Below are positions 1 through 64,000 of a stretch of DNA of 64,000 nucleotides, one piece after another. This DNA is from Halobacillus mangrovi (GTDB taxonomy: Bacteria; Bacillota; Bacilli; Bacillales; Halobacillaceae), in NCBI RefSeq assembly GCF_002097535.1, contig NZ_CP020772.1:248001-312000 (forward strand), given 5' to 3'. Below the pieces are notes generated by a model, which saw nothing but the letters and a program-made list of their open reading frames with translations, did not search any database and was not told where the DNA came from. Positions within the stretch are counted from its first letter, which is position 1; every line of letters begins with the position of its first letter. The position numbers and the translations under genes were made by a program.

Positions 1-317
1 AGCCGAAGGACATTACCATCGGACGTTTGGCGATTCACCCTGATGCTTACACCGTAACGAGGGACGGTTCTTACATCGAACTTACTCATCGTGAATTTGA
101 ATTGCTGCACTACTTAGCCCGTCACATTGGACAAGTTATGACCCGAGAACACCTTTTAGAAACCGTATGGGGCTATGATTATTATGGAGACGTTCGCACG
201 GTTGACGTAACGGTGCGCCGTCTGCGTGAAAAAATAGAGGAGAACCCGAGTAACCCTGTTTGGATTGTTACCCGACGCGGGGTAGGCTATTACTTAAGAA
301 ACCCAGAGCAGGAGTAA
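1..317 (+). CDS. walR: WalR response regulator, C-terminal part (5' end outside window)
   Basis: Partial gene entering from the left edge; the reading frame is open from base 3 and stops at 315-317. About 104 residues remain, covering the OmpR/PhoB winged-helix DNA-binding domain. The recognition helix ([13 protein letters not shown]) and the wing (RRGVGYYL) are visible. The receiver domain lies upstream. WalR is the essential regulator of cell-wall hydrolase genes and is phosphorylated by WalK, whose gene starts 8 bases downstream. The identification rests on the domain plus the unmistakable walKHIJ order that follows. Confidence 0.95.
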
Positions 318-324
318 GGGTTTT

Positions 325-2139
325 ATGAAAAAGGTTGGCTTTTTTCAGTCGGTCCGGCTGAAACTTATTGTTGTGTACATTTTACTCATGTTATTAGGCA
401 TCCAAGTCATTGGTGCCTATTTTGTTAAGAAATTAGAAGATCAGTTGACAACTAATTTTACGACTTCTATTGATGACCGTGTAGAATCGTTGACCTTTAG
501 TTTGCAGAATGCCTTTACAGCAGAAAGAGGGGAAGATTCCCCAACTCTGGAAGCAGAGGTGCAGAATCTGCTCGAAGAATTTAATAAGACGGATATTAGT
601 AAGCTTCAGGTTATTGACAGTTCACAGAGCATAATTGCTAATATAAGCGATCAGTCAGCCATCGGAAAAAAGGTAACAGAATCTAGAATTACAAAAGTGT
701 TCATTCTGGGGGAATCACAGCCTCAGCCCGTTACTTCCGATGGTGAACGCTTATATGTCGGCGCCAAACCGATTATAGATGAAGAAGGTAATATCGTAGG
801 TGTGCTAAATTATGAAGCGCAGATGGACGGTATATATAATCAAATGCAATCGATTAATCGGATTTTTGCTAATGGAACACTGCTTGCTATTGCCATAACA
901 GCTTTATTAGGTATTCTTGTTGCTCGAACGATAACGAAGCCGCTGACAGAAATGAAAAGACAGGCTCAAATTATGGCTACTGGTGACTTTTCACAAAAAG
1001 TCGATGTGAAAGGGAATGACGAGATCGGTCAGCTTGGGATCACCTTTAATGATTTGAACGATAAATTGAAATTAGCCCAGGCTACAACAGAAGGCGAGCG
1101 GCGGAAATTAAGTTCCGTTCTGTCGAATATGTCAGATGGTGTCATCGCTACAGACCGGCTTGGGGCGATCATATTAATGAATGAACCCGCAGCAAGGCTG
1201 ATTGGCCAGAATTTTGAGGATGTCCAGGGCCAATCACTCATCGACCTTTTTGATCTGAACGATCAAGTTGAAGAAATGAGTGAACTGGAGGAGACTGGCT
1301 CTCTGATCATTGATTTAAGCACCGAAGATAAGCACTTATTGTTAAAGGCCAATTTCTCTGTCGTTGAAGATGAAAACAATGAAATGAATGGGTTTATCAC
1401 TGTAATCAGTGATGTTACAGAGCAAGAAAAAGTTGAACAAGAGCGTCGAGAGTTCGTATCGAACGTATCGCATGAGCTTCGCACACCGCTAACGACGATG
1501 AGAAGCTATATCGAGGCGCTAAACGATGGGGCGTGGAGAGACGAAGATATCGCCCCCCGATTTTTAGATGTTACACAAAATGAAACTGATCGGATGATCC
1601 GTCTAGTGAATGATCTCCTACAGCTGACTAAGATGGATCACAAAGAGACCACCTTAATGAAAGAGCGGGTCGAATTTATCGGTTTCTTCAACCATATTAT
1701 TGATCGTTTTGAAATGAATAAAGATGAAAAGATGACCTTTGAACGTAATTTAGATACCCGCAACATGTATGTGTGGATGGATAAAGATAAAATTACGCAA
1801 GTGTTAGATAACGTCATTTCTAATGCCATCAAGTACTCCCCGGAAGGTGGGACCGTCCGCTTTGATGTTCACTCCACTAGGAAGCAGCTAGTGGTGAGTG
1901 TATCAGATGAGGGGATCGGGATGCCTCCTGATACCGTTGATAAGATCTTTGATCGCTTTTACCGCGTGGATAAATCAAGGGCCAGAGAAATGGGCGGAAC
2001 CGGACTTGGTCTCGCTATTGCCCGGGAAATGATTGAAGCCCATCACGGAAAAATCTGGGCAAGAAGTAAAGAGGGTAAAGGAACCACCGTTTACTTTACA
2101 CTACCGCTCATGAGTCAGAAGCGGAGGGGTCAATCGTGA
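325..2139 (+). CDS. walK: WalK sensor histidine kinase
   Basis: Membrane sensor kinase of the WalRK system that coordinates peptidoglycan turnover with growth. The 604 residues show TM1 at about 12-34, an extracellular Cache-like loop at about 35-180, TM2 at about 184-203, HAMP at about 204-256, PAS at about 262-370, and HisKA with the phospho-acceptor H383 in SHELRTP. The HATPase domain has an N-box near 496-503 (DNVISNAIKY), DEGIG at 528-532 and GGTGLGLAIA at 557-566. Length and architecture match Bacillus WalK. The last four bases overlap the walH start, so translation is probably coupled. Confidence 0.97.
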   Translation: MKKVGFFQSVRLKLIVVYILLMLLGIQVIGAYFVKKLEDQLTTNFTTSIDDRVESLTFSLQNAFTAERGEDSPTLEAEVQNLLEEFNKTDISKLQVIDSSQSIIANISDQSAIGKKVTESRITKVFILGESQPQPVTSDGERLYVGAKPIIDEEGNIVGVLNYEAQMDGIYNQMQSINRIFANGTLLAIAITALLGILVARTITKPLTEMKRQAQIMATGDFSQKVDVKGNDEIGQLGITFNDLNDKLKLAQATTEGERRKLSSVLSNMSDGVIATDRLGAIILMNEPAARLIGQNFEDVQGQSLIDLFDLNDQVEEMSELEETGSLIIDLSTEDKHLLLKANFSVVEDENNEMNGFITVISDVTEQEKVEQERREFVSNVSHELRTPLTTMRSYIEALNDGAWRDEDIAPRFLDVTQNETDRMIRLVNDLLQLTKMDHKETTLMKERVEFIGFFNHIIDRFEMNKDEKMTFERNLDTRNMYVWMDKDKITQVLDNVISNAIKYSPEGGTVRFDVHSTRKQLVVSVSDEGIGMPPDTVDKIFDRFYRVDKSRAREMGGTGLGLAIAREMIEAHHGKIWARSKEGKGTTVYFTLPLMSQKRRGQS

Positions 2140-3491
2140 ATATAGAAACTATGAAGTCCGTCATTTTAGTCATATTGATTGCCTTCAGTTTGTTATTAAC
2201 TGTCGCATTATGGAATTATCAGCCGAATTTCAACCAAGCAGATGAAAATAAAGACATTGGTCCAACGACGCTGGAAGAGGCGGGTGGAGAGCAAGTTGAA
2301 ATTCAGAACCTTGTCGAACCAGCTAAGGTTGTGTACCAAACTCAAGGGTCCTATTATTCTTATGCAGATCCTAACGATCGTTCCCAGCTTTACGAGCAAA
2401 TGAAACAATGGCGATTAGTAAATATCAATGATAACCCCTCACCTCCCGAACTTGAAGAAGGGGATAGAGCAGCGGAAATCATCTTTCCCTCTAAGTTGCC
2501 GCTTGAAGTGCTGAATCATATTTTCTCTATTAAAGAGGATTTACCCGAAGAAGACTCTGTCTTTGATCGTATATTTGTGGTTCATGAACATGACTCTGAG
2601 TCTGTATCTCCTTATATGGTTTACATCATGGATACGAATGAAGACGAGAATCCGACGAAAGTGAGTGCGTCGCTTACTGAAGAGGCAGCTACCCAGCTTT
2701 TTAATGAGGTAGACAATCATGAGATGGTCAGTCATTTTCGCTTGGATGATTGGAGTGGAGATACAGGAGATGCCACTCAGTATAATCATATTTACCTGCC
2801 GGCTGACAAAAATTCTTATCCTACAGAAGTATTGCAGACTAATAATGTTCCATTAACGCCCTTACAAAATTTTCTGTTTCCGGCCAGCTCAACAATTAGA
2901 CAATCATACTCGGACTCTGTGGATCGCAGATATGTAGAAACCTTTCGAGTGCTTGATGTTTATAACGATGAACGACTGATGAAGTATCAATATAAAATTA
3001 CGAACCAATCCCCATATTGGACCCAATATGAGTTGTTTAGTAAAAGTGTCAACGATATGAATAACCATTTTGGATGGACGAACCCATTCCGCCTTGAGAA
3101 CATCTTAGCTAATAAAGATAAAGTCAGTTACCGCATGTATTATAATGGGTTACCTATTTATGAAGAGGCAGGTTTATCGACAATATCATTGAAATATGAA
3201 GGCAGTTCGATCCAGGAGTATATCCGCCCGTTAGTCTCGTTCTTTCCTGTTCCCTATGAAAATGGTGAAGATTCCTCTGTGACTATAGAGTCTGGAGAAG
3301 AAGTCATTAGTAAAATCAAAGAAAGAGAGATCGCTTTAGAGGATATTGACGATATACAAGTCGGGTATAAGTTAACAGAACAAAGTATGCGACTAGCATA
3401 CAGCCTGCTGCCACAGTGGTATATCAAGATCGACGGGGAATGGATATCGTTATTCAGTGAAGAAATTACGCAAAATAAAGAAGTATCGTAA
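2136..3491 (+). CDS. walH: WalH (YycH), membrane-anchored regulator of WalK
   Basis: YycH family protein of 451 residues. It has one N-terminal membrane segment (about residues 7-25) followed by a large extracytoplasmic part. In Bacillus, YycH and YycI form a complex with WalK through their membrane segments and restrain its activity; that function is taken from the family. The start is a GTG overlapping the walK stop (GTGA at 2136-2139), preceded by GGAGGGG. The position between walK and walI is the conserved one. Confidence 0.93.
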   Translation: MNIETMKSVILVILIAFSLLLTVALWNYQPNFNQADENKDIGPTTLEEAGGEQVEIQNLVEPAKVVYQTQGSYYSYADPNDRSQLYEQMKQWRLVNINDNPSPPELEEGDRAAEIIFPSKLPLEVLNHIFSIKEDLPEEDSVFDRIFVVHEHDSESVSPYMVYIMDTNEDENPTKVSASLTEEAATQLFNEVDNHEMVSHFRLDDWSGDTGDATQYNHIYLPADKNSYPTEVLQTNNVPLTPLQNFLFPASSTIRQSYSDSVDRRYVETFRVLDVYNDERLMKYQYKITNQSPYWTQYELFSKSVNDMNNHFGWTNPFRLENILANKDKVSYRMYYNGLPIYEEAGLSTISLKYEGSSIQEYIRPLVSFFPVPYENGEDSSVTIESGEEVISKIKEREIALEDIDDIQVGYKLTEQSMRLAYSLLPQWYIKIDGEWISLFSEEITQNKEVS

Positions 3492-3508
3492 ATGAGGAGG
3501 CAAAGATA

Positions 3509-4420
3509 ATGCAGTGGGGGCAAATCAAATTATTATTCATTCTAAGCTTTCTCATTCTCGATCTCTTCCTTTTACAACAATTCTTAAGTAAACAAGAACA
3601 AACCGAGTTACCTCAAAGTACAACAACAGGGAATACCGTTCAGCAAGAGCTTGAGAACAATAACATTACTCTTTCTGAAGAGATCCCACCGGAAGTTCCG
3701 ATGGTACCAAACGTTACGTCGACCCAGAGCGAATTCTCAGAGGAGGTTTTATCCGATATTGAAGCCTTGGAAGAAGAAGGATCTCAGCAAATCAACTTTG
3801 TAAGAGATAATGTCTTAAAAGCAACGCTAAAAGAGCCTGTAGAATTTACAGAAGACAACGTTATTGAGAAAGTAGGAGAATTCGTCCCTTTTAGCAACCA
3901 GTACTCTTATTGGGGATGGAACAAAGAGCAGAACGTATTACTCTTTTTCCAGAAAACGAATGATCGTACGGTGTACTTCAATAGAAGCGGATTTTTAATG
4001 GTTAAAGTGGAAGATGGTAAAATGACAGAGTATGTCGCAACGTTATTGTCTTTTGAGGATGAAGAAGTAGAGAAAGAAACGTCTTTAATTTCTCCAATGA
4101 CGACCGTTAAACGTTTGTTGGATGAAGGTAAAATTGAAACCGGGGATGAAATTACTTCAATGAATATCGGGTATCTAAACGGCATCACCCTATCTCCAGG
4201 TGAGGAGAATGGACCGCAAGTATTCGGACCAACGTGGAAAGTAACAGTGAATGGAGAAGAAAACCATTTCGTCTATGCGATTGATGGTAAAATTTTTCCT
4301 GTAGATGAGGAGAATTTCATTCAAACGGCTAAAGAGTCATATGAAATGACTGATTCAGCAGAACCACCATCTGAATCAGAAAGTGAAAATAGTGAAGAGA
4401 GTTCTGGAGAAACCAATTAA
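3509..4420 (+). CDS. walI: WalI (YycI), membrane-anchored regulator of WalK
   Basis: YycI family protein of 303 residues. It has a single N-terminal membrane helix (about 7-26) and an extracytoplasmic domain resembling that of WalH. It ends in an acidic, serine-rich tail ([13 protein letters not shown]) that looks longer than in typical family members and may reflect a salt-adapted proteome. The ATG is preceded by GAGGAGG 17 bases after walH. Partner of WalH in controlling WalK, by homology. Confidence 0.92.
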
Positions 4421-4436
4421 ATGGAGTGTCAAACGA

Positions 4437-5231
4437 ATGTCATTACGTTTTAGTGTACTCGCATCAGGCAGTACAGGAAATGCTTTCTATATAGAATCAG
4501 GGGATGAAAAGATTCTTGTAGACGCGGGACTAAGCGGTAAACGGATGGAGAAATTACTAGGACAAGTTAATATCGATCCGAATGAGCTGTCACGCATTTT
4601 AGTCACTCATGAACACAGCGATCATATTAAAGGGTTAGGGATTATGGCGCGCCGTTACAACCTCCCGATTTATGCCAATGAAAAAACGTGGAAGGCAATG
4701 GAAAATCATATCGGAAAGGTCTCTCTTGAACAGAAGTTTCATTTCAATATGGAAGAAACGAAGTCATTTGGAGATTTGGATATAGAGTCCTTCGCTGTTT
4801 CCCATGATGCCGCTGATCCAATGTTCTATACGTTCCGTCATGAAGGAAAAAAAGTCGCTTTAGTTACCGATCTAGGCTATGTATCTGAACGAATCAAAAA
4901 GACGGTAGAAGATGCGGACGCTTATATTTTTGAGTCCAATCACGACGTCAGTATGCTTCGAATGGGAAGGTATCCGTGGAACGTTAAACGAAGAATTCTT
5001 GGCGACTCTGGTCACGTATCGAACGAAGATTGTGCTCTTGCGCTTACCGATATTTTATCGGATCGCACGAAACGAATTTATTTAGCTCACTTAAGTCTTG
5101 ATAACAATATGAAAGATCTCGCACGCATGTCTGTATCGAACATTCTTCAGGAGAGAGGATTTGAGCTGGGATCACGCCTCGAGCTTCATGATACAGATCC
5201 TGAAGAAGCTACACCGATGTTCGAAGTTTAA
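4437..5231 (+). CDS. walJ: WalJ (YycJ) metallo-beta-lactamase-fold hydrolase
   Basis: 264-residue MBL-fold protein with the metal motif HEHSDH (residues 58-63) and a later His-bearing segment (SHD). The YycJ family has been linked to coordinating cell division or DNA replication and to 5' exonuclease activity; the exact substrate is not settled. I chose ATG 4437 ([15 protein letters not shown]) because GGAG sits 10 bases upstream and 264 residues is the family length. The frame is open further upstream to 4383, but that would run into the walI tail. Confidence 0.93.
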
Positions 5232-5309
5232 AAAGTTTTATTTTCTTAGGAAACAGGAAACAATATCTAAGTAGATAGTTTACGAACGAGAAAGGACAGG
5301 TGAAGATGC

Positions 5310-6533
5310 GTGGGTTATTATGATGATCATTCTAATGCCACCCAGCAGCATAAACAGCGGCGACGCTGGGTCATGCCTACCATTGTAGGTGTCATCCTCG
5401 GTGCTGTTATCGTCTTATTAGCGCTTCCTGCACTCGTACAAACCGAGTTGCTGCCTTATGACATTACGATCCCGGAGGATGAAAGCGGCCTTGTTCAGGA
5501 TGATCAAGGACTTACAGGGAATACGACCAAGAATGTCGAACTTGATGTTAATACACAGATCACAGATGTAGTTGAGAAAGTCACTCCATCTGTTGTAGGG
5601 GTTGTCAATCTTCAGTCTCAGCAGAACTTTTGGGAAGAAAGTGGAGATTCCCAGCAAGCAGGCGTCGGTTCTGGTGTCATTTATAAAAAAGAAGATGGGA
5701 CAGCTTATGTGGTTACGAACAATCACGTAATTGAAGGAGCAAATGAGATCGAAGTCGTCTTAGCGGATGAGACGAGAATCAAAGCACAGCTTGTTGGAAG
5801 TGACATATTTACAGATTTAGCCGTACTTAAGATGTCTGGTGAACAAGTAGACAGTGTTGCTGAGATTGGAAGCTCTGAAAATCTGAAGGTGGGAGAACCG
5901 GCCATCGCTATCGGTAACCCGCTTGGATTACGCTTCTCTGGATCCGTTACTCAAGGAATTATCAGTGGAAAACAGCGCGCTATTCCTCAGGATTTTAATG
6001 GAGATGGACTGGAAGACTGGCAGGCAGAGGTGATTCAAACGGATGCCGCGATCAACCCGGGGAACAGTGGAGGAGCTTTGATCAACATTGATGGACAACT
6101 CATTGGGATCAACTCCATGAAGATTGCCCAATCCGCCGTCGAAGGAATTGGATTCGCCATTCCAATTGATTCGGCGATGCCAATCATCAACGAACTTGAA
6201 CAATATGGCCAGGTCAACCGTCCTTACATCGGAATTGAAGCTTATGGATTGAATGAAGTGCCAACGTCTGAGTGGGAAAACACCTTGAATCTCCCTGAAG
6301 AAGTAGAAGGCGGTTTGTACATTCGAAGCATCAGACAGATGTCTCCAGCTGCGAAAGCAGGAATGAAACCGCTGGATGTCATCACACAGTTAGATGGACA
6401 AAAAGTCGAGGACATCATTGACTTACGTAAGTATTTATACAATGAGAAAAATCCAGGCGATGAAATGGAAATTACCTATTACCGTGACGGCGAAAAGAAT
6501 ACAGTAACCGTAACCTTAGGCTCACAGGAGTAA
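5310..6533 (+). CDS. htrC: HtrC/HtrA-type membrane-anchored serine protease with PDZ domain
   Basis: DegP/HtrA-family quality-control protease acting outside the membrane on misfolded proteins. The 407 residues contain a basic cytoplasmic stub, a membrane anchor at about 21-44, and a trypsin-like domain with triad H139 (TNNHV), D169 (FTDLAVL) and S253 (GNSGG). A PDZ domain lies at about 310-403 (GLYIRSI, AGMKPLDVI). Start GTG at 5310 (MGYYDDHSN). It closes the walRKHIJ locus, the usual position of yycK/htrC. The rRNA methyltransferase gene rlmH that often follows is not in this window. Confidence 0.95.
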   Translation: MGYYDDHSNATQQHKQRRRWVMPTIVGVILGAVIVLLALPALVQTELLPYDITIPEDESGLVQDDQGLTGNTTKNVELDVNTQITDVVEKVTPSVVGVVNLQSQQNFWEESGDSQQAGVGSGVIYKKEDGTAYVVTNNHVIEGANEIEVVLADETRIKAQLVGSDIFTDLAVLKMSGEQVDSVAEIGSSENLKVGEPAIAIGNPLGLRFSGSVTQGIISGKQRAIPQDFNGDGLEDWQAEVIQTDAAINPGNSGGALINIDGQLIGINSMKIAQSAVEGIGFAIPIDSAMPIINELEQYGQVNRPYIGIEAYGLNEVPTSEWENTLNLPEEVEGGLYIRSIRQMSPAAKAGMKPLDVITQLDGQKVEDIIDLRKYLYNEKNPGDEMEITYYRDGEKNTVTVTLGSQE

Positions 6534-6540
6534 ATCTAAA

Positions 6541-6575
6541 AAGAGGGGATCTATGAACGAAGTAGATCTCCTCTT
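6541..6575 (+). terminator. Intrinsic terminator after htrC
   Basis: Inverted repeat with 13-nt arms (AAGAGGGGATCTA at 6541-6553 and TAGATCTCCTCTT at 6563-6575, one G-U pair) a few bases after the htrC stop, followed by a pyrimidine-rich TCTT tail. Confidence 0.8.
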
Positions 6576-6968
6576 CTTCTATGTGCACATATTTTTGTAC
6601 AAAATTAATATCCACAGGATGTGCATATCCCTCTGGATAAATAGCATATATGGTAGTAGAATTTATGTTCGCCACCATATAGCCCTGGGGTTTTGTGCAT
6701 ATGTGGATACCAAATGTGGATAACCTGTTCATAGATTGGGATAACTTGTGAATATTAGAAAATTAACAATAGTTGTGCATAAGTCTGTGGATAGTGTGGG
6801 TAACTAAAAACGTTAGTTTGTTTTTCCACATGTGTATAACCTTTTTTCCTTTAAAAATAAAGGTTTCGTTAAGTTTATGAATCCTCCGTAAATCTTGTCA
6901 TTCTGTATGAATCAGTGAAAATCCGTACATATGAGCGCCTTTCAATAACGACATTCGAAAGTTTCATT
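6576..6968. other. Gene-free region with a dense cluster of DnaA-box-like 9-mers
   Basis: No credible gene. Ten sequences match the DnaA box TTATCCACA/TGTGGATAA with at most two changes. One is exact, at 6715-6723. Single-mismatch copies lie at 6608, 6632, 6702, 6774, 6786, 6795, 6822 and 6831. A two-mismatch copy lies at 6736. Most are in the TGTGGATAA orientation. They lie within about 230 bases beside a locus that is close to oriC in Bacillaceae. DnaA binding, as a titration or control cluster, is inference. No dnaA, dnaN or obvious unwinding element was found, so this is probably not oriC itself. Confidence 0.6.
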
Positions 6969-7670
6969 TTATGCGCCTCGTTTTACCGGTGAAATACGAA
7001 ATTTTTTCTTATAGTAGCGAGTGTAGCCAATGATTATCGGAGTCAACAAAATTGTCGGCAGAAACCATAGAAAAATATTGATACTTGAAATGTTCAATAA
7101 TCTTGGAGCACCGAAGACAGTGAAAGCTGTGATCGTAGCGATCGAGCAGCCAATTAAATTCCCGAAGTGTTCAAAATACCAATGCATGTTCGTTCGTGGT
7201 GGCCTCAGCCAATAGTTGAGCTGTCCATATCCTAGAAAAACGCCTAAAATAGGAAAAAATTTTAACAGAGTGAAGTCATTGATCCACCCAATTCCTATGG
7301 TTATCAGTGAACTAATGATAAGCAGAGTGGATAGGCCGAGATCCCACAAATTACGGTGTCTCTCTGTTCTTTTTTTGTAGCGAAGTACGCGTATCCCGTT
7401 CCAGGCAGTAGAAGCACTTAGGACGGCAATAAAGATAAGAAAGAATGAAAAAGAACGTTCCTCCGCATTCCTTGAGGTATCAAAACCAATTCTGTATATC
7501 CCCATATAGAAAGCACTGAAGGCAACGACAGCCATGGCCCACACATACACCCAGCCGATTCGTTTGTGAAGCTTTCCACCTTTTTTCGTTACAAGAGGAA
7601 TCCAAAAAATGGCTAGTGCGGTAAACCCTGCGATTACATGCAGCATCAATACTGATTTAAAAAGGTCCAT
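6969..7670 (-). CDS. DUF2306 family multi-pass membrane protein
   Basis: About 233 residues with roughly seven hydrophobic segments. The pattern (histidines near the start of TM1, KLHKRIGWVYVWAM, HWYFEHFGNLIG) is typical of DUF2306, a family resembling heme or haem-copper related membrane proteins but without an assigned function. The start at 7670 (MDLFKSVLMLHVIAG) is preceded by GGAGG 12 bases upstream. The frame remains open to 7703, but that longer start lacks a site. It stands alone between the DnaA-box region and a strong terminator. Confidence 0.8.
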   Translation of the reverse strand: MDLFKSVLMLHVIAGFTALAIFWIPLVTKKGGKLHKRIGWVYVWAMAVVAFSAFYMGIYRIGFDTSRNAEERSFSFFLIFIAVLSASTAWNGIRVLRYKKRTERHRNLWDLGLSTLLIISSLITIGIGWINDFTLLKFFPILGVFLGYGQLNYWLRPPRTNMHWYFEHFGNLIGCSIATITAFTVFGAPRLLNISSINIFLWFLPTILLTPIIIGYTRYYKKKFRISPVKRGA

Positions 7671-7764
7671 AATGTAATGTATCCTCCTTACCTTCCATGT
7701 CATTGATAACGAATGTTTACGAGACGAAGGAAGGGATCTCCTTCTTTATCGGTATCTTTTACAA

Positions 7765-7814
7765 AAATAAGCACAAAACGGTCCGGAAGATTCCGGACCG
7801 TTTTGTGCTTATTT
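7765..7814 (-). terminator. Very strong hairpin terminator of the alsT-like gene
   Basis: Perfect 23-bp inverted repeat (arms 7765-7787 and 7792-7814) with a 4-nt AGAT loop, just beyond the stop of the minus-strand symporter gene. The arm ends are A/T-only, so an oligo-U run is present in either direction. It may therefore act in both. Confidence 0.9.
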
Positions 7815-7822
7815 AGGATTTT

Positions 7823-9157
7823 TTAAAGAGTCTGCTGCCATGTTGATTTTATCACTTTTGTTAATCCTAACAGGGCTAAGATGTTCGGGATGACCATCAA
7901 GGCATTGAATGTGTCTGCGATTTCCCATACAAAATCCACCTGTACAAGAGAACCTGTCACGATAAAGATAAGAACGACACTTCGATAAACTCCTACCGCC
8001 TGATCTCCAAACAAGAATTTGACGTTCACTTCCCCAAAATACGCCCAGCCTAAAATCGTTGTAAAGGCAAAGAACAATAAACAAATGGCAATGAACGGAA
8101 TGCCGAAGGATCCGAGACCGCGGGCGAAGCCTTCCTGAGTGATCGCACTTCCTTCAAGGCCGGATTGATGAGCATTGGTAAGCAGAACGACCATAGCGGT
8201 CAGTGTACAAATAATAACCGTATCGATGAATACTCCAACCATGGCGACGAGTCCTTGATGCGTCGGGTGTTTGACCTCAGCAACCGCATGAGCATGCGGG
8301 GTAGAACCCATGCCTGCTTCGTTCGAGAATAGACCACGCGCAATTCCGTAGCGGATCGCTTCTTTAATTGTAGCACCAAGCGCTCCTCCTGCCGCAGCTT
8401 CTGGGCTGATGGCGGCTTGTACGATCAATTGGAGCGTCGGAATGATCTGATCCGCGTAAGAGATAAGGATAATCAAGCTTCCTCCGATATATAGAAGCGC
8501 CATAAACGGCACCACGTTACCGGCAAAGTTTGAAATCCGGCTAATCCCTCCGAATAAGATCAATCCAACGAAAAAGGCGATGATTACGCCGATCACAAGG
8601 TTGATTGGCAGTGAATCGACTCCTATCGCCTGATTCATGGCTACTGTAATGGCGTTTGATTGGACCATGTTCCCGATAAAGCCTAAAGCAATGATGATGG
8701 CGATGGCGAAAAAGCCAGCTAACCACCGGCTGCCAAGACCGTCCCGGATATAATAAGCCGGTCCACCAACGAAATGGCTCCCCTTTTTCACACGATACTT
8801 CTGCGCCAGAATCGCTTCTGAGAAGATGGTCGCCATTCCGAAAAAGGAACTGATCCACATCCAAAAAATCGCGCCAGGACCTCCGGAAGCAATGGCCGTA
8901 GCCACACCAGCAAGGTTTCCAGTTCCGACTTGAGCAGAAATAGAAGTTGCCAGGGCTTTGAAGGAATTGATTCCCTCGGATTTTTCTTTTTTAAACAATG
9001 GGGCGAATGTGAGCTTGAACCCTTTCCCTAAATGGCGAACTTGGATGAACCTGAGCTGCAGCGTCAGCCACACCCCCGTACCAAGCAAGAACACAAGCAT
9101 AACGGGTCCCCATAAAAAACTATTTATATCTTGAAAAAATGCTGTGATTGTCTCCAC
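7823..9157 (-). CDS. alsT: Alanine/glycine:Na+ symporter (AGCS family)
   Basis: 444-residue polytopic membrane protein (about 10-11 helices) of the alanine or glycine:cation symporter family. Signature stretches are visible: GTGNLAGVATAIASGGPGAIFWMW, read in pieces as GTGNLAG and GGPGAIFWMW; SNEAGMGSTPHAHA in the middle; and the C-terminal WAYFGE. It imports alanine or a related small amino acid with Na+. It is monocistronic with its own terminator. Related Bacillus paralogues include AlsT, YrbD and GlnT-like carriers, so the exact substrate is uncertain. Confidence 0.9.
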   Translation of the reverse strand: METITAFFQDINSFLWGPVMLVFLLGTGVWLTLQLRFIQVRHLGKGFKLTFAPLFKKEKSEGINSFKALATSISAQVGTGNLAGVATAIASGGPGAIFWMWISSFFGMATIFSEAILAQKYRVKKGSHFVGGPAYYIRDGLGSRWLAGFFAIAIIIALGFIGNMVQSNAITVAMNQAIGVDSLPINLVIGVIIAFFVGLILFGGISRISNFAGNVVPFMALLYIGGSLIILISYADQIIPTLQLIVQAAISPEAAAGGALGATIKEAIRYGIARGLFSNEAGMGSTPHAHAVAEVKHPTHQGLVAMVGVFIDTVIICTLTAMVVLLTNAHQSGLEGSAITQEGFARGLGSFGIPFIAICLLFFAFTTILGWAYFGEVNVKFLFGDQAVGVYRSVVLIFIVTGSLVQVDFVWEIADTFNALMVIPNILALLGLTKVIKSTWQQTL

Positions 9158-9335
9158 AATGATTCCCTTTCCTTTTATCGCTTTATCTGATTAATGTATC
9201 CCAGTATCGCATTTGCAAGCGTTTTACGGCAAGTCTTTTAAAATGTGAATTTATGGGAGTCGGTGGAGGGTCAAAATCATTTCCAATGTTTCTTTTATTC
9301 CGTACAATAAAATTAATAATGAGGAGGAGATACAT

Positions 9336-10364
9336 ATGATCGATTTGCGAAGTGATACGGTGACGAAGCCTACAAGAGAGATGCGTCAAGCGGCCTATGA
9401 AGCTGAGGTAGGCGATGACGTGTACGAGGAGGATCCGACTGTAAAACGCTTGGAATTTACAGCAGCTGAGATGCTCGGAAAAGAAGCGGCGCTGTTTGTC
9501 ACAAGCGGCACGCAGGGAAACCAAATTGCCGGACTGACCCACTGTAACCCTGGTGATGAGGTTCTTTTGGAAGCGAACTCGCATATTTTTCTATACGAAG
9601 GTGCTTCAATGTCTGCATTAGCTGGTGTGCAGCCAAGGACGATAGAGGGAATTCGCGGCGCTATGGATCCTACAGATGTGCGCGCAGCGATCCGATCGGA
9701 TGATATTCATTTTCCAGAAACCGGACTTATTTGCGTTGAGAATACTCATAACAAGGCTGGCGGAGCAGTTGTGCCTTTAGAGAACATGCAGGGCATCTAC
9801 GAAGTCGCAAGGGAACAAGGGATTCCTGTTCACTTAGACGGAGCCCGCTTGTTTAATGCTTCTGTTGCTAGTGGACTATCAGTTCAGCGGTTTGCTGATC
9901 AAGCAGATACTGTCCAGTTTTGTTTATCAAAAGGGTTGGGTGCCCCTGTAGGATCGGTCATCGCTGGATCAACTGATTTTATTCGTAAAGCTCGAAAATG
10001 GAGAAAACGGCTGGGTGGAGGCCTGCGTCAGGTCGGAATGATAGCGGCTCCAGGGCTGGTTGCTTTAACAGAAATGGTGGATCGATTGGCAGAGGATCAT
10101 GACCAGGCAAAGATTCTCGCAGAAGGTTTAGGAAACGTGAAAGGGATCGAGATTGAAGGAAAAGTGGAAACAAATATTATTCTCGCTAACGTAGAAGGAT
10201 TGAACCTGAGCGCAGAAGAATTTTTAGTTCAGTTAAAACAAGAAGAGGTTCTTGCTGTTCCATTTGGTGCGCATACGGTCCGGTTTGTTACGAATTATGA
10301 CGTATCGCAGGGCGATATACGTGAGGTTATAGAGCGGGTCCATCATATAGCAAGCCGAGTATAA
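9336..10364 (+). CDS. ltaE: Low-specificity L-threonine aldolase
   Basis: PLP-dependent fold-type I enzyme cleaving L-threonine or allo-threonine to glycine and acetaldehyde. The 342 residues begin with the diagnostic MIDLRSDTVTKPT. They show the TSGTQGN cofactor loop (57-62), HLDGAR (D168) and the Schiff-base lysine K199 in CLSKGLGAP. A good GAGGAGG site precedes ATG 9336. No obvious operon partner; the next gene is a 56-residue unknown 127 bases downstream. Confidence 0.93.
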   Translation: MIDLRSDTVTKPTREMRQAAYEAEVGDDVYEEDPTVKRLEFTAAEMLGKEAALFVTSGTQGNQIAGLTHCNPGDEVLLEANSHIFLYEGASMSALAGVQPRTIEGIRGAMDPTDVRAAIRSDDIHFPETGLICVENTHNKAGGAVVPLENMQGIYEVAREQGIPVHLDGARLFNASVASGLSVQRFADQADTVQFCLSKGLGAPVGSVIAGSTDFIRKARKWRKRLGGGLRQVGMIAAPGLVALTEMVDRLAEDHDQAKILAEGLGNVKGIEIEGKVETNIILANVEGLNLSAEEFLVQLKQEEVLAVPFGAHTVRFVTNYDVSQGDIREVIERVHHIASRV

Positions 10365-10490
10365 TTTGTACTCATAATTTTGACTGGCTGTTCATAGGAT
10401 AGAATACAGAATCAATCTAGCCGATCTCTTGGTTTCAAATCGTTCATCTGGTGGTAGAAAAAGAGTCATCAAACCTTGGAGGTGGGTTCC

Positions 10491-10661
10491 ATGCCGGAAT
10501 TAGAGGCTGGTCACACTGTAAAAAGAAAGCCGTTAGCCCATGAACATGCCTTCGCTGAGATGTTTGATAAGGATCGCTTTGTCGATGTAATTCCACTGGA
10601 TGAATTAGGGAAACACTTGAGGAAGACGAAATCGTATAAGAAGCTGAAAAAACGGAGATGA
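10491..10661 (+). CDS. Small basic protein of unknown function (56 aa)
   Basis: ATG 10491 sits 6 bases after a strong GGAGGTG site, and a good terminator follows at once, so this looks like a real gene. The protein (MPELEAGHTVKRKPLAHEHAF to SYKKLKKRR) has an acidic centre and a strongly basic C-terminus, with no membrane segment and no motif I recognise. It could be a small nucleic-acid-associated or ribosome-associated protein, but that is a guess. Confidence 0.6.
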   Translation: MPELEAGHTVKRKPLAHEHAFAEMFDKDRFVDVIPLDELGKHLRKTKSYKKLKKRR

Positions 10662-10671
10662 CCCCCAAATC

Positions 10672-10715
10672 ATCCCCTTTCGGATCGGTGCGACGATCCG
10701 AAAGGGGGATTTTTT
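10672..10715 (+). terminator. Intrinsic terminator
   Basis: Arms ATCCCCTTTCGGATCG (10672-10687) and CGATCCGAAAGGGGGAT (10694-10710) with a 6-nt loop, followed by TTTTT. It ends the 56-aa gene. Confidence 0.9.
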
Positions 10716-10773
10716 AATTACAGAAACCTCCTGTTAAGTGACCAGGAAGTTTCTCGTTATTATTGAGTTATTT

Positions 10774-10810
10774 CTCCTCAGGTCATCCAGATTCTGGATG
10801 ACCTGAGGAG
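10774..10810. repeat. Palindromic hairpin, copy 1 of a 31-nt element found twice
   Basis: 17-nt arms (CTCCTCAGGTCATCCAG and its complement) around a 3-nt ATT loop, 2 bases beyond the stop of the minus-strand APC permease. The inner 31 bases (10777-10807) are the exact reverse complement of 58218-58248, so read from the upstream gene both copies have the same orientation. There is no long T run after it; it may terminate transcription or stabilise a 3' end. Confidence 0.75.
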
Positions 10811-10812
10811 GG

Positions 10813-12189
10813 TCAATTCTTCCTGAAAATCACTTTATAAGTGCCAAAGATAAGTGCAATTAAGACGGCGCTAACCAGGAGGCCGATGCGTTCATTTTCG
10901 TGGAAGAGGGCACCTGATATGGCTAATAAGATTAAGCCTATGCCCAAGTAAGAGGTATAAGGATAGCCGAACGCTTTGAAACTGTGCTTGTCCTTGTAAG
11001 AAGGATGTAATTTTATATGGGAGGCAAGGATCATTCCCCAGTTAAGGATAAGCATGACGCCGGCTGCCGTGGTGACGTATTCATACATGGTGTCAGGCAG
11101 CAAATAAGAAAATAGAATCGATACCGCAAGTCCTCCTGCGGTTAACAGTAAGGATTTTACCGCTACGCCTCGACTGTTTTTCTCCTTTAATTTCTGCGGG
11201 GCATCGCCGTCTTCGGATAAAGAGACCATAACGTGGCTGATTGAAAAGAGCGCACCGACCATAGTTGAAAAAGCAGCACTAATGATAATAAGGTTAAAGA
11301 TCGAATCGATGTAAGGAAGATGAAAGGCAGATAATGCAGTGACAAAGGGACTTTCGGATTCGTCAATGACTTTCCAATCCACCATATTTACTACGATAAA
11401 TAAGGAAAGTAAATAAACCGTTACGAGGATAAGGATTAATCCGGTGCCGGCCTTAGTGATATTCTTTTTGTGCTTTAATTCTGAAGAAGCAACTCCGACA
11501 ACCGCAATGCCGCCGAATGAAAAGAAAATAAAGATAAGCGCGGACCAAAGTCCTTTCCATCCATTTGGGAACCACTCACTAATGCCTCTGTCCTGCAAAG
11601 AACTTGCTTCGTTCAGATCAAGAACCCCGAACAAAATTAAAGCTCCAAATCCGATAAAGATGATGAGCGTGGCTAACTTTACGATGGCAAAGAGAGACTC
11701 GATTTGCCCGAAGTTTTTCACCCCAAGCAAATTAATCCCGAAGCCTAATGATGCATAGATAATCGAAAATAGCCATAGAGGAACGGCCTCAAACCAATAT
11801 TGGGTAAACGTCGACAGAGCTACAATTTCACTGGACATGATCAAAAGCCCGGATAACCAATACATCCAGCCGGATAGGAAACCAGCGGAATGTCCAAATG
11901 CTTTCTTCGCATAGGCTCTAAAGGAGCCCTTCTCGGTATCGTTCACCGTCATTTCTGCAAGCGCACTGAATACAAAATACGTTGTTAAACCAGCAATTAA
12001 GTATCCTATTAATACTGAAGGGCCTGCTGTTTTAATCGATAGTCCGGTTCCAAGGAAAAAACCAGCTCCTATAATCGAGCCAATCCCAATCAGGGAAAGC
12101 TGCCACCAGGTGATGGTTTCTTTCCCCTTTTTAAGTTGTTTATTTTTTTTATGTTCGACTGCTTGTTTGACCAGGTGATGGTGTTTCAT
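10813..12189 (-). CDS. APC superfamily amino acid permease
   Basis: 458-residue amino acid/polyamine permease with about 12 membrane helices. The TM1 motif is clear (GIGSIIGAGFFLGTGLSIKTAGPS, read as GIGSIIGAGF and TAGPS), as is the TM6 region (FSFGGIAVVGVASSE). Start ATG 12189 (MKHHHLVKQ) has AGGAG 7 bases upstream. The frame is open to 12300, but that extension has no ribosome site and is not hydrophobic. The substrate cannot be read from sequence; Bacillus relatives such as YbgF or YtnA are poorly defined. Confidence 0.85.
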   Translation of the reverse strand: MKHHHLVKQAVEHKKNKQLKKGKETITWWQLSLIGIGSIIGAGFFLGTGLSIKTAGPSVLIGYLIAGLTTYFVFSALAEMTVNDTEKGSFRAYAKKAFGHSAGFLSGWMYWLSGLLIMSSEIVALSTFTQYWFEAVPLWLFSIIYASLGFGINLLGVKNFGQIESLFAIVKLATLIIFIGFGALILFGVLDLNEASSLQDRGISEWFPNGWKGLWSALIFIFFSFGGIAVVGVASSELKHKKNITKAGTGLILILVTVYLLSLFIVVNMVDWKVIDESESPFVTALSAFHLPYIDSIFNLIIISAAFSTMVGALFSISHVMVSLSEDGDAPQKLKEKNSRGVAVKSLLLTAGGLAVSILFSYLLPDTMYEYVTTAAGVMLILNWGMILASHIKLHPSYKDKHSFKAFGYPYTSYLGIGLILLAISGALFHENERIGLLVSAVLIALIFGTYKVIFRKN

Positions 12190-12332
12190 GTGGAACTCCT
12201 TTATGAAAAGTAATCGATAAGTCCTTTTGCTTTTCAGTATGTCCTTATGAAGAAAAAATATCGGGCTGCCGTAGTTCCTCAATAGCTGTGTTATGATCAA
12301 ACAGGATTACATAATAAGGAAGGAGTATTTAT

Positions 12333-12800
12333 ATGGATGTAAGGTTTGAAGCAAGGGAGACAAGGTTCAATTATCGATCGGCCGGAATTTTGATTGAAGA
12401 GGGCCACGTCCTTTTTCATAAACAGAAAGGTGACGCTTATTGGGCGCTTCCGGGTGGCGGAATTGAGATCGGGGAGAAGTCGGAGGACACCATCATTAGA
12501 GAAATGAAAGAAGAGTTGGGCTATGAAGTAGAGGTGATTCAGTCCTTATGGGTAGCAGAAAATTTCTTCACCTATCATCAGAACGATTTTCATGAGCTTG
12601 GATTCTATTATCTTTTACATACGAATGAAAGCCATTTACAAAGCGGACCCTTTTACGGCTTAGAAGGGGAGCGGCTGATTTATCAATGGCTTCCGATTGA
12701 AGCATTAGAAGATTATCACTTACAGCCGTCGTTCTTATCCAAACGGCTTCAAGATTTGCCTGATCAGATCGAACATGTCATTGTTGAAATGCATGAATAA
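12333..12800 (+). CDS. Nudix hydrolase
   Basis: 155-residue Nudix protein that hydrolyses a nucleoside diphosphate linked to another moiety. The Nudix box is complete at residues 42-64 (G-x5-E-x7-REM-K-EE-L-GY). GGAGG-type site (AAGGAGTATTT) upstream of ATG 12333. Substrate unknown: the family ranges from 8-oxo-dGTP to ADP-ribose, and nothing in the neighbourhood narrows it. Convergent with the STAY-GREEN homologue. Confidence 0.9.
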   Translation: MDVRFEARETRFNYRSAGILIEEGHVLFHKQKGDAYWALPGGGIEIGEKSEDTIIREMKEELGYEVEVIQSLWVAENFFTYHQNDFHELGFYYLLHTNESHLQSGPFYGLEGERLIYQWLPIEALEDYHLQPSFLSKRLQDLPDQIEHVIVEMHE

Positions 12801-12822
12801 ATGGAGAGAATGACATCGTTCT

Positions 12823-13296
12823 TTATTCTGAGAGAATTTCATTTAAATACTGCCGGGGTGTCCCGTAGTAAATGACCTGACGAAACTCCGCGTACACGGA
12901 TTGAAAGTACACAAAGATGGGCGCGTCAAGCAGGAACGGGTAAAAAGAGAAGAACATTCGGTCGCCATAAATCATTCCTTTTAATGCCGTTGTCATTTCT
13001 TTATTAAATATAGTAAACCGAACGTTTGCTTGTTCGTTGCTATATTCACCCCCATCTACATACGCTTGCCCTTTCAGATAGAAACGACGCCATGAATCCA
13101 CGAGCCATTCACCAAGGACTTCATCCCTCATTTTAGGATTAATCGCGTTTTTATTAAACATATAACCTACATCTAAAAATAATTCAGCTGTCATGTCAGA
13201 ATGGGTAAGCGTGTATTTTCTCCCTCTGAGGGGCTGGCTGGAATCAGCAGGAGGCAGGAAGGTCACAGATAACTTCCCAGGGTCAAAAGCAGCCAT
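12823..13296 (-). CDS. STAY-GREEN (SGR) family protein
   Basis: 157 residues that follow the staygreen pattern from end to end. They begin with FDPGKLSVTFLPP and continue with RKYTLTHSDMTAELFL, RDEVLGEW, a YGDR segment, and APIFVYFQSVYAEFRQVIYYG at the end. In plants SGR removes Mg2+ from chlorophyll a. Bacterial homologues in non-photosynthetic Firmicutes are known, and some have been reported to act on chlorophyll derivatives in vitro, but their native role is unclear. Start ATG 13296 is 7 bases from GGAGG; an upstream TTG at 13302 is too close to that site. No tetrapyrrole gene is adjacent. Confidence 0.85.
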   Translation of the reverse strand: MAAFDPGKLSVTFLPPADSSQPLRGRKYTLTHSDMTAELFLDVGYMFNKNAINPKMRDEVLGEWLVDSWRRFYLKGQAYVDGGEYSNEQANVRFTIFNKEMTTALKGMIYGDRMFFSFYPFLLDAPIFVYFQSVYAEFRQVIYYGTPRQYLNEILSE

Positions 13297-13328
13297 GGTC
13301 AATCCTCCAATCGAAGTTTTTATGCAGA

Positions 13329-13361
13329 AAAAATACAGGCAAGCAGGCTGCCTGTATTTTT
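13329..13361 (-). terminator. Terminator of the DUF4397 gene
   Basis: 13-nt perfect arms (AAAAATACAGGCA at 13329-13341 and its complement at 13349-13361) with a 7-nt loop, just past the minus-strand stop at 13367. The arm end supplies the U run. Confidence 0.9.
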
Positions 13362-13366
13362 ACCGA

Positions 13367-14128
13367 TCAAGGTTGAAGAAAAATCGCTTCAAGCGGAGGC
13401 TGCCCTCCAGCTAGACCTACGGCCACGGCTGTGTAAGCCTGATTAGGGTTTAACGTTACACCAGGAATTTGTAAAGCTGCCTGGTTGGTTCCCGAGACTC
13501 GTACTTCAAGATCGGCGGTCGTCGGTGGCAGCGTCAGATAATTGCTCGCTTCTCCGAACGATACATTGCGGAAGAGGACGTCGCCACCTTTTACAGCGAT
13601 ATCAACAGCCGGAGCATTTGGTGATAAATGCCAGAAACGAGCCTTTGCATTTCCTGAAGGTACTGTATCGTTATCTACCAAAGCAACCAATCGCAAATTC
13701 TCTACTCTTCCTGCAGCTGCTACTGTGTACATTTTACCTGCTTCTACAGATACGTTTTGTGATAAAACTGGCTGGTTCGTCGCTCCTTGAGGATAGATGT
13801 CGATCTTATACTGTCCTGGCGGCACGCTTAGATAATCACTTTGCTGTTTAAAAGATACGCCCTCTAAAATTTTCTGTCCGTTCACATAAATATCTACGGC
13901 TGGCGCATCAGGAGAAGCATGAAGCACTCGCACTTTTGCTTGCCCGTTCATTCCTGGCATCCTCATCTGTCCGCCGTGATGCTGCATCATCAATCTTTGC
14001 ATACACTCAAGATGTCTCTGGTAATAATACACATGCTTCTGAGGATCTGAGTACTTATAATAATTCGATAATAGATCATACTTAGCCGCTTGCCATGCCA
14101 ACTGATCACTATTGTCGTAAGGATACAT
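13367..14128 (-). CDS. DUF4397 domain protein, two tandem repeats
   Basis: 253 residues. The N-terminal ~65 are rich in Tyr, His, Gln and Met (YYYQRHLECMQRLMMQHHGGQM). Two DUF4397 beta-domains follow, each opening with the same motif: VRVLHASPDAPAVDIYVNG (about 68-86) and ARFWHLSPNAPAVDIAVKG (about 163-181). The family has a beta-sandwich, transthyretin-like look and is usually at the cell surface, but this copy has no signal peptide that I can see. The function is unknown. Possibly a spore- or surface-associated adhesive protein, by analogy only. Confidence 0.8.
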   Translation of the reverse strand: MYPYDNSDQLAWQAAKYDLLSNYYKYSDPQKHVYYYQRHLECMQRLMMQHHGGQMRMPGMNGQAKVRVLHASPDAPAVDIYVNGQKILEGVSFKQQSDYLSVPPGQYKIDIYPQGATNQPVLSQNVSVEAGKMYTVAAAGRVENLRLVALVDNDTVPSGNAKARFWHLSPNAPAVDIAVKGGDVLFRNVSFGEASNYLTLPPTTADLEVRVSGTNQAALQIPGVTLNPNQAYTAVAVGLAGGQPPLEAIFLQP

Positions 14129-14241
14129 GAGCTTACCCCTTTCTTAAAAAACTTCCAACATAAGCCTATTCATTTTTTAAAAAAAGAGAACACTCTTGTA
14201 TGCCACGGAGGACTCATCTTAATCCCAACAAGTTCAAAAAA

Positions 14242-14278
14242 AAGCCACTGCCGCCTCGTAAAGAGGGGACAGTGGCTT
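14242..14278 (-). terminator. Terminator of the 5'-nucleotidase gene
   Basis: 16-nt arms 14242-14257 and 14263-14278 (AAGCCACTG outer part perfect, two inner mismatches), with an A-rich run at 14236-14243 that becomes the U tail on the minus strand. Confidence 0.8.
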
Positions 14279-14289
14279 AAGCTATTCCT

Positions 14290-15882
14290 TTACTTCACTT
14301 CAATTCTGTTTAATACCGGTGCTTCTATAGCGTCTTTCTGGCTTTGCAGATACTGGATCATCGCATCTAAAGCAAGGGGACCTGTCACCTGATTGGTTCC
14401 TTCCTTAAGGACAGTAAATCCGTCCCCGCCCGTTGCGATGAAGTTATTGACGGCCACTGTGTAGGACTGCTCTGGATCGATTGGATTGCCTTGACTGTCA
14501 GTCATGGATGTCACTTTTTCTCCAACGGGAGCGTCACGATCCCATGTGTATTCAAGTCCAGAGATTTGTAAGATACGAGCATAGCTGCCTGACCATTGCT
14601 GTTCAAGCAGAGCTTTGATCTGATCGCCTGTCAGCGTCATTTGTACAAGGTTATTCCCGAATGGAAGCATGGTATAGAGCTCTCCCCACGTAATCGGCCC
14701 TTCATCTAAATTGGCTCTGATTCCGCCTGGGTTCATAAAGGCAAAATCCGTATCCATGGCCGCTCGCTGGGAATCAGCTACCAAATTACCGAGTGCGGAT
14801 TCACCGCTTTCCTCTTGTTCCTTCGTGATCGGCTCAGCGGCCTGTGCAATTACTTCTTCGACCAAATCTTCAATTTCTTTTTTATAATCGTCTACCTTGT
14901 TTCTAACGGCCTGATCTGGTTCAATCCCGTCATGGTAAGTCGTTACAATGGAAGCTTCTTTCTCAACAATATCCTTCGTTTTTGGATCAATCTTAATATC
15001 TACTTCAGAAAAAGCTGTTCCATAAGAGTAAGATTCGACGATCAATTTTCCATCAACAACGGTGTTTGCATACGCATGATTATGTCCGCCAAAAATGATG
15101 TCCACTTCATCGTCGACTTCTGGAGCAAAATCAACGACTTCTCCTGAAGCGTTCGAGCCATCTTGATCAGAAGAGGCAGGAACGTGAGCAAGAACGACGA
15201 TGGATTCAACTCCCTTTTCTTTTAACTCACTGACAGCTTGATTAATCGCTGTGGTCTCATCTGTAAACTCGACTCCTTCAATTCCACTTGGAAGAACAAT
15301 GTCCTTCGTCTCCGTTGTCACAACACCAACAAAACCAATAGGCATCCCATTTACTTTTTTGATGACATAAGGGGGAAGGATCGGTTCTCCCGTTTCTTCA
15401 TCCTTCACATTGGCAACAGTGTAAGGAAAGGAAGCTCCTTCAAAGTCTCCCGTCTCCTCGTGTTCTCCACCGTAAATCAAGCGCTTCATCTCAGCAACGC
15501 CTTCATCAAATTCGTGATTGCCAACAGTTCCTACATCAAAACCAATGTCATTTAAAATTTCAATGGTAGGTTCATCCTGCAAAAGCGAGGAAACAGGGGA
15601 ACTTGCTCCAACCACATCACCTGAATGAATCAGCAGCGTGTTCTTGTTTTCTGCTTCATATTTCTCAAGATAAGCAGCCAGGTATTCAGCTCCTCCTACT
15701 TTTCTGCCATCGACCGTTCTATATACGTCCAATTGACCGTGGAAATCATTCATACCTAAAAGCTGAGCGGATATGTATCGGTTCTTATACTGAGAGTGAT
15801 CGGGCGGTGCAGCGGATACGGAAGAAGCGAAGAGGGATAGGATCAGAAAAAAAGCAGGGATAACTCTCTTTAACAAAAACAT
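14290..15882 (-). CDS. Secreted 5'-nucleotidase / 2',3'-cyclic phosphodiesterase (UshA/YfkN type)
   Basis: 530 residues with a signal peptide at 1-24 (cleavage near SAA-PP). The metallophosphatase domain shows GMNDFHGQL, HSGDVVG, GNHEFDEG and GGHNHAYA. The C-terminal 5'-nucleotidase domain (about 350-520) shows NPGGIRANL, PFGNNLVQM and ATGGDGFTVL. It strips phosphate from extracellular nucleotides, giving nucleosides and phosphate for uptake. No LPxTG or lysin motif is present, so it is probably released or loosely bound. Acidic composition (many D/E) fits a halotolerant exoprotein. Confidence 0.9.
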   Translation of the reverse strand: MFLLKRVIPAFFLILSLFASSVSAAPPDHSQYKNRYISAQLLGMNDFHGQLDVYRTVDGRKVGGAEYLAAYLEKYEAENKNTLLIHSGDVVGASSPVSSLLQDEPTIEILNDIGFDVGTVGNHEFDEGVAEMKRLIYGGEHEETGDFEGASFPYTVANVKDEETGEPILPPYVIKKVNGMPIGFVGVVTTETKDIVLPSGIEGVEFTDETTAINQAVSELKEKGVESIVVLAHVPASSDQDGSNASGEVVDFAPEVDDEVDIIFGGHNHAYANTVVDGKLIVESYSYGTAFSEVDIKIDPKTKDIVEKEASIVTTYHDGIEPDQAVRNKVDDYKKEIEDLVEEVIAQAAEPITKEQEESGESALGNLVADSQRAAMDTDFAFMNPGGIRANLDEGPITWGELYTMLPFGNNLVQMTLTGDQIKALLEQQWSGSYARILQISGLEYTWDRDAPVGEKVTSMTDSQGNPIDPEQSYTVAVNNFIATGGDGFTVLKEGTNQVTGPLALDAMIQYLQSQKDAIEAPVLNRIEVK

Positions 15883-16061
15883 GAGGAAACCTCCTAATAG
15901 TATTATGATAACCAGAGACTGGGCTTTCCTTACGTAGATACTTTCCTCCTCTCATTGACACAATTTTTAGTCATTATATCTTCATGATAACGTAATTCAT
16001 ATAGTAAAATAATGATTTTTACTAGATTTATAGAAAATATTTACATCGAACCACATAAAAA

Positions 16062-16103
16062 AAGCCCCTATGGATCCACTGTAGAGCGAATCATAGGGAC
16101 TCT
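16062..16103 (-). terminator. Terminator of the nhaC-like gene
   Basis: Interrupted inverted repeat (AGCCCCTATGGATC ... GATTCATAGGGACT on the plus strand) with an A7 run at 16057-16063 that gives a U tail on the minus strand, directly after the antiporter stop. Confidence 0.75.
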
Positions 16104-16108
16104 CCTTC

Positions 16109-17620
16109 TTATATCACAAAACCAGCAATTAAGAAGAACACGGAAGCGATACCGGCAGCTGTCAAAGCATATGGAAGCTGTGTATTAATGTGCTCCATAT
16201 GTTCTACATCAGCTCCGATCGAAGACATGACACTTGTATCTGAGATCGGGGAAGTGTGGTCACCAAACGCTCCGCCTGATAACACTGCAGCGGCTGCAAG
16301 AATCGGATCACCGCCCGTTGCGACCATAAGGGAGACACCGATCGGCATCATAATCGCCCATGTGCCGAAGGAGGTTCCCATCGAGAAGGCAACAAAGCCG
16401 GAAATAAGAAAGACGGCAACAGGGATGATGCTGCTTGGAATCACTCCTGAAGCCACTTCAGAAATGTAGGCGGCTGCCCCCACCCCTTCAGGAGCGGTGG
16501 CCCGCATCACATCACCGAGCGTAACCGCAAGGATGATGATGACAGCGCCCAGGATCACGGACTTACTTCCGTCATACAGTTCATTTAAAAACTCCTTGGC
16601 ATTCATCAATCCTTTGGAAAGATACTTGATAAAGGCGATGATAATCCCGACAGAGAAGCTGACGATCAGCATTTTGTTTCCATCGAGTGGGATCTCAGGA
16701 ATATCAGCGAAATAAATGAATGTGTAGTTCCATAGACCAAGCACCACAAGCAGAGCAACAGAAATGCCCAATGGAACAACCATATCTGAGGCCGTTCCAC
16801 GAAGGGTCGCTTCCTTTTCCTTTTCTGGTTCTTTTTCTGGCGCTTTTTTCGCTGCAGCTGCTTCTTTCAAAGCCTGGTTTGTTTCCTTCGCTTTTTGTTC
16901 AGACTGCTTCATCGGACCAAAGTCTTTAATTTTTCCTGCAGCGACTAAGAAGACCATGATCAGAATAACAATGTTATAGAAATTATACGGGATCGTTTTT
17001 GCGATCCCAACGATCGGATCGTTTACCGATTGAATGTTATCGACCATCAATGCCCCCATGAATGCGACCCAGCCGGAAATAGGGACGAGCACATTAATAG
17101 GAGAAGCGGTAGAATCCAGCAAAAAGGCAAGCTTGGCCCGCGAGATATTCATACGATCATAAATCGGACGGAAAACGGTACCTGTTGCAAGCGAACTGAA
17201 GTAGGCACTTGTGAACAAGGAGCTTCCCATAGCGGCTGTCGACAACTGGGCGCCTTTTTTACCGCGAACCTTATCTGCCAGCCATTGACCGAAGGCGTAG
17301 GCTCCGCCGGATTTATTTAAAACTCCAATGAATGCGCCAAGTAAAAGGACGATCAGCACAAGCTCAGCTCGTCCAGGCCCTTTGACGAGCCCCATCCCTC
17401 TTATGCCAGCATCAGCATCAGCCGGGTGACCGGCAATCGCTCCGAATAAATTTACGATCGAAAATAGAAACGCGTGAATCGCGCCGTTGTTCTGGATGTC
17501 AATCATGATTGTACCTACCAGGATTCCTAAAAGCAGTGACGGGACGACCCGTTTGGACCAAATCGCTAAAATTAGTGCAAGTACAGAAGGCAGTAACGAA
17601 AGTATGCCGAAATGTTCCAT
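16109..17620 (-). CDS. nhaC: NhaC-family Na+/H+ antiporter
   Basis: 503-residue polytopic carrier. It has about 12 helices in two halves joined by a charged cytoplasmic linker at about 240-275 (KKAPEKEPEKEKEA). Typical family stretches are FTSAYFSSLATGTVFRPI (read as SAYFSSLATGT), LLDSTASPINVLVPISGW, SMGTSFGTWAIMMPI and GAFGDHTSPISDTSVMSS. It exports Na+ in exchange for H+, a job expected in a halotolerant cell. Some members are amino acid or malate/lactate antiporters, so the substrate is probable rather than certain. Confidence 0.85.
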   Translation of the reverse strand: MEHFGILSLLPSVLALILAIWSKRVVPSLLLGILVGTIMIDIQNNGAIHAFLFSIVNLFGAIAGHPADADAGIRGMGLVKGPGRAELVLIVLLLGAFIGVLNKSGGAYAFGQWLADKVRGKKGAQLSTAAMGSSLFTSAYFSSLATGTVFRPIYDRMNISRAKLAFLLDSTASPINVLVPISGWVAFMGALMVDNIQSVNDPIVGIAKTIPYNFYNIVILIMVFLVAAGKIKDFGPMKQSEQKAKETNQALKEAAAAKKAPEKEPEKEKEATLRGTASDMVVPLGISVALLVVLGLWNYTFIYFADIPEIPLDGNKMLIVSFSVGIIIAFIKYLSKGLMNAKEFLNELYDGSKSVILGAVIIILAVTLGDVMRATAPEGVGAAAYISEVASGVIPSSIIPVAVFLISGFVAFSMGTSFGTWAIMMPIGVSLMVATGGDPILAAAAVLSGGAFGDHTSPISDTSVMSSIGADVEHMEHINTQLPYALTAAGIASVFFLIAGFVI

Positions 17621-17785
17621 GATGTCCTCCTCCCTTTCTGTCTAAAGCATTTAAATATTGAAAATTGTATGAAAACAAGACAATTTTGAATTATAAGGGC
17701 GGCTGTTACTTTATAAAAGGGAAAAAAATGAAAAAAAGGAAGCCTGAGAAAAATATGAAAAATAATTGCATGCTTTCGAGGTAGT

Positions 17786-17807
17786 GTGACACACTGTAAG
17801 CTGTCAC
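17786..17807 (+). promoter_or_regulatory. Short inverted repeat upstream of the M20 gene
   Basis: GTGACA at 17786-17791 and TGTCAC at 17802-17807, separated by 10 bases (one helical turn), ending 25 bases before the amidohydrolase start. It could be an operator; no regulator is identified. Confidence 0.35.
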
Positions 17808-17832
17808 TTTTCGACATCAAGGAGTGAATCCA

Positions 17833-19002
17833 ATGAGTCTATTATTACAACAAGCGAAACAACTGCAAGAACAATTGACCGAGTGGCGCCGGATGCTTCA
17901 TCAAAATCCGGAAACTGGTTTTGAAGAATATGAAACTTCTAAGTTTGTTCAAAATAAATTGAAAGAGTTCGGTTATGAACCGAAGGTAATCGCCAAAACA
18001 GGAGTCGTAGCCATCGCCGAAGGAAAACAACAGGGAGAGACGGTTGGCCTCCGGGCAGACATGGATGCTCTTCCCATCCAGGATGAAAAAGAAAGAGATT
18101 ATGCTTCGTCGATCGATGGAAAAGCCCACCTTTGCGGGCACGATGGTCATACAACCATGCTCTTAGGAGCAGCCAAACTATTGAAAGACCATCCTCCTGA
18201 AAAGGGAAGCGTTAAACTCATTTTCCAACCCGCAGAAGAAGGGTTGTTCGGAGCGCAGGCGATGATTGAAGAAGGAGTATTAGATCATCCTAAAATGAAG
18301 GCGATCGCTGGTTTACATGTCAATCCTGATGTAGAAACAGGCTATGTTACTTGTACAGAAAAAGAAGCCTGTGCAGCCGCTGACTTTTTCGATCTTGAAA
18401 TTGTTGGAGCCGGCGGCCATGCGGCTCATCCTCATAAAGCGGCAGACTCGATTACCGTCAGTGCTGAAGTCATCAGCTCTTTACAGCAAGTGGTCAGCCG
18501 ACAGACCGATCCGTTGGCGCCAACCGTTTTGACCATCGGCCAGATTCACGGAGGTACAGCTGATAACGCGATTGCTCCACGCGTAAGCATCGGAGGTACG
18601 GTCCGGACGCTGGATCCTGATGTAAGGAATCAGATGGAAGAGAAAATGGAACGCGTCATCAAAGGCGTTTCTGAAGCGTTTGGGGTCACGTACACGTTCA
18701 ACTATAAATACTTTTATCCGCCGCTGATCAATGATTCATCGCTGCTCCCAGGGCTTGAGAAAACGGTAGAGGACACCCTTGGGCCAGATCGGTTCTCGAT
18801 TGTGAACCCATCGATGGGAGGGGAGGACTTTTCCTTTTACGCCAATCAAATACCGGCGATCTTCTTTCGATTAGGTGTTAGGAACGAGGCCAAGGGAGCT
18901 GTTTATCCGCTTCACCATCCACGTTTTGACTTGGATGAGGAGGCACTTCCAAATGGTTCAGCAATGCTCGCGGCCTGGGCGCATCAACAACTGAAGGAAT
19001 AG
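17833..19002 (+). CDS. M20 family amidohydrolase (HipO/YxeP-like)
   Basis: 389-residue zinc amidohydrolase removing acyl groups from N-acyl amino acids. Features include the substrate-end motif WRRMLHQNPETGFEE, GLRADMDALPI, the metal motif HLCGHDGHTTMLL, EEGLFGA, the dimerisation domain from about 185 to 295 (GAGGHAAHPH), and GGEDFSFYANQIPAIFFRLG near the end. The cysteine in LCGHDGH and the fold match YxeP, YhaA and AmhX relatives; the precise acyl substrate is not readable. ATG 17833 is 8 bases after AGGAG; a GTG at 17824 overlaps that site and is unlikely. Confidence 0.9.
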   Translation: MSLLLQQAKQLQEQLTEWRRMLHQNPETGFEEYETSKFVQNKLKEFGYEPKVIAKTGVVAIAEGKQQGETVGLRADMDALPIQDEKERDYASSIDGKAHLCGHDGHTTMLLGAAKLLKDHPPEKGSVKLIFQPAEEGLFGAQAMIEEGVLDHPKMKAIAGLHVNPDVETGYVTCTEKEACAAADFFDLEIVGAGGHAAHPHKAADSITVSAEVISSLQQVVSRQTDPLAPTVLTIGQIHGGTADNAIAPRVSIGGTVRTLDPDVRNQMEEKMERVIKGVSEAFGVTYTFNYKYFYPPLINDSSLLPGLEKTVEDTLGPDRFSIVNPSMGGEDFSFYANQIPAIFFRLGVRNEAKGAVYPLHHPRFDLDEEALPNGSAMLAAWAHQQLKE

Positions 19003-19011
19003 TTTTACACG

Positions 19012-19045
19012 AAAGGAACTTCCGGAGGAGGGAGTTCCTTTATTT
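19012..19045 (+). terminator. Terminator of the M20 gene
   Basis: Arms AAAGGAACTTCC (19012-19023) and GGAGTTCCTTT (19031-19041) followed by ATTTAT. Confidence 0.75.
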
Positions 19046-19120
19046 ATGAAACGAGGATTTTCGTTTTTTGATAGCATAGTCTTATAGACGAAATAAAAAT
19101 TGTCATAGAATGGGGAGGGG

Positions 19121-19237
19121 ATGAAGTTGGGCTGGATGATTATTGTGGTTATCGCTTATCTTCCGATTTTTTATCGTATACATAGACGTCTAGGATACCT
19201 TGAAAAGGAAGTGAAAAGGTTAAAAGGAGAAAACTGA
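19121..19237 (+). CDS. Tiny membrane protein with charged C-terminal helix (about 36-38 aa)
   Basis: Short open frame: a hydrophobic helix (WMIIVVIAYLPIFYRI) followed by a positively charged, heptad-like tail (YLEKEVKRLKGEN). The purine-rich GGGGAGGGG ends directly before ATG 19121, which is too close to serve it. TTG 19127 has the better spacing, so the true start may be there. It lies between a terminator and the HAD gene and may be co-transcribed with it. Similar one-helix proteins are common in Bacillaceae; the function is unknown. Confidence 0.45.
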   Translation: MKLGWMIIVVIAYLPIFYRIHRRLGYLEKEVKRLKGEN

Positions 19238-19259
19238 AACCTATGAAAGGGGATGGGCT

Positions 19260-19928
19260 ATGGTTAAGGCCGTGATTTTTGATTTGGATGGAACTCTATT
19301 AAACCGTGATGCCTCAGTGAACCTCTTCATAGAAAACCAGTATAAGCGATTGGCTCACAGACTGTCTCATATCCCTAAGGAGAAGTATATACAAAGGTTT
19401 ATTGAACTTGATCAGCGTGGGTACGTATGGAAGGACAGGGTGTATCAACAGCTCATCAAGGAGTTTGACTTAAAATCTATTTCGTGCGGAGAGTTACTTC
19501 AGGATTACCTGTATTCTTTTAAGGACCATTGCGTGCCATTTCCCAATCTCATAGAAATGTTAAATGGTTTAAAGCAGAGCCATTTTCTTCTTGGGGTGAT
19601 CACCAATGGAAAGGGGCAGTTCCAAATGGATAACATGATCGCATTAACTATTGACGCCTACATGGATACCATTTTGATATCGGAGAGAGAAGGAGTAAAA
19701 AAGCCTGATCCAGAGATTTTCCAGAGAGCCTTAGCAAGGCTTGACGTCGCCCCTGAAGATAGCGTGTTTATAGGGGATCATCCAGAAAAAGATGTGGAAG
19801 CAGCAAAGGGCGCTGGAATGAAAACGATTTGGAAAAGGGATCAATATTGGTACGGGGCGGAGGCAGATTATATTATTGAAGATCTAGGAGAAATATACGG
19901 GCGAATTCAGCAATTTCATTCTTATTAA
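19260..19928 (+). CDS. HAD-superfamily hydrolase (phosphatase)
   Basis: 222 residues with all four HAD motifs: DLDGTLL near residue 8 (nucleophile and acid/base aspartates), ITNGKG, KKPDPEIF, and IGDHPEKDVEAAKGAGMKTIW. A helical C1 cap lies between motifs I and II. This is the YjjG/phosphoglycolate-phosphatase-like subclass; the substrate is unknown. It starts 22 bases after the tiny membrane-protein frame. Confidence 0.88.
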   Translation: MVKAVIFDLDGTLLNRDASVNLFIENQYKRLAHRLSHIPKEKYIQRFIELDQRGYVWKDRVYQQLIKEFDLKSISCGELLQDYLYSFKDHCVPFPNLIEMLNGLKQSHFLLGVITNGKGQFQMDNMIALTIDAYMDTILISEREGVKKPDPEIFQRALARLDVAPEDSVFIGDHPEKDVEAAKGAGMKTIWKRDQYWYGAEADYIIEDLGEIYGRIQQFHSY

Positions 19929-19937
19929 CAAAAAAAA

Positions 19938-19953
19938 CAGCCGCTATAGGCTG
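19938..19953 (-). terminator. Terminator of the small membrane protein gene
   Basis: CAGCC / GGCTG arms with a 6-nt loop. On the minus strand they are followed by a run of eight U (A-run at 19930-19937). Confidence 0.75.
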
Positions 19954-19960
19954 AACTTAC

Positions 19961-20146
19961 CTAACTCTGTTTCTCCTGCTCTTTTCTCTTACCTTTTCGG
20001 TTCATGCGATCATTCAGAATTACCAGCACTGTAAATATCACAAATGCGGTTGCCATAATCACATAATTCCGTTCCATTATGCCATAATAGGAGACTCCAA
20101 AGAACGAGAAAGTGATGAGGATTCGATATATTCGGTATTTCAGCAT
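19961..20146 (-). CDS. Small two-helix membrane protein, paralogue of the 20953-21150 gene
   Basis: 61 residues with two hydrophobic segments (about 8-24 and 30-46) and a basic tail opening with NDRMNRKGKRKEQEK. The protein at 20953-21150 has the same layout and the same NDRxNRK junction, so the two are paralogues. Function unknown. Each has its own CAGCC-loop-GGCTG terminator. Confidence 0.65.
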   Translation of the reverse strand: MLKYRIYRILITFSFFGVSYYGIMERNYVIMATAFVIFTVLVILNDRMNRKGKRKEQEKQS

Positions 20147-20395
20147 CCGATTCTCCTTATCCGCTTATTTTTTGAAAGCATTTCAATGGCCACCCTTGTT
20201 TATTATACGTGCTTTGATTTGCATTCTTAACCACAATCATCAATATTTCTTCACGTGAAAAAGACACCCTTTTAAAAGAATGCCTTTGCTAACAGATGGA
20301 TACAGTTTTCAGGGATTAATGAGTAGAGATCAGCAATATAGTTGCCTCGATGAGGATCCACCTTGATCGTGTTTCCCATTAGGTGGGGATAGTTT

Positions 20396-20686
20396 CTAAT
20401 CTTCTCCGTCAGATCGTTTTTGAACAAATTTATTTTTCCAGCTTTTAGGATTGAATGATTTTCTGATTTTTTTGGCTGCTTCTTTTCCCACCATCAAAGC
20501 TCCAATCCAAAAGATCACCTCTCCTATAACAAGGCTGCTTGTGATGCTGATAGCCTTCACTTTACTTGATAGAGGTAAAAAGGGAATGACAACAGGGGAA
20601 AGCACCCATGTGAGGATCGAAGCTATAATAAGAAAGATGCCTAACTTATAAATCCATGGCTTTTGTAAAAGGGATTTAATTTGCAT
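20396..20686 (-). CDS. Transporter-suffix-like small membrane protein (96 aa)
   Basis: Two hydrophobic helices (about 14-36 and 46-66) separated by LPLSSKVKAISIT, then GKEAAKKIRKSF and a basic tail. This resembles short proteins annotated as 'transporter suffix domain', otherwise uncharacterised. It sits between two paralogous small membrane-protein genes, all on the minus strand but each with large gaps and probably separately transcribed. Confidence 0.6.
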   Translation of the reverse strand: MQIKSLLQKPWIYKLGIFLIIASILTWVLSPVVIPFLPLSSKVKAISITSSLVIGEVIFWIGALMVGKEAAKKIRKSFNPKSWKNKFVQKRSDGED

Positions 20687-20932
20687 GATTCCACCTCCAA
20701 CTACTCCCCCATCCCCGTTTAATAAAACCGCATTATGTAGATTCCCCTATCATTTTTGATCATTAACTAAGCTCTTCTATTTGATAGGGAGCACATTTAA
20801 TCTCTTTCTTACCACGAACGATAGTAGGAAAAACATTCCACACGATCACAACCACTCACGATGAAACTTTCCCTGCATTTGAGAAAGATGGCTTGAGCTA
20901 TAAAAAATGCCCTACGTTTAGAGCATAAAAAA

Positions 20933-20948
20933 ACAGCCACTTTAGGCT
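20933..20948 (-). terminator. Terminator of the second small membrane protein gene
   Basis: CAGCC / GGCTG arms with a 6-nt loop, followed on the minus strand by a U7 run (A-run at 20926-20932). Confidence 0.75.
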
Positions 20949-20952
20949 GCAC

Positions 20953-21150
20953 TTAACTAATTTCTTTCTGTTTCTCTTTTTTCTTGTCTTTTCGGTTTAC
21001 ACGATCATTCAGGATTAACAAAATCGAACAAATAACCGCTGCGGTCACCAGAATGATGAGACCTAAAGTATTACGCTGAAGTAAGCTGTAAACTAGAAAT
21101 CCAATGAACGCCAGATTGATGAGGATTTTATACACCCAATACTTGGCCAT
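20953..21150 (-). CDS. Small two-helix membrane protein, paralogue of the 19961-20146 gene
   Basis: 65 residues with two membrane helices (about 8-24 and 28-48) and a lysine-rich tail after LILNDRVNRKDKKKEK. It aligns end to end with the 61-residue protein 0.8 kb away (MxKYxxYKILI start, NDRxNRK junction). Function unknown; likely a local duplication. Confidence 0.65.
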   Translation of the reverse strand: MAKYWVYKILINLAFIGFLVYSLLQRNTLGLIILVTAAVICSILLILNDRVNRKDKKKEKQKEIS

Positions 21151-21272
21151 CAGATTCTCCTTTTAGGCATTTTTAAATATATACTCATAATTCTCTCCAC
21201 CGATTCCTTTTTGTTTTGGACGATTTCCATCCTTAAAACGTACTGCTTTGTTTCTTCAGACCAAAAGAAAAG

Positions 21273-21297
21273 GGAACTCCCTCAATCAGGAAGTTCC
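21273..21297 (-). terminator. Terminator overlapping the deaminase stop
   Basis: GGAACTCC / GGAAGTTCC arms with the TGA stop of the deaminase in the loop. The minus-strand continuation is CTTTTCTTTT. Confidence 0.7.
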
Positions 21298-21756
21298 ATT
21301 ATGATTTGTCCGCTCATCCCACAGTTTCATCGGATCTTCCTGATCATCCTCTAAAGGCATCTGCTTCATCACAAGGGAACGCTCACCTTTCGATTTTTGT
21401 AAATCATCATAAACATTCTTCGATTTCTCTAAGCCAACCTGTGCAGCTTCTTCCACCGTTGCACAATAAAATACATCCTTAATCCCTGCAAAATACATCG
21501 CTGAAAGACACATCGGACAAGGTTCTCCGCTAGCGTACATCGTATAGCCGGACAGGTCATGCGTTTGAAGCTCTCCCTGCGCACGTCGGATCGCAAGCAG
21601 CTCGGCATGTCCGCTCACGTCATAGTTCAGGTGCATTTCGTTCACACCTTCGGCTACCAACTCGTCATCCTTCACAAGAACTGCCCCGAAAGGCTGTCCT
21701 CCAACACGTACATTTTCTGCAGCTAAGGATACCGCTCGTTCCATGAATCGATTCAT
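21286..21756 (-). CDS. guaD: Nucleoside/guanine deaminase (CDA family, GuaD-like)
   Basis: 156-residue cytidine-deaminase-fold zinc enzyme. Zinc and proton-shuttle residues are H50-A-E52 and C80-P-M-C83 (SGEPCPMCLSAMYFA). The length, the C-terminal helix and the AxVKD...AEGxNE pattern fit Bacillus guanine deaminase (guanine to xanthine) better than tRNA adenosine deaminase TadA. Good GGGAGG site before ATG 21756. It stands alone. A related deaminase acting on another base cannot be excluded. Confidence 0.8.
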   Translation of the reverse strand: MNRFMERAVSLAAENVRVGGQPFGAVLVKDDELVAEGVNEMHLNYDVSGHAELLAIRRAQGELQTHDLSGYTMYASGEPCPMCLSAMYFAGIKDVFYCATVEEAAQVGLEKSKNVYDDLQKSKGERSLVMKQMPLEDDQEDPMKLWDERTNHNGTS

Positions 21757-21987
21757 GTTGATCGACCTCCCTTTTTAACCTTATTTCAAAATCCAGTTTC
21801 CATCGTTGGTTCCAGGTTCATTGTACCCTAACCGCTTCTTTTTTATCTAACCATTTTGCTAGTCTCATCCTTCTAGCCAGTCTAAAGTCCCGATTTTTGT
21901 AAAAACAGAAAAGCAGAAAAATAGCGAAATAAAGGATGATTAACCATGACATAGGTCTTAGGTTTCTATTGCCTGAATTGGAAATCT

Positions 21988-22018
21988 TTGATATAGTTGT
22001 TTGAAAATTAGTAATTTT
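21988..22018 (+). promoter_or_regulatory. dpp operon promoter with candidate CodY box
   Basis: Candidate sigma-A promoter TTGATA (21988-21993), 18-bp spacer, TAATTT (22012-22017). The spacer holds AGTTGTTTGAAAATT (21995-22009), which matches the CodY consensus AATTTTCWGAAAATT at 12 of 15 positions. A perfect AT-rich dyad AAAATTAGTAATTTT overlaps it (22004-22018). CodY repression of dpp is known in Bacillus subtilis; its use here is inference. Confidence 0.5.
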
Positions 22019-22048
22019 AAAATAAAACTACATGGGGGAAGAGCGACG

Positions 22049-22873
22049 ATGAAACTTTATTTATCCGTCGACATGGAAGGGATTACTGGAATCCCTGATT
22101 ATACGTTTGTCGATTCGTCGAAGCACAATTATGAACGCTCGCGAAGAATCATGACCGAAGAAACGAACCATGTCATACGAACGGCCTACAGTAACGAAGT
22201 CAAAGAGGTGTTAGTGAATGACAGCCACTCCAAGATGAACAATCTCTTAATCGACGAGATTCATCCGGATGCCGAGCTGATCACGGGAAGTGTGAAGCCT
22301 TATTCAATGATGCAGGGGCTCGACAGCTCATTTTCAGGAGCCATCTTCGTCGGTTATCACGCCCGCGGCGCACAAAAAGGAGTGCTCTCGCATTCGATGA
22401 CCTTTGGGGTCCGAAATTTTTACATAAACGATGTGGCCGTCGGCGAACTTGGTTTCAACGCTTATGTTGCAGGCTATTACGGTGTCCCTGTTTTAATGGT
22501 CGCCGGTGATGACTGTGCGGCAAGAGAAGCAGAAGAGCTGATTACGAATGTTGTCACAGCACCAGTCAAAGAAACCATTTCAAGGTCGTCCGTCAAAAGT
22601 TTAACACCGAAAAAAGCTGGAGAACTGCTGCAGCAAAAGACCGCTGATGCCCTACATAACCGCTCGAATGTCAATCCTCTTGTTCCACCTGATCATCCGA
22701 CACTAAGAATTGAATTCATGAATTATGGACAAGCCGAATGGGCGAATCTTATGCCAGGCACAGAAATCGAACCGAATTCAACGATCGTTTCATTCAGGGC
22801 AAAAGATATATTAGAAGCTTATCAAGCCATGATTGTCATGACTGATCTTGCCGTAAGGACAACGTCGAGTTAG
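22049..22873 (+). CDS. dppA: D-aminopeptidase DppA
   Basis: 274-residue M55 family zinc D-aminopeptidase, the same length as B. subtilis DppA. It releases N-terminal D-amino acids (D-Ala) from peptides, presumably murein peptides. Metal ligands start in SVDMEGITG (D8, E10), with NDSHSKM and a histidine-rich HARG...LSHSMTFG region further on. ATG 22049 is preceded by GGGGGAAGAG; the frame is open to 22001 but without a ribosome site. First gene of a nine-gene operon in the B. subtilis order. Confidence 0.95.
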   Translation: MKLYLSVDMEGITGIPDYTFVDSSKHNYERSRRIMTEETNHVIRTAYSNEVKEVLVNDSHSKMNNLLIDEIHPDAELITGSVKPYSMMQGLDSSFSGAIFVGYHARGAQKGVLSHSMTFGVRNFYINDVAVGELGFNAYVAGYYGVPVLMVAGDDCAAREAEELITNVVTAPVKETISRSSVKSLTPKKAGELLQQKTADALHNRSNVNPLVPPDHPTLRIEFMNYGQAEWANLMPGTEIEPNSTIVSFRAKDILEAYQAMIVMTDLAVRTTSS

Positions 22874-22885
22874 GGGGAGACACGG

Positions 22886-23818
22886 ATGGCGAAGTACATA
22901 GTTAAACGCTTCATACTTATGATCGTCACAGTATTTATCATTGCAACACTCACGTTTTTCCTAATGAATTTGATTCCAGGATCTCCTTTTAATGAAGAAC
23001 GGACGACAAATGCCGTCGTTCAACAGAACCTGGAGGAGCACTTTCACCTGAATGAACCGTTAGTGGTTCAGTATGTGCTCTATTTGAAATCGATTGTCAC
23101 GCTTGATTTCGGCCCTTCGATCAAACAGCCGACGGAAACCGTCAACTCTTTACTCGGAAGAGGGTTTCCGATCTCAGCAGAGCTTGGGATCTGGACTGTA
23201 CTCTTAGCGTTGGTTTCAGGGGTCATCTTAGGTGTTTTTGCTGCCTTAAAACATAACGGGGTCATTGATTATGTCGCGATGACGATTGCCGTTCTTGGTA
23301 TTTCAATCCCGAACTTTGTCCTTGCAACGCTGCTTATTCAAGAGCTCGCGGTCAACTGGAGCATTTTCCCTGCGGCCACATGGAGCAGTCCGATGCATAT
23401 GGTCTTGCCAATCTTGGCACTTGCTACAGGCCCGATGGCGATCATCGCCCGCCTCACTAGGTCCAGCATGCTTGAGACACTGACTCAGGACTACATCAAA
23501 ACCGCCCGGGCCAAGGGATTATCTCCGGTGAAAATTATCGTCAAACACGCGCTTAAAAATGCTTTGATGCCTGTTGTCACCATTCTTGGTACATTGCTTG
23601 CCGGAATTTTGACGGGGACTTTCGTTATCGAAAAGATTTTTGCGATTCCGGGCATGGGTAAATATTTTGTCGAAGGCATCAATCAACGTGATTATCCCGT
23701 CATTATGGGGACGACCGTATTTTACAGTGCGTTTCTCGTCTTCATGCTTTTCTTAGTTGATATCGCTTATGGACTCCTCGACCCGAGAATCAAGTTACAC
23801 AATGAAGGAGGGAAATGA
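22886..23818 (+). CDS. dppB: Dipeptide ABC transporter permease DppB
   Basis: 310-residue inner permease of the Dpp importer. It has an N-terminal membrane anchor, a large loop and five further helices. The ABC-docking EAA loop reads YIKTARAKGLSPVKIIVKHALKNALMP in pieces YIKTARAKGL and HALKNALMP. It pairs with DppC. It begins 12 bases after dppA. Confidence 0.95.
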   Translation: MAKYIVKRFILMIVTVFIIATLTFFLMNLIPGSPFNEERTTNAVVQQNLEEHFHLNEPLVVQYVLYLKSIVTLDFGPSIKQPTETVNSLLGRGFPISAELGIWTVLLALVSGVILGVFAALKHNGVIDYVAMTIAVLGISIPNFVLATLLIQELAVNWSIFPAATWSSPMHMVLPILALATGPMAIIARLTRSSMLETLTQDYIKTARAKGLSPVKIIVKHALKNALMPVVTILGTLLAGILTGTFVIEKIFAIPGMGKYFVEGINQRDYPVIMGTTVFYSAFLVFMLFLVDIAYGLLDPRIKLHNEGGK

Positions 23819-23819
23819 T

Positions 23820-24776
23820 GTGATTCCAGCAACGAAAGACAAGCAGCCATCCAATCACTCTTCCATTCCTGATGAATGGTTTCAGCCGAAGAAAAAGGAT
23901 TTAGACGAAGCTGAATCGGTTGTCCGGCCTTCCTTATCCTATTGGGAGGACGCGTGGCGAAGGATCCGGCAGAATAAGCTCGCGATGTCAGGTCTGATTT
24001 TCCTCATCCTTTTAGGGATCATGGCCGTGATTGGACCCTGGATTTCACCGCACAGCGTGTCAGAGCAGGTGCTTTCCAATCAAAACATGCCTCCATCTGC
24101 AACTCATTGGTTTGGTACGGATGAACTTGGACGAGATGTGTTTACGAGAACGTGGTACGGGGCACGAATTTCCTTGTTTGTCGGTCTCATGGCTGCACTG
24201 ATCGACTTTTTCATCGGAGTGGCTTATGGAGGGATCGCCGGCTATAAAGGCGGACGCGTTGATAGTGTGTTAATGCGTATTATTGAGGTCCTGTACGGTC
24301 TTCCATACTTACTTGTCGTCATTTTGCTGCTCGTTGTGATGGGTCCGAGCTTACTAACGATCATCATCGCTTTGACGGTAACCGGATGGGTCGGGATGGC
24401 CCGGATTGTCCGCGGACAGGTACTGCAGCTGAAGCACAATGAGTTCGTCATGGCCTCGCAATCATTCGGGGCGAAAACGAAACGGATCATCCGGAAAAAT
24501 TTACTCCCGAATACGATGGGACCGATCATCGTTCAGATGACGTTGACGGTACCGACAGCCATTTTCGCTGAAGCCTTCCTTAGCTTTCTAGGACTTGGGA
24601 TCCAGTCACCGTATGCGAGCTGGGGGATGATGGCCAATGATGCCCTTGGAGTCATTTTATCCGGAGACTGGTGGCGCCTGTTCTTCCCGGCCTTCTTTAT
24701 ATCGGCAACGATGTTTGCCTTTAACGTATTAGGCGACGGGTTGCAGGATGCGCTTGATCCGAGGCTTAGGAGGTAG
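23820..24776 (+). CDS. dppC: Dipeptide ABC transporter permease DppC
   Basis: 318 residues. The sequence is nearly superimposable on B. subtilis DppC: PDEWF near the N-terminus, HWFGTDELGRDVFTRTWYG (in pieces HWFGTDELGRD and FTRTWYGARI), GLPYLLVVILL, and the EAA loop ending NLLPNTMGPI. I chose GTG 23820 because AGGAGGG lies 8-9 bases before it. In-frame ATG codons further back (23802, 23757) lie inside dppB or the ribosome site itself. Confidence 0.93.
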   Translation: MIPATKDKQPSNHSSIPDEWFQPKKKDLDEAESVVRPSLSYWEDAWRRIRQNKLAMSGLIFLILLGIMAVIGPWISPHSVSEQVLSNQNMPPSATHWFGTDELGRDVFTRTWYGARISLFVGLMAALIDFFIGVAYGGIAGYKGGRVDSVLMRIIEVLYGLPYLLVVILLLVVMGPSLLTIIIALTVTGWVGMARIVRGQVLQLKHNEFVMASQSFGAKTKRIIRKNLLPNTMGPIIVQMTLTVPTAIFAEAFLSFLGLGIQSPYASWGMMANDALGVILSGDWWRLFFPAFFISATMFAFNVLGDGLQDALDPRLRR

Positions 24777-24782
24777 ACAACG

Positions 24783-25781
24783 ATGGAAAAAATACTCGAT
24801 ATTCAGGATCTTCACGTATCTTTTACCACTTATGGGGGTGAAGTGCAGGCCGTAAGAGGGGTGAACTTAGAGCTTTTCAGAGGAGAAACGCTTGCGATTG
24901 TCGGGGAATCGGGGTGCGGAAAAAGTGTGACCGCAAACAGCATTATGAAGCTGATTCCATCTCCGCCTGGCAAGATCAAGCAAGGATCGATCTACTTCAA
25001 GGGACGCGACATGACCAAGCTCTCGGATAAAGAAGTACGATCGATCCGCGGGGTGGATATCTCTATGATCTTTCAAGATCCAATGACCGCCTTGAACCCG
25101 ACACTCACGATCGGCACCCAGCTGACCGAAGGCTTGAGGCACCACCGTTCGATTTCATCAAAAGAAGCGAATGAGCTTGCGGTGGATATGCTCAACCTTG
25201 TTGGGATTCCCAATCCGGTTGAGCGGTTGAAGCAGTACCCGCACCAATTCTCAGGAGGAATGCGCCAGCGGATTGTGATTGCGATGGCGCTTATTTGCGA
25301 ACCGGAGCTGTTGATTGCTGATGAGCCGACGACAGCTCTTGACGTAACGATTCAGGCGCAAATTCTACAGCTTTTTAAAAAAATTCAGGATCAGACAGGC
25401 GTTTCGATCATCTTGATTACTCACGATCTAGGGGTGGTTGCCAAAATTGCTGATCGTATTGCCGTCATGTATGCCGGCAAAGTGATCGAGACAGGGACGA
25501 GAAGAGAAATCTTCTATACGCCCCAGCATCCGTATACAAAAGGACTGCTACATTCGGTTCCGCGGCTGGATCAAAAAGGCGAGAAGCTGATTCCGATCGA
25601 CGGGACGCCGCCGGATTTATTTTCTCCACCGGAAGGGTGTCCGTTTACTGCGCGCTGTCCGATGGCGATGGAAGTCTGCAGCAGAGTTTATCCGTTCCAA
25701 TCCGAGCTTAGCGCTACCCATGAAGTAGATTGCTGGCTTCAGGATGAACGGGCTAAAAAATATATGATGACAACAAATTAG
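24783..25781 (+). CDS. dppD: Dipeptide ABC transporter ATPase DppD
   Basis: 332-residue ABC ATPase. Walker A is GESGCGKS near residue 40; the other motifs are FQDPMTALNP, the ABC signature FSGGMRQRI, Walker B LLIADEPTTALD, and the H-loop THDLG. The C-terminal oligopeptide-type extension carries the Cys motif CPFTARCP...C, which in this subfamily often binds an Fe-S cluster. With YkfD it forms the ATPase pair of the importer. Confidence 0.95.
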   Translation: MEKILDIQDLHVSFTTYGGEVQAVRGVNLELFRGETLAIVGESGCGKSVTANSIMKLIPSPPGKIKQGSIYFKGRDMTKLSDKEVRSIRGVDISMIFQDPMTALNPTLTIGTQLTEGLRHHRSISSKEANELAVDMLNLVGIPNPVERLKQYPHQFSGGMRQRIVIAMALICEPELLIADEPTTALDVTIQAQILQLFKKIQDQTGVSIILITHDLGVVAKIADRIAVMYAGKVIETGTRREIFYTPQHPYTKGLLHSVPRLDQKGEKLIPIDGTPPDLFSPPEGCPFTARCPMAMEVCSRVYPFQSELSATHEVDCWLQDERAKKYMMTTN

Positions 25782-25795
25782 AGAGGAGAAACACT

Positions 25796-27427
25796 ATGAA
25801 AAAATGGCTTACGCTACTATTGGGGGTCTTGCTTGTTTTTGTATTGGCGGCTTGTACAGCGACAGATACTTCGAGTGAAGGCAGCGATGACAGTAATCAG
25901 GAAAGCGGCAGTGACAGTGAAACAAAAACACTTATGTTAAACAATGGGGAAGAGCCGACTTCCTTTGATCCGCCAAAAGGGTTTGACTCTGTTTCCTGGA
26001 ATGCACTCAACAACTTAATGGAGGGTCTGACGCGTCTAGGCAAAGACCACAGCCCGCAGCCGGCAACAGCTGAGGATTGGGAAGTATCCGAAGACGGAAA
26101 AGTCTATACGTTTACAATTCGAGAAAATGCTAAATGGTCCAATGGCGATGACCTGACCGCAGGGGACTTTGAATTCGCCTGGAAGCGTCTGTTGGATCCG
26201 GAAACGGCTTCACCAGCAGCTTTCCTTGGTTACTTCATCGAAGGCGGCGAAGCGTACAACACGGGCGAAGGTTCCCGCGATGATGTGATGGTTGAGGCTG
26301 TGAATGATAAAGAATTGAAGGTTACATTGAAAGCACCGACGGGCTACTTTTTAAATATTATTTCCAATCCGGCTTTCTTCCCTGTGAACGAGAAGGTAGC
26401 GGAAGAGAATCCAGAATGGTACGCAGAAGCGGACAGCTTTGTTGGAAACGGACCATTTACATTAGCTAAATGGAAGCACGACAGCGAAATGCTGTTTAAG
26501 AAGAACGAAGAGTATTGGGACAGCGAAACGGTGAAGCTTGACGAAGTCCACTGGGCCATGGTCAATGACGTGAACACCGAGTATCAAATGTATGAAAGCG
26601 GTGAGCTCGATACGTCCGGCATTCCGGCAGATTTATCTGAGAAGCTGCTTGAAAGTGATCAAGTATCGATTACTGACCAGGCGGGTACGTACTTCTTCCG
26701 CTTTAACGTCAACGAAGAACCATTCCAGAACACGAAAATTAGAAAAGCGCTTGCGATGGCTGTAAATCAGCAGGACATTGTTGACTACGTTACGAAAAAT
26801 AAAGAGGAGCCCGCTTATGGGTTCGTTTCGTACGGATTTGAAGCTCCGTCTGGTGATGATTTCCGTGAGCATAACGGAAAGCTGGTAGAGTTTAACGCAG
26901 AAGAAGCGAAGAAACTTCTTGAAGAAGGCATGCAAGAGGAAGGCTATGACGAGCTTCCGGAAATCACGCTTTCTTACAACACAAGTGAATCACACAAAGC
27001 TGTAGCGGAAACGATGCAGCAAATGTACAAAGAGAACCTTGGCATCGACATTAAGCTCGCGAATGCAGAGTGGAATGTATTCCTGCAAAACCAAAAAGAC
27101 TTGAAGCACCAGCTGTCACGTAGTTCGTTCCTGGCTGACTACGCGGATCCGATCAACTTCCTGGAAAGCTTTATTACCGATTCTTCCATGAACCGTACAG
27201 GCTGGTCCAACGAAGAGTATGACAAGCTGATCGAACAGGCGAAAAACGAAACAGATGAAGCGAAGCGCTGGGAGTACATGTATGAAGCCGAGAAGATTCT
27301 TTTTGAAGACATGCCGATCTTCCCGATTCACTTCTACAACCAGGTCGTACTTGAGAAAGATTCTGTCAAAGACATCGTCCGCCACCCAGTCGGGTACTTG
27401 GAATTGAAGTGGGCAGACAAACAATAA
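25796..27427 (+). CDS. dppE: Dipeptide-binding lipoprotein DppE
   Basis: 543-residue solute-binding protein of the OppA/DppE family, the same length as B. subtilis DppE. Lipoprotein signal peptide with lipobox LAAC (C20), a Ser/Asp/Glu-rich linker, then the SBP_bac_5 domain (TFTIRENAKWSNGDDLTAGD near 100-120). It captures murein tripeptides or dipeptides at the outer face of the membrane. A hairpin after the stop may raise its transcript level over the downstream ykf genes. Confidence 0.95.
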   Translation: MKKWLTLLLGVLLVFVLAACTATDTSSEGSDDSNQESGSDSETKTLMLNNGEEPTSFDPPKGFDSVSWNALNNLMEGLTRLGKDHSPQPATAEDWEVSEDGKVYTFTIRENAKWSNGDDLTAGDFEFAWKRLLDPETASPAAFLGYFIEGGEAYNTGEGSRDDVMVEAVNDKELKVTLKAPTGYFLNIISNPAFFPVNEKVAEENPEWYAEADSFVGNGPFTLAKWKHDSEMLFKKNEEYWDSETVKLDEVHWAMVNDVNTEYQMYESGELDTSGIPADLSEKLLESDQVSITDQAGTYFFRFNVNEEPFQNTKIRKALAMAVNQQDIVDYVTKNKEEPAYGFVSYGFEAPSGDDFREHNGKLVEFNAEEAKKLLEEGMQEEGYDELPEITLSYNTSESHKAVAETMQQMYKENLGIDIKLANAEWNVFLQNQKDLKHQLSRSSFLADYADPINFLESFITDSSMNRTGWSNEEYDKLIEQAKNETDEAKRWEYMYEAEKILFEDMPIFPIHFYNQVVLEKDSVKDIVRHPVGYLELKWADKQ

Positions 27428-27432
27428 CCGGT

Positions 27433-27475
27433 GAAAAAGGGGCACTTGCACTTCGGTGCGCGCGTGCCTCTTTTC
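27433..27475 (+). other. Intra-operon hairpin with UUCG loop between dppE and ykfA
   Basis: Long imperfect stem: GAAAAAGGGGCAC at 27433-27445 pairs with GTGCCTCTTTTC at 27464-27475, and an inner GCAC-TTCG-GTGC tetraloop lies at 27448-27459. A UUCG loop is unusually stable. No uninterrupted U run follows, so partial termination or 3'-end protection of the dppABCDE segment is more likely than full termination. Confidence 0.65.
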
Positions 27476-27496
27476 ATGCCATTGGAGGAACAGGAT

Positions 27497-28417
27497 ATGA
27501 TTCTACCCAAACGGTTACAAAAAGGAGACACGGTTGGAGTGATCGCTCCAGCCAGTCCTCCTAATCTTAAAAACTTGGAACAAGCGATTCCTTTTCTCGA
27601 AAATCTCGGTCTGAACGTGAAGGTCGCGCCAAACGTATCAAAAACGTATGGCTATTTAGCAGGAACCGATCAGGAACGCCTGGATGACCTTCATGCCATG
27701 TTCGCCGATTCTGAAGTGAACGGCATCATCTGTGCAGGCGGCGGCTACGGGACGGGAAGAATTGTTTCTTCGATTGATTTTGATCTGATCCAAGCGAATC
27801 CGAAAATCTTCTGGGGATACAGTGATATTACGTATTTACATACAGCGATTCGCCAAAAGACCGGCCTCGTAACGTTTCACGGACCGATGTTAAGTTCCGA
27901 TGTCGGGAAGGATTCGTTTGAGGAAAGGTCTGAAAAAATGTTCCACCAGCTGTTTCAACCGGAAACACTGCAGTACACGGCGTCCTTTTCTCCTTTACAA
28001 ACCATCGCAGACGGTGAGGCAGAAGGCGAGCTGGTAGGCGGGAATCTGTCACTGCTCGTGAATACCATGGGGTCAGCCTATGAATTGGATACAAAAGGGA
28101 AACTGCTCCTCATCGAAGATATCGGTGAAGAGCCATACCGGATTGATTCATTTTTAAGCCAGTTGAAACTTGCTGGAAAATTAGAGGAAGCGGCAGGGAT
28201 CGTTGTTGGTGATTTTAGTGAAGCTGAACCGAAAAAACGCGGTAAATCGCTGACGCTTGAAGAAGTATATGACTATTATTTTGCTGGATTGAATAAACCT
28301 GTCGTATCAGGTTTTAAAATTGGCCATTGCCAGCCTCATTTTGCCGTACCGCTGGGAACAAAAGCGAGGTTATCCAGCCAAAGTAAGACATTAACGATCG
28401 AACCGGGTGTTCAGTAA
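27497..28417 (+). CDS. ykfA: L,D-carboxypeptidase (S66 family) YkfA
   Basis: 306-residue MccF/LdcA-type serine peptidase that trims the terminal D-Ala (or related residue) from murein peptides in the cytoplasm. It shows the substrate loop CAGGGYGTGRI (79-89), the nucleophile S109 in WGYSDIT, LLIEDIGEEPYRID, and a C-terminal GHCQPHFAVPLG carrying the catalytic histidine. ATG 27497 has GGAGG 7 bases before it. The frame is open back to 27431 through the hairpin, which is not credible as coding. Confidence 0.92.
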   Translation: MILPKRLQKGDTVGVIAPASPPNLKNLEQAIPFLENLGLNVKVAPNVSKTYGYLAGTDQERLDDLHAMFADSEVNGIICAGGGYGTGRIVSSIDFDLIQANPKIFWGYSDITYLHTAIRQKTGLVTFHGPMLSSDVGKDSFEERSEKMFHQLFQPETLQYTASFSPLQTIADGEAEGELVGGNLSLLVNTMGSAYELDTKGKLLLIEDIGEEPYRIDSFLSQLKLAGKLEEAAGIVVGDFSEAEPKKRGKSLTLEEVYDYYFAGLNKPVVSGFKIGHCQPHFAVPLGTKARLSSQSKTLTIEPGVQ

Positions 28418-28433
28418 GTAAGGAGGAAGGACC

Positions 28434-29528
28434 ATGAAGATTCAGTCGATCGATACGTATCAGGTGGCCGTCCCCCTGCATACTCCGTTCAAAACGGCAT
28501 TAAGGACCGTCACCGTAGCGGAGTCGATCTACGTCAAAGTCACGTGTGATAACGGCGTCACAGGCTGGGGAGAAGCACCACCGACCCACGTCATTACAGG
28601 TGAAAGCCTTGTCAGCATCAATCATACGATCAAGCACATTTTCACCCCTTTACTGACAGGCGAATCACTTCTCGATCGGGAAGCGCTATTTGAAAAGCTT
28701 CACAAAAGCTGTGTCGGCAATACAAGCGCAAAAGCAGCGATTGATATGGCAGTTTACGATTGTGTAGCGAAGCAGGGCCAGCTTCCGCTTTATCAGCTGC
28801 TTGGCGGGTACAACAAATCGATGGAGACGGATTATACGGTCAGCGTCAATGAATCCGATGAAATGGCAGATGATGCGGAGAAATACGTCCAAAACGGCTT
28901 CAAAATCCTCAAAGTCAAAGTAGGCAAGGATACGATCGAAAAAGATATCGAGCGCATCTTAACGATCAAAAAACGTGTCGGCCATCAGGTAAAAATCAGG
29001 CTTGATGCCAACCAGGGCTGGAAAGTGAAAGAAGCGATTTACGCGATCCGACGGATGGAGGATCTCAACTTACCGATCGAACTCATCGAACAGCCCGTCA
29101 AAGCTCATGACATTGAAGGGTTGAAGCAAGTAACAGACCACACGTACACACCGATCATGGCCGATGAGAGCGTGTTTTCCCCGGTAGACGCACGCCGCGT
29201 TTTGGAAACGAGAAGTGCCGACTTGATTAATATTAAATTAATGAAAGCAGGCGGCATCCATCAGGCGTTGAAGATCAACCACCTGGCGGAAAGCTTCGGT
29301 GTCGAATGCATGGTCGGCAGCATGATTGAAACGAAGCTTGCGATTACGGCAGCCGCTCATTTTGCAGCGAGTCAGAAGAATATTACGAGAGTCGATTTCG
29401 ATGCCCCGCTTATGTTGACAGATGACCCTGTCGATGGCGGTGTTTCCTATCAGCAGGCTAAGATGACGCTGCCTGATGTACCCGGGCTTGGGATACAAAA
29501 TGTAAGCCTGCAGCAGGTGCTTTCATAA
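28434..29528 (+). CDS. ykfB: L-Ala-D/L-Glu epimerase YkfB
   Basis: 364-residue enolase-superfamily enzyme of the muconate-lactonising subgroup. It converts L-Ala-D-Glu from murein to L-Ala-L-Glu so that it can be hydrolysed. Visible signatures are the KILKVKVGKD lysine pair, RLDANQGW (metal Asp), LIEQPV, MADESVF and INIKLMKAGG (second catalytic lysine). Position after ykfA and before ykfC is as in B. subtilis. Confidence 0.94.
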   Translation: MKIQSIDTYQVAVPLHTPFKTALRTVTVAESIYVKVTCDNGVTGWGEAPPTHVITGESLVSINHTIKHIFTPLLTGESLLDREALFEKLHKSCVGNTSAKAAIDMAVYDCVAKQGQLPLYQLLGGYNKSMETDYTVSVNESDEMADDAEKYVQNGFKILKVKVGKDTIEKDIERILTIKKRVGHQVKIRLDANQGWKVKEAIYAIRRMEDLNLPIELIEQPVKAHDIEGLKQVTDHTYTPIMADESVFSPVDARRVLETRSADLINIKLMKAGGIHQALKINHLAESFGVECMVGSMIETKLAITAAAHFAASQKNITRVDFDAPLMLTDDPVDGGVSYQQAKMTLPDVPGLGIQNVSLQQVLS

Positions 29529-29545
29529 CCATAAGGAGGTCAACA

Positions 29546-30493
29546 ATGACACAAACACAAAGCACAAAAACGACGTGGGTCGTCCGGGTGCCTGTCGCTA
29601 CCATTTGGACGGCACCGGATTCACCCCGCGATGTGGACCAATGCGGAATTTCAGATACAGCGTCCATGACCGAATGGCTGAACCACTTGTCTTATGATAC
29701 GAGCCTCGCTTTATGTGAGGATAACCTCGTTCAGTCCCAGCTTTTATATGGAGAAGAAGTGATGGTTGATGAGCTGAAAGAAGGCTGGGCGAAGGTCGTC
29801 GTCCCTGCACAAGCTTCGAAAAAAGATGACCGGGGGTACCCGGGATTTGTCCCGGCAAGCCAGCTGAAGGAAGTTCCAGAACACGAATGGCAAGGAAACG
29901 GGGTTGCCGTCGTACATACGAGACAAGCGGTTTTACTGAATGAGCATCGACAACCATTGGTAGAATTGAGTTACCTTACGTCCTTACCCGCACGTAAAGA
30001 AGAAGGCGAGTGGGTGAAGGTGCGGACGCCTGAGGGAGAAGGGTACCTGGCTTTAGAAGATGTGACGCTGTATCCGTCTCGTGAGGCCATTCCTAAAGGC
30101 AGCGGGGAAGACCTCATTCGAGCGGGAGAAACCTTTCTTGATCTTCCTTACTTCTGGGGCGGCATGAGTTCCTACGGCTACGACTGCTCCGGATTCGCTT
30201 ATAACATGCACAAAGCCTGTGGCTATGAAATCCCGCGCGATGCGACGGATCAGGCTCTGGCGGGAAATGAAGTGCCGCTTGATGGGCTGAAGCCAGGAGA
30301 CCTCTTGTTTTTTGCCTATGAAGAAGGAAAAGGCCGTATCCATCACGTCGGTTTTTATTACGGGGACGGAAAAATGCTTCATTCCCCGAACACAGGAAAA
30401 ACGATCGAAATCATCGACTTGAAAGACACGGTTTATGAAAAAGAACTATGCTCAGCCAGGCGCTACTGGCAAGACACGGAGGGATCCACATGA
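29546..30493 (+). CDS. ykfC: Gamma-D-glutamyl-L-diamino acid endopeptidase YkfC (NlpC/P60)
   Basis: 315 residues: two bacterial SH3-like domains (about 10-110 and 118-175) and a C-terminal NlpC/P60 cysteine peptidase domain. The peptidase domain has C214 (YDCSGFAY) and H267 ([14 protein letters not shown]) as the catalytic pair. No signal peptide, so it acts in the cytoplasm on imported L-Ala-D-Glu-diamino acid peptides with a free N-terminal alanine, as shown for B. subtilis and B. cereus YkfC. The stop overlaps the ykfD start (ATGA). Confidence 0.94.
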
Positions 30494-31515
30494 GCCCCCA
30501 CAAAACGCTTGAAGTGAAAAACTTAAAAAAGCATTTTTCTTTAGGAAAAGGCAAGACGTTAAAAGCGGTAGATGGTGTGAGTTTTGATATTTATAAAGGG
30601 GAAACGTTCGGGCTTGTCGGCGAATCCGGGTGTGGGAAATCAACAACAGGGCGTACCATTATGAACCTGTACAATAAAACAGATGGTGAAGTCATCTATG
30701 AGGGACAAAGCGTCCATCATCTCAGTGAAAAAGAACAGTTCCTGTTGAAGCGCCGCATGCAGATGATTTTTCAGGATCCTTATGCGTCCTTAAACCCACG
30801 CTCAACTGTAGCGGAGATCATCTCAGAGCCGATGGAGATCCATAACCTTTTTTCATCCAATAAGGAACGGATGGCGAGAGTTTATGAGCTGCTTGAGGAA
30901 GTCGGCTTGAACCGTGATCATGCCAACCGCTATCCCCATGAATTCAGCGGCGGCCAGCGCCAGCGGATCGGAATTGCCCGTGCGCTCGCGCTTGATCCAG
31001 ACATTATCATTGCCGATGAACCGATATCTGCGCTCGATGTATCTGTTCAGGCACAGGTTGTCAATCTGCTTGAACGCCTGCAGGATGAAAAGGGGCTGAC
31101 GTACTTGTTCATCGCCCATGATTTATCAATGGTGCAGCACATCTCCGACCGGATTGGCGTTATGTATCTTGGCCATATGGTCGAACTTACAAGCAGTGAA
31201 CAGCTGTATGACAAACCGCTCCATCCTTATACAAAAGCCCTTTTGTCAGCAATTCCGATTCCGGATCCGGATATTGAAGATCAGCGGGAGCAAGTCATTA
31301 TCGAAGGGGAGATCCCGAGTCCGATCGATCCGCCGAGCGGCTGTGTATTCCGAACGCGCTGCCCGATGGCGATGGATGTGTGTGCGAAAAAAGCACCGGT
31401 CTGGCAAGAAGTGGAGAAGGAGCACTATGTGGCCTGCCATTTGTATAATGACGAAATTGTTGATCCAGAGGAAGCGAAAAACCAGCAGCATAAGATGAAG
31501 GTTACGATTCAATAA
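30490..31515 (+). CDS. ykfD: Dipeptide ABC transporter ATPase YkfD (DppF-like)
   Basis: 341-residue second ATPase for the Dpp importer. Motifs are [14 protein letters not shown] (Walker A), [34 protein letters not shown] and AHDLSM. The oligopeptide C-terminal Cys motif is [17 protein letters not shown] 30490 overlaps the ykfC stop and follows GGAGGG by 6 bases. The frame runs open to 30448 within ykfC, which I reject as a start. Confidence 0.94.
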
Positions 31516-31543
31516 GGATAACCCGGAGTTTAATTCGTAGAGC

Positions 31544-31571
31544 AAAAAAGCAGACCTTTGTCTGCTTTTTT
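31544..31571 (+). terminator. Terminator of the dpp-ykf operon
   Basis: Perfect 12-bp stem (AAAAAAGCAGAC at 31544-31555; complement at 31560-31571) with a CTTT loop, ending in T6. Confidence 0.95.
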
Positions 31572-31741
31572 GTGTGAACTTATGGTTTTTTGATCCATAA
31601 ATTATTGTGTGACTATGAATGGCCGACTGTAAAATCTAAACAAGTTGTACCGAATATGAAGTGCGATAGATTCATAATGGTGTGGGGGTATGGATGGATA
31701 CCATTGACGTCCTGCATTTAGTTTGTATCGAAAACGATAAC

Positions 31742-32599
31742 TTAATCAAAGTGCAATAGAGCTCGTTCAGCATCTGCCGGACCATCATGAGAAAGAGCAT
31801 CAAAAACAAAAGCAAAGGAAATTGGATCATATACGATTCCCTGGTGACCAATTAAGTTCAAAGGATAGTAATCTTGTATAGTAATGTTCGATACTTGCTT
31901 CTTCGGTCCTTCAAGGAAAGCTGAGGTATAGGGGGTGACCACTTGATCAGTTTTTGTAGTTATCACAGTATAAGAGACATTTCCCCGGATTTCCTCTCCA
32001 CTGTTTAGATTTTCAAGAAACTCCGATCCTGTTAGTTGTTGTTGGCAGGCAATACAAGAAGTGATGTCAGCGAGATCTGTGGTGAGTGTTTCGAAATTAG
32101 CCAATCCCTCTGTTCCATGATTAGAAGGAACAAAAGCAATTAAGTTGTCTACATACTTGTCTCCTCCTAAAAATTTAAGATAATACCTTGGCATCATTCC
32201 GCCCTGGCTATGCCCGATAATATCCACTTGACTTGCACCGGTGAGTTGAAGAACGTTATCAACAAAACTTTTCAATTCTTGAGAAGAGTTTTCAATAGGA
32301 CCTGTAGAGGCCCCGGCGTGAGTAAGCCCGTAATTTAATGCATAGACACAGTAGCCCTTACTTGCAAGTGCAGGGGAGAGCTCCAACCAATTTTGTGCAC
32401 TGCGCTCAAATGTACCGGGAACAAGAATGACCGGATTTGGTTTATCGTCAGAGGGCTCACAACTCGGATCATTCGCTCCAGGCGGGGGTGTGCCTTGCTC
32501 TAGTAAGAAACCCTCATCACTCTCCGCGTTGGATAGGTTCGGTACGATGAAAAAGAAAACTAGAAATAAACTAAACATGGAAAAGAAATGTTTTTTCAA
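31742..32599 (-). CDS. Secreted lipase/esterase (alpha/beta hydrolase)
   Basis: 285 residues. Signal peptide 1-25 (cleavage near SNA-ES), then an acidic Pro-rich linker. The alpha/beta-hydrolase core has the oxyanion region VILVPGTFER, the nucleophile elbow GHSQGG (S131), a late Asp in TKTDQVVTP, and a His near LIGHQGIV. It resembles class-2/EstA-type triacylglycerol lipases of Actinobacteria and Bacilli. Five cysteines, including a CIAC pair, are unusual for a Bacillus exoenzyme and could form disulphides. Start is TTG 32599 with GAGGAG upstream. Confidence 0.82.
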   Translation of the reverse strand: MKKHFFSMFSLFLVFFFIVPNLSNAESDEGFLLEQGTPPPGANDPSCEPSDDKPNPVILVPGTFERSAQNWLELSPALASKGYCVYALNYGLTHAGASTGPIENSSQELKSFVDNVLQLTGASQVDIIGHSQGGMMPRYYLKFLGGDKYVDNLIAFVPSNHGTEGLANFETLTTDLADITSCIACQQQLTGSEFLENLNSGEEIRGNVSYTVITTKTDQVVTPYTSAFLEGPKKQVSNITIQDYYPLNLIGHQGIVYDPISFAFVFDALSHDGPADAERALLHFD

Positions 32600-32737
32600 A
32601 TGTACTCTCCTCTCGATAATAAGATTGGTAGTTTAGGAGAGTATATAAAGAATTCACCCATAATCATTCTGCTTCTCCAGTATAGTTTTTGAGTGAACGA
32701 TCCATATCTCTGCACTAAGCAATACCTTTATTCCCCT

Positions 32738-32765
32738 ATTATAATAGCGCTTACATTATTGTCAA
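32738..32765 (-). promoter_or_regulatory. Lipase promoter with cre-like site
   Basis: On the minus strand: TTGACA (32765-32760), 16-bp spacer, TATAAT (32743-32738), both perfect sigma-A hexamers. The spacer carries TGTAAGCGCTATTA (32755-32742), which fits the CcpA cre consensus TGWNANCGNTNWCA except for one base. Catabolite repression of the lipase is the likely consequence. Confidence 0.6.
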
Positions 32766-33017
32766 ATGAACTTCTTTATTATTTTAGGGTGAAATAGATT
32801 CGTAAGTAATTCCAGGAATGGACAACAGCAATGAAAGTATGGAGTAGGCAGTCGGGAAGAATCTATTTTGAATGCAAAGGGGGGAGCCAAGGTAGTAGAT
32901 TTAATTGTTATTCCATTTCAATCTATAACGGATGAATGCCTATAAGCTTGATATTATAGGAGAAATCGTAACGGCGGTGAAGGCAAAAAACCACTACATA
33001 TCACTGGATGATCTATA

Positions 33018-33056
33018 TTAAAAAAAGCTCACGAAGGCTAGCCGAGAGCTTTTTTA
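33018..33056 (-). terminator. Terminator of the glutaredoxin-DsrE operon
   Basis: TTAAAAAAAGCTC ... GAGCTTTTTTAA arms around a 14-nt loop that itself contains GGCTAGCC. Oligo-U is present in either direction. Confidence 0.8.
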
Positions 33057-33081
33057 AGGTGATCCTAGTAACCTTATTATT

Positions 33082-33462
33082 TCAAAAATGGAGAAAAAGA
33101 TCTGCAGAAGCTGCCTCATTTAAGACCCATTTGATTGGGACTTGTTCTGTTGGGTAAATGAAATCCGCATCATTATCAATATCCAAATCAACGACATAGA
33201 GTTTAACGCCTGTTTCAACGGCAATATCCAGCAGGTCGTGTATGGAAGCTGCATTAAACCCTTTTAATGCCTTCGGTAGATATTCCATGCCCTCAGAGGG
33301 AACAGGAGTATAATTCTTTTTAAGAATATTTACGCCTTTACGAGAAAAAGCCAAGATGACCTCTGCTTCAGAAGAGGCAGCTCCAGTTGCAACATTCAAT
33401 GGTGGATAAGCGGATTCTAATTCATCATGGAGAGCTAAAACCACGACTTTCTTCGGTCTCAT
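33082..33462 (-). CDS. DsrE/DsrF-like protein lacking cysteine
   Basis: 126 residues with the DsrE sulfurtransferase-like Rossmann pattern (VVVLALHDELESAYPPLNVATGAA, read as VVVLALHDE; GVKLYVVDLDI). Family members that carry sulfur use a conserved cysteine at the end of the G-x-K-L-Y strand. The neighbour has KLYGCQMN there, but this protein has KLYVVDLD and no cysteine anywhere. It may be a structural or regulatory partner of its neighbour. Last gene of a three-gene minus-strand operon, 18 bases after the other DsrE gene. Confidence 0.75.
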   Translation of the reverse strand: MRPKKVVVLALHDELESAYPPLNVATGAASSEAEVILAFSRKGVNILKKNYTPVPSEGMEYLPKALKGFNAASIHDLLDIAVETGVKLYVVDLDIDNDADFIYPTEQVPIKWVLNEAASADLFLHF

Positions 33463-33480
33463 AAAGCTCCCTCCCTAATT

Positions 33481-33828
33481 TTAATAGCTTAAAACATCAT
33501 CTGCCTGATAAGCGGTTTCCAAGAAGGTTGCGACCCCGGCGACTTCCACTCCATTAACCAGTACTAAGCCATCCGCAATCAAGACGTTCATCTGACAACC
33601 ATACAGCTTGATACCAGAATCCAATGCTGTTTTTAAGAGGAATTCAAGATCAGTACCATGTGTACGATTGAGTTGGTTTAGATAACGTTGATCCAGAGCA
33701 CGCGCGCCATCAAGATCGAAAAAAACCTTCACTTCGTTTTTATTCTTTGCTTTTTCCAGTGCTTCTTTGAGTACATAGGGAACATTTGAGCTTAATGACA
33801 CAAAATATAAGACTTTTTTGGCTGTCAT
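33481..33828 (-). CDS. DsrE family sulfurtransferase-like protein
   Basis: 115 residues with the DsrE fold pattern: KKVLYFVSLSSNV at the start, VKVFFDLDGARAL, and GIKLYGCQMNVLIADG carrying the single likely persulfide cysteine. Such proteins relay sulfane sulfur. Start ATG 33828 has GGGG 5 bases upstream; an ATG at 33846 lacks spacing to a site. It lies in one operon with a glutaredoxin and a cysteine-less paralogue. Confidence 0.78.
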   Translation of the reverse strand: MTAKKVLYFVSLSSNVPYVLKEALEKAKNKNEVKVFFDLDGARALDQRYLNQLNRTHGTDLEFLLKTALDSGIKLYGCQMNVLIADGLVLVNGVEVAGVATFLETAYQADDVLSY

Positions 33829-33920
33829 GTTTACCCCTTCTTTCATGTCTAAAGAAATATCATGATGTGTGTTGGGCTGCTTGATTGTTTGTATGATTCC
33901 AAATTGTAGTTTGGATGTTC

Positions 33921-34157
33921 TTATATTCGTTCGAGTGCTGTCATCATACTTTTTGGATCAAAACCGACGATCCATTGTCCATCCACTTCGGTTTGTGGCA
34001 CTCCAAACTGTCCAGTCTTTTGTACAAGCTGGTTCATGATTTCAGGGTTAATCTCTACGTTTACCTCTTTAAAAGGGATGTTTTGATCTGTTAAGAAGTT
34101 TTTCACCATCACACAATAGGGGCACTGTGTAGTCGTATATACAGTGATAGTTTTCAT
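33921..34157 (-). CDS. Glutaredoxin family protein (NrdH-like)
   Basis: 78-residue thioredoxin-fold redoxin with the active site C12-P-Y-C15 and a cis-proline region (FGVPQTEVDG). Glutaredoxins of this size reduce disulphides or persulfides. Being first in an operon with DsrE proteins suggests reducing protein persulfides rather than ribonucleotide reductase. Strong GGGAGG site; promoter and operator directly upstream. Confidence 0.88.
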   Translation of the reverse strand: MKTITVYTTTQCPYCVMVKNFLTDQNIPFKEVNVEINPEIMNQLVQKTGQFGVPQTEVDGQWIVGFDPKSMMTALERI

Positions 34158-34191
34158 ATTTAGACCTCCCAGCTTAATTTGAATACGTATT

Positions 34192-34240
34192 AGGTATAAA
34201 GTTATACCTTCATAATATACCTATAGGGGTATTTAGTCAA
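34192..34240 (-). promoter_or_regulatory. Promoter of the glutaredoxin-DsrE operon with CsoR/CstR-like operator
   Basis: Minus strand: TTGACT (34240-34235), exact 17-bp spacer, TATTAT (34217-34212). ATACCCCTATAGGTAT (34232-34217) sits between -35 and -10. This is the C-tract/G-tract dyad typical of CsoR-family operators, including sulfide-responsive CstR. A second perfect dyad, AGGTATAA-N2-TTATACCT (34192-34209), lies just downstream of -10. No csoR/cstR gene is in the window. Confidence 0.65.
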
Positions 34241-34477
34241 TTCGAATGGTTGTTCAAAAGAAGTTATTCAGAAGCGTTGCATGCGTACTATAAGATTGTG
34301 TGGAATCACAATTGTAGTGAGGAGGATACAATTGCGTTATTCTTTTATTCTAATATCGAGGGACGTTTCCTCTACAAGATAATAGGTTATAAATTTCCAC
34401 CCAAAAGAAAATAGCAACCTTTTCTCAAGTTACTCGTATATAATATAAAACTTAATCCTGAATGGAGGAACTTAATA
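34241..34477. other. Intergenic region with dyad and possible 16-codon leader frame
   Basis: Contains ATTGTG-N6-CACAAT (34295-34312). It also has a strong GAGGAGG followed by a TTG-initiated 16-codon frame (34332-34382, ending SSTR-stop), inside which GAGGGA/TTCCTC could pair. A leader peptide for the small membrane gene at 34478 is possible but weakly supported. Confidence 0.25.
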
Positions 34478-34684
34478 ATGAATTTTATAAATTGGTTTGA
34501 TTGGATAACTCCAACTAATCCATTTGCTTCATTATTTTTTGGTATTCTTTTTACTATCATTCTAGGTATGACGGTATGGGTGGAGACAAAGAATGTTAAG
34601 ACAGTTTTTATTACGGCTCTAACTGGGATAATTATTACTGGTATAGGAGTGTCACTTTTAAAAGTAATTGGTTATTATTCATAA
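34478..34684 (+). CDS. Small membrane protein of unknown function (68 aa)
   Basis: 68 residues with two hydrophobic helices (about 17-34 and 41-60). The first is preceded by an aromatic amphipathic start (MNFINWFDWITP). TGGAGG site 10 bases before the ATG. Very AT-rich surroundings (16 of 60 bases are G or C at 34501-34560), hinting at acquired or fast-evolving DNA. No family recognised. Confidence 0.6.
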   Translation: MNFINWFDWITPTNPFASLFFGILFTIILGMTVWVETKNVKTVFITALTGIIITGIGVSLLKVIGYYS

Positions 34685-34766
34685 ATGCTAATAGTACTAG
34701 CTAATAGCTAGATGCTAAATTACTAGAAATTTCTCAACTTCAAGTCTTTAACAATTAAGCGTTTAG

Positions 34767-34786
34767 TCAATAAGAATAGTCGCCTT
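34767..34786 (+). repeat. 20-nt repeat TCAATAAGAATAGTCGCCTT, copy 1
   Basis: Identical to 37922-37941, where it forms the loop and right arm of a terminator. Here the left arm is missing, so this looks like a broken copy left by duplication or deletion. Confidence 0.5.
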
Positions 34787-34797
34787 CACAAAAAATG

Positions 34798-34840
34798 AAG
34801 TAAAAGGCCTCAGGGGAAATTCCTCTGAGGCCTTTTACTT
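34798..34840 (-). terminator. Terminator of the subtilisin gene
   Basis: Near-perfect 18-bp stem around AAAT (arms AAGTAAAAGGCCTCAGGGG and its complement, one G-U pair), just past the minus-strand stop at 34857. Convergent genes may share it. Confidence 0.9.
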
Positions 34841-34856
34841 GCTCCCTTTAAATATA

Positions 34857-36047
34857 TTAGTAGTTTACTGCATCATAGGAATTGATCAAGCCGTGCTCAA
34901 AGTAGGTGCCTGTGCCGTTAATAGGATCGGCGGTTTGCTCAATGGCTGTACGGATTTCACTGTTTGAGCGTCCTTGTGAGGCAAGCAAACCAGCTAGTCC
35001 TGCAACATGAGGAGAAGCCATTGACGTGCCAGAGTAGCTGTCATATTTCCCACGTAATACGGTTGATACAATATCTACTCCAGGAGCCGTTACGTCTACC
35101 CACGAACCGTAGTTAGAGAAGTAGGCGACATCATTATTAGAATCAACCGCGCCTACGGCAATCACATTTTCGTAAGAAGCTGGCTCAAAGGTCGTAGAAA
35201 CTCCGTCGTTTCCAGCGGCAGCTACAACTACAGAACCGCTATTCCAAGCATAGTTGACTGCATCTTCTAGAGTTTGGGAATCGCAGTCACAACCAAGAGA
35301 CATATTAATGACCTCTGCGCCTGCATCAGCAGAATAACGAATGGCATCAGCTATGTCGTTAAGCGATCCACTACCATTGGCTCCTAAAGCCCTGACTGCT
35401 AGAATTTTAGTCTCTGGAGCCATACCCGCTACCCCAGTAGCGTTATTGGTTTCAGCAGCAACTGTCCCAGACACGTGTGTTCCATGACCATTCAAGTCTT
35501 TAGGATCATTATCGTTTTGAGCGAAATCATAACCAAGGATCGTCTTATCAATCAAATCAGGATGGTCATAGTAGACCCCCGTATCAATTACTGCAATTTC
35601 TTGACTGCTGCTCCCCTGGGTAACATCCCAAGCGGCCGGCGTATTTGTATTTTGAGGCCCGTATTGATCACTGTATAACGGGTCATTCGGAGTGAACGTA
35701 GCATCAAATATGTAGTTTGGCTCTGCATATTCAACATTAGGGTTATGACTTAATGCTTTTACAACAGCATCTACATTTCCAACCTGAAGGACTTTGAGTT
35801 GAGTATCGACAACTTTGCTATGGTCATCAACAACTTTAGCTCCCAAGTTATTTAACTCTTTCCCAGACAAAGATTTTCCTGGTTTCATAGTGACAACAAC
35901 TTCACCTTGTTGAAAGTTTCCAACTTCTTTTGAGACATCGACCTCTTTGTTCGCATCGATTTGAGGAGAAGCAAACGCTTGTCCAGTAGATGGCAAAATG
36001 GCGAGAGCAACAGCAATTGACAATGTGGCAAGATTTTTGAATTTCAA
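34857..36047 (-). CDS. Secreted subtilisin-like serine protease (S8 family)
   Basis: 396-residue prepro-protease. Signal peptide 1-27 (AFA-SP), I9 inhibitor propeptide about 46-113 (GEVVVTMK...VEYAEPNY), then the mature S8 domain. Catalytic residues are D155 (VIDTGV), H188 (NGHGTHVSG), oxyanion N280 (AAGNDG) and S342 (SGTSMASPHVAG). It resembles thermitase/halolysin-type proteases more than classic subtilisin BPN'. A CDC pair (C253, C255) right after NMSLG is unusual for Bacillus subtilisins. Its mRNA leader contains a long hairpin (36118-36177). Confidence 0.93.
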   Translation of the reverse strand: MKFKNLATLSIAVALAILPSTGQAFASPQIDANKEVDVSKEVGNFQQGEVVVTMKPGKSLSGKELNNLGAKVVDDHSKVVDTQLKVLQVGNVDAVVKALSHNPNVEYAEPNYIFDATFTPNDPLYSDQYGPQNTNTPAAWDVTQGSSSQEIAVIDTGVYYDHPDLIDKTILGYDFAQNDNDPKDLNGHGTHVSGTVAAETNNATGVAGMAPETKILAVRALGANGSGSLNDIADAIRYSADAGAEVINMSLGCDCDSQTLEDAVNYAWNSGSVVVAAAGNDGVSTTFEPASYENVIAVGAVDSNNDVAYFSNYGSWVDVTAPGVDIVSTVLRGKYDSYSGTSMASPHVAGLAGLLASQGRSNSEIRTAIEQTADPINGTGTYFEHGLINSYDAVNY

Positions 36048-36117
36048 ATCTATTCCTCCTTTATAGGTATACTCTAATTATTCTGAAAATACTGTTTATT
36101 TTCCTGTTAAATGGAGG

Positions 36118-36177
36118 TTGGGAAAGTTGCTCATAAAAAGCAATCTAAGCAGCCTGTTTGATGAGTGACTTTCCCAA
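36118..36177 (-). other. Large hairpin in the subtilisin mRNA leader
   Basis: 17-nt arms TTGGGAAAGTTGCTCAT (36118-36134) and ATGAGTGACTTTCCCAA (36161-36177), 15 of 17 complementary in DNA terms, with a 26-nt loop. No T run on either side, so not a terminator. Its place about 70 bases before the start recalls the 5' stabilising stem-loop of aprE mRNA; an old element end is the alternative. Confidence 0.5.
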
Positions 36178-36245
36178 TTTCCAGAAATTTCATCCAAAGT
36201 GAAGGGTGGTTAAAGCAATAAGTCAGGCCACGAAAAGTTTTATCT

Positions 36246-36318
36246 TTGACAAATCACACTAATATGTAATACTATGTACCGGTAATAAGTAATACAAAAT
36301 ACCAGTAATACAAAGTAC
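36246..36318 (+). promoter_or_regulatory. padR promoter with tandem operator repeats
   Basis: TTGACA (36246-36251), 18-bp spacer, TACTAT (36270-36275). Immediately downstream lie TAATACAAAATAC (36290-36302) and TAATACAAAGTAC (36306-36318), 12 of 13 identical with a 16-base period. A GTACCGGTA dyad precedes them. The position fits autorepression by the PadR protein encoded next. Confidence 0.55.
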
Positions 36319-36348
36319 TAAAAAATCAAAATGCAATTGGAGGTAAAA

Positions 36349-36666
36349 ATGAGGAATTTCAGAGAAATGATGAAAGGGGTGCTCGAGGGTTGTGTGCTTG
36401 AGATCATCAGCCGCGGCGAAACTTACGGCTATGAAATCACTCAAAAGCTACGAGAACTTGGCTTCACTGATGTGGTTGAGGGCACCGTTTATACAATTAC
36501 CATGCGGCTTGAGAAAAACAATTTGGTGGATATTGAGAAAAAGCCATCCATGATGGGACCGCCGAGAAAATTTTACACTCTCAACTCAGCTGGTGAAGAG
36601 CATCTTAAAATCTTTTGGGATAAATGGGAATTCGTTTCAAGCACTATTAATGAATTAAAAAACTAA
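36349..36666 (+). CDS. PadR family transcriptional regulator
   Basis: 105-residue winged-helix repressor: GVLEGCVLEIISRGETYGYEI at the N-terminus, VEGTVYTITMRLEKNNLV as the recognition helix region, then a short dimerisation helix. PadR proteins of this size control efflux or stress genes in response to small molecules. ATG 36349 is 5 bases after GGAGG. It is followed after 18 bases by a DUF1048 gene, a recurrent pairing. Confidence 0.9.
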   Translation: MRNFREMMKGVLEGCVLEIISRGETYGYEITQKLRELGFTDVVEGTVYTITMRLEKNNLVDIEKKPSMMGPPRKFYTLNSAGEEHLKIFWDKWEFVSSTINELKN

Positions 36667-36684
36667 ATACAAAGGAGAAGGACT

Positions 36685-37023
36685 ATGAATATTTTTGAAA
36701 AAATTATCGGAAGTCTGGATGATAAGCGGGAATGGAGAGCTATGGAGGCTCGTGCGAAGGTACTTCCAACTGAGTACCATAACGCTTACAAAGCGATCCA
36801 AAAGTACATGTGGACTACGGGTGGCCCCTCTGACTGGAAATCTACCAGCCGTATCTTTAACGGCATTCTCGACCTATTTGAGCAAGGGGCAGCAGAAGAT
36901 AAGAAAGTTACTGATCTCACGGGTGAGGATGTGGCCACTTTCTGCGATGATCTATTGCAGGACGAGAAAAGCTGGAAAGATAAGTATCGCACGAAGTTGA
37001 ACGATACGATTAGCCGTAGCTAA
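36685..37023 (+). CDS. DUF1048 domain protein
   Basis: 112 residues, all-helical. The sequence starts [23 protein letters not shown] and holds the YKAIQKYMW motif typical of DUF1048. Nearly always encoded beside a PadR regulator; the function is unknown, possibly a ligand- or repressor-binding partner. Good AAAGGAGAAGG site. Confidence 0.85.
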
Positions 37024-37464
37024 CGAGGTAATTCCGGGAAAAAATTAAATAGTAAACATCGACTGAATATCTGGTAATGAATGAGAATCTTCACTATTCA
37101 GCTTTTATTTAATCTGGTAATAAGTTATAAAGCATATCGGTATTACTGAATAGTAAGGAATAGCCAATCTAGCTCATCAAGGCTCTTGTGTGGATAATTA
37201 TTCCATTTGCTCGTTTATCAACCAAGTACCCCTGATAATAAGATCTTGCAAATGAACTTTTTGGCGTCTTTTCATGAGGAGGAAAAGCAATTATAGTGAT
37301 CTCCTTAAAGGGCTAAAATTTTGCATCTATGGATCCCTCCGAACAAACTTTAGCGACAATAAGAAATTCCTGTCCAAAGGAATAGATGTATGTCTCGGGG
37401 ATAGGGGAATGGATTGTTGCAAAATGATATAATTGGAAAAACATGAAAAGGAGGAGGATGGGTA
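37024..37464. other. Gene-free region between DUF1048 and DUF2200 genes
   Basis: 441 bases. A weak terminator-like pair CTGAATA ... TATTCAG followed by CTTTTATTT ends near 37110. A further dyad GTAATA ... TATTAC (about 37117-37145) resembles the PadR operator half-sites. The remainder (to 37440) shows no convincing gene; GGAGGAGG at the end belongs to the next gene. Confidence 0.4.
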
Positions 37465-37815
37465 ATGACCAAGCACAAGATTTATACCATGAGTTTCGCA
37501 AGTGTTTATCCCCACTATGTTACGAAGGCGGAGAAAAAAGGACGAACGAAAACAGAAGTCGATGAAATTATCCGTTGGTTGACGGGATATAGCCAGGAAG
37601 AGTTAGAAGCACAACTGGAAAAACAGACAGACTTTGAGACCTTCTTTGCGGAAGCTCCCCAAATGAATCCTTCCAGGAACTTGATCAAAGGTGTGGTCTG
37701 CGGTGTACGAGTGGAAGATATCGAAGAACCAATGATGCAGGAAATTCGCTATTTGGATAAGCTGATCGATGAGTTAGCTAAGGGAAAAGCGATGGAGAAA
37801 ATTTTGCGAAAATAA
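37465..37815 (+). CDS. DUF2200 domain protein
   Basis: 116-residue cytoplasmic protein matching DUF2200 throughout ([66 protein letters not shown] in pieces). The family is widespread and small, with no assigned role. Strong GGAGGAGG site. Monocistronic with its own terminator. Confidence 0.85.
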
Positions 37816-37912
37816 TTATTAAGAAACATGATTTCATTCAAGACCACTTCTTCGGTTAATCATTTTCTTCCTATGATCGTTAAGAAATATCTTACCCTTG
37901 GGTTATAGTAGT

Positions 37913-37945
37913 GGCGATTATTCAATAAGAATAGTCGCCTTTTCG
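37913..37945 (+). terminator. Terminator containing 20-nt repeat copy 2
   Basis: Arms GGCGATTATT (37913-37922) and AATAGTCGCC (37930-37939), one G-U pair, 7-nt loop, T4 tail. Bases 37922-37941 repeat 34767-34786 exactly. Confidence 0.75.
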
Positions 37946-38114
37946 CTGTTATACAGGATAGCGGCAGACTTGACCTTCAGATTATTGAAAGATTGAAACT
38001 AATAAGAAGTTTAATCGTATTTATTCTGTTGCTTATTCTATTGGTTATAGGCTCTCTGTGCTTATAAATAGACTTCCTTGAGGAAAGAAGATAAAATCAT
38101 AGTTTCACAGTTAG

Positions 38115-38145
38115 AAGATCTTGGGTAATACTCAAAGGTCTTTTA
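38115..38145 (+). promoter_or_regulatory. Possible transcription attenuator upstream of the efflux gene
   Basis: AAGATCTTGGG ... CTCAAAGGTCTT can pair (with G-U and a bulge) and is followed by TTTT, 35 bases before the start codon. An intrinsic terminator in this position of a drug-efflux gene would suggest antitermination control; no leader peptide is clear. Confidence 0.35.
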
Positions 38146-38179
38146 AAATGTAGTCAGAATAGAAAAAGGTGTTTAAAAC

Positions 38180-39373
38180 ATGTTACATAATCCAAAAGGG
38201 AAAAAGAGAATAGGTCTCGCGTTTCTTCTCGGAATGCTTGGGATTTTAGGGCCATTAAATATTGATATGTATCTCCCGAGTTTTCCGGGAATTGCATCCG
38301 ATTTAGAAGCGAACGCATCACTAGTTCAGCTCAGCTTAACCACCTGTTTAATCGGGCTTGCCGTTGGACAAATCGTCGTTGGGCCGATCAGTGATTCGCA
38401 GGGGAGGAAGAAACCACTGATCATTTTCCTTTCCCTCTTTGCAGTGGCGTCCTTTCTTTGTGCGCTTGCGCCTAATATCATTGTGCTCGTCATCGCTCGT
38501 TTTCTCCAGGGCTTCACGGGTTCTGCTGGTGCCGTCCTTTCACGAGCCGTGGTGCGTGACGTGTTTTCGGGAAGGGAATTGACAAAGTTCTTCGCCTTAC
38601 TCATGGTGATTAATGCAACGGCTCCGATGATTGCACCGATGACAGGGGGAGCGATTTTACTTTTACCATTTGCCACATGGGAGACGATCTTCTTCTTTTT
38701 AAGTATCGTAGGTGTAGGAATCGTTTTAACCGTGGCAGGAAAATTACCGGAGACCCTTCCAATAGAAAAACGGATTCCGAGCTCTGTGAAAGAGTCGATC
38801 CTTACCATTGGCCGACTGCTGAAAGATCGCTCGTTCATCGGATACGCCCTGACCATCGGTTTTGTCCATGGTGGGAGCTTCGCGTATGTATCCGGAACGC
38901 CGTTCGTTTATCAGGGCATCTACGACGTATCACCTCAGGTATTTAGTGTCTTGTTCGGGATTAATGGACTGGCGATCATTACAGGAAGCTTTTTGGTCGG
39001 ACGTCTTGGAGGTATTTTCCACGAAAGAAGTTTGCTTCGGAGCGCTGTGCTGATTGCCGTCAGTGCGACGGGTTTCCTATTAGTGATGACAATTATTGAA
39101 GGACCGCTGTATTCCATTGTTATCCCGATCTTTATTTACATGACAGCGATGGGAATGGTTTTGACAAGTACGTTTACCCTGGCGATGGAACATCAAGGGC
39201 ACAGGGCAGGGAGTGCGAGTGCTGTGCTAGGCATGTTGCCGTTGTTATTTGGCGCAACTGTATCACCGCTGGTCGGTATTAATGAAACGACAGCTATACC
39301 GATGGGAGCAATATTGTTTACGACAGCATCCATTGGTGCTACTTTATTTTTTACTTTAACGAAGAAAAGCTAG
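38180..39373 (+). CDS. Multidrug efflux MFS transporter, Bcr/CflA family
   Basis: 397-residue 12-helix carrier of the DHA1 drug:H+ antiporter type. Motifs: NIDMYLPSFPGIA in TM1, GPISDSQGRKKPLI after TM2 (motif A), RFLQGFTGSAGAVLSRAVVRD in TM4 (motif B, motif-C-like), and a second half from about 205. Bcr/CflA members export bicyclomycin, chloramphenicol, sulphonamides or cysteine; the real substrate is unknown. Ribosome site AAAAAGGTG is modest. Confidence 0.88.
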   Translation: MLHNPKGKKRIGLAFLLGMLGILGPLNIDMYLPSFPGIASDLEANASLVQLSLTTCLIGLAVGQIVVGPISDSQGRKKPLIIFLSLFAVASFLCALAPNIIVLVIARFLQGFTGSAGAVLSRAVVRDVFSGRELTKFFALLMVINATAPMIAPMTGGAILLLPFATWETIFFFLSIVGVGIVLTVAGKLPETLPIEKRIPSSVKESILTIGRLLKDRSFIGYALTIGFVHGGSFAYVSGTPFVYQGIYDVSPQVFSVLFGINGLAIITGSFLVGRLGGIFHERSLLRSAVLIAVSATGFLLVMTIIEGPLYSIVIPIFIYMTAMGMVLTSTFTLAMEHQGHRAGSASAVLGMLPLLFGATVSPLVGINETTAIPMGAILFTTASIGATLFFTLTKKS

Positions 39374-39569
39374 CATGCAATTGTATGATGGGTGTTTTTT
39401 TATGTTGTAATTACTTCCTAACGAAGAATCTAGTTATTCAATATACGGTAGCGAACTCAGTGAATATAATAATCTCTAACCATGATCTGATGAACCCTAG
39501 CTTTAAAAACCCTTATAAGCACAATCAGCATTATTACTAATTTAAAATATCATAACCTGATAGAAAACA

Positions 39570-39613
39570 AAAAATGCCGCCGTAGCTGACTATACAACTA
39601 CGGCGGCATTTTT
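39570..39613. terminator. Bidirectional terminator between efflux gene and gntR
   Basis: Perfect 16-nt arms AAAAATGCCGCCGTAG (39570-39585) and complement (39598-39613), 12-nt loop, A- and T-runs at the ends serving the converging genes. Confidence 0.9.
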
Positions 39614-40274
39614 ATGTCGTTTTCGTATAGCTATCATCAATCGTATCCATATTCAATAGTACCTGATCCCGACCATGATAAATGTGTTCATGCATTGAAG
39701 CCCGGGCCCGTTCGGTGTCCTGGTGCTCAATGGCTGTCAGGAGCGTTTTGTGGACGTCGAGGGAATGGCGCATCTGGTATTCATTGAACCAGTAGAACGA
39801 ACGGAAGATAAGCGGTACGACGACTACTTTGGAAATATGGGAATAGATGTGTTGATTCTGTGATGCTTTGATGATGGCATCGTGGAAGCGGTGATTGATT
39901 TCTAGTATGTACTCAATCGTGGTGGATCCGGTGTCAAAGTAGGTATCGATCGCTTCCTCATAAGCCCAGTTTGCCTCGCTCATTTCTTTTATGTCAGCTT
40001 GGGTTCGGTGGATGGCTGCCTGGGCGGCGGCGTAGCCCTCCAGCAATGTCCTCAGATCATAAATCTGCTCGATGTCTTTTTTGGTGAAATGCCGTACGCT
40101 TACCCCGCGTTTCATTGAGACGATCAATCCCTCTGATTCGAGCTGCCTTAATGCTTCCCTGATCGGGGTGCGGCTCATGTTCAGCTGTTTTGCCAGGTAC
40201 TCCTCGGTGAGTCTCATCTTCGGTGGGTATTCACCGTGTAAAATTGATTTTTTTATCGATTCATAAGCACTCAT
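39612..40274 (-). CDS. GntR family regulator, FCD subfamily
   Basis: 220 residues. N-terminal winged helix (LTEEYLAKQLNMSRTPIREALRQLESEGLI at about 23-52) and a helical FCD ligand domain (IYDLRTLLEGYAAAQA; HRFHDAIIKAS; H...H pattern for a metal). FCD regulators respond to carboxylic acids. It is divergent from the CoA-transferase operon, and two TTTGTATACAAA dyads lie between them. Start ATG 40274 with GGAG upstream; the longer frame to 40325 crosses the operator region. Confidence 0.9.
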   Translation of the reverse strand: MSAYESIKKSILHGEYPPKMRLTEEYLAKQLNMSRTPIREALRQLESEGLIVSMKRGVSVRHFTKKDIEQIYDLRTLLEGYAAAQAAIHRTQADIKEMSEANWAYEEAIDTYFDTGSTTIEYILEINHRFHDAIIKASQNQHIYSHISKVVVVPLIFRSFYWFNEYQMRHSLDVHKTLLTAIEHQDTERARASMHEHIYHGRDQVLLNMDTIDDSYTKTT

Positions 40275-40337
40275 ACAGACAACTCCTCTGCCTATATTGT
40301 ATGTGAAAAGGGAGACATATATCAAATCGCCATATCC

Positions 40338-40423
40338 TTTGTATACAAAAACTAGGTAAAATAGCTAATAATAGTGTTTTATATCTATAAAATGTTGACG
40401 TTTGTATACAAAAGGTGTTATTG
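40338..40423 (+). promoter_or_regulatory. Twin TTTGTATACAAA operators and promoter of the catabolic operon
   Basis: Perfect 12-bp palindrome TTTGTATACAAA at 40338-40349 and again at 40401-40412, 63 bases apart. The second lies in the 17-bp spacer of a candidate promoter TTGACG (40395-40400) / TTATTG (40418-40423), so bound protein would block RNA polymerase. The first faces the gntR start. GntR-family sites are short AT-rich palindromes of this kind. Confidence 0.75.
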
Positions 40424-40489
40424 TTGTACCAATATTTTGAAAGTTTAGATTGTTGTGATTTTGAGGCGGTATATTTTTTTATCTTTTTA

Positions 40490-40503
40490 AGAAAGCGTTT
40501 ACA
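40490..40503 (+). promoter_or_regulatory. cre site (CcpA) downstream of the promoter
   Basis: AGAAAGCGTTTACA matches the consensus TGWNANCGNTNWCA at every defined position except the first. Located about 65 bases downstream of the promoter -10 and 30 bases before the CoA-transferase start, a roadblock position for glucose repression. Confidence 0.65.
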
Positions 40504-40532
40504 AATATGGTGAGAAGAAGGTGGGCTGTATC

Positions 40533-41729
40533 ATGGTTCAAAGTTTGGAAGGAGTTAAGGTCCTGGAGATGGGGAGTCTGATCGCCGGACCATTTGCCGG
40601 GAGGCTGATGGCGGAGTTTGGTGCCGAGGTCATCAAGGTGGAGCCTCCGGAAAAAGGGGATCCGTTGCGGGACTGGCGTCATATTTATGATGGCACGTCG
40701 TTATGGTGGCGGCTTCAGTCACGGAACAAGAAATCGGTGACAATCGACCTAAAAAGTGAGGAAGGACAGGACCTCGTCAAATCGCTGGTCGAACAGTGTG
40801 ATATCGTCATCGAGAATTTCCGTCCCGGGAGATTGGAAGAATGGAACCTTGGTTATGAAGATCTGAAGGAAATCAATCCGGGAATCATCATGGTGCGTGT
40901 CTCCGGTTACGGACAGACCGGACCTTACCGGGACAAGCCCGGTTTCGGCAGTGTCGGTGAATCGATTGGCGGCCTTCGCCACCTTACCGGTTACCAGGAC
41001 CTGCCGCCGACGAGGGTAGGCGTCAGCCTCGGTGATTCCCTTGCTGCCATGTATTCCGTCATCGGCGCGATGATGGCGCTTTATCACCGCGATGTCCATG
41101 GCACAGGAAAAGGACAGGTTGTCGATGTCGCGTTGTATGAAGCAGTGTTCAGTTTGCTGGAAGGCTCGGTACCGGAATATGACAAGCTCGGAGCTGTCCG
41201 CGAGCGGACTGGCTCGTCACTGCCCGGGATTGCGCCTTCCAATACCTACTTATGCAGGGACGGAAAGTATATCGTGATCGGCGGGAATGGCGATGCGATC
41301 TTCAAGCGGCTGATGGAAGCAATCGGGCATCCGGAGCTGGCGGATGATGAACGATTCGCGACCAACAGCGGCCGGGTAAAGCATGTCGATTTTCTCGATG
41401 AAACGATTGAGAACTGGACAAAAACGGTCCATTTTGAACATGCCCTCGAGGTGCTGGATACTGCCAAGGTTCCGGCCGGTCCGATCTACAGCATCGAGGA
41501 TATCGTGAAAGATCCGCATTATTTAAGCAGGGAAATGATTCAGAACTTCAGGCTGAATGACGAGGAAGAGCTGAAGATTCCGGGGATTGTGCCGAAGATG
41601 AGCGAGACGCCGGGGACGACGAATTGGCTTGGACCGGAGCTTGGCCAGCATACGGAAGATGTGATGAAAAGCCTGCTTGCTTATGATGAGAAAAAAGTAC
41701 AGGAGCTTAAGGCAAAAGGCATCATTTAA
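40533..41729 (+). CDS. Class III CoA-transferase (CaiB/BaiF family)
   Basis: 398 residues. Family marks: LEGVKVLEMGSLIAGPFAGRLMAEFGAEVIKVEPP (in pieces VLEMGSLIAGP, FGAEVIKVE), NKKSVTIDLK, IENFRPG, VRVSGYGQTGPY, and the active-site Asp in VSLGDSLAAMY (near residue 169). It moves CoA between carboxylic acids. Next to an HMG-CoA-lyase-type enzyme, a 3-hydroxy-3-methylglutarate or related branched hydroxy-diacid substrate is a reasonable inference, as in the mammalian SUGCT/HMGCL pair. ATG 40533 chosen over GTG 40521. Confidence 0.88.
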   Translation: MVQSLEGVKVLEMGSLIAGPFAGRLMAEFGAEVIKVEPPEKGDPLRDWRHIYDGTSLWWRLQSRNKKSVTIDLKSEEGQDLVKSLVEQCDIVIENFRPGRLEEWNLGYEDLKEINPGIIMVRVSGYGQTGPYRDKPGFGSVGESIGGLRHLTGYQDLPPTRVGVSLGDSLAAMYSVIGAMMALYHRDVHGTGKGQVVDVALYEAVFSLLEGSVPEYDKLGAVRERTGSSLPGIAPSNTYLCRDGKYIVIGGNGDAIFKRLMEAIGHPELADDERFATNSGRVKHVDFLDETIENWTKTVHFEHALEVLDTAKVPAGPIYSIEDIVKDPHYLSREMIQNFRLNDEEELKIPGIVPKMSETPGTTNWLGPELGQHTEDVMKSLLAYDEKKVQELKAKGII

Positions 41730-41742
41730 AGGAGGGAAGTGT

Positions 41743-42651
41743 ATGGAGCGGATTTATATTCAGGAAGTCGCCCCCCGGGATGGGCTGCAGATCGAAGACC
41801 AGTTTCTCCCGACGGATGCGAAAGTCGACCTGGTCAATAAACTCAGCAAAACGGGGATCGACAAAATCGAAGTGACTTCATTTGTGTCACCGAAAGCGGT
41901 TCCGAATCTGAGGGACGCAGAAGAAGTGATGAAGAGCATCGATCGTCAGCGCGACGTCACCTACACGACGCTGATTCCAAACTTTAGAGGAGCCGAGCGG
42001 GCGCTTGCATGTGCCAGTGATGAAGTGAACCTCGTGGCATCGGTCAGTGAAACCCACAACCGGAAAAATGTCCGACAGTCGGTGAAAGCGTCGTTTGAAA
42101 ACTTCCAGGACATCGCTTCGTTTTTATCTGGAACGGGCATGGCGATTAACGGAACGCTGGCTACGACATTCGGCTGTCCGTTCGAGGGGAGTATCAATGA
42201 GGACCGGGTGGTTGTGCTTGTCGATCGTTACCTGGAACTTGGGGTGAAAGGGATTACCCTGGCGGATACGACCGGCATGGCGACGCCGAAGCAGGTATAT
42301 CGAATCTGTCAGAAGGTGCGCAGCCGCTGGCCGGACATCCCAATTACGCTCCATTTTCATAACACCAGGGGCATGGGGCTTGCCAACGTCATCGAAGGTA
42401 TCCGCGCCGGGGTCGACCGCTATGATGCGTCACTCGGCGGTCTCGGAGGCTGTCCATTTGCCCCGGGGGCGACCGGAAACATTTGTACTGAGGACCTCGT
42501 CCATATGCTTCAGTTCATGGATTACGATACGAACGTCAATCTCGATGAGCTGATTGGGGTATCAAAATACTTAGAATCTCTTTTGAACCATGAGGTGCCG
42601 GGACAGGTGATGAAGGCAGGTAAAATTACCGATCTCTACCCAGTTTCATAA
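41743..42651 (+). CDS. Hydroxymethylglutaryl-CoA lyase family protein
   Basis: 302-residue TIM-barrel DRE-metallolyase: VAPRDGLQIE at the N-terminus (catalytic Arg-Asp), HFHNTRGMGLANV (metal His), and the HMGL signature ASLGGLGGCPFAPGATGN with the catalytic Cys. It cleaves HMG-CoA, or a close analogue such as citramalyl-CoA, to acetoacetate (or pyruvate) plus acetyl-CoA. GGAGGG 6 bases before ATG 41743. Immediately follows the CoA-transferase, 13 bases apart. Confidence 0.88.
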   Translation: MERIYIQEVAPRDGLQIEDQFLPTDAKVDLVNKLSKTGIDKIEVTSFVSPKAVPNLRDAEEVMKSIDRQRDVTYTTLIPNFRGAERALACASDEVNLVASVSETHNRKNVRQSVKASFENFQDIASFLSGTGMAINGTLATTFGCPFEGSINEDRVVVLVDRYLELGVKGITLADTTGMATPKQVYRICQKVRSRWPDIPITLHFHNTRGMGLANVIEGIRAGVDRYDASLGGLGGCPFAPGATGNICTEDLVHMLQFMDYDTNVNLDELIGVSKYLESLLNHEVPGQVMKAGKITDLYPVS

Positions 42652-42730
42652 ATTTTTGTTAACGCTATTTGCTGGTTTTCTAAAATGGTCCAGGTATGTA
42701 TCATAGGTAAGTTTAAAAAGGAGGAAACCC

Positions 42731-42982
42731 ATGAACCAGACAAGGAAAGAGCCGATTAAGAACGGAAAACTGTGGATTGTATTTGGTGTTTTATTTGCGA
42801 TGATCACCCCCTGGTATTTCCCCGAAAGCTTCGGCGAGATCCTCATTTATGGCATCCCGCTGTGGGCAGTGATCATCATTATCGGGTCGATGCTTTTATC
42901 GGCATTTTTGTCTTACGTGCTGAAATATCACTGGATGCTGGAAGAGGAAAAAGAAGAAGCCGAACAGAAAGGGGCGAAGTAA
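42731..42982 (+). CDS. Small membrane subunit of an SSS symporter (DUF3311-like)
   Basis: 83 residues, two membrane helices (about 13-30 and 40-64) and a charged tail (EEEKEEAEQKGAK). Encoded 3 bases before a sodium:solute symporter, an arrangement also seen for YhjC/YhjB in B. subtilis. Probably needed for stability or activity of that symporter. AAGGAGG site. Confidence 0.78.
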   Translation: MNQTRKEPIKNGKLWIVFGVLFAMITPWYFPESFGEILIYGIPLWAVIIIIGSMLLSAFLSYVLKYHWMLEEEKEEAEQKGAK

Positions 42983-42985
42983 GCG

Positions 42986-44473
42986 ATGGAATTAGCATTT
43001 GCAGGCTGGTCGGGAATCCTTATTTTACTGATGTATGGTTTGATCATGCTTGGTGTAGGTCTGGTCACGTACTTACGTAATCGCAACATCCACCAGAGTC
43101 TGGATGAATATTATCTTGGCGGCCGCGGGCTGGGCGTCATGGTGCTTTTCTTCACCTTTTTTGCCACCCAGTACAGCGGGAATACGGTCATCGGCTATCC
43201 GCCGTCCGCTTACCGGATGGGCTATGAATACTTAGTTTCTGTCCCGTTTTTCATTATGATTATCGTCGCATATCTATTATTCGCGCCAAGACTGTACAAG
43301 CTGGGGAAAAAATATCGCCTGATCACCCCGGTGCAATGGTTCGAAAAGCGGTTCAAGTCAAAAAATATCACCATTTTAGCTGCTATTTTAATGTTATATG
43401 CGTTAGGGAACTACCTGCTTGAACAGCTGGTCGCCATCGGCCAGGGAGTGTCTGGTCTGACCGGCGGCACGATTCCGTACCAAATCGGCGTCATCTTCTT
43501 CGTGGTCATCATGCTGATTTACGGATGGCTTGGCGGCATGCGCTCGGTGGCTTATACCGATACGATGCAGGGGATCGCCCTACTGTTCGGTATCTTTATG
43601 CTGTTGATCGGCTCGATCATCTATTTTGGCGGGCTGCCGACCTCAGCCGACTACATGCAGGCCTATTCCCCGGAAAAATTAGGTGTCCCAGATGGTCCGG
43701 GAGTTGTCAACTGGCTCAGTCTGCTTGTACTGGTGGGAATTGGGGCGGCCGTCTACCCGCATGCGATTCAGCGGATTTTCGCAGCCAAAAGTGAACGGAC
43801 GTTAAAACGTTCCTTCAGCCGAATGGCCTGGATGCCGTTTTTTACAGCCGGAGTCGTATTCATTATCGGAATCATCGGCATCAACGCCTTTCCTGGGTTA
43901 TCTACGGCAGAATCGGAACAGCTGGTCGGTATGATGGCCAGTGCCGTCGCCAATCAGAATGTGATCTTCTATTGGGCAATGGTGCTTCTGTTCGGTGGGG
44001 TCATCGCTGCGATCGTCTCGACAGCGGATTCGGTTTTACTGACGTTCTCTTCCATCATTTCCAATGATTTATACGGGACCTATATTAATCCAAAAGCTAC
44101 GGAACATAAGAAACTGTTAGTTGGAAAGCTTGCTGGAGTAGTCGCTGTCTGTATTTTAATTCTGGTGGCCTGGTTCCCCCCAGCTACCCTCTATCAAATT
44201 TTCGTTTTAAAATTTGAATTGCTTATTCAGATTGCTCCTGCCCTTATTCTGGGACTTTACTGGAACCGTCTGCACAACAAAGCGGTATTTGCCGGAATGG
44301 TGACAGGGACAGTGGTGGCTTCTGTCATGACTTTCGTCAACTTTACCCCGTTTGGAATTTTCAGCGGGTTGTGGGGATTGTTGATCAATCTGGCAATCTG
44401 TGTGATCGGCAGCATGGTGATGAGTGTATCCGTAGGAGAGGAAGACGAAGCTAAGCAAGTGATTGGAATGTAG
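42986..44473 (+). CDS. Sodium:solute symporter (SSS family, YhjB-like)
   Basis: 495-residue, about 13-helix symporter. Marks: DEYYLGGRGLGVMVLFFTFFATQYSGNTVIGYP in pieces (YYLGGRGLG, ATQYSGNTVIG), YGWLGGMRSVAYTDTMQG, VYPHAIQRIFAAKSERTLKR and STADSVLLTFSSIISNDLY. It imports an organic solute with Na+, probably the carboxylate degraded by the neighbouring enzymes. Acts with the 83-residue partner. Confidence 0.9.
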   Translation: MELAFAGWSGILILLMYGLIMLGVGLVTYLRNRNIHQSLDEYYLGGRGLGVMVLFFTFFATQYSGNTVIGYPPSAYRMGYEYLVSVPFFIMIIVAYLLFAPRLYKLGKKYRLITPVQWFEKRFKSKNITILAAILMLYALGNYLLEQLVAIGQGVSGLTGGTIPYQIGVIFFVVIMLIYGWLGGMRSVAYTDTMQGIALLFGIFMLLIGSIIYFGGLPTSADYMQAYSPEKLGVPDGPGVVNWLSLLVLVGIGAAVYPHAIQRIFAAKSERTLKRSFSRMAWMPFFTAGVVFIIGIIGINAFPGLSTAESEQLVGMMASAVANQNVIFYWAMVLLFGGVIAAIVSTADSVLLTFSSIISNDLYGTYINPKATEHKKLLVGKLAGVVAVCILILVAWFPPATLYQIFVLKFELLIQIAPALILGLYWNRLHNKAVFAGMVTGTVVASVMTFVNFTPFGIFSGLWGLLINLAICVIGSMVMSVSVGEEDEAKQVIGM

Positions 44474-44501
44474 TAGTTTGACAGAAAAGAGATGAATGTT
44501 T

Positions 44502-45746
44502 ATGAGAAGTACTGCCATGGTGGAAGCACCCTCCAGCAGATTCAGTCCCTGGCGAATGCTTTTGTGGCTGCTGCTCGCACAAATTATGGTGGCATTTATC
44601 GGTCGGAGTCTCGGCCCGCTCGGGGTGCTTATTGAAGAAGACCTGGAGCTGACAAAAGCGCAGGTAGGACTGCTGCCGTCTGCCCTTTTCCTTGGGCAGG
44701 CGCTGGCGTCTATCCCGAGCGGATTCATGACCGACCGGTTCGGTTCCCGGCCATTGCTTCTTGTGCTTTCCTCGTGTCTTGGCATCAGTTTTCTCGTGAT
44801 GACCCTGCAGACGTCTTTCTGGGTGGTACTGTTGCTGCTCGTGATCGGCGGGATTGGTTACGGAGGGATGCACCCGACTACCAATCGCGGGATCGTCTAC
44901 TGGTTTTCACAGAAAAAACGCGGAACGGCGATGGGGATCAAGCAGATGGGAATCACATTCGGATCCGCGTTAGCCGCAATCTTATTGCTTCCGTTAGCGG
45001 AGGCTTATGGCTGGCGGATCGTGGTGCTAATTGCCTGTATCGGATTGATTGCAGCAGGTGTGATCGCGTTTTTCTTTTACCGGGATGCCGAGCAGGTGAA
45101 AAAGGGCGGGAAAACCTCGTTTCGTGGTACGATTTCGTCGCTTGCCGCGATGGCTGAAAATAAAGCCCTGCTTCTGATAAGCCTGAGTGCGATGGGGATT
45201 AACGGGTCACAAATGTGCCTGAATACCTACCTGGTCCTGTTTGTCTATGAACAGGTTGGCTTCAGTCTCGTGCTTGCCGGGCTTTTGCTCGTTGTATCGG
45301 AAATCGGCGGGTCACTCGGCCGGATCGGCTGGGGTGTAATCAGCGACCGAATCTTCGGCGGACAGCGGCTGACGGTGCTTGCGATCATCGTAACGGGCGT
45401 ACTGCTTTCAAGCACCATCGTCGCTTTTGTTCCCGACGGCACGCCATACTGGATCCTCGTTCCGTTGTTTCTCGTGTTCGGATTCACGGTTTCCGGATTC
45501 AACGGGATATGGATGAATCTCGCTTCTGAACTCGTGCCGAAAGAACAGGCAGGACTATCCAGCGGCTTCAGCATCACGTTCGGGTCGATGGGCGTCATTC
45601 TGCTTCCGCCGATTTTCGGGCTGATCGTCGACCAGACCAGAGGCTACACATTTGGATGGCTGCTGATATCTATTATCATGGTAGTGGTCATGGTGCTGCT
45701 GAGCCGGTTGTATAAGCTGAAAAAACAACAGCAGACAGCACACTAA
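44502..45746 (+). CDS. MFS transporter
   Basis: About 414 residues, 12 helices. Motif A is present after TM2 (IPSGFMTDRFGSRPLLL), and MGIKQMGITFGSALAAILLLPLAEAYGWR is read as GTAMGIKQMGITFG. It resembles organic-acid/nitrate-nitrite porter-type MFS carriers. Second transporter of the catabolic operon: either an alternative importer or an exporter of a product. Start uncertain: ATG 44502 has better spacing to AGAGATG than ATG 44496. Confidence 0.82.
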   Translation: MRSTAMVEAPSSRFSPWRMLLWLLLAQIMVAFIGRSLGPLGVLIEEDLELTKAQVGLLPSALFLGQALASIPSGFMTDRFGSRPLLLVLSSCLGISFLVMTLQTSFWVVLLLLVIGGIGYGGMHPTTNRGIVYWFSQKKRGTAMGIKQMGITFGSALAAILLLPLAEAYGWRIVVLIACIGLIAAGVIAFFFYRDAEQVKKGGKTSFRGTISSLAAMAENKALLLISLSAMGINGSQMCLNTYLVLFVYEQVGFSLVLAGLLLVVSEIGGSLGRIGWGVISDRIFGGQRLTVLAIIVTGVLLSSTIVAFVPDGTPYWILVPLFLVFGFTVSGFNGIWMNLASELVPKEQAGLSSGFSITFGSMGVILLPPIFGLIVDQTRGYTFGWLLISIIMVVVMVLLSRLYKLKKQQQTAH

Positions 45747-45773
45747 TTTTTGTTGAAAAGGAATGGATAAACG

Positions 45774-46382
45774 ATGAAATTCAACCCAGCTGAATTGGAA
45801 ACCCAGCAAATCTATAAACTGATGTCAGGTTCCGTCGTACCCCGCCCGATTGCCTGGGTGTCCACTCTTTCCGATGACGGCTTACTGAACCTCGCTCCGT
45901 TCAGTTTTTTCACCGTCGCTTCCCGGAAGCCGCCGATGCTGTGTATTTCCGTCGGACCAGGTGTAGGAGAGCGCGAAGGGACGGTCAAGGATACGTTAGC
46001 AAATATCCGGGCCAACGGGGAATTCGTCATCAATATTTCCACCACACCTTTAGGTAACCAGCTTCAAAAAACCGCCGAACACGTGCCTAGTGAAGTCGAT
46101 GAATTCGCAAAAGCCGGACTCACTCCGGAGCCCTCTGAGCTCGTTAAGCCGATGCGGGTCAAGGAGGCCCCGATCCAGATGGAATGCAAACTCCACCAGA
46201 TCGTGGAGCTCGGCAGCGATCATCTGGTCATAGGTGAATTGGTCATGTATCATATCGAGGAAAAATATTATCTCGAACCCTATAAAGTGAACTTGACAGC
46301 CCTGCGTCCGCTTGGTCGGCTGGCGAATCAGTTCAGTGAAATCAAAGATATCTTTTCACTGCCGAAAGATGATTTGAAATGA
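45774..46382 (+). CDS. Flavin reductase family (DIM6/NTAB-like) protein
   Basis: 202 residues with the FMN-binding split-barrel pattern: KLMSGSVVPRPIAWVSTLSDDG (in pieces SGSVVPRPIAWVST), LAPFSFFTVASRKPP, and NIRANGEFVINI. These proteins reduce FMN for a partner oxygenase or bind flavin themselves. No monooxygenase gene is near, so its job in this operon is unclear. Last gene before a good terminator. Confidence 0.85.
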   Translation: MKFNPAELETQQIYKLMSGSVVPRPIAWVSTLSDDGLLNLAPFSFFTVASRKPPMLCISVGPGVGEREGTVKDTLANIRANGEFVINISTTPLGNQLQKTAEHVPSEVDEFAKAGLTPEPSELVKPMRVKEAPIQMECKLHQIVELGSDHLVIGELVMYHIEEKYYLEPYKVNLTALRPLGRLANQFSEIKDIFSLPKDDLK

Positions 46383-46390
46383 TGTTGGTG

Positions 46391-46442
46391 AAAAAGTGCC
46401 TGGTTCCCCGGTGTTACTTACTGCGGTGGTCAGGCACTTTTT
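46391..46442 (+). terminator. Terminator of the catabolic operon
   Basis: Perfect 12-nt arms AAAAAGTGCCTG (46391-46402) and complement (46431-46442) with a 28-nt loop that can itself pair in part; the right arm ends in T5. Confidence 0.8.
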
Positions 46443-46898
46443 GTGGTTTACACGAATCCTTTCGTATATGCATTGGAATAACGGCGAATGTTCGAAAATG
46501 ATCTTGGGTGTTAGATGACCGTTAATAAATAACTCAACTTTCGTACCTATAAATCATTAATCTAACCATTTAGCTATAGTCGTCTTACTGATGATTACGG
46601 TCAGCTGTTTTTACCACCATTTAAAAAGAACTTTCCCAGGCTGTTCTGATCAATAATTTTTTTATTTGTGTTACGGCCGGAGGTATTATGGAACAAACTA
46701 AAAAGCCAGCATGCCTGAGGCTGGCTTAGACTTAAAGCAAGAAGAGAAGGATTCGTCTCCTATAAGCGAACCTTGTGGAAGAGGAATCAAATGACACTTT
46801 AACAAGAGAGCCTGCCTGTACCATGCAAACTAAAATAGCGTCCTGCAAAGCAGGAGTCGGAGGCGAGCAATCAAATTGCTATTACTTAAAAATAAAAT
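46443..46898. other. Gene-free region, possibly decayed
   Basis: About 455 bases without an intact gene. Contains a hairpin AAGCCAGC/GGCTGGCTT near 46702-46728. It also has a ribosome-site-like GGAGGTATTATG opening a 13-codon frame, and short frames such as DDYGQLFLPPFKKNFPRLF that could be remnants of a lost gene or insertion sequence. I cannot identify the source. Confidence 0.3.
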
Positions 46899-46924
46899 AA
46901 GAAGGTTTCCAAAGAAACCTTCTT
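46899..46924 (-). terminator. Terminator of the cmt-like PTS operon
   Basis: Perfect 11-bp stem AAGAAGGTTTC / GAAACCTTCTT around CAAA. On the minus strand it is followed by ATTTTATTTTT. Confidence 0.9.
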
Positions 46925-46958
46925 AAAAAATTACTATTTAAATGAATTTACGAACTAC

Positions 46959-48404
46959 TTATTTCTTTTTTAATCTGTCCATTAATTCTTCAAGTGCCGG
47001 ATCATTTAAATAGTTACTTATAGCGATAATTTCTTTATCAGGGTGCGCTCTTCTTGCTCTTTCCTGTAAATCTTCATGAACGACAATGATGTCTGAATGG
47101 TCGGGAGCATCTTCAATTCTGTAATGCTTAACTTCCATGCCCTCAATATCATTCTTTTTCAATTTCTTTCTGAAGGTGGTGGCACCTAGAGCACTGCTTC
47201 CCGCACCTGCATCGCACGCAAAAGAGATGGTATTAATTTCTTCATCTTTTTGTTTTTGACTTGTGGTAGAAGACTTTTTCCCTGCTTGTTTCATAGCTTT
47301 GGACTTTTCTACAGAAGCAGAAATGTCTTCATCTTCAGAACTTTTGTCCAGTTTCAAAATGAACGCTGTAACCAGGAACGTTACAACAGTAGCCACTAGT
47401 ACACCAGAGATGATCCCAATGAAGCTGCCTTTAGGGGTCAATCCAAGGTACGCGAAAATAGAGCCAGGACTTGGTCCGGCGACGAGTCCAGCGTCAAAGA
47501 GACTGAAAACTGCTATACCTGAAGCTCCCCCGGCAATCATTCCAATTATTGTAAGGGGTTTCATCAATACGTAAGGGAAATACAGTTCATGAATTCCACC
47601 AAAGAAGTGGATGATCATGGCACCTGGGGCGGTTCGTCTAGCCGTCTTTTTGCCGAAGAAAGTGAATGCCAGCAACAATCCAAGCCCAGGTCCAGGATTA
47701 GAAGCTACTGTAAAGTAAATGGACTTTCCTGTTTCAGCGGCAGCTTGCATTCCTAATGGATAATAGATGCCTTGATCGATGACGTTGTTTAAGAATAGTA
47801 CCTTAGCCGGCTCGTTGATGAGAGATAGCAAAGGCAATAAGCCAGTAGCGACCAACGCCTCAATAGCTGCGGTGACAAGGTTATTCGCTGATTCTATTGC
47901 AGGTCCTATAAAGTAGAACGATAGAATCATCAATAGGAATCCTAAAATTCCTAGCGAGAAATTGTTAACGATCATTTCAAATCCCGCAGGAATTCTGTTT
48001 TCAATAAGCTTGTCAAATTTCTTGATAATCAAGCCCCCTAAAGGACCGATCACCATTGCGCCTAAGAACATCGGAATATCTGATCCGACAATCAACCCAA
48101 TAGCGCCGATGGCACCCATGACAGCTCCTCTTTGTCCTCCAACCATTCGTCCACCTGTAATGGCTAAAAGTAGGGGAAGCAAGTATTTAATAGCTGGACC
48201 GACGATTTGGGCAAGTTCTTCATTGGGAATCCAACCACTAGGTATAAACAAAGCGGTCAATAGACCCCAGGCTATAAAAGCACCAATATTCGGCAGAACC
48301 ATGTTTGTTAAAAAACCACCAAATGCTTGGACTCTCGCGCGGGTAGAGGGGGTATTCATCTCTACAACATTTTCATTATCCGTTGCATGTGCTGAATCAG
48401 CCAT
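46959..48404 (-). CDS. cmtA: PTS transporter subunit IICB, CmtA/mannitol type
   Basis: 481 residues. The IIC domain (about 20-350) shows AFGGFLTNMVLPNIGAFIAWG in pieces, PAGFEMIVNNFSLG, the GIHE motif in HFFGGIHELYFPYVLMKP, and GPSPGSIFAYLGLTPKG. A Ser/Lys linker leads to IIB with the phospho-cysteine in FACDAGAGSSALGATTFRKK. Point-by-point recall places it closer to E. coli CmtA (GWLPNE, GPSPGSIFAYLALTPKG) than to MtlA. The E. coli CmtAB substrate is not firmly established. ATG 48404 has AAGGA 9 bases upstream; ATG 48413 is too close to it. Confidence 0.82.
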   Translation of the reverse strand: MADSAHATDNENVVEMNTPSTRARVQAFGGFLTNMVLPNIGAFIAWGLLTALFIPSGWIPNEELAQIVGPAIKYLLPLLLAITGGRMVGGQRGAVMGAIGAIGLIVGSDIPMFLGAMVIGPLGGLIIKKFDKLIENRIPAGFEMIVNNFSLGILGFLLMILSFYFIGPAIESANNLVTAAIEALVATGLLPLLSLINEPAKVLFLNNVIDQGIYYPLGMQAAAETGKSIYFTVASNPGPGLGLLLAFTFFGKKTARRTAPGAMIIHFFGGIHELYFPYVLMKPLTIIGMIAGGASGIAVFSLFDAGLVAGPSPGSIFAYLGLTPKGSFIGIISGVLVATVVTFLVTAFILKLDKSSEDEDISASVEKSKAMKQAGKKSSTTSQKQKDEEINTISFACDAGAGSSALGATTFRKKLKKNDIEGMEVKHYRIEDAPDHSDIIVVHEDLQERARRAHPDKEIIAISNYLNDPALEELMDRLKKK

Positions 48405-48498
48405 ATTTGTCATTCCTTTCTGATAATTCAGTAATTTAAAAAGCTACGATAAGAACTAAAGGAAAAGAAAAAGTATTGCCTTTCACGTCAATAGAGAT

Positions 48499-48936
48499 CT
48501 ATTCAACCATTTTTAACACGTCTAATACTTCCTGCTCACTTTGGGAAGCTTCAAGTTTGTCCTTAATCTCGTCTTCAATCAAAATAGAAGACAAATCAGA
48601 AATGAGATCAAGGTGTCCGGAGCTATCCTCAGCAGCTAAAACGAAAAAAGTACGGACTTCTTTGTTTTTGGGGAACTGTACAGGTTCCTCAAGCTTTAAA
48701 TAGGATACGCTTGTTTTTACGACGCTGTCCTCATTTTTCGCATGGGGCATCGCAATTCCTGGAACGATTACGATATAAGGGCCATTTTCATTTACATTTT
48801 CGATCATATCGTCAATATACTTTGGAGTGATCGACCCACTTTGTAATAGTGGTGCCGCAGCCTTTTGTATTCCATCTTCCCAAGAATCAACGGATGGTAA
48901 AAAACGAATATTTCCTTCTAAATAATCGGCTAACAT
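48499..48936 (-). CDS. cmtB: PTS subunit IIA, CmtB/UlaC type
   Basis: 145-residue EIIA type 2 protein. The phospho-histidine lies in GPYIVIVPGIAMPHAKNED, the GPY-x-IAPG-x-AMPH form seen in E. coli CmtB and the ascorbate IIA UlaC. It is not the GNFIAIPHGT form of MtlF. So the pair is CmtA+CmtB-like, not canonical mannitol. It passes phosphate from HPr to the IIB domain encoded 94 bases downstream. Confidence 0.82.
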   Translation of the reverse strand: MLADYLEGNIRFLPSVDSWEDGIQKAAAPLLQSGSITPKYIDDMIENVNENGPYIVIVPGIAMPHAKNEDSVVKTSVSYLKLEEPVQFPKNKEVRTFFVLAAEDSSGHLDLISDLSSILIEDEIKDKLEASQSEQEVLDVLKMVE

Positions 48937-48943
48937 ATGAACA

Positions 48944-50119
48944 TCACCTTTCGTTTATGGTCAATAATGAATCATTCTCTTTTAATCTACTATAGTGATC
49001 TTTAATCTTGCTTTGTAAGGTTGCATCCTCGATTTCAGTGAAATGGGCAATAGCTTGTTCGATTCCTTGTTCACGAATATAGGATTGGATCGTGACAGAT
49101 TCCTTATCATCAGGGTTATGAAAGAAGAATGCTGTGGCCACAGCAGCTGTGAGTCTCTCTACCGGTAAGCCCAGTTCGAAAAGGACTCTAGTTGGCTTGG
49201 TCAATCTCTCATCAAAGCCCAGCTTTCTAATTGGCGATCTCCCAACTCGTAATATATCATCACTTATATTAGCATTTTTAAAGCGTGCTATGGTCTTCTC
49301 AATAAATTCGCTCATTTCTTCGGACTCAAAATCATAATGGTGAGTAAAATAACGAGCGGATTCGTTCAGCGTTTCTCTTAAGAATTTTTCAATTTCCGGG
49401 TTCTCCAAGGCGCTCTGAATCGTGGAATAACCCTTTAGAAATGCTGTGTACGCTGTTGCTGCATGGCCCAGATTAACGATATACAACTTCCGTTCAATAT
49501 ATGGTTTTAACGAATCTACATAAGTGGCGTTTTCAATGGAAGGTAAATCTGAATTGAGCATTCCTTGCTTTTCGATCATCCATTCGTAATAAGGTTCGAC
49601 AAGGGTAACTTCACCTTCACTTCTCTTTTCGGATAGGGAAAGTCGATCGATCGCAGAATTTGGGAATCCAACCGTTGACTCGATCGTATCCATTTCATTT
49701 TCCGAGACGTTTCTACGAATCTCATCTTTCAATTTAGAAGAAGCATTAATCATATTCTCGTTTGCAATAACATCCACGTTGCCTTTATCTGACTGAATTC
49801 TTTTTAGCAGGCCTTTGGATATGACAGGGGCCACCTTCGATAAATTATCCGCTCCTACAGAGGTGGTGATGAGATCAGCTTCCACGATCGCCTCCACCAC
49901 TTTTTCCTGTGCACTGCTATGCAGGGCACATACAGGGGAGATGACTTCTACTGTTTGATTTTCATCTAATAGTTCCAAAGAGTAGTTGTTGCTGCGATTC
50001 ATACGGTTAACTGAATCTTCGTTTACATCAACAAAGCAGAGGTCGAATCCACTTTTATTCAACAAATATCCGATTAAACCTTTACCGATATTTCCTGCAC
50101 CGAAATGTAGCGCTTTCAT
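48944..50119 (-). CDS. mtlD: Mannitol-1-phosphate 5-dehydrogenase-like (MtlD family)
   Basis: 391-residue long-chain polyol dehydrogenase. NAD-binding HFGAGNIGKGLIG at residues 4-16, SVGADNL, IANENMINAS, GFPNSAIDR, and the catalytic K-x4-N-x3-H in RKLYIVNLGHA. It oxidises a hexitol-phosphate to a ketohexose-phosphate (mannitol-1-P to fructose-6-P in the type case). The CmtAB-type PTS beside it leaves the hexitol open. ATG 50119 with GGAGGG; the frame to 50143 passes through the ribosome site. Confidence 0.82.
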   Translation of the reverse strand: MKALHFGAGNIGKGLIGYLLNKSGFDLCFVDVNEDSVNRMNRSNNYSLELLDENQTVEVISPVCALHSSAQEKVVEAIVEADLITTSVGADNLSKVAPVISKGLLKRIQSDKGNVDVIANENMINASSKLKDEIRRNVSENEMDTIESTVGFPNSAIDRLSLSEKRSEGEVTLVEPYYEWMIEKQGMLNSDLPSIENATYVDSLKPYIERKLYIVNLGHAATAYTAFLKGYSTIQSALENPEIEKFLRETLNESARYFTHHYDFESEEMSEFIEKTIARFKNANISDDILRVGRSPIRKLGFDERLTKPTRVLFELGLPVERLTAAVATAFFFHNPDDKESVTIQSYIREQGIEQAIAHFTEIEDATLQSKIKDHYSRLKENDSLLTINER

Positions 50120-50164
50120 AATTAACCCTCCTTTGGAGCCCATAGGGCCCCTATTGTGAACAAG

Positions 50165-50725
50165 TTATTCTAAATTCGCGTGGTATTCCCAAAGGGACTC
50201 CAGCTCAATATTTTTATTGTTCACCATCATCAAAGCTAACGTGTCTCCCAATAAGAGTAGGCTTTGTTCAAATAAGCTTTTCATCGGCTGCTCAGAATGA
50301 ACTTCTCCAGGAGTATCTACTTTTGAACTTACAGGGATTCTAAGAAATAGATCGGAATACTGGCTCATGGAGCTGTCCGGATTTGCGCCAATGTGGGCAA
50401 CTCTCGCGTTATATTGTTTCGCTTTCTCTGCGATGATTAACGGGAATTTTGTTTCACCGCTTCCGGACCCTACAATGAGTAGATCCTTATCTGTAATGGC
50501 CGGTTCAGTGATTTCGCCAACAACGTACGTTTTAATGCCGATATGTGCCAACCTTTTGGCAATGGCCTGTAAGGATAAGAGAACCCTTCCGACACCTACA
50601 AAAAATACTTTTTCGGCATTGTTAATCTCAATTAATAATTTATCTACATCATCGCTGTTCACATTGGTTAAACTCGCTGTAATTTCATCGGTGATTTTTT
50701 TAGTTGCATAATTGTAGTCGTTCAT
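50165..50725 (-). CDS. SIS-domain sugar-phosphate isomerase, 6-phospho-3-hexuloisomerase (HxlB) like
   Basis: 186 residues, a single SIS domain: VFFVGVGRVLLSLQAIAKRLAHIG, then DLLIVGSGSGET (sugar-phosphate Ser/Thr loop), and the C-terminal HSEQPMKSLFEQSLLLLGD typical of HxlB. HxlB interconverts D-arabino-3-hexulose-6-P and fructose-6-P in the ribulose monophosphate pathway. No hexulose-phosphate synthase is present, so a different keto-sugar phosphate is likely. Translationally coupled to the epimerase (ATGA overlap). Confidence 0.8.
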   Translation of the reverse strand: MNDYNYATKKITDEITASLTNVNSDDVDKLLIEINNAEKVFFVGVGRVLLSLQAIAKRLAHIGIKTYVVGEITEPAITDKDLLIVGSGSGETKFPLIIAEKAKQYNARVAHIGANPDSSMSQYSDLFLRIPVSSKVDTPGEVHSEQPMKSLFEQSLLLLGDTLALMMVNNKNIELESLWEYHANLE

Positions 50726-51429
50726 ATAGTTTTAGCCTCCTCCTGTAATCCTTCACGAATCGATTCTTCGATGATCTTTTTGTTGTCCGCTAAGCTATTG
50801 TCCGATTTGAATAAACTTGTGCTTCCCGCGACTAAGATATCTGCACCAGCGCTTACCAACCCTGAAATGGTCTTCATGGAAACGCGTCCATCCACTTCGA
50901 TTTTGGTATCAAGTCCTTTGGATTTGATTAAGTTCGATAAATCTTCTACTTTTTTAGTCGCATAGGAGACTTGCTCTTCGTTTTTATCCGTTGCAAAGCC
51001 TGGATTGATCAGCATTAGTAAAACGGTGTCGACTTGCGGTAACACATATTCCAGAACAGATAGTGGAGTTGCCGGGTTAAGCGCAATGCCGACTTTCGTG
51101 TCGTGCTTTTTAATTAAATTAATATAGCGATCGATATGTGAACTGGTTTCAATATGGAAGGTGATTTGATCGACACCGATGTTGAGCATTTCCTGGATGA
51201 AAAACTCATTGTCATTGGACATAATGTGAACGTCAAATTTCATATCCGTTATTTTTCTTAATTGTTCAATGGTTGAGATACCGAGGGGCATGCTTGGGCT
51301 GAAACTTCCATCAATCACATCAATGTGTAAAGTATCCAGTCCTGCTTTTTCAATTTCTTTCACACTTTTTTCTAAATTGCAGAGATCCGCACACATGATG
51401 GATGGAGCTATCGTAATCTTGTTTTGCAT
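50722..51429 (-). CDS. Ribulose-phosphate / allulose-6-phosphate 3-epimerase family protein
   Basis: 235-residue TIM barrel with IAPSIMCADL at the N-terminus, metal and catalytic residues in HIDVIDGSFSPSMPLG, FDVHIMSND, LMLINPGFAT and IEVDGRVS. It departs from housekeeping Rpe where Rpe has HLMVE-P, GFGGQ-F and VDGGI. That suggests a hexulose-phosphate such as allulose-6-P (AlsE-like) rather than ribulose-5-P. First gene of the operon; GGAGG 9 bases before ATG 51429. Confidence 0.78.
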   Translation of the reverse strand: MQNKITIAPSIMCADLCNLEKSVKEIEKAGLDTLHIDVIDGSFSPSMPLGISTIEQLRKITDMKFDVHIMSNDNEFFIQEMLNIGVDQITFHIETSSHIDRYINLIKKHDTKVGIALNPATPLSVLEYVLPQVDTVLLMLINPGFATDKNEEQVSYATKKVEDLSNLIKSKGLDTKIEVDGRVSMKTISGLVSAGADILVAGSTSLFKSDNSLADNKKIIEESIREGLQEEAKTI

Positions 51430-51469
51430 GTTTCTGCCTCCTTGTTTTTGCTTTTGTGCCTTTTTTGTC

Positions 51470-51530
51470 ATGTTAATGCATGTTTTAGAAAATGTAAAGG
51501 GTTTCTTTGCGCTTTTTTGCATCTTTTTGC
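51470..51530. promoter_or_regulatory. Promoter of the cmt-like operon and phased GCAAA repeats
   Basis: Minus strand promoter: TTTACA (51498-51493), 17-bp spacer, TAACAT (51475-51470). Just upstream, three GCAAA-type repeats recur every 10 bases (TTTGC on the plus strand ending at 51510, 51520 and 51530). One more GCAAAAAC lies near 51447-51454. Helically phased repeats between divergent genes are expected for a DeoR-family regulator. A plus-strand TATAAT (51564-51569) serves deoR. Confidence 0.5.
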
Positions 51531-51599
51531 CCGTTTGGAATTTTTCCGATTGATAAAATGTGATATAATTTAGGAAATTCTAGGAGGAGTCATACGTTT

Positions 51600-52349
51600 A
51601 TGCTTAAACAAGAACGCCAACAAAGAATTGTCGATATTCTAAATGAGGAACACAAAGTAATTGCAAGCGACTTAAGCAAACGGTTATCCGTTTCAGAAGA
51701 TACGATCAGAAGAGACTTAAAAGAGTTGGATAACCAGGGTGTGATTAAAAGGGTACATAGTGGGGCACTCAGAAAAGGACCTCCCGTCGAGGACTTTTCA
51801 ACAAGGCAGGGGATCTATAATGAAACGAAGGTGAATTTAGCTACCAAGGCCTTAGATCTGATCAAAGACGAGATGGTCCTCTTAATTGATGGCGGAACCA
51901 CTAACTTACAATTGGTCCATCAGCTTCCTTTGTCCTTAAAGGGTACAGTCATTACAAATAGTCCACCGATTGCGATGGCACTCTCTAATCATAAAAATGT
52001 GGAAGTAATTATGATTGGGGGCACTTTATTTAAGCAGTCGATGGTTAACTTGGGGATTGATACCTTTGAATCGCTATCGACCATGAGGGCAGATTTATAT
52101 ATTATGGGGATTTATAAAATTGATCCTGAAATAGGAATAAGTGTGCCGAGTTTGTCTGAAGCCTTAGTGAAACGAAAAATGGCCTCTATTTCTACAGAAA
52201 TTGTTGGGATGGTCACGAGTGACAAGTTAGATACGATTTCTAACCATATTGTTTGTCCTACGGATCATCTGACGTATTTAATCACAGATCAAGTAAAACC
52301 AGAGATCAAGAGTTTGTATGAGAATCAAAAAATTATTGTGATGGATTAA
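51600..52349 (+). CDS. DeoR family transcriptional regulator
   Basis: 249 residues. DeoR helix-turn-helix at 1-57 (RQQRIVDILNE; VSEDTIRRDLKELDNQGVIKRVHSGA) and the DeoRC sensor domain (LIDGGTTNLQLVHQLP; VITNSPPIAMAL; GGTLFKQS). DeoRC senses sugar phosphates, here presumably an intermediate of the divergent PTS operon. Canonical Bacillus mannitol operons use MtlR instead, which again marks this operon as different. Confidence 0.9.
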   Translation: MLKQERQQRIVDILNEEHKVIASDLSKRLSVSEDTIRRDLKELDNQGVIKRVHSGALRKGPPVEDFSTRQGIYNETKVNLATKALDLIKDEMVLLIDGGTTNLQLVHQLPLSLKGTVITNSPPIAMALSNHKNVEVIMIGGTLFKQSMVNLGIDTFESLSTMRADLYIMGIYKIDPEIGISVPSLSEALVKRKMASISTEIVGMVTSDKLDTISNHIVCPTDHLTYLITDQVKPEIKSLYENQKIIVMD

Positions 52350-52386
52350 AATGAAATCAGAATTTCATGAGAGTAACGATAAGCAG

Positions 52387-52421
52387 CAGGTCACCTTTTA
52401 TACGAAGGGTGATCTGTTTTT
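52387..52421 (+). terminator. Terminator of the deoR-type gene
   Basis: CAGGTCACC (52387-52395) and GGTGATCTG (52408-52416) with one G-U pair and a 12-nt loop, then TTTTTCTTC. Confidence 0.8.
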
Positions 52422-52485
52422 CTTCTATATTGTGTTTGTAACTTGCTATAATTGGAACAAATCCAATTTAGAAAGGGAGAGGCAT

Positions 52486-53370
52486 ATGCCAAACAAAACG
52501 ATCGGTTTTATCGGCACGGGAGTTATGGGGAAAAGCATGGTACGTAACTTAATGAAGGCTGGATATGAGCTCAATGTGTTCACACGCACGAAGGAAAAAG
52601 CCAATGACCTGTTAGCCGAAGGAGCGAACTGGCAGGACAGTGTGGCTTCTTTAGCGGCGCACTCCGATATCATCATTACGATTGTCGGTTACCCAAGCGA
52701 TGTGGAAGAGGTGTACTTTGGAGCAGAAGGCATTTTAGAAAACGCGAAACCAGGTTCTTTTATCATTGATATGACGACCTCCTCTCCTGATTTGGCTCAG
52801 GAGATTGCAGAAAAAGCAAAAGCGGCTGATATTTATGCCTATGATGCTCCTGTATCCGGCGGTGATGTAGGCGCAAGGAACGGAAAGCTTACGATCATGG
52901 TCGGAGGCGATCAGGAACAGTTTGAAGAAATCCAGCCTGTCTTTCAGGCGATGGGAGAGAACATCGTCCTTCAAGGCGAAGCGGGAGCCGGTCAGCATAC
53001 GAAGATGAGCAACCAGATCGCAATCGCTTCTGGTATGATGGGGGTTTGTGAGGCGATTACATATGCCGAGAAGGCAGGTCTCGATCCGAAGAAAGTCCTG
53101 AGCAGCATTGAATTTGGTGCAGCCGGAAGCTGGTCGCTTTCTAATCTTGGACCACGGATGATCGACGGAAACTTTGATCCTGGTTTTTACGTGAAGCATT
53201 TTATTAAAGATATGAAGATTGCGATTGATTCAGCGGAGAAAATGCAGATTCCTGTACCTGGGCTGAAGCTAGCGAAGCAGTTGTATGAGGAGCTGAGTGA
53301 AGCGGGCGGAGACAATGATGGTACGCAGTCGTTATATAAGTACTATCAGATGATGACGCCGGTTTCTTAA
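52486..53370 (+). CDS. ykwC: NAD(P)-dependent beta-hydroxyacid dehydrogenase, YkwC-like
   Basis: 294 residues of the 3-hydroxyisobutyrate dehydrogenase family: GFIGTGVMGKSMVRNLMKAG (in pieces GFIGTGVMG, RNLMKAG), ITIVGYPSDVEEVYFG, DAPVSGGDVGA, the catalytic lysine in GQHTKMSNQIA, and KHFIKDMKIA. It matches B. subtilis YkwC closely as I recall it. The substrate is a short beta-hydroxyacid, not defined. ATG 52486 with AAAGGGAGAGG; the open frame back to 52351 runs through the preceding terminator. Confidence 0.88.
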   Translation: MPNKTIGFIGTGVMGKSMVRNLMKAGYELNVFTRTKEKANDLLAEGANWQDSVASLAAHSDIIITIVGYPSDVEEVYFGAEGILENAKPGSFIIDMTTSSPDLAQEIAEKAKAADIYAYDAPVSGGDVGARNGKLTIMVGGDQEQFEEIQPVFQAMGENIVLQGEAGAGQHTKMSNQIAIASGMMGVCEAITYAEKAGLDPKKVLSSIEFGAAGSWSLSNLGPRMIDGNFDPGFYVKHFIKDMKIAIDSAEKMQIPVPGLKLAKQLYEELSEAGGDNDGTQSLYKYYQMMTPVS

Positions 53371-53703
53371 TTTTCTGCTGACAGACTAGAAAAGGTGAGT
53401 TTAGAAATCAATAGGCGTGGTGGATGGAGCAGTGGCTACTTTTGTTGTAGTACTGCTCTATTTTTGTTGAGATTTGTTCAATTTTATTGTTGATATTACG
53501 GAAGATTTAAATCCAAGATCATTTATAAGTTCATTTCTTTATTTGCTTCTTCTGTAGATAACCATTCGCCTGAGGGTTATGCCAACCGTTATATGGTGCG
53601 CTCCAATTCGGCGATAAAGGAATCTCCCCTTAATTTTGAGAGAATAAAAAAAACTATTTTATCAATAATAAAGGAAATACTTTTATCGGAAGGGGCGGTT
53701 GTG
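53371..53703. other. Gene-free region after ykwC
   Basis: 333 bases. Holds a terminator (53427-53468) and a small ATAACC/GGGTTAT hairpin near 53557-53582. Otherwise AT-rich leader DNA of the next gene. Confidence 0.5.
53427..53468 (+). terminator. Terminator of the ykwC-like gene
   Basis: GAGCAGT (53427-53433) and ACTGCTC (53452-53458) with inner GCTAC/GTAG pairing, followed by TATTTTTGTTG. Confidence 0.8.
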
Positions 53704-54342
53704 ATGAAGAAGTTATTGGTAATAGGGCTAACTTTATTATTTTCGCTAAATATCTTTGCTGGAATAAACAGTGCTGAAGCTACAACTCATCAAAACATTA
53801 GTCAAGCAGAGGTGAAATTCGAAAATGATTTTAGGAGGCTCTGGATTGATCATGTTTTGTGGACAAGTAATTATATTACAAGTGCAACTACTGTAGGAGC
53901 TGAGGATCAAAAACAGGTATTAGAGAGGTTGCTTAAAAATCAGGAGGATATCGGCAATGCTATAAAGCCAGTCTATGGAGAAGCCGCTGGTAACAAACTT
54001 ACTGAATTACTTAAGGAGCATATTGTGATTGCTGGAGAGATTGTAGAGGCTGCTAAAAGCGGAGATGAAGCCAAGGTAAATCAGCTCAACAAAGAATGGT
54101 ATAGAAATGCCGATGATATAGCAGCTTTTCTAAGCGGGGCCAACCCTCATTTAAAAAATGAAGACCTAAAAAATCTCTTATATATGCATCTTGAATTAGT
54201 TACAGATGACTTAGTAGCCAGTTTAGAGAAAGATTGGGAAGCAAGAATAGCTGCGATTGATGAAGGGATCACCCACATTATCGTAATGGCAGACGCTATC
54301 TCCCAGGGAGTTGTGAAGCAGTTTCCGGATAAATTTAAATAA
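53704..54342 (+). CDS. Secreted helical protein of unknown function
   Basis: 212 residues. Signal peptide 1-26 (SAEA-TT), then an all-helical domain with conserved-looking RLWIDHVLWTSNYITSA, RLLKNQEDIGNAIKPVYGEAAGNKLTELLKEHI, NKEWYRNADDIAAFLSGANP and KDWEARIAAIDEGITHI. Similar domains occur in Bacillus and Paenibacillus proteins, sometimes mislabelled as enzymes. The two-helix H/E/D-rich pattern recalls bundles that hold metal or lipid, but no function is known. Start ATG 53704; the frame upstream lacks a signal. Confidence 0.75.
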   Translation: MKKLLVIGLTLLFSLNIFAGINSAEATTHQNISQAEVKFENDFRRLWIDHVLWTSNYITSATTVGAEDQKQVLERLLKNQEDIGNAIKPVYGEAAGNKLTELLKEHIVIAGEIVEAAKSGDEAKVNQLNKEWYRNADDIAAFLSGANPHLKNEDLKNLLYMHLELVTDDLVASLEKDWEARIAAIDEGITHIIVMADAISQGVVKQFPDKFK

Positions 54343-54348
54343 TGACCT

Positions 54349-54376
54349 AAAGAAGCTCTTATTGGGCTTCTTTTAA
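54349..54376 (+). terminator. Terminator of the secreted helical protein gene
   Basis: AAAGAAGC (54349-54356) and GCTTCTTT (54366-54373), T-rich end TTTTAATT. Confidence 0.8.
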
Positions 54377-54517
54377 TTATTTCCATAAAACTAAGGCTGT
54401 AAAACCCAATCCATGTAAGTAATATATGACAGGACTACTTCACTATGGTTTCATACCTGAATCGGACTAACCTCTACTATCAAAAAAACGGCTACTGAAG
54501 ACAACCAGAGGAAAAAC

Positions 54518-54554
54518 AAATCCATCAAAGCTGACTGAATGCTTTGATGGATTT
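54518..54554. terminator. Bidirectional terminator
   Basis: Perfect 14-nt arms AAATCCATCAAAGC (54518-54531) and complement (54541-54554), 9-nt loop. T-rich on the plus strand (TTTGTTTATTTC) and U-rich on the minus strand (TTTGTTTTTCC). Confidence 0.85.
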
Positions 54555-54611
54555 GTTTATTTCGTAATGAAAATAAGCCGAAACTATGCGACCCTCTATT
54601 AAAAAGCCTTG

Positions 54612-55859
54612 CTAATTAAAAATGATAGGAAAAGTAAAGGTAACAAAAGCGGCCCAAAGTCCGTAGACCGGCAAATACTTCGTAACGGCATCCTGGATTG
54701 TTGAAAGTCCGGCTTTGTTTTGTAAAAAACGAATATAGGAGAGCATAATCCAAATTAGATTTGCGCAGATTAGGATGTTTACGCCTAGAACAGCCACTCG
54801 ATTTGGAGTAATCCCATATGAAGAAAGCCTGAACACGATGGCTGACAAAGCCACAAGGTCGATGACGAGGGCAAGACCAATCAAAGCAGCATTAATATAG
54901 TCTGAAATGTTCTTATTCTCGTCGGAGTCGCTTTCGGTAATGGTAAATATGGTGACCGCTAATACTCCAAGAAGAATGCCGTTGAAGGCGATCAGGAAAT
55001 CGCGATCAAGGAATGGATTTTTCCCGACCCATATAATCGTAATCAGATAGACCAACAATGTGATCAACACAAGAGGGCTAAAGATTTTCGCTATATAGGG
55101 GGTAATATTCTTAGCAAGTTTGAGATTCATTGATACCAGGTATGCAGCCACAATAGCGAGTGCGGCAGCACCAAATAATACAATATTACTGAAATAGAAG
55201 TCTTCTATATTTAGGCCAACAAAGCGGAATAACTGCATGGTTAAAGCTGCCAGGATCATTCCGCTCACGGCCATGCAAGCGTAGAGAAGACCAAATTCCA
55301 GATTAAATTTTATATAGGCTAATCTTTCTCTGCCTTGTGAGTAGCCGTTTCCTGTAAATGCAAGCCCTAGCCATACCCATAAGAAAATGGGAAGGTGTAA
55401 ATAAACAAGAATAATACTGTCTTCACCATTTAATGGCAGCAGATTAAGATAAACCACGGAAAGGATGAACAACGCTGCAAGGGAATAAATCATCCTTCTT
55501 TTCGGGGGATTATTGTAAACAAAGTAGGCAGCGATAAAGGGAATAATACCAAAAACCAGGTTAATCGGAGCGATGGCTTCCTGTTCGACAAAATGGAAAA
55601 TAATCCTCGTGCTTATCCCGGCCAGAACAGCTAAAAGGCCCATGAATAAGAACCCTTTTTGAAACAAGGAAGGTTTCGTTGGATCAGCTCTCTCCTTGAA
55701 ATGCAATCTTTCATACCAGACACTAAGCACATGAGAATCAGGGTGTTGTTCCCAGGCGTGTGAAAATGCCTTAATAAAGGCTTTCGGGTCTTGTCGATAC
55801 AGCCTCTCCAGCTCATGGGGGTCAGTCATATGTTCAAGAACCAAATTGTTATTATCCAT
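54612..55859 (-). CDS. Polytopic membrane protein of unknown function
   Basis: 415 residues. A soluble acidic N-terminus (about 1-65, MTDPHELERLYRQDPKAFIKAF) precedes about 12 hydrophobic helices. It has a DUF4153-like layout, though I am not sure of the family. Third gene of an operon with a DUF2975 protein and a YozG-like XRE regulator. GGAGG site overlaps the preceding gene's tail. Possibly a sensor or stress-related membrane protein; no function can be read. Confidence 0.6.
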   Translation of the reverse strand: MDNNNLVLEHMTDPHELERLYRQDPKAFIKAFSHAWEQHPDSHVLSVWYERLHFKERADPTKPSLFQKGFLFMGLLAVLAGISTRIIFHFVEQEAIAPINLVFGIIPFIAAYFVYNNPPKRRMIYSLAALFILSVVYLNLLPLNGEDSIILVYLHLPIFLWVWLGLAFTGNGYSQGRERLAYIKFNLEFGLLYACMAVSGMILAALTMQLFRFVGLNIEDFYFSNIVLFGAAALAIVAAYLVSMNLKLAKNITPYIAKIFSPLVLITLLVYLITIIWVGKNPFLDRDFLIAFNGILLGVLAVTIFTITESDSDENKNISDYINAALIGLALVIDLVALSAIVFRLSSYGITPNRVAVLGVNILICANLIWIMLSYIRFLQNKAGLSTIQDAVTKYLPVYGLWAAFVTFTFPIIFN

Positions 55860-55888
55860 CGTCCTACCTCCCCAAAATTTATTAGGTA

Positions 55889-56110
55889 CTATCCTTTACT
55901 ATCTTCATCACTTCGGTATTCCAAAAGATCTCCTGGCTGACAATCTAAAGCCTTACAAATGGCATCTAAAGTAGATAACCGAACCGCTTTTGCTTTTCCA
56001 TTTTTCAATATGGAAAGGTTCGCCATCGTGATTCCAACCTTCTCAGAAAGTTCCGTTACACTCATTTTCCTTTTAGCCAGCATCACATCGATATTAATGA
56101 TAATCGCCAT
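55889..56110 (-). CDS. XRE-type small regulator, YozG-like
   Basis: 73-residue Cro/C1 HTH protein: INIDVMLAKRKMSVTELSEKVGITMANLSILKNGKAKAVRLSTLDAICKALDCQPGDLLEY in pieces. The NLSILKNGKAKAVR recognition helix is typical of the YozG subfamily. It is nearly always encoded with a DUF2975 membrane protein, as here. ATG 56110 follows AGGTGA by 5 bases; the gene begins 10 bases after the DUF2975 stop. Confidence 0.88.
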   Translation of the reverse strand: MAIIINIDVMLAKRKMSVTELSEKVGITMANLSILKNGKAKAVRLSTLDAICKALDCQPGDLLEYRSDEDSKG

Positions 56111-56120
56111 AATGTTCACC

Positions 56121-56603
56121 TCACACCGTTAAATCATTTTCTGATTTGATAGCAATGGCTTCGTGTAAAAGTTTTTGAAGAACCGCATCAAAAACTGCGA
56201 TGACCAGTGAAGCAAATGGAACAATTAAACCGACAAAGATAACGCCTGGTGCATCGTCTACTTCCGCAAAAAGATAGAACAGTGGCAAGGCAAGTAAATG
56301 CAAAACACTGATGATGATCGCACAGTATTTGATTTTCTTTAAAGCTTTTACAGATAAATTGGAGAAAGCTTTATTGTTGTCAATATAGCGTAAGAGTTTG
56401 AAAGCCTGATACAAGGCAAAGTAAAAAGGTATCGCAGATCCATCGAAAATGATGTAGACGAAAACTTTTATTAGACCGAACTCTGGAAGCAATTCTTCTG
56501 CAATATCCGCTAACTCAGGCACTAAAAAGATGCACAGAGCAAGAACTGGGACTCCTAAAAGAATCACAGCTACTTTTAAAAATAGTGTTGTTACTTTTTC
56601 CAT
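56121..56603 (-). CDS. DUF2975 membrane protein
   Basis: 160 residues, four membrane helices (about 6-26, 45-65, 92-112, 120-140). The central segment FYFALYQAFKLLRYIDNNKAFSNLSVKALKKIKYCAI is diagnostic of DUF2975 (YoaS family). Role unknown; it probably works with, or is controlled by, the adjacent XRE protein. ATG 56603 with GAGGTG 8 bases upstream. Confidence 0.85.
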   Translation of the reverse strand: MEKVTTLFLKVAVILLGVPVLALCIFLVPELADIAEELLPEFGLIKVFVYIIFDGSAIPFYFALYQAFKLLRYIDNNKAFSNLSVKALKKIKYCAIIISVLHLLALPLFYLFAEVDDAPGVIFVGLIVPFASLVIAVFDAVLQKLLHEAIAIKSENDLTV

Positions 56604-56931
56604 AAAAAGCACCTCGCTTCTTTATCGTCATATTCATTTTAAATAAATATTTATCGTTTTGCAATAAAAATTTATTATAAAAGATGATTGTTTGGTGCGA
56701 TACAAAACAACTGAGTTGAAAGTAGCCTGCATGACAGTTTCTTCCTCTCCCCTTTTGTTTTTGTTCGATTTATTCAAATGTAAACAGTTTTTTAACAAAG
56801 CCTTTTGTAAAAAGGTTTTACTTCTATGCATGGTTAGAAATCGCCCGAAAACGTGTAAAATTGAAGTAATCATTCTATAAATCAGGACAAGCTCATATAC
56901 TAAGGGGTAGACACACGGCGGAGGTGGAGAC
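56604..56931. other. Divergent promoter region, DUF2975 operon / M48 gene
   Basis: 328 bases. AT-rich dyad TTTATCG-N5-CAATAAA (56650-56668) extended by AATAAA/TTTATT on its flanks lies about 50 bases before the DUF2975 start and is a candidate operator for the XRE protein. The rest shows no gene; GGCGGAGGTGG at its end serves the M48 gene. Confidence 0.45.
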
Positions 56932-58200
56932 GTGAAGAAAAAGTTCGTCATCTGGACACTCGTCCTTTTTTCATTATATGGATTGCTGCTTGGACTTTAT
57001 CTTTTCCAGTGGGCTGATTTCGGAGTCCCTGATGCCTATAAGGGAACAGCGGCTGACCCGACAACGTTTATGACAGATCGACAGCTGGAATTGGCGGAGG
57101 ATTATTCGCGTTATAAGGATTTCTTATCCTTTATTACGGAGCCGTTAGAATGGGTGATTTATTTAGGGGTGATGGTGTTTGGCATCTCGCTGATTTTTAA
57201 ACAGTTCAGCGAACAGGCTTCTCGTTTTAAAATCATACAAATCCCGTTGTATGTGCTTTTACTCCAAACGGTTACCACGATCATCTTGTTTCCGTTCGAT
57301 TATATCAGCCGGAGACTTTCCATTTCGTACGGCATTTCTACGCAGAGTTTTTCAAGCTGGATGAGGGATGAACTGATCGGATTTTGGGTCGGTTTTGTCA
57401 TTATGGCGATTTTAATCACGGTTTTATATTGGTTGATGAATAAATTCAGAAAGCGCTGGTGGCTGTACGCGTGGATGCTGCTCGTTCCGTTTCTCGTTTT
57501 TATGATGTTTATTCAGCCTGTTGTCATTGATCCGTTGTATAACGACTTTACTGAGCTTCAAGATAAACAGCTGGAAGAAAAGATTCTTGGGCTCGCCAGT
57601 CAGGCGGATATACCGGCTGAACGCGTCTATGAAGTGAACATGTCTGAGAAAACGAACAGTATGAATGCGTACGTGAACGGGATCGGATCGAATTTACGGA
57701 TCGTTTTGTGGGACACGACGCTAAACCGGTTGAAGGACAATGAAGTCCTGTTCATCATGGCCCATGAAATCGGCCACTATGTGATGAATCATTTGTATAT
57801 GAATTTACTCGGTGTGATTGCTTCAAGCTTTGTCGGCCTGTTTCTCGCTTACCATCTGATGCATTATACGATGAGAAAGTGGGGAGAGAAGTGGAAAGTT
57901 AAAGATGTCTCAGATATTGCTGCCCTGCCAGTGTTCTTCCTCCTGCTTTCCTTGCTTTCGTTTATCGCAAGCCCTGTGGAACTTGCGATTTCACGAAACG
58001 CTGAAAAGGCTGCCGATGAATACGCCATTCAAATGACAGAGGATCCGGAAGCGGCTGTTGGATCGTTCCAGGAGCTCACGGTTAACGGACTGAGCGAAGT
58101 GAATCCACCGGCTTTGGTGAAATATCTAAGGTACGGCCACCCGACCATGATGGAACGGATCCACATGCTTGAACAGTACCAGGAAGAAAAACAAGAATAA
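56932..58200 (+). CDS. M48 family membrane metalloprotease (Ste24/YhfN-like)
   Basis: 422 residues, GTG start (MKKKFVIWTLVLFSLYGLLLG). About six or seven helices and the zinc site HEIGHY in FIMAHEIGHYVMNH, with the third ligand Glu in SRNAEKAADEYA. Includes FMMFIQPVVIDPLYNDF and SMNAYVNGIG, typical of Ste24/CAAX-type M48A proteases such as B. subtilis YhfN. Acts in membrane protein quality control, by family. Followed by the second copy of the 31-nt hairpin. Confidence 0.9.
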   Translation: MKKKFVIWTLVLFSLYGLLLGLYLFQWADFGVPDAYKGTAADPTTFMTDRQLELAEDYSRYKDFLSFITEPLEWVIYLGVMVFGISLIFKQFSEQASRFKIIQIPLYVLLLQTVTTIILFPFDYISRRLSISYGISTQSFSSWMRDELIGFWVGFVIMAILITVLYWLMNKFRKRWWLYAWMLLVPFLVFMMFIQPVVIDPLYNDFTELQDKQLEEKILGLASQADIPAERVYEVNMSEKTNSMNAYVNGIGSNLRIVLWDTTLNRLKDNEVLFIMAHEIGHYVMNHLYMNLLGVIASSFVGLFLAYHLMHYTMRKWGEKWKVKDVSDIAALPVFFLLLSLLSFIASPVELAISRNAEKAADEYAIQMTEDPEAAVGSFQELTVNGLSEVNPPALVKYLRYGHPTMMERIHMLEQYQEEKQE

Positions 58201-58213
58201 ACGGAAGTATTTA

Positions 58214-58252
58214 CCACCTCAGGTCATCCAGAATCTGGATGACCTGAGGTGG
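58214..58252. repeat. Palindromic hairpin, copy 2 of the 31-nt element
   Basis: 18-nt arms (CCACCTCAGGTCATCCAG and complement) around AAT, 13 bases after the M48 stop. The inner 31 bases equal the reverse complement of 10777-10807. The outer bases differ in a compensated way (CACC/GGTG here, CTC/GAG there). Confidence 0.75.
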
Positions 58253-58347
58253 TTATTTATGTCATTCACGTTTCATGGTACACTTCAAAGTAGCTATGCA
58301 AGCGTTACCACATGGGGTTTAAATTATTTTCCGCAGGAGTGTGACTC

Positions 58348-59712
58348 ATGCAATCGATCTTAGAGAACTACCGGGATAGTATATTTGAAACGTTTTTCGG
58401 CAATGTCCATCACTGTATCGTCATTGTCGATCATCAAGGCCATATTTCATACATGAATGACAGCTACTGTGACTTTCTAGGAGTGGATAAAGAAAAAGTG
58501 ATCGGCCAGCACGTGACGGCCGTGATTGAAAACACGAGAATGCACCTTGTCGTCGAGAGCGGGAAGGAAGAGATGGCTGATCTTCAGCAAATCCGTGGCG
58601 ACTTTATGGTCGCGCACCGCATCCCGCTCAAATCAGATGGGGAGGTTGTCGGTGCGCTAGGCATGGTCTTGTTTCGTGATACTGATGAATGGAAGGTTAT
58701 GAACACGCACATTAAGGACCTTCTTCTTGAGCTTGAGACGTACCGGAACCAGATGCAGCAGCAGAATGGAGCGACGTACTCGCTGCATGACATTATCAGC
58801 AGCTCCCCTGAGATCTTAGAATTAAAGAACAAGATTAAAAAAGTCGCCCACGGCGATGTGTCTGTTTTAATCAGGGGTGAGAGCGGAACAGGGAAGGAAT
58901 TGTTCGCTCACAGCATCCATCATCTTAGTGAGCGCAGCACAAAGCCGTTTATCAAAGTCAACTGCGCCGCCATTCCTGAGCATCTCCTTGAAGCTGAACT
59001 CTTCGGTTATCAGGAAGGTGCCTTTACAGGTGCCAAAAAAGGCGGCAAGCAAGGAAAGTTCCAGCTGGCGCATGGCGGAACGCTTTTTCTTGATGAAATC
59101 GGCGATATGCCGATGCATGCCCAGGTAAAGATTCTCCGCGCCCTGCAGGAAGGGGAAGTCGAGGCCATCGGTGCTGTGAGGCCCCAGCAGGTGGACGTCC
59201 GAATCATCGCGGCGACGAACCAGCCGTTAGAAAAGCTGATTGAAGACCAGCGCTTTCGTGAGGATTTATTTTACCGGATCAACGTCGTCCAGGTCCAGGT
59301 TCCGCCTCTCCGCGAGCGTCCGGATGATGTCCGTGTGTTATCGAAGTACTTACTGCAAAAAGTCAGTGATCGGATCGGCAAGCGGATTGAGGAATTCGAT
59401 CAAGAAGTGTATGACTTGTTTCAGCGTTACAACTGGCCGGGAAATGTCAGGGAGCTTGAGAACGTAATCGAATCGGCCGTTCATTTAACCAATAACGACG
59501 TCATCCAGCTCGACGACCTCCCTGAACATATTCAGCCTGAGTCTGCCATCATTCAAGAACAAAGCAGCTTGAAGGAGTTAGTGGAAAATACGGAGAAACA
59601 AGCGATTGAACGAATGTTAAAAAAGGCTGAAGGAGACAAATCCCTGGCAGCTAAGTGGCTCGGCATCGGAAAATCCAGCCTTTATGATAAAGTGAAAAAA
59701 TACAAGTTATGA
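58348..59712 (+). CDS. Sigma-54-dependent activator with PAS domain
   Basis: 454-residue enhancer-binding protein. PAS sensor at about 14-115 (HHCIVIVDHQGHISYMND). AAA+ domain about 147-375 with Walker A GESGTGKE (177-184), the sigma-54 contact loop GAFTGA (224-229), Walker B TLFLDEIGD (245-252) and RFREDLFYR. Fis-type HTH at the end (KSLAAKWLGIGKSSLYDKVKKYKL). It directly precedes a -24/-12 promoter and three copies of a dyad, so it almost certainly switches on the scoAB operon in response to a small acid. Confidence 0.94.
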   Translation: MQSILENYRDSIFETFFGNVHHCIVIVDHQGHISYMNDSYCDFLGVDKEKVIGQHVTAVIENTRMHLVVESGKEEMADLQQIRGDFMVAHRIPLKSDGEVVGALGMVLFRDTDEWKVMNTHIKDLLLELETYRNQMQQQNGATYSLHDIISSSPEILELKNKIKKVAHGDVSVLIRGESGTGKELFAHSIHHLSERSTKPFIKVNCAAIPEHLLEAELFGYQEGAFTGAKKGGKQGKFQLAHGGTLFLDEIGDMPMHAQVKILRALQEGEVEAIGAVRPQQVDVRIIAATNQPLEKLIEDQRFREDLFYRINVVQVQVPPLRERPDDVRVLSKYLLQKVSDRIGKRIEEFDQEVYDLFQRYNWPGNVRELENVIESAVHLTNNDVIQLDDLPEHIQPESAIIQEQSSLKELVENTEKQAIERMLKKAEGDKSLAAKWLGIGKSSLYDKVKKYKL

Positions 59713-59716
59713 ATCA

Positions 59717-59832
59717 TTCCACAAAGTCGGAAACCATTCCACAATTCTGGAATGGTTCTTTTTTTTGCTCTTATGTAAGGGTTTTCATTAGGTTAGACTC
59801 TTTCTTCATCCTTCTTTTCCAGAATCGTGGAA
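59717..59832 (+). promoter_or_regulatory. Three 16-bp activator sites (UAS) upstream of the sigma-54 promoter
   Basis: TTCCACAAAGTCGGAA (59717-59732), TTCCACAATTCTGGAA (59737-59752) and TTCCAGAATCGTGGAA (59817-59832). The reverse complement of the third differs from the second by one base. Centres are 20 and 80 bases apart, that is, on the same helix face, and all lie 50-170 bases upstream of -24. These fit enhancer sites for the PAS-AAA-Fis protein. Confidence 0.8.
59733..59765 (+). terminator. Terminator of the activator gene, sharing UAS 2
   Basis: AACCATTCC ... GGAATGGTT extends the second activator dyad into a 9-bp stem with a 7-nt loop followed by CTTTTTTTT. The same bases thus seem to serve as operator and terminator. 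Confidence 0.75.
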
Positions 59833-59883
59833 AAATGAAACGGATTTAATTTTCAAAATCCCGTCACATCTAAAACAGAAAGT

Positions 59884-59900
59884 TGGCATGCTTCTTGCAT
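59884..59900 (+). promoter_or_regulatory. Sigma-54 (SigL) -24/-12 promoter
   Basis: TGGCAT (59884-59889), 5 bases, TTGCAT (59895-59900), matching TGGCAC-N5-TTGCW with the invariant GG and GC exactly 10 bases apart. About 31 bases before the scoA start. Confidence 0.88.
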
Positions 59901-59931
59901 CTATAGAAACGTGGAAGGGGCGTGAACCAAC

Positions 59932-60627
59932 ATGAAAAAAATTCACTCATCATTTCATGAAGCCGTTAAAAATATCAAAGATCACTCAACAATCATGGTC
60001 GGAGGATTCGGACTTGTCGGGATTCCGGAAAATCTAATCCTTGCACTCGTTGAATCGAATGTGAAGCATTTAACCGTTATTTCAAACAATTGCGGTGTCG
60101 ACGACTGGGGACTGGGACTTCTTTTGAAAAATAAACAGATCGATAAAATGATTGGCTCCTATGTGGGAGAAAACAAAGAATTTGAACGTCAGGTGTTGGA
60201 AGGGGAACTGGAAGTCGAGCTTACTCCCCAAGGGACACTAGCCGAACGAATCCGCGCAGGCGGTGCCGGAATCCCTGCGTTTTATACTCCTGCAGGCGTC
60301 GGGACTCCAATTGCTGAAGGTCAGGAAGTCCGTACGTTCGACGGAAAAGAGTATCTGTTGCAAACCGCTCTGACGGCTGATTTCAGCCTGGTACGCGCGA
60401 AGCAGGGCGACCGCTACGGCAACCTCATTTACAACAAAACTGCACAGAACTTCAATCCGATGATGGCCGCTGCTGGTAAAGTGACGATTGCTGAGGTGGA
60501 GGAGCTAGTGGACGCAGGAACACTTGATGCGGACCAAATCCATACACCGGGCATTTATGTGCAGAAACTGATCGAAGGAGAGCAGGAGAAACGCATTGAA
60601 CGTTTGACCGTCAAAAAACACGCCTAA
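59932..60627 (+). CDS. scoA: 3-oxoacid CoA-transferase subunit A
   Basis: 231-residue alpha subunit of succinyl-CoA (or acetyl-CoA):acetoacetate CoA-transferase: [33 protein letters not shown], the oxyanion/CoA loop [22 protein letters not shown] in pieces, and KTAQNFNP. Activates acetoacetate to acetoacetyl-CoA together with ScoB. First gene under the sigma-54 promoter. Confidence 0.93.
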
Positions 60628-60645
60628 TACAGGAGGTAATTAGAT

Positions 60646-61320
60646 ATGGCAGTAAAAATGGACAGAGCAGCGGTCAGAGAACTGATCGCAAAACGAGCGG
60701 AAAAAGAAATTGAAAGCGGTTACTATGTAAACCTGGGGATCGGCATGCCGACAATGGTCGCGAATTACATCGACCCGGAAAAAGAAGTAGTGCTTCAATC
60801 GGAAAATGGACTCTTAGGTATCGGCCGCTCACCTTATGAAGAAGAAGTCGATCCGGACTTGATCAACGCAGGAAAAGAAACGGTTACAGCGTCAATCAGC
60901 GCTTCCTACTGCAGCAGTGCCGAGTCGTTTGCGATGATTCGCGGCGAGCATTTGGACCTTGCGATTCTAGGCGGCATGGAAGTCGCGAAAAACGGAGACC
61001 TCGCGAACTGGATGATTCCAGGAAAAATGATCAAAGGCATGGGCGGGGCGATGGATATCGTCCACGGGGCGAAGAAAATCGTCATCATCATGGACCACGT
61101 CAATAAATACGGCGATCCGAAAATCTTAAATGAATGCAGTCTGCCTCTGACAGGCAAAGGCGTCGTTGACCGAATCATCACAGACCGTGCGGTAATCGAT
61201 GTGACAGAAGAAGGCCTTGTCTTAGTTGAAGTTGTTGAAGGCTGGACCGTAGAAGAAATCAAAGAATCAACAGAAGCGGAATTAATCGTCAGTCCAGATT
61301 TAATGGAGATTTCTAAGTAG
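60646..61320 (+). CDS. scoB: 3-oxoacid CoA-transferase subunit B
   Basis: 224-residue beta subunit carrying the catalytic glutamate E53 in VLQSENGLLGIG, which forms the covalent CoA thioester. Other marks: NLGIGMPTMVANY, GKMIKGMGGAMDIV and CSLPLTGKGVVDRI. AGGAGG site, 18 bases after scoA. Confidence 0.93.
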   Translation: MAVKMDRAAVRELIAKRAEKEIESGYYVNLGIGMPTMVANYIDPEKEVVLQSENGLLGIGRSPYEEEVDPDLINAGKETVTASISASYCSSAESFAMIRGEHLDLAILGGMEVAKNGDLANWMIPGKMIKGMGGAMDIVHGAKKIVIIMDHVNKYGDPKILNECSLPLTGKGVVDRIITDRAVIDVTEEGLVLVEVVEGWTVEEIKESTEAELIVSPDLMEISK

Positions 61321-61335
61321 AAAGGTGAATGTTTG

Positions 61336-62112
61336 ATGGTAGAAAATAAAGTGGTTTTTATTACAGGAGCAGCGAGCGGCATCGGCTATGAGATCGGGTC
61401 AGCATTCGCAAAGCAAGGCGCGAAGGTCGCTCTTTCAGATATTAACGAAGAAAAAGTAAAGGAAGCGGCAGATCAGCTGAAGGGTGAAGGCTACGACTGC
61501 ATGGGCCTCGTCTGTGACGTAACCAAAGAGGAGCAGATTCAAAACGCCATCGATCAAACCGTTGAAAAATACGGACGCCTAGACGTTTTGATCAACAATG
61601 CCGGTCTCCAGCATGTCGCTTCTATTGAAGAATTTCCGACGGAGAAATTCGAGCTGATCACAAAGATCATGCTTGTCGCACCGTTTATGGCAACGAAGCA
61701 TGTGTTCCCGATTATGAAAAAACAAGGCTTCGGCCGGATCATTAATATGGCATCGATCAACGGTTTGATCGGATTCGCTGGAAAGTCTGCCTACAATAGT
61801 GCGAAACACGGGGTAATCGGCCTGACGAAGGTAACAGCACTCGAAGGAGCGGAAGACGGCATTACGGTCAACGCAGTTTGCCCTGGTTATGTCGATACGC
61901 CGCTCGTCCGCAACCAGCTGGAGGACCTGGCGAAGAACCGAGATGTATCGTTAGAAAAAGTGTTAGAGGAAGTCATTTATCCATTAGTCCCGCAAAAACG
62001 TCTCTTGTCCGTTCAGGAAATCGCTGACTACACGTTGTTCCTTGCCAGTAATCAGGCCAAAGGAGTCACCGGTCAGGCGGTTGTCATCGACGGAGGCTAC
62101 ACGACTCAATAA
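61336..62112 (+). CDS. 3-hydroxybutyrate dehydrogenase (SDR family)
   Basis: 258-residue classical SDR: TGAASGIGYEIG (10-21), NNAG (87-90), catalytic S140, Y153 and K157 (SAYNSAKHG). It follows BdhA-type sequences closely (NAGLQHVASIEEFP; GYVDTPLV; RLLSVQEIADYTLFLAS). Oxidises D-3-hydroxybutyrate to acetoacetate, feeding ScoAB. Equivalent to B. subtilis YxjF, which also sits beside scoAB. ATG 61336 preferred to TTG 61333. Confidence 0.9.
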   Translation: MVENKVVFITGAASGIGYEIGSAFAKQGAKVALSDINEEKVKEAADQLKGEGYDCMGLVCDVTKEEQIQNAIDQTVEKYGRLDVLINNAGLQHVASIEEFPTEKFELITKIMLVAPFMATKHVFPIMKKQGFGRIINMASINGLIGFAGKSAYNSAKHGVIGLTKVTALEGAEDGITVNAVCPGYVDTPLVRNQLEDLAKNRDVSLEKVLEEVIYPLVPQKRLLSVQEIADYTLFLASNQAKGVTGQAVVIDGGYTTQ

Positions 62113-62130
62113 TAGAAAGGAAGAAAATCT

Positions 62131-63309
62131 ATGAAACCTGTGTATCTATTAGAAGGTGCTCGTACCCCGTTTGGAAGTTTCGGAGGTTCCTTGAAAGATG
62201 TCGACCCCACAACGCTCGGCGTGACGTCAAGTAAAGCAGCGATCGAACGAAGTGGTGTGGAAGCGGAGCAAATCGATTTTTCCGTGATGGGTAATGTGAT
62301 TCATTCCGCTCAGAATGCTCCTTACTTAGCGAGGCATATTGCTTTGAATACAGGACTGCCAATCACAAGTCCGGCTCTCGCCGTTAACCGTCTGTGCGGA
62401 TCCGGTCTGCAGTCTGTTGTATCAGCTGCGCAGTCGATTCAGCTGGGAGAAGGAGAACTCGCGCTGGCCGGCGGTGTCGATAGCATGAGTCTAGCTCCTT
62501 ACGCATTAAGAGGCAGCCGTTTTGGAACAAAACTTGGCACACCGAAAGTAGACGATACCCTATGGGCTGCGCTGACTGATGAATATATCGGTGCCGGTAT
62601 GGGCGTTACGGGTGAAAATCTAGCAGAGAAGTACGAGATTTCCCGTGAGAGTCAGGACGAATTTGCAACTCTCAGTCACCAGCGCGCGGCAGACGCTCGC
62701 GAGTCTGGGAGGTTTGATGATGAAATCGCTCCGGTGGAAGTTAAAACACGTAAAGGCACAACGGTCGTGGATCAAGATGAACACATCCGTCCGGATACGA
62801 ACCCAGGAGGGCTTGCGAAGTTGAAGCCAGCGTTCAAAAAAGACGGAACCGTGACGGGAGGAAACGCGAGCGGCATCAATGATGGCGCTGGAGCTGTCGT
62901 CGTTGCGAGTGAGAATTTTGTAAAAGCTCACAACAAGCAGCCACTAGCGAAAATCGTTTCCTGGTCCGTTGCAGGCGTTGATCCGAATGTGATGGGCATC
63001 GGTCCTGTCCCGGCAATCCGCCACGCCCTGGAAAAAGCGGAGCTTACGTTAGACGATATGGATCTTGTTGAAGTGAACGAAGCGTTCGCTGCCCAGTATT
63101 TAGCTGTGGAAAAAGAACTTGGTCTTCCGCGTGAGAAAGTGAACGTCAACGGTGGAGCGATTGCACTCGGCCACCCGGTCGGCGCGAGCGGAACGAGAGT
63201 GCTTTACACGTTAGTCAAAGAACTGAAACGACGCAATCAGAAGTATGGCGTTGCGTCGCTTTGTATCGGCGGAGGCCAGGGCATCGCCATGGTCGTCGAA
63301 GCCCTATAA
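62131..63309 (+). CDS. Acetyl-CoA C-acetyltransferase (thiolase)
   Basis: 392-residue degradative/biosynthetic thiolase: nucleophile C89 in [34 protein letters not shown], and the second cysteine in SLCIGGGQG. Splits acetoacetyl-CoA into two acetyl-CoA, completing hydroxybutyrate breakdown. Not part of the B. subtilis yxjC-scoAB-yxjF operon as I know it, so its inclusion makes this version self-sufficient. Confidence 0.92.
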
Positions 63310-63327
63310 TTCGAAGGAGGATCACAT

Positions 63328-64000
63328 ATGTTAGGAATATTACTTGGTCTCGTCGTCCTGATGGCGCTCGCCTATATGGGATGGTCGATCATCTGGGTGG
63401 CGCCGATCGCCGCCGGGGTGGTCGCCGTCACCGGCGGACTGGACCTGCTTGATGCGTACAAAGATACGTACATGAGCGGTTTTGTCGACTTTGCTAAATC
63501 CTGGTTCCCGGTGTTCATGCTCGGAGCCATTTTCGGAAAATTAATGGAGGACACGGGCATGGCCCGTTCGGTCGCCGTCGCTTTCACAAAAGTCATCGGC
63601 ACCAAACGCGCGATTCTCGGAGTGCTTGTCTCCGCTGCCGTACTGACGTATGGCGGCGTCAGCTTGTTCGTCGTTGTCTTTGCGGTTTATCCACTTGCTT
63701 TATCGCTGTTCCGTGAAGCGGATATCAGCCGTAAGCTGATTCCAGCAACCATCGGTCTTGGGGCGTTTACTTTTACGATGACTGCACTGCCTGGAACGCC
63801 GCAAATCCAGAACCTGATCCCGATGGAGTATTTTAAAACAACAGCGACTGCTGCACCTGTGATGGGGATCATCGCAGCGATCATCATGGCCGTTGGGGGA
63901 TATTTATATTTACGTTATAGAGAGAAAGAGCTGAAGCAAAAAGGGGAAACCTTTGTTGAACCGAATGATAAGAAAATGGTCAATCAAGTCGACCGGCAGC
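63328..64000 (+). CDS. GntP family permease, N-terminal part (3' end outside window)
   Basis: Frame open from ATG 63328 to the window end (224 codons seen), with GAAGGAGG 9 bases upstream. Hydrophobic helices begin MLGILLGLVVLMALAYMGWS; then GGLDLLDAYKDTYMSGFVDF, MLGAIFGKLMEDTGMARSVA and LTYGGVSLFVVVFAVYPLAL follow, typical of GntP carriers such as YxjC. Likely imports 3-hydroxybutyrate, acetoacetate or a related acid for the operon. Confidence 0.88.
   Translation, partial: MLGILLGLVVLMALAYMGWSIIWVAPIAAGVVAVTGGLDLLDAYKDTYMSGFVDFAKSWFPVFMLGAIFGKLMEDTGMARSVAVAFTKVIGTKRAILGVLVSAAVLTYGGVSLFVVVFAVYPLALSLFREADISRKLIPATIGLGAFTFTMTALPGTPQIQNLIPMEYFKTTATAAPVMGIIAAIIMAVGGYLYLRYREKELKQKGETFVEPNDKKMVNQVDRQ

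Follow-up and report, generated by a model that had tools for sequence, protein, structure and literature searches.

Organization of the locus

The window analysed here is a stretch of 64,000 nucleotides from Halobacillus mangrovi (contig NZ_CP020772.1, positions 248,001 to 312,000). Between positions 46899 and 52349 of the window lies a five-gene operon encoding, in order, an epimerase, an HxlB-like isomerase, an MtlD-like dehydrogenase and the IIA and IICB proteins of a PTS, next to a divergent gene for a DeoR-family regulator (Table 1). All six genes are found where the original prediction had placed them, including the regulator other than MtlR, and its outer boundary at 46899 coincides with a terminator-like hairpin. 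The epimerase and hxlB-like genes overlap by 4 nt. For the epimerase, the likely start is at 51429, where AAGGAGG lies 7 nt upstream and the start is aligned across loci, whereas the tool's reading frame begins at 51522; for the dehydrogenase, an internal start at the second ATG (50119) is likely. Support for the promoter-like site comes from the alignment of 24 loci; promoter-like matches in the region are not enriched (11, versus a mean of 15.3 in shuffled sequences). An Rfam search of positions 46000-54000 gave no match.

Table 1. Genes and putative control signals of the operon (positions in the window)
Feature	Position	Strand	Remarks
PTS IICB, CmtA-type	46959..48413	-	GGIHE from residue 272; cysteine at residue 400
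PTS IIA, CmtB-like	48499..48936	-	PGIAMPH motif, residues 59-65
MtlD-like polyol-phosphate dehydrogenase	48944..50143	-	Fixed active-site changes
HxlB-like SIS isomerase (TIGR03127)	50165..50725	-	Separate clade; no adjoining HxlA
Rpe/AlsE-superfamily epimerase (PF00834)	50722..51429	-	235 aa; separate clade
DeoR-family regulator	51600..52349	+	Divergent
Divergent control region	51430..51599		ACNNGCAAAAA-type repeats, putative operator (by eye); aligned in 24 loci
Ribosome-binding site	51437-51443	-	AAGGAGG
Promoter-like site for the operon	51470..51498	-	TTTACA-17-TAACAT; consensus match
Terminator-like hairpin	46898..46925	-	12 pairs and T tail, 3' of IICB

Transport proteins and dehydrogenase

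Transport of the CmtAB type, as originally proposed, is borne out by the comparison: the IICB has 64% identity to E. coli CmtA versus 50% to MtlA, and it is accompanied by a separate IIA that is 35% identical to E. coli CmtB. The best model for the IIA was PRK09854, presumably the CmtB model, at 88.8 bits, which is below the cut-off of 192; the MtlA IICBA model gave 45.4. We take the histidine of the IIA motif to be the phospho-histidine, and the roles of the GGIHE motif of the IICB and of residue 400 as the IIB cysteine are likewise presumed. The E. coli cmtBA cluster differs in its enzymes, having yggP (zinc dehydrogenase), yggF (FBPase), fumE and yggC instead of mtlD, hxlB and the epimerase gene.

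In the dehydrogenases (residue numbering after PMC6623548), the catalytic K200, N205 and N119, as well as H208 and the phosphate arginines R287 and R294, are kept in all 30 operon copies, and the arginine R283 in 28. The phosphate-binding residues are those of the C6 enzyme. The active-site residues I152, V153 and T206 are absent from every operon copy but present in 20, 21 and 20, respectively, of 21 mannitol-type copies, 18 of which are assumed to be mannitol enzymes. Position 153 is S or A in the operon copies and position 206 is M, L or A. Before these counts, the divergent MtlD relatives of loci L128 and L129 were set apart; they keep K200, N205, H208, R287 and R294 and are without E118, R199 and R283. 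A tree of 52 chosen sequences, from which the truncated locus L030 was omitted (it was kept in the residue counts), did not establish a single origin for the operon dehydrogenases.

The epimerase and the isomerase

All three enzymes of the operon show the same pattern: they keep catalytic residues but have substitutions at positions that do not vary in the known enzymes. The epimerase falls below the cut-offs of both the Rpe model TIGR01163 (204.2 vs 212.6) and the AlsE model PRK09722 (178.7 vs 271), and passes the looser subfamily model PRK05581.1-4 (192.8 vs 165). In a tree of 41 chosen sequences it belongs to a clade of its own outside both Rpe and AlsE (support 100/100), as the original prediction of an enzyme distinct from Rpe would have it; AlsE forms a separate clade (100/99), and the operon clade is placed on the AlsE side weakly (87/76). 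H35, D37, H68 and D180, which we take to be the His, Asp, His and Asp metal ligands of Rpe, are invariant in 42 sequences. The last loop is one residue longer than in Rpe, as it is in AlsE (GSTSLF/GTSGLF vs GSAIF). The structure model of the epimerase has a mean pLDDT of 86.

The isomerase passes the HxlB model TIGR03127 (182.2 vs 160 bits). Phylogeny against HxlB, using a chosen subset of 44 sequences that included 15 operon copies from the 32 loci described below, set the operon copies in their own clade apart from the sampled HxlA-linked HxlBs (100/99). Six positions that are invariant or nearly so in the HxlA-linked enzymes are replaced. The GRSG motif of those enzymes reads GRVL in 13 of the 15 operon isomerases and GRVM in the other two, and the invariant S48 is V in all 15. 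HxlA is absent at all 13 operon loci tested, but in related genomes it adjoins 16 of the 17 other HxlBs. Since residues invariant in the HxlA-linked enzymes are lost, the isomerase may not perform the HxlB reaction at all.

Plasmid records were also sampled. Among nine examined of the 363 matched by the isomerase, four had HxlA, four had an rpe-like gene without HxlA and one had neither; in one further record, from E. coli KE47, the HxlB is HxlA-linked. Seven of 35 records matched by the IICB and two of 574 matched by the epimerase were examined.

Distribution and gene neighbourhoods

The operon is present in Bacilli, in a further class of their phylum and in one Pasteurellaceae genome. The epimerase and hxlB-like genes adjoin in 32 of 32 loci compared, a recurrence that is more than chance, and the full five-gene set is found in 28; loci with a short HxlB were excluded from the count. 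Around the pair, the transport and dehydrogenase genes appear as swappable modules: CmtAB with MtlD, an IICBA with an SDR and an MtlD relative, or a mannose-class PTS. L128 has an SDR that passes a subfamily model for sorbitol-6-P dehydrogenase, and in L130 the pair is followed by the mannose-class PTS genes. Because the pair is constant while these modules are exchanged, it looks like the core of the operon.

A related cluster lies outside this set in Paraburkholderia (L063), where an epimerase 47% identical to ours and an HxlB gene are 6.6 kb apart rather than adjoining, in a cluster with ABC transport, dehydrogenase and FGGY-kinase genes. A search across Gammaproteobacteria with this epimerase matched one of 369 genomes, the starting genome itself. 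Five phylum matches (G1038, G1075, G1098, G1116 and G1189) were Rpe-like, with E. coli Rpe as best match at 45-50% identity, and in the class of G1098 none of 22 genomes had a match.

Elsewhere in its genome, H. mangrovi has a separate MtlD, MtlA-type IICB, IIA, Rpe and an HxlB-HxlA pair. A second MtlD-family match was found in 17 of 18 other operon genomes.

A candidate route for a polyol other than mannitol

With a second complete mannitol-type operon in the genome, plain mannitol use is already covered, in keeping with the original view that the locus does more than this. Mannitol as the sole substrate is unlikely, and the operon probably degrades another sugar alcohol by a route not yet worked out. 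Our favoured interpretation, put forward tentatively, is a dedicated catabolic operon for a non-mannitol polyol, in which the isomerase and the epimerase may work together as a C4-epimerising pair.

The substrate and the catalytic steps are what we infer from homology and the residue changes. The CmtAB-type PTS would import and phosphorylate the polyol, and the MtlD-like enzyme would oxidise the carbon adjoining the unphosphorylated end. The product would be a 2-ketose phosphate, presumably other than fructose-6-P because the active-site residues are changed while the catalytic and phosphate-binding residues are kept. The isomerase would then shift the ketone from C2 to C3, and the epimerase would invert C4, a carbon that adjoins the shifted ketone and has a position relative to the phosphate like that of C3 in ribulose-5-P. 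Return of the ketone to C2 by the isomerase would complete a net C4 epimerisation, which in the case of a hexitol would convert tagatose-6-P to fructose-6-P. D-altritol (= D-talitol) is the first candidate substrate, being the nearest analogue of mannitol: the one carbon at which the two differ is that which would be corrected by the pair. Galactitol is the next.

The need for both enzymes was examined by stereochemical enumeration, under the rules that the dehydrogenase acts at C2 and that the isomerase is as stereospecific as HxlB. Under these rules neither can be spared only when C4 of a 3-keto intermediate is inverted, the cases being tagatose-6-P to fructose-6-P and L-ribulose-5-P to xylulose-5-P; a permissive isomerase would change the outcome. 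A scheme of C3 epimerisation plus isomerisation was rejected, as the enumeration contains no ketose phosphate for which both would be needed. The chemistry first proposed for the locus is kept in part: a ketose other than fructose-6-P is still suggested by the dehydrogenase residues, but an allulose-type C2-ketose needs the epimerase only.

The Agrobacterium D-altritol and galactitol pathways described by Wichelecki in 2015 reportedly run from the polyol through tagatose-6-P to fructose-6-P by C4 epimerisation. Uptake there is by ABC transport, followed by a kinase of PF00294, and the epimerisation is the work of a single PF08013 enzyme. In contrast, the operon described here has a PTS and possibly a two-enzyme epimerisation.

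Alternative explanations

The neighbours of some operons speak against a C6 route and point to a pentitol, since a C6 route to fructose-6-P has no need for transketolase or transaldolase. Six of the 32 loci have a full-length transketolase gene within or next to the operon, four of them also with transaldolase (talC), and N-terminal tkt fragments occur at two more. In five genomes the operon-side tkt is an extra full-length copy, and the order epi-hxlB-talC-tkt is seen in L113 and, with an extra epimerase copy, in L107. Transketolase genes also adjoin cmtBA in E. coli (tktA) and are contained in a CmtA-like cluster of Klebsiella, and the kinase of the Paraburkholderia cluster passes a xylulokinase model (493 vs 380). 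The end product thus need not be fructose-6-P; these neighbours, in several lineages, point to pentose phosphates. In such a pathway, a PTS-imported pentitol would be oxidised to a pentulose-5-P by the MtlD-like enzyme, the epimerase would act on pentulose phosphates, the SIS protein would be a pentose-phosphate isomerase, or else join the epimerase in converting L-ribulose-5-P to xylulose-5-P, and transketolase and transaldolase would complete the non-oxidative pentose phosphate pathway. We consider this, with its variant, somewhat unlikely. At 26 of the 32 loci there is no full-length tkt within the stretches examined, some of which end at contig ends, and the products of D-pentitols need only housekeeping enzymes and neither member of the pair by the enumeration. 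For the L-ribulose-5-P variant, inversion would take place at a carbon one bond closer to the phosphate than in Rpe. The C6-type phosphate-binding residues of the dehydrogenase and the mannose-class PTS of L130 also argue against a pentitol.

An improbable alternative, near to the chemistry first proposed, is that allitol or altritol phosphate would be oxidised to allulose-6-P by the dehydrogenase and the epimerase would invert C3 to give fructose-6-P, with the isomerase as an auxiliary. As in the D-allose pathway, a PF00834 epimerase would serve hexose catabolism, and the longer last loop and the weak placement beside AlsE are consistent with this. However, identity to AlsE is 33%, the AlsE model score is far under its cut-off, and HxlB is missing from the als operon of E. 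coli. The isomerase, present at all 32 loci, would be left without a task, while a permissive isomerase could do the step alone and leave the epimerase without one.

Still less probable is that the operon is, in line with annotation, another mannitol (or sorbitol) system in which the two enzymes are passengers. The locus resembles E. coli mtlADR and the mtl-type operon of H. mangrovi in its MtlA-family IICB, IIA and MtlD-family dehydrogenase with identical catalytic residues. The IICB passes the NCBIfam mannitol IICBA (609 vs 589) and IIC (479 vs 468) models, and the dehydrogenase one mannitol-1-P 5-dehydrogenase model (400.8 vs 356). The 2009 S. uberis genome paper gives five identically annotated genes, SUB0285-0289, as a mannitol PTS operon and calls them mannitol-specific, the likeness being one of annotation (PMC2657157). 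The claim of an undescribed pathway has to be narrowed to this extent, as that paper already lists the gene set. The annotations seen in E. raffinosus and S. uberis, with mannitol, ribulose-phosphate epimerase and formaldehyde-pathway names, join in no pathway. The locus departs from both mannitol operons in its CmtA-type IICB, DeoR regulator, two extra sugar-phosphate enzymes and altered dehydrogenase active site, the latter fixed across the operon copies, and the supposed passengers are its most constant part. Plain mannitol use was therefore rejected as the main role, given the separate mannitol-type operon and the altered dehydrogenase.

Formaldehyde assimilation or detoxification by the ribulose monophosphate route, suggested by the HxlB family of the isomerase and by tkt and rpe genes, which are part of that cycle, is very improbable and was rejected for want of HxlA at the 13 operon loci tested, the separate HxlA-HxlB pair, the distinct isomerase clade with its replaced positions and the polyol transport within the operon also standing against it.

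Implications

It is possible, if doubtful, that the pair is a ketone-walking two-enzyme C4 epimerase serving a CmtAB-type PTS that would take up D-altritol, galactitol or L-arabitol/ribitol. If so, it would be a new solution to the conversion of tagatose-6-P (or L-ribulose-5-P), and a substrate would be assigned for this group of CmtAB-type systems. Such an epimerase would enlarge rare-sugar metabolism by a new catalytic logic and might be put to use in the production of tagatose or further rare sugars.

Organization of the operon and its control region

The operon lies in a host genome of 4.14 Mb, assembled as a single contig, and is transcribed away from a divergent DeoR-family gene. The start of the epimerase gene was set at its present position because AAGGAGG and an ATG align there across loci. 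Promoter-like matches are no commoner in the operon region than in shuffled sequence (11 vs 15.3), and the promoter-like site at the operon start therefore rests on the alignment. In the divergent control region (51430-51599), where 24 loci were aligned, ACNNGCAAAAA-type repeats were spotted by eye and are candidate DeoR operators.

Features of the operon region, in window coordinates
Feature	Position	Strand	Remark
Promoter-like site	51498-51470	minus	operon start; placed by cross-locus alignment
Epimerase	50722-51429	minus	start moved to 51429
HxlB-like isomerase	50165-50725	minus	
MtlD-like dehydrogenase	48944-50143	minus	
IIA	48499-48936	minus	
IICB	46959-48413	minus	
Terminator-like hairpin	46925-46898	minus	operon end
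DeoR-family gene	51600-52349		divergent from operon
Reductase-like gene	52351-53370	plus	directly 3' of DeoR gene
Second terminator-like hairpin	52385-52418		

The reductase-like gene resembles 2-hydroxy-3-oxopropionate reductase and 3-hydroxyisobutyrate dehydrogenase. No such gene was found in 19 related loci at E 1e-8, and it is therefore probably not part of the polyol system. In Enterococcus raffinosus, an annotated NAD(P)-dependent oxidoreductase is found 3' of the IICB gene.

The original prediction described the operon accurately, including a CmtA-like rather than MtlA-like transporter: the IICB shares 64% identity with E. coli CmtA vs 50% with MtlA. Another MtlD in the host shares 40-42% identity with the operon enzyme and is accompanied by an MtlA-type IICB and a IIA (~3.30 Mb); the host further has a separate Rpe gene (2.44 Mb) and a separate HxlB gene adjoining HxlA (2.91 Mb). 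More than one MtlD-family match was present in 17 of 18 other operon-bearing genomes. The five-gene operon is distinct from the mannitol-type operon of the host.

Conservation and variants

We compared 32 loci (19 named, one E. raffinosus plasmid and 12 from further genomes), each recovered through its own epimerase, with Halobacillus species supplying the closest ones. The epimerase and isomerase genes are adjacent in all 32, and 28 also have the MtlD-like, IIA and IICB genes. Four loci are exceptions. At L028 (Pasteurellaceae) no IIA was found. L128 and L129 carry an MtlA-type IICBA as one fused gene, together with an SDR and an MtlD relative that has diverged much further; for L129 the layout was matched to that of L128 by tblastn and gene size only. 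The L128 SDR scores above the cut-off of the PRK06171 "sorbitol-6-phosphate dehydrogenase subunit" subfamily model, and L128 also encodes a HAD-family protein. L130 has mannose-class PTS genes with no dehydrogenase within that gene run, and its neighbouring runs hold a Gfo/Idh/MocA oxidoreductase and an SDR. Near this mannose-class version, L130 601-3412 encodes an SDR (48% to a Pantoea SDR), a YjbQ-family protein, a triosephosphate-isomerase-like protein and a class II ketose-bisphosphate aldolase.

Outside the 32-locus count, Paraburkholderia graminis has a related epimerase (47%) in the company of an ABC transporter, a zinc-type dehydrogenase, a xylulokinase-model kinase and a DeoR gene, with an HxlB gene 6.6 kb away from the epimerase on the opposite strand. 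The distribution is patchy: with starting genomes included, the epimerase was found at E 1e-60 in 5 members of a 398-genome sample of the class, and in 5 of 335 genomes from the order of one compared genome (G047).

The Streptococcus uberis genome paper presents SUB0285-0289 as a mannitol PTS operon, carrying the same three annotated enzymes as the Halobacillus operon (PMC2657157). No functional study of the operon was found in the open-licence literature, broad searches being judged among the matches listed.

The three enzymes

All 18 operon-type epimerases chosen fall into a single clade (100/100) that is separate both from canonical Rpe and from AlsE, the latter a clade of its own (100/99). 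Across 42 sequences there is no variation at the metal ligands (H35, D37, H68, D180), at R182 in DGR, or over most of the signature FSPSMP; the Rpe counterparts of these two motifs are DGG and VPN. The last loop is one residue longer, a feature common to AlsE that weakly suggests hexulose substrates.

A single clade (100/99) likewise holds all 15 operon isomerases taken from the 32 loci. The branches closest to it, those of the Paraburkholderia HxlB and of a Weissella HxlB linked to HxlA, are both long and unsurely placed. HxlA was absent from all 13 operon loci tested, and stands beside 16 of the 17 other HxlBs of the family genomes. Six residues present in 20 or 21 of 21 HxlA-linked HxlBs (S48, G49, M57, T74, T113, G149) are all replaced in 15/15 operon isomerases, which retain R47, H182 and N184.

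HxlB and Rpe-like genes, without HxlA, also occur beside galactitol-type PTS genes on plasmids of Pantoea, Klebsiella, Enterococcus faecium and L. paracasei (L070, L091, L071, L074), the last cluster having in addition a KpsF/GutQ-like isomerase. These HxlBs are from other groups, and the clusters are possibly further uses of the pairing. Klebsiella variicola plasmid pKP91 (L116 6022-12063) encodes a CmtA-type IICB, a zinc-type dehydrogenase, a GntR regulator, a IIA and a transketolase, and looks like another uncharacterised polyol cluster.

In the dehydrogenase, the S. aureus residues I152, V153 and T206 (numbered as in PMC6623548) are replaced in 30/30 operon copies; among 21 mannitol-type copies, 20, 21 and 20, respectively, retain them. 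Operon genomes supplied 18 of these 21 as their second copy, and the mannitol role of those 18 is assumed. The catalytic residues and most of the phosphate residues have not changed. The 21 mannitol-type sequences cluster together (SH-aLRT 91, without bootstrap). The 29 operon sequences in the tree require two label changes, so the tree does not establish a single origin for the operon dehydrogenase.

Possible roles of the enzyme pair

HxlB interconverts fructose-6-P and D-arabino-3-hexulose-6-P. Using this as the isomerase rule, we enumerated routes from alditol phosphates of four to six carbons (six-carbon ones D at C5), where oxidation falls on the carbon adjoining the unphosphorylated terminus and the epimerase may invert either C3 of a 2-ketose or C4 of a 3-ketose. 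Both enzymes are jointly required only when the epimerase inverts C4 of a 3-ketose: either tagatose-6-P, from D-altritol-1-P (= D-talitol-6-P) or galactitol phosphate, is converted to fructose-6-P, or L-ribulose-5-P, from L-arabitol-5-P or ribitol-1-P, to xylulose-5-P. Sorbose-6-P and L-xylulose-5-P require the isomerase and both epimerase activities.

Our preferred reading, held tentatively as an argument from necessity under these rules, is the hexitol route. The isomerase would move the ketone of tagatose-6-P from C2 to C3, the epimerase would invert C4, and the isomerase would return the ketone, giving fructose-6-P. Since C4 of a 3-hexulose-6-P and C3 of ribulose-5-P are equidistant from the phosphate, an Rpe-type enzyme could plausibly carry out this inversion. 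D-talitol differs from mannitol solely at C4.

A pentitol pathway is somewhat less probable. It is favoured by a full-length tkt that lies inside the operon or no more than 3 kb from it at 6 of the 32 loci (L013, L025, L026, L107, L113, L115), joined in four (L025, L026, L107, L113) by a talC/fsa-type transaldolase. In five genomes (G441, G450, G451, G994, G1248) this tkt is full-length and comes on top of one or two further copies. A rough estimate, taking two tkt genes, a target of 14 kb and a 4 Mb genome, puts the chance occurrence of tkt this close to the operon at ~1 genome in 150. N-terminal tkt fragments beside DeoR at two more loci (L022 6894-7067, L084 9892-10291) are perhaps remnants of a former tkt. 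Furthermore, tktA adjoins E. coli cmtBA, and a Klebsiella plasmid has a CmtA-type IICB (53%) in one cluster with tkt. The L-ribulose-5-P route leaves room for a pentitol, and the SIS protein may alternatively serve as a pentose-phosphate isomerase; D-pentitols require neither enzyme. At L107, two near-identical epimerase copies (8182-8886 and 12417-13121; 694/705 bases) flank hxlB-talC-tkt, as if the segment came from a duplication.

An AlsE-like role for the epimerase appears unlikely. The original prediction had an allulose- or 3-hexulose-type ketohexose phosphate epimerised and isomerised to fructose-6-P; in the enumeration, allulose-6-P requires the epimerase alone. Simple mannitol use is the least probable of these four readings. 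Mannitol, like glucitol, requires neither isomerase nor epimerase.

The chemistry first proposed requires correction. The operon is a real, conserved and uncharacterised variant of PTS polyol catabolism.
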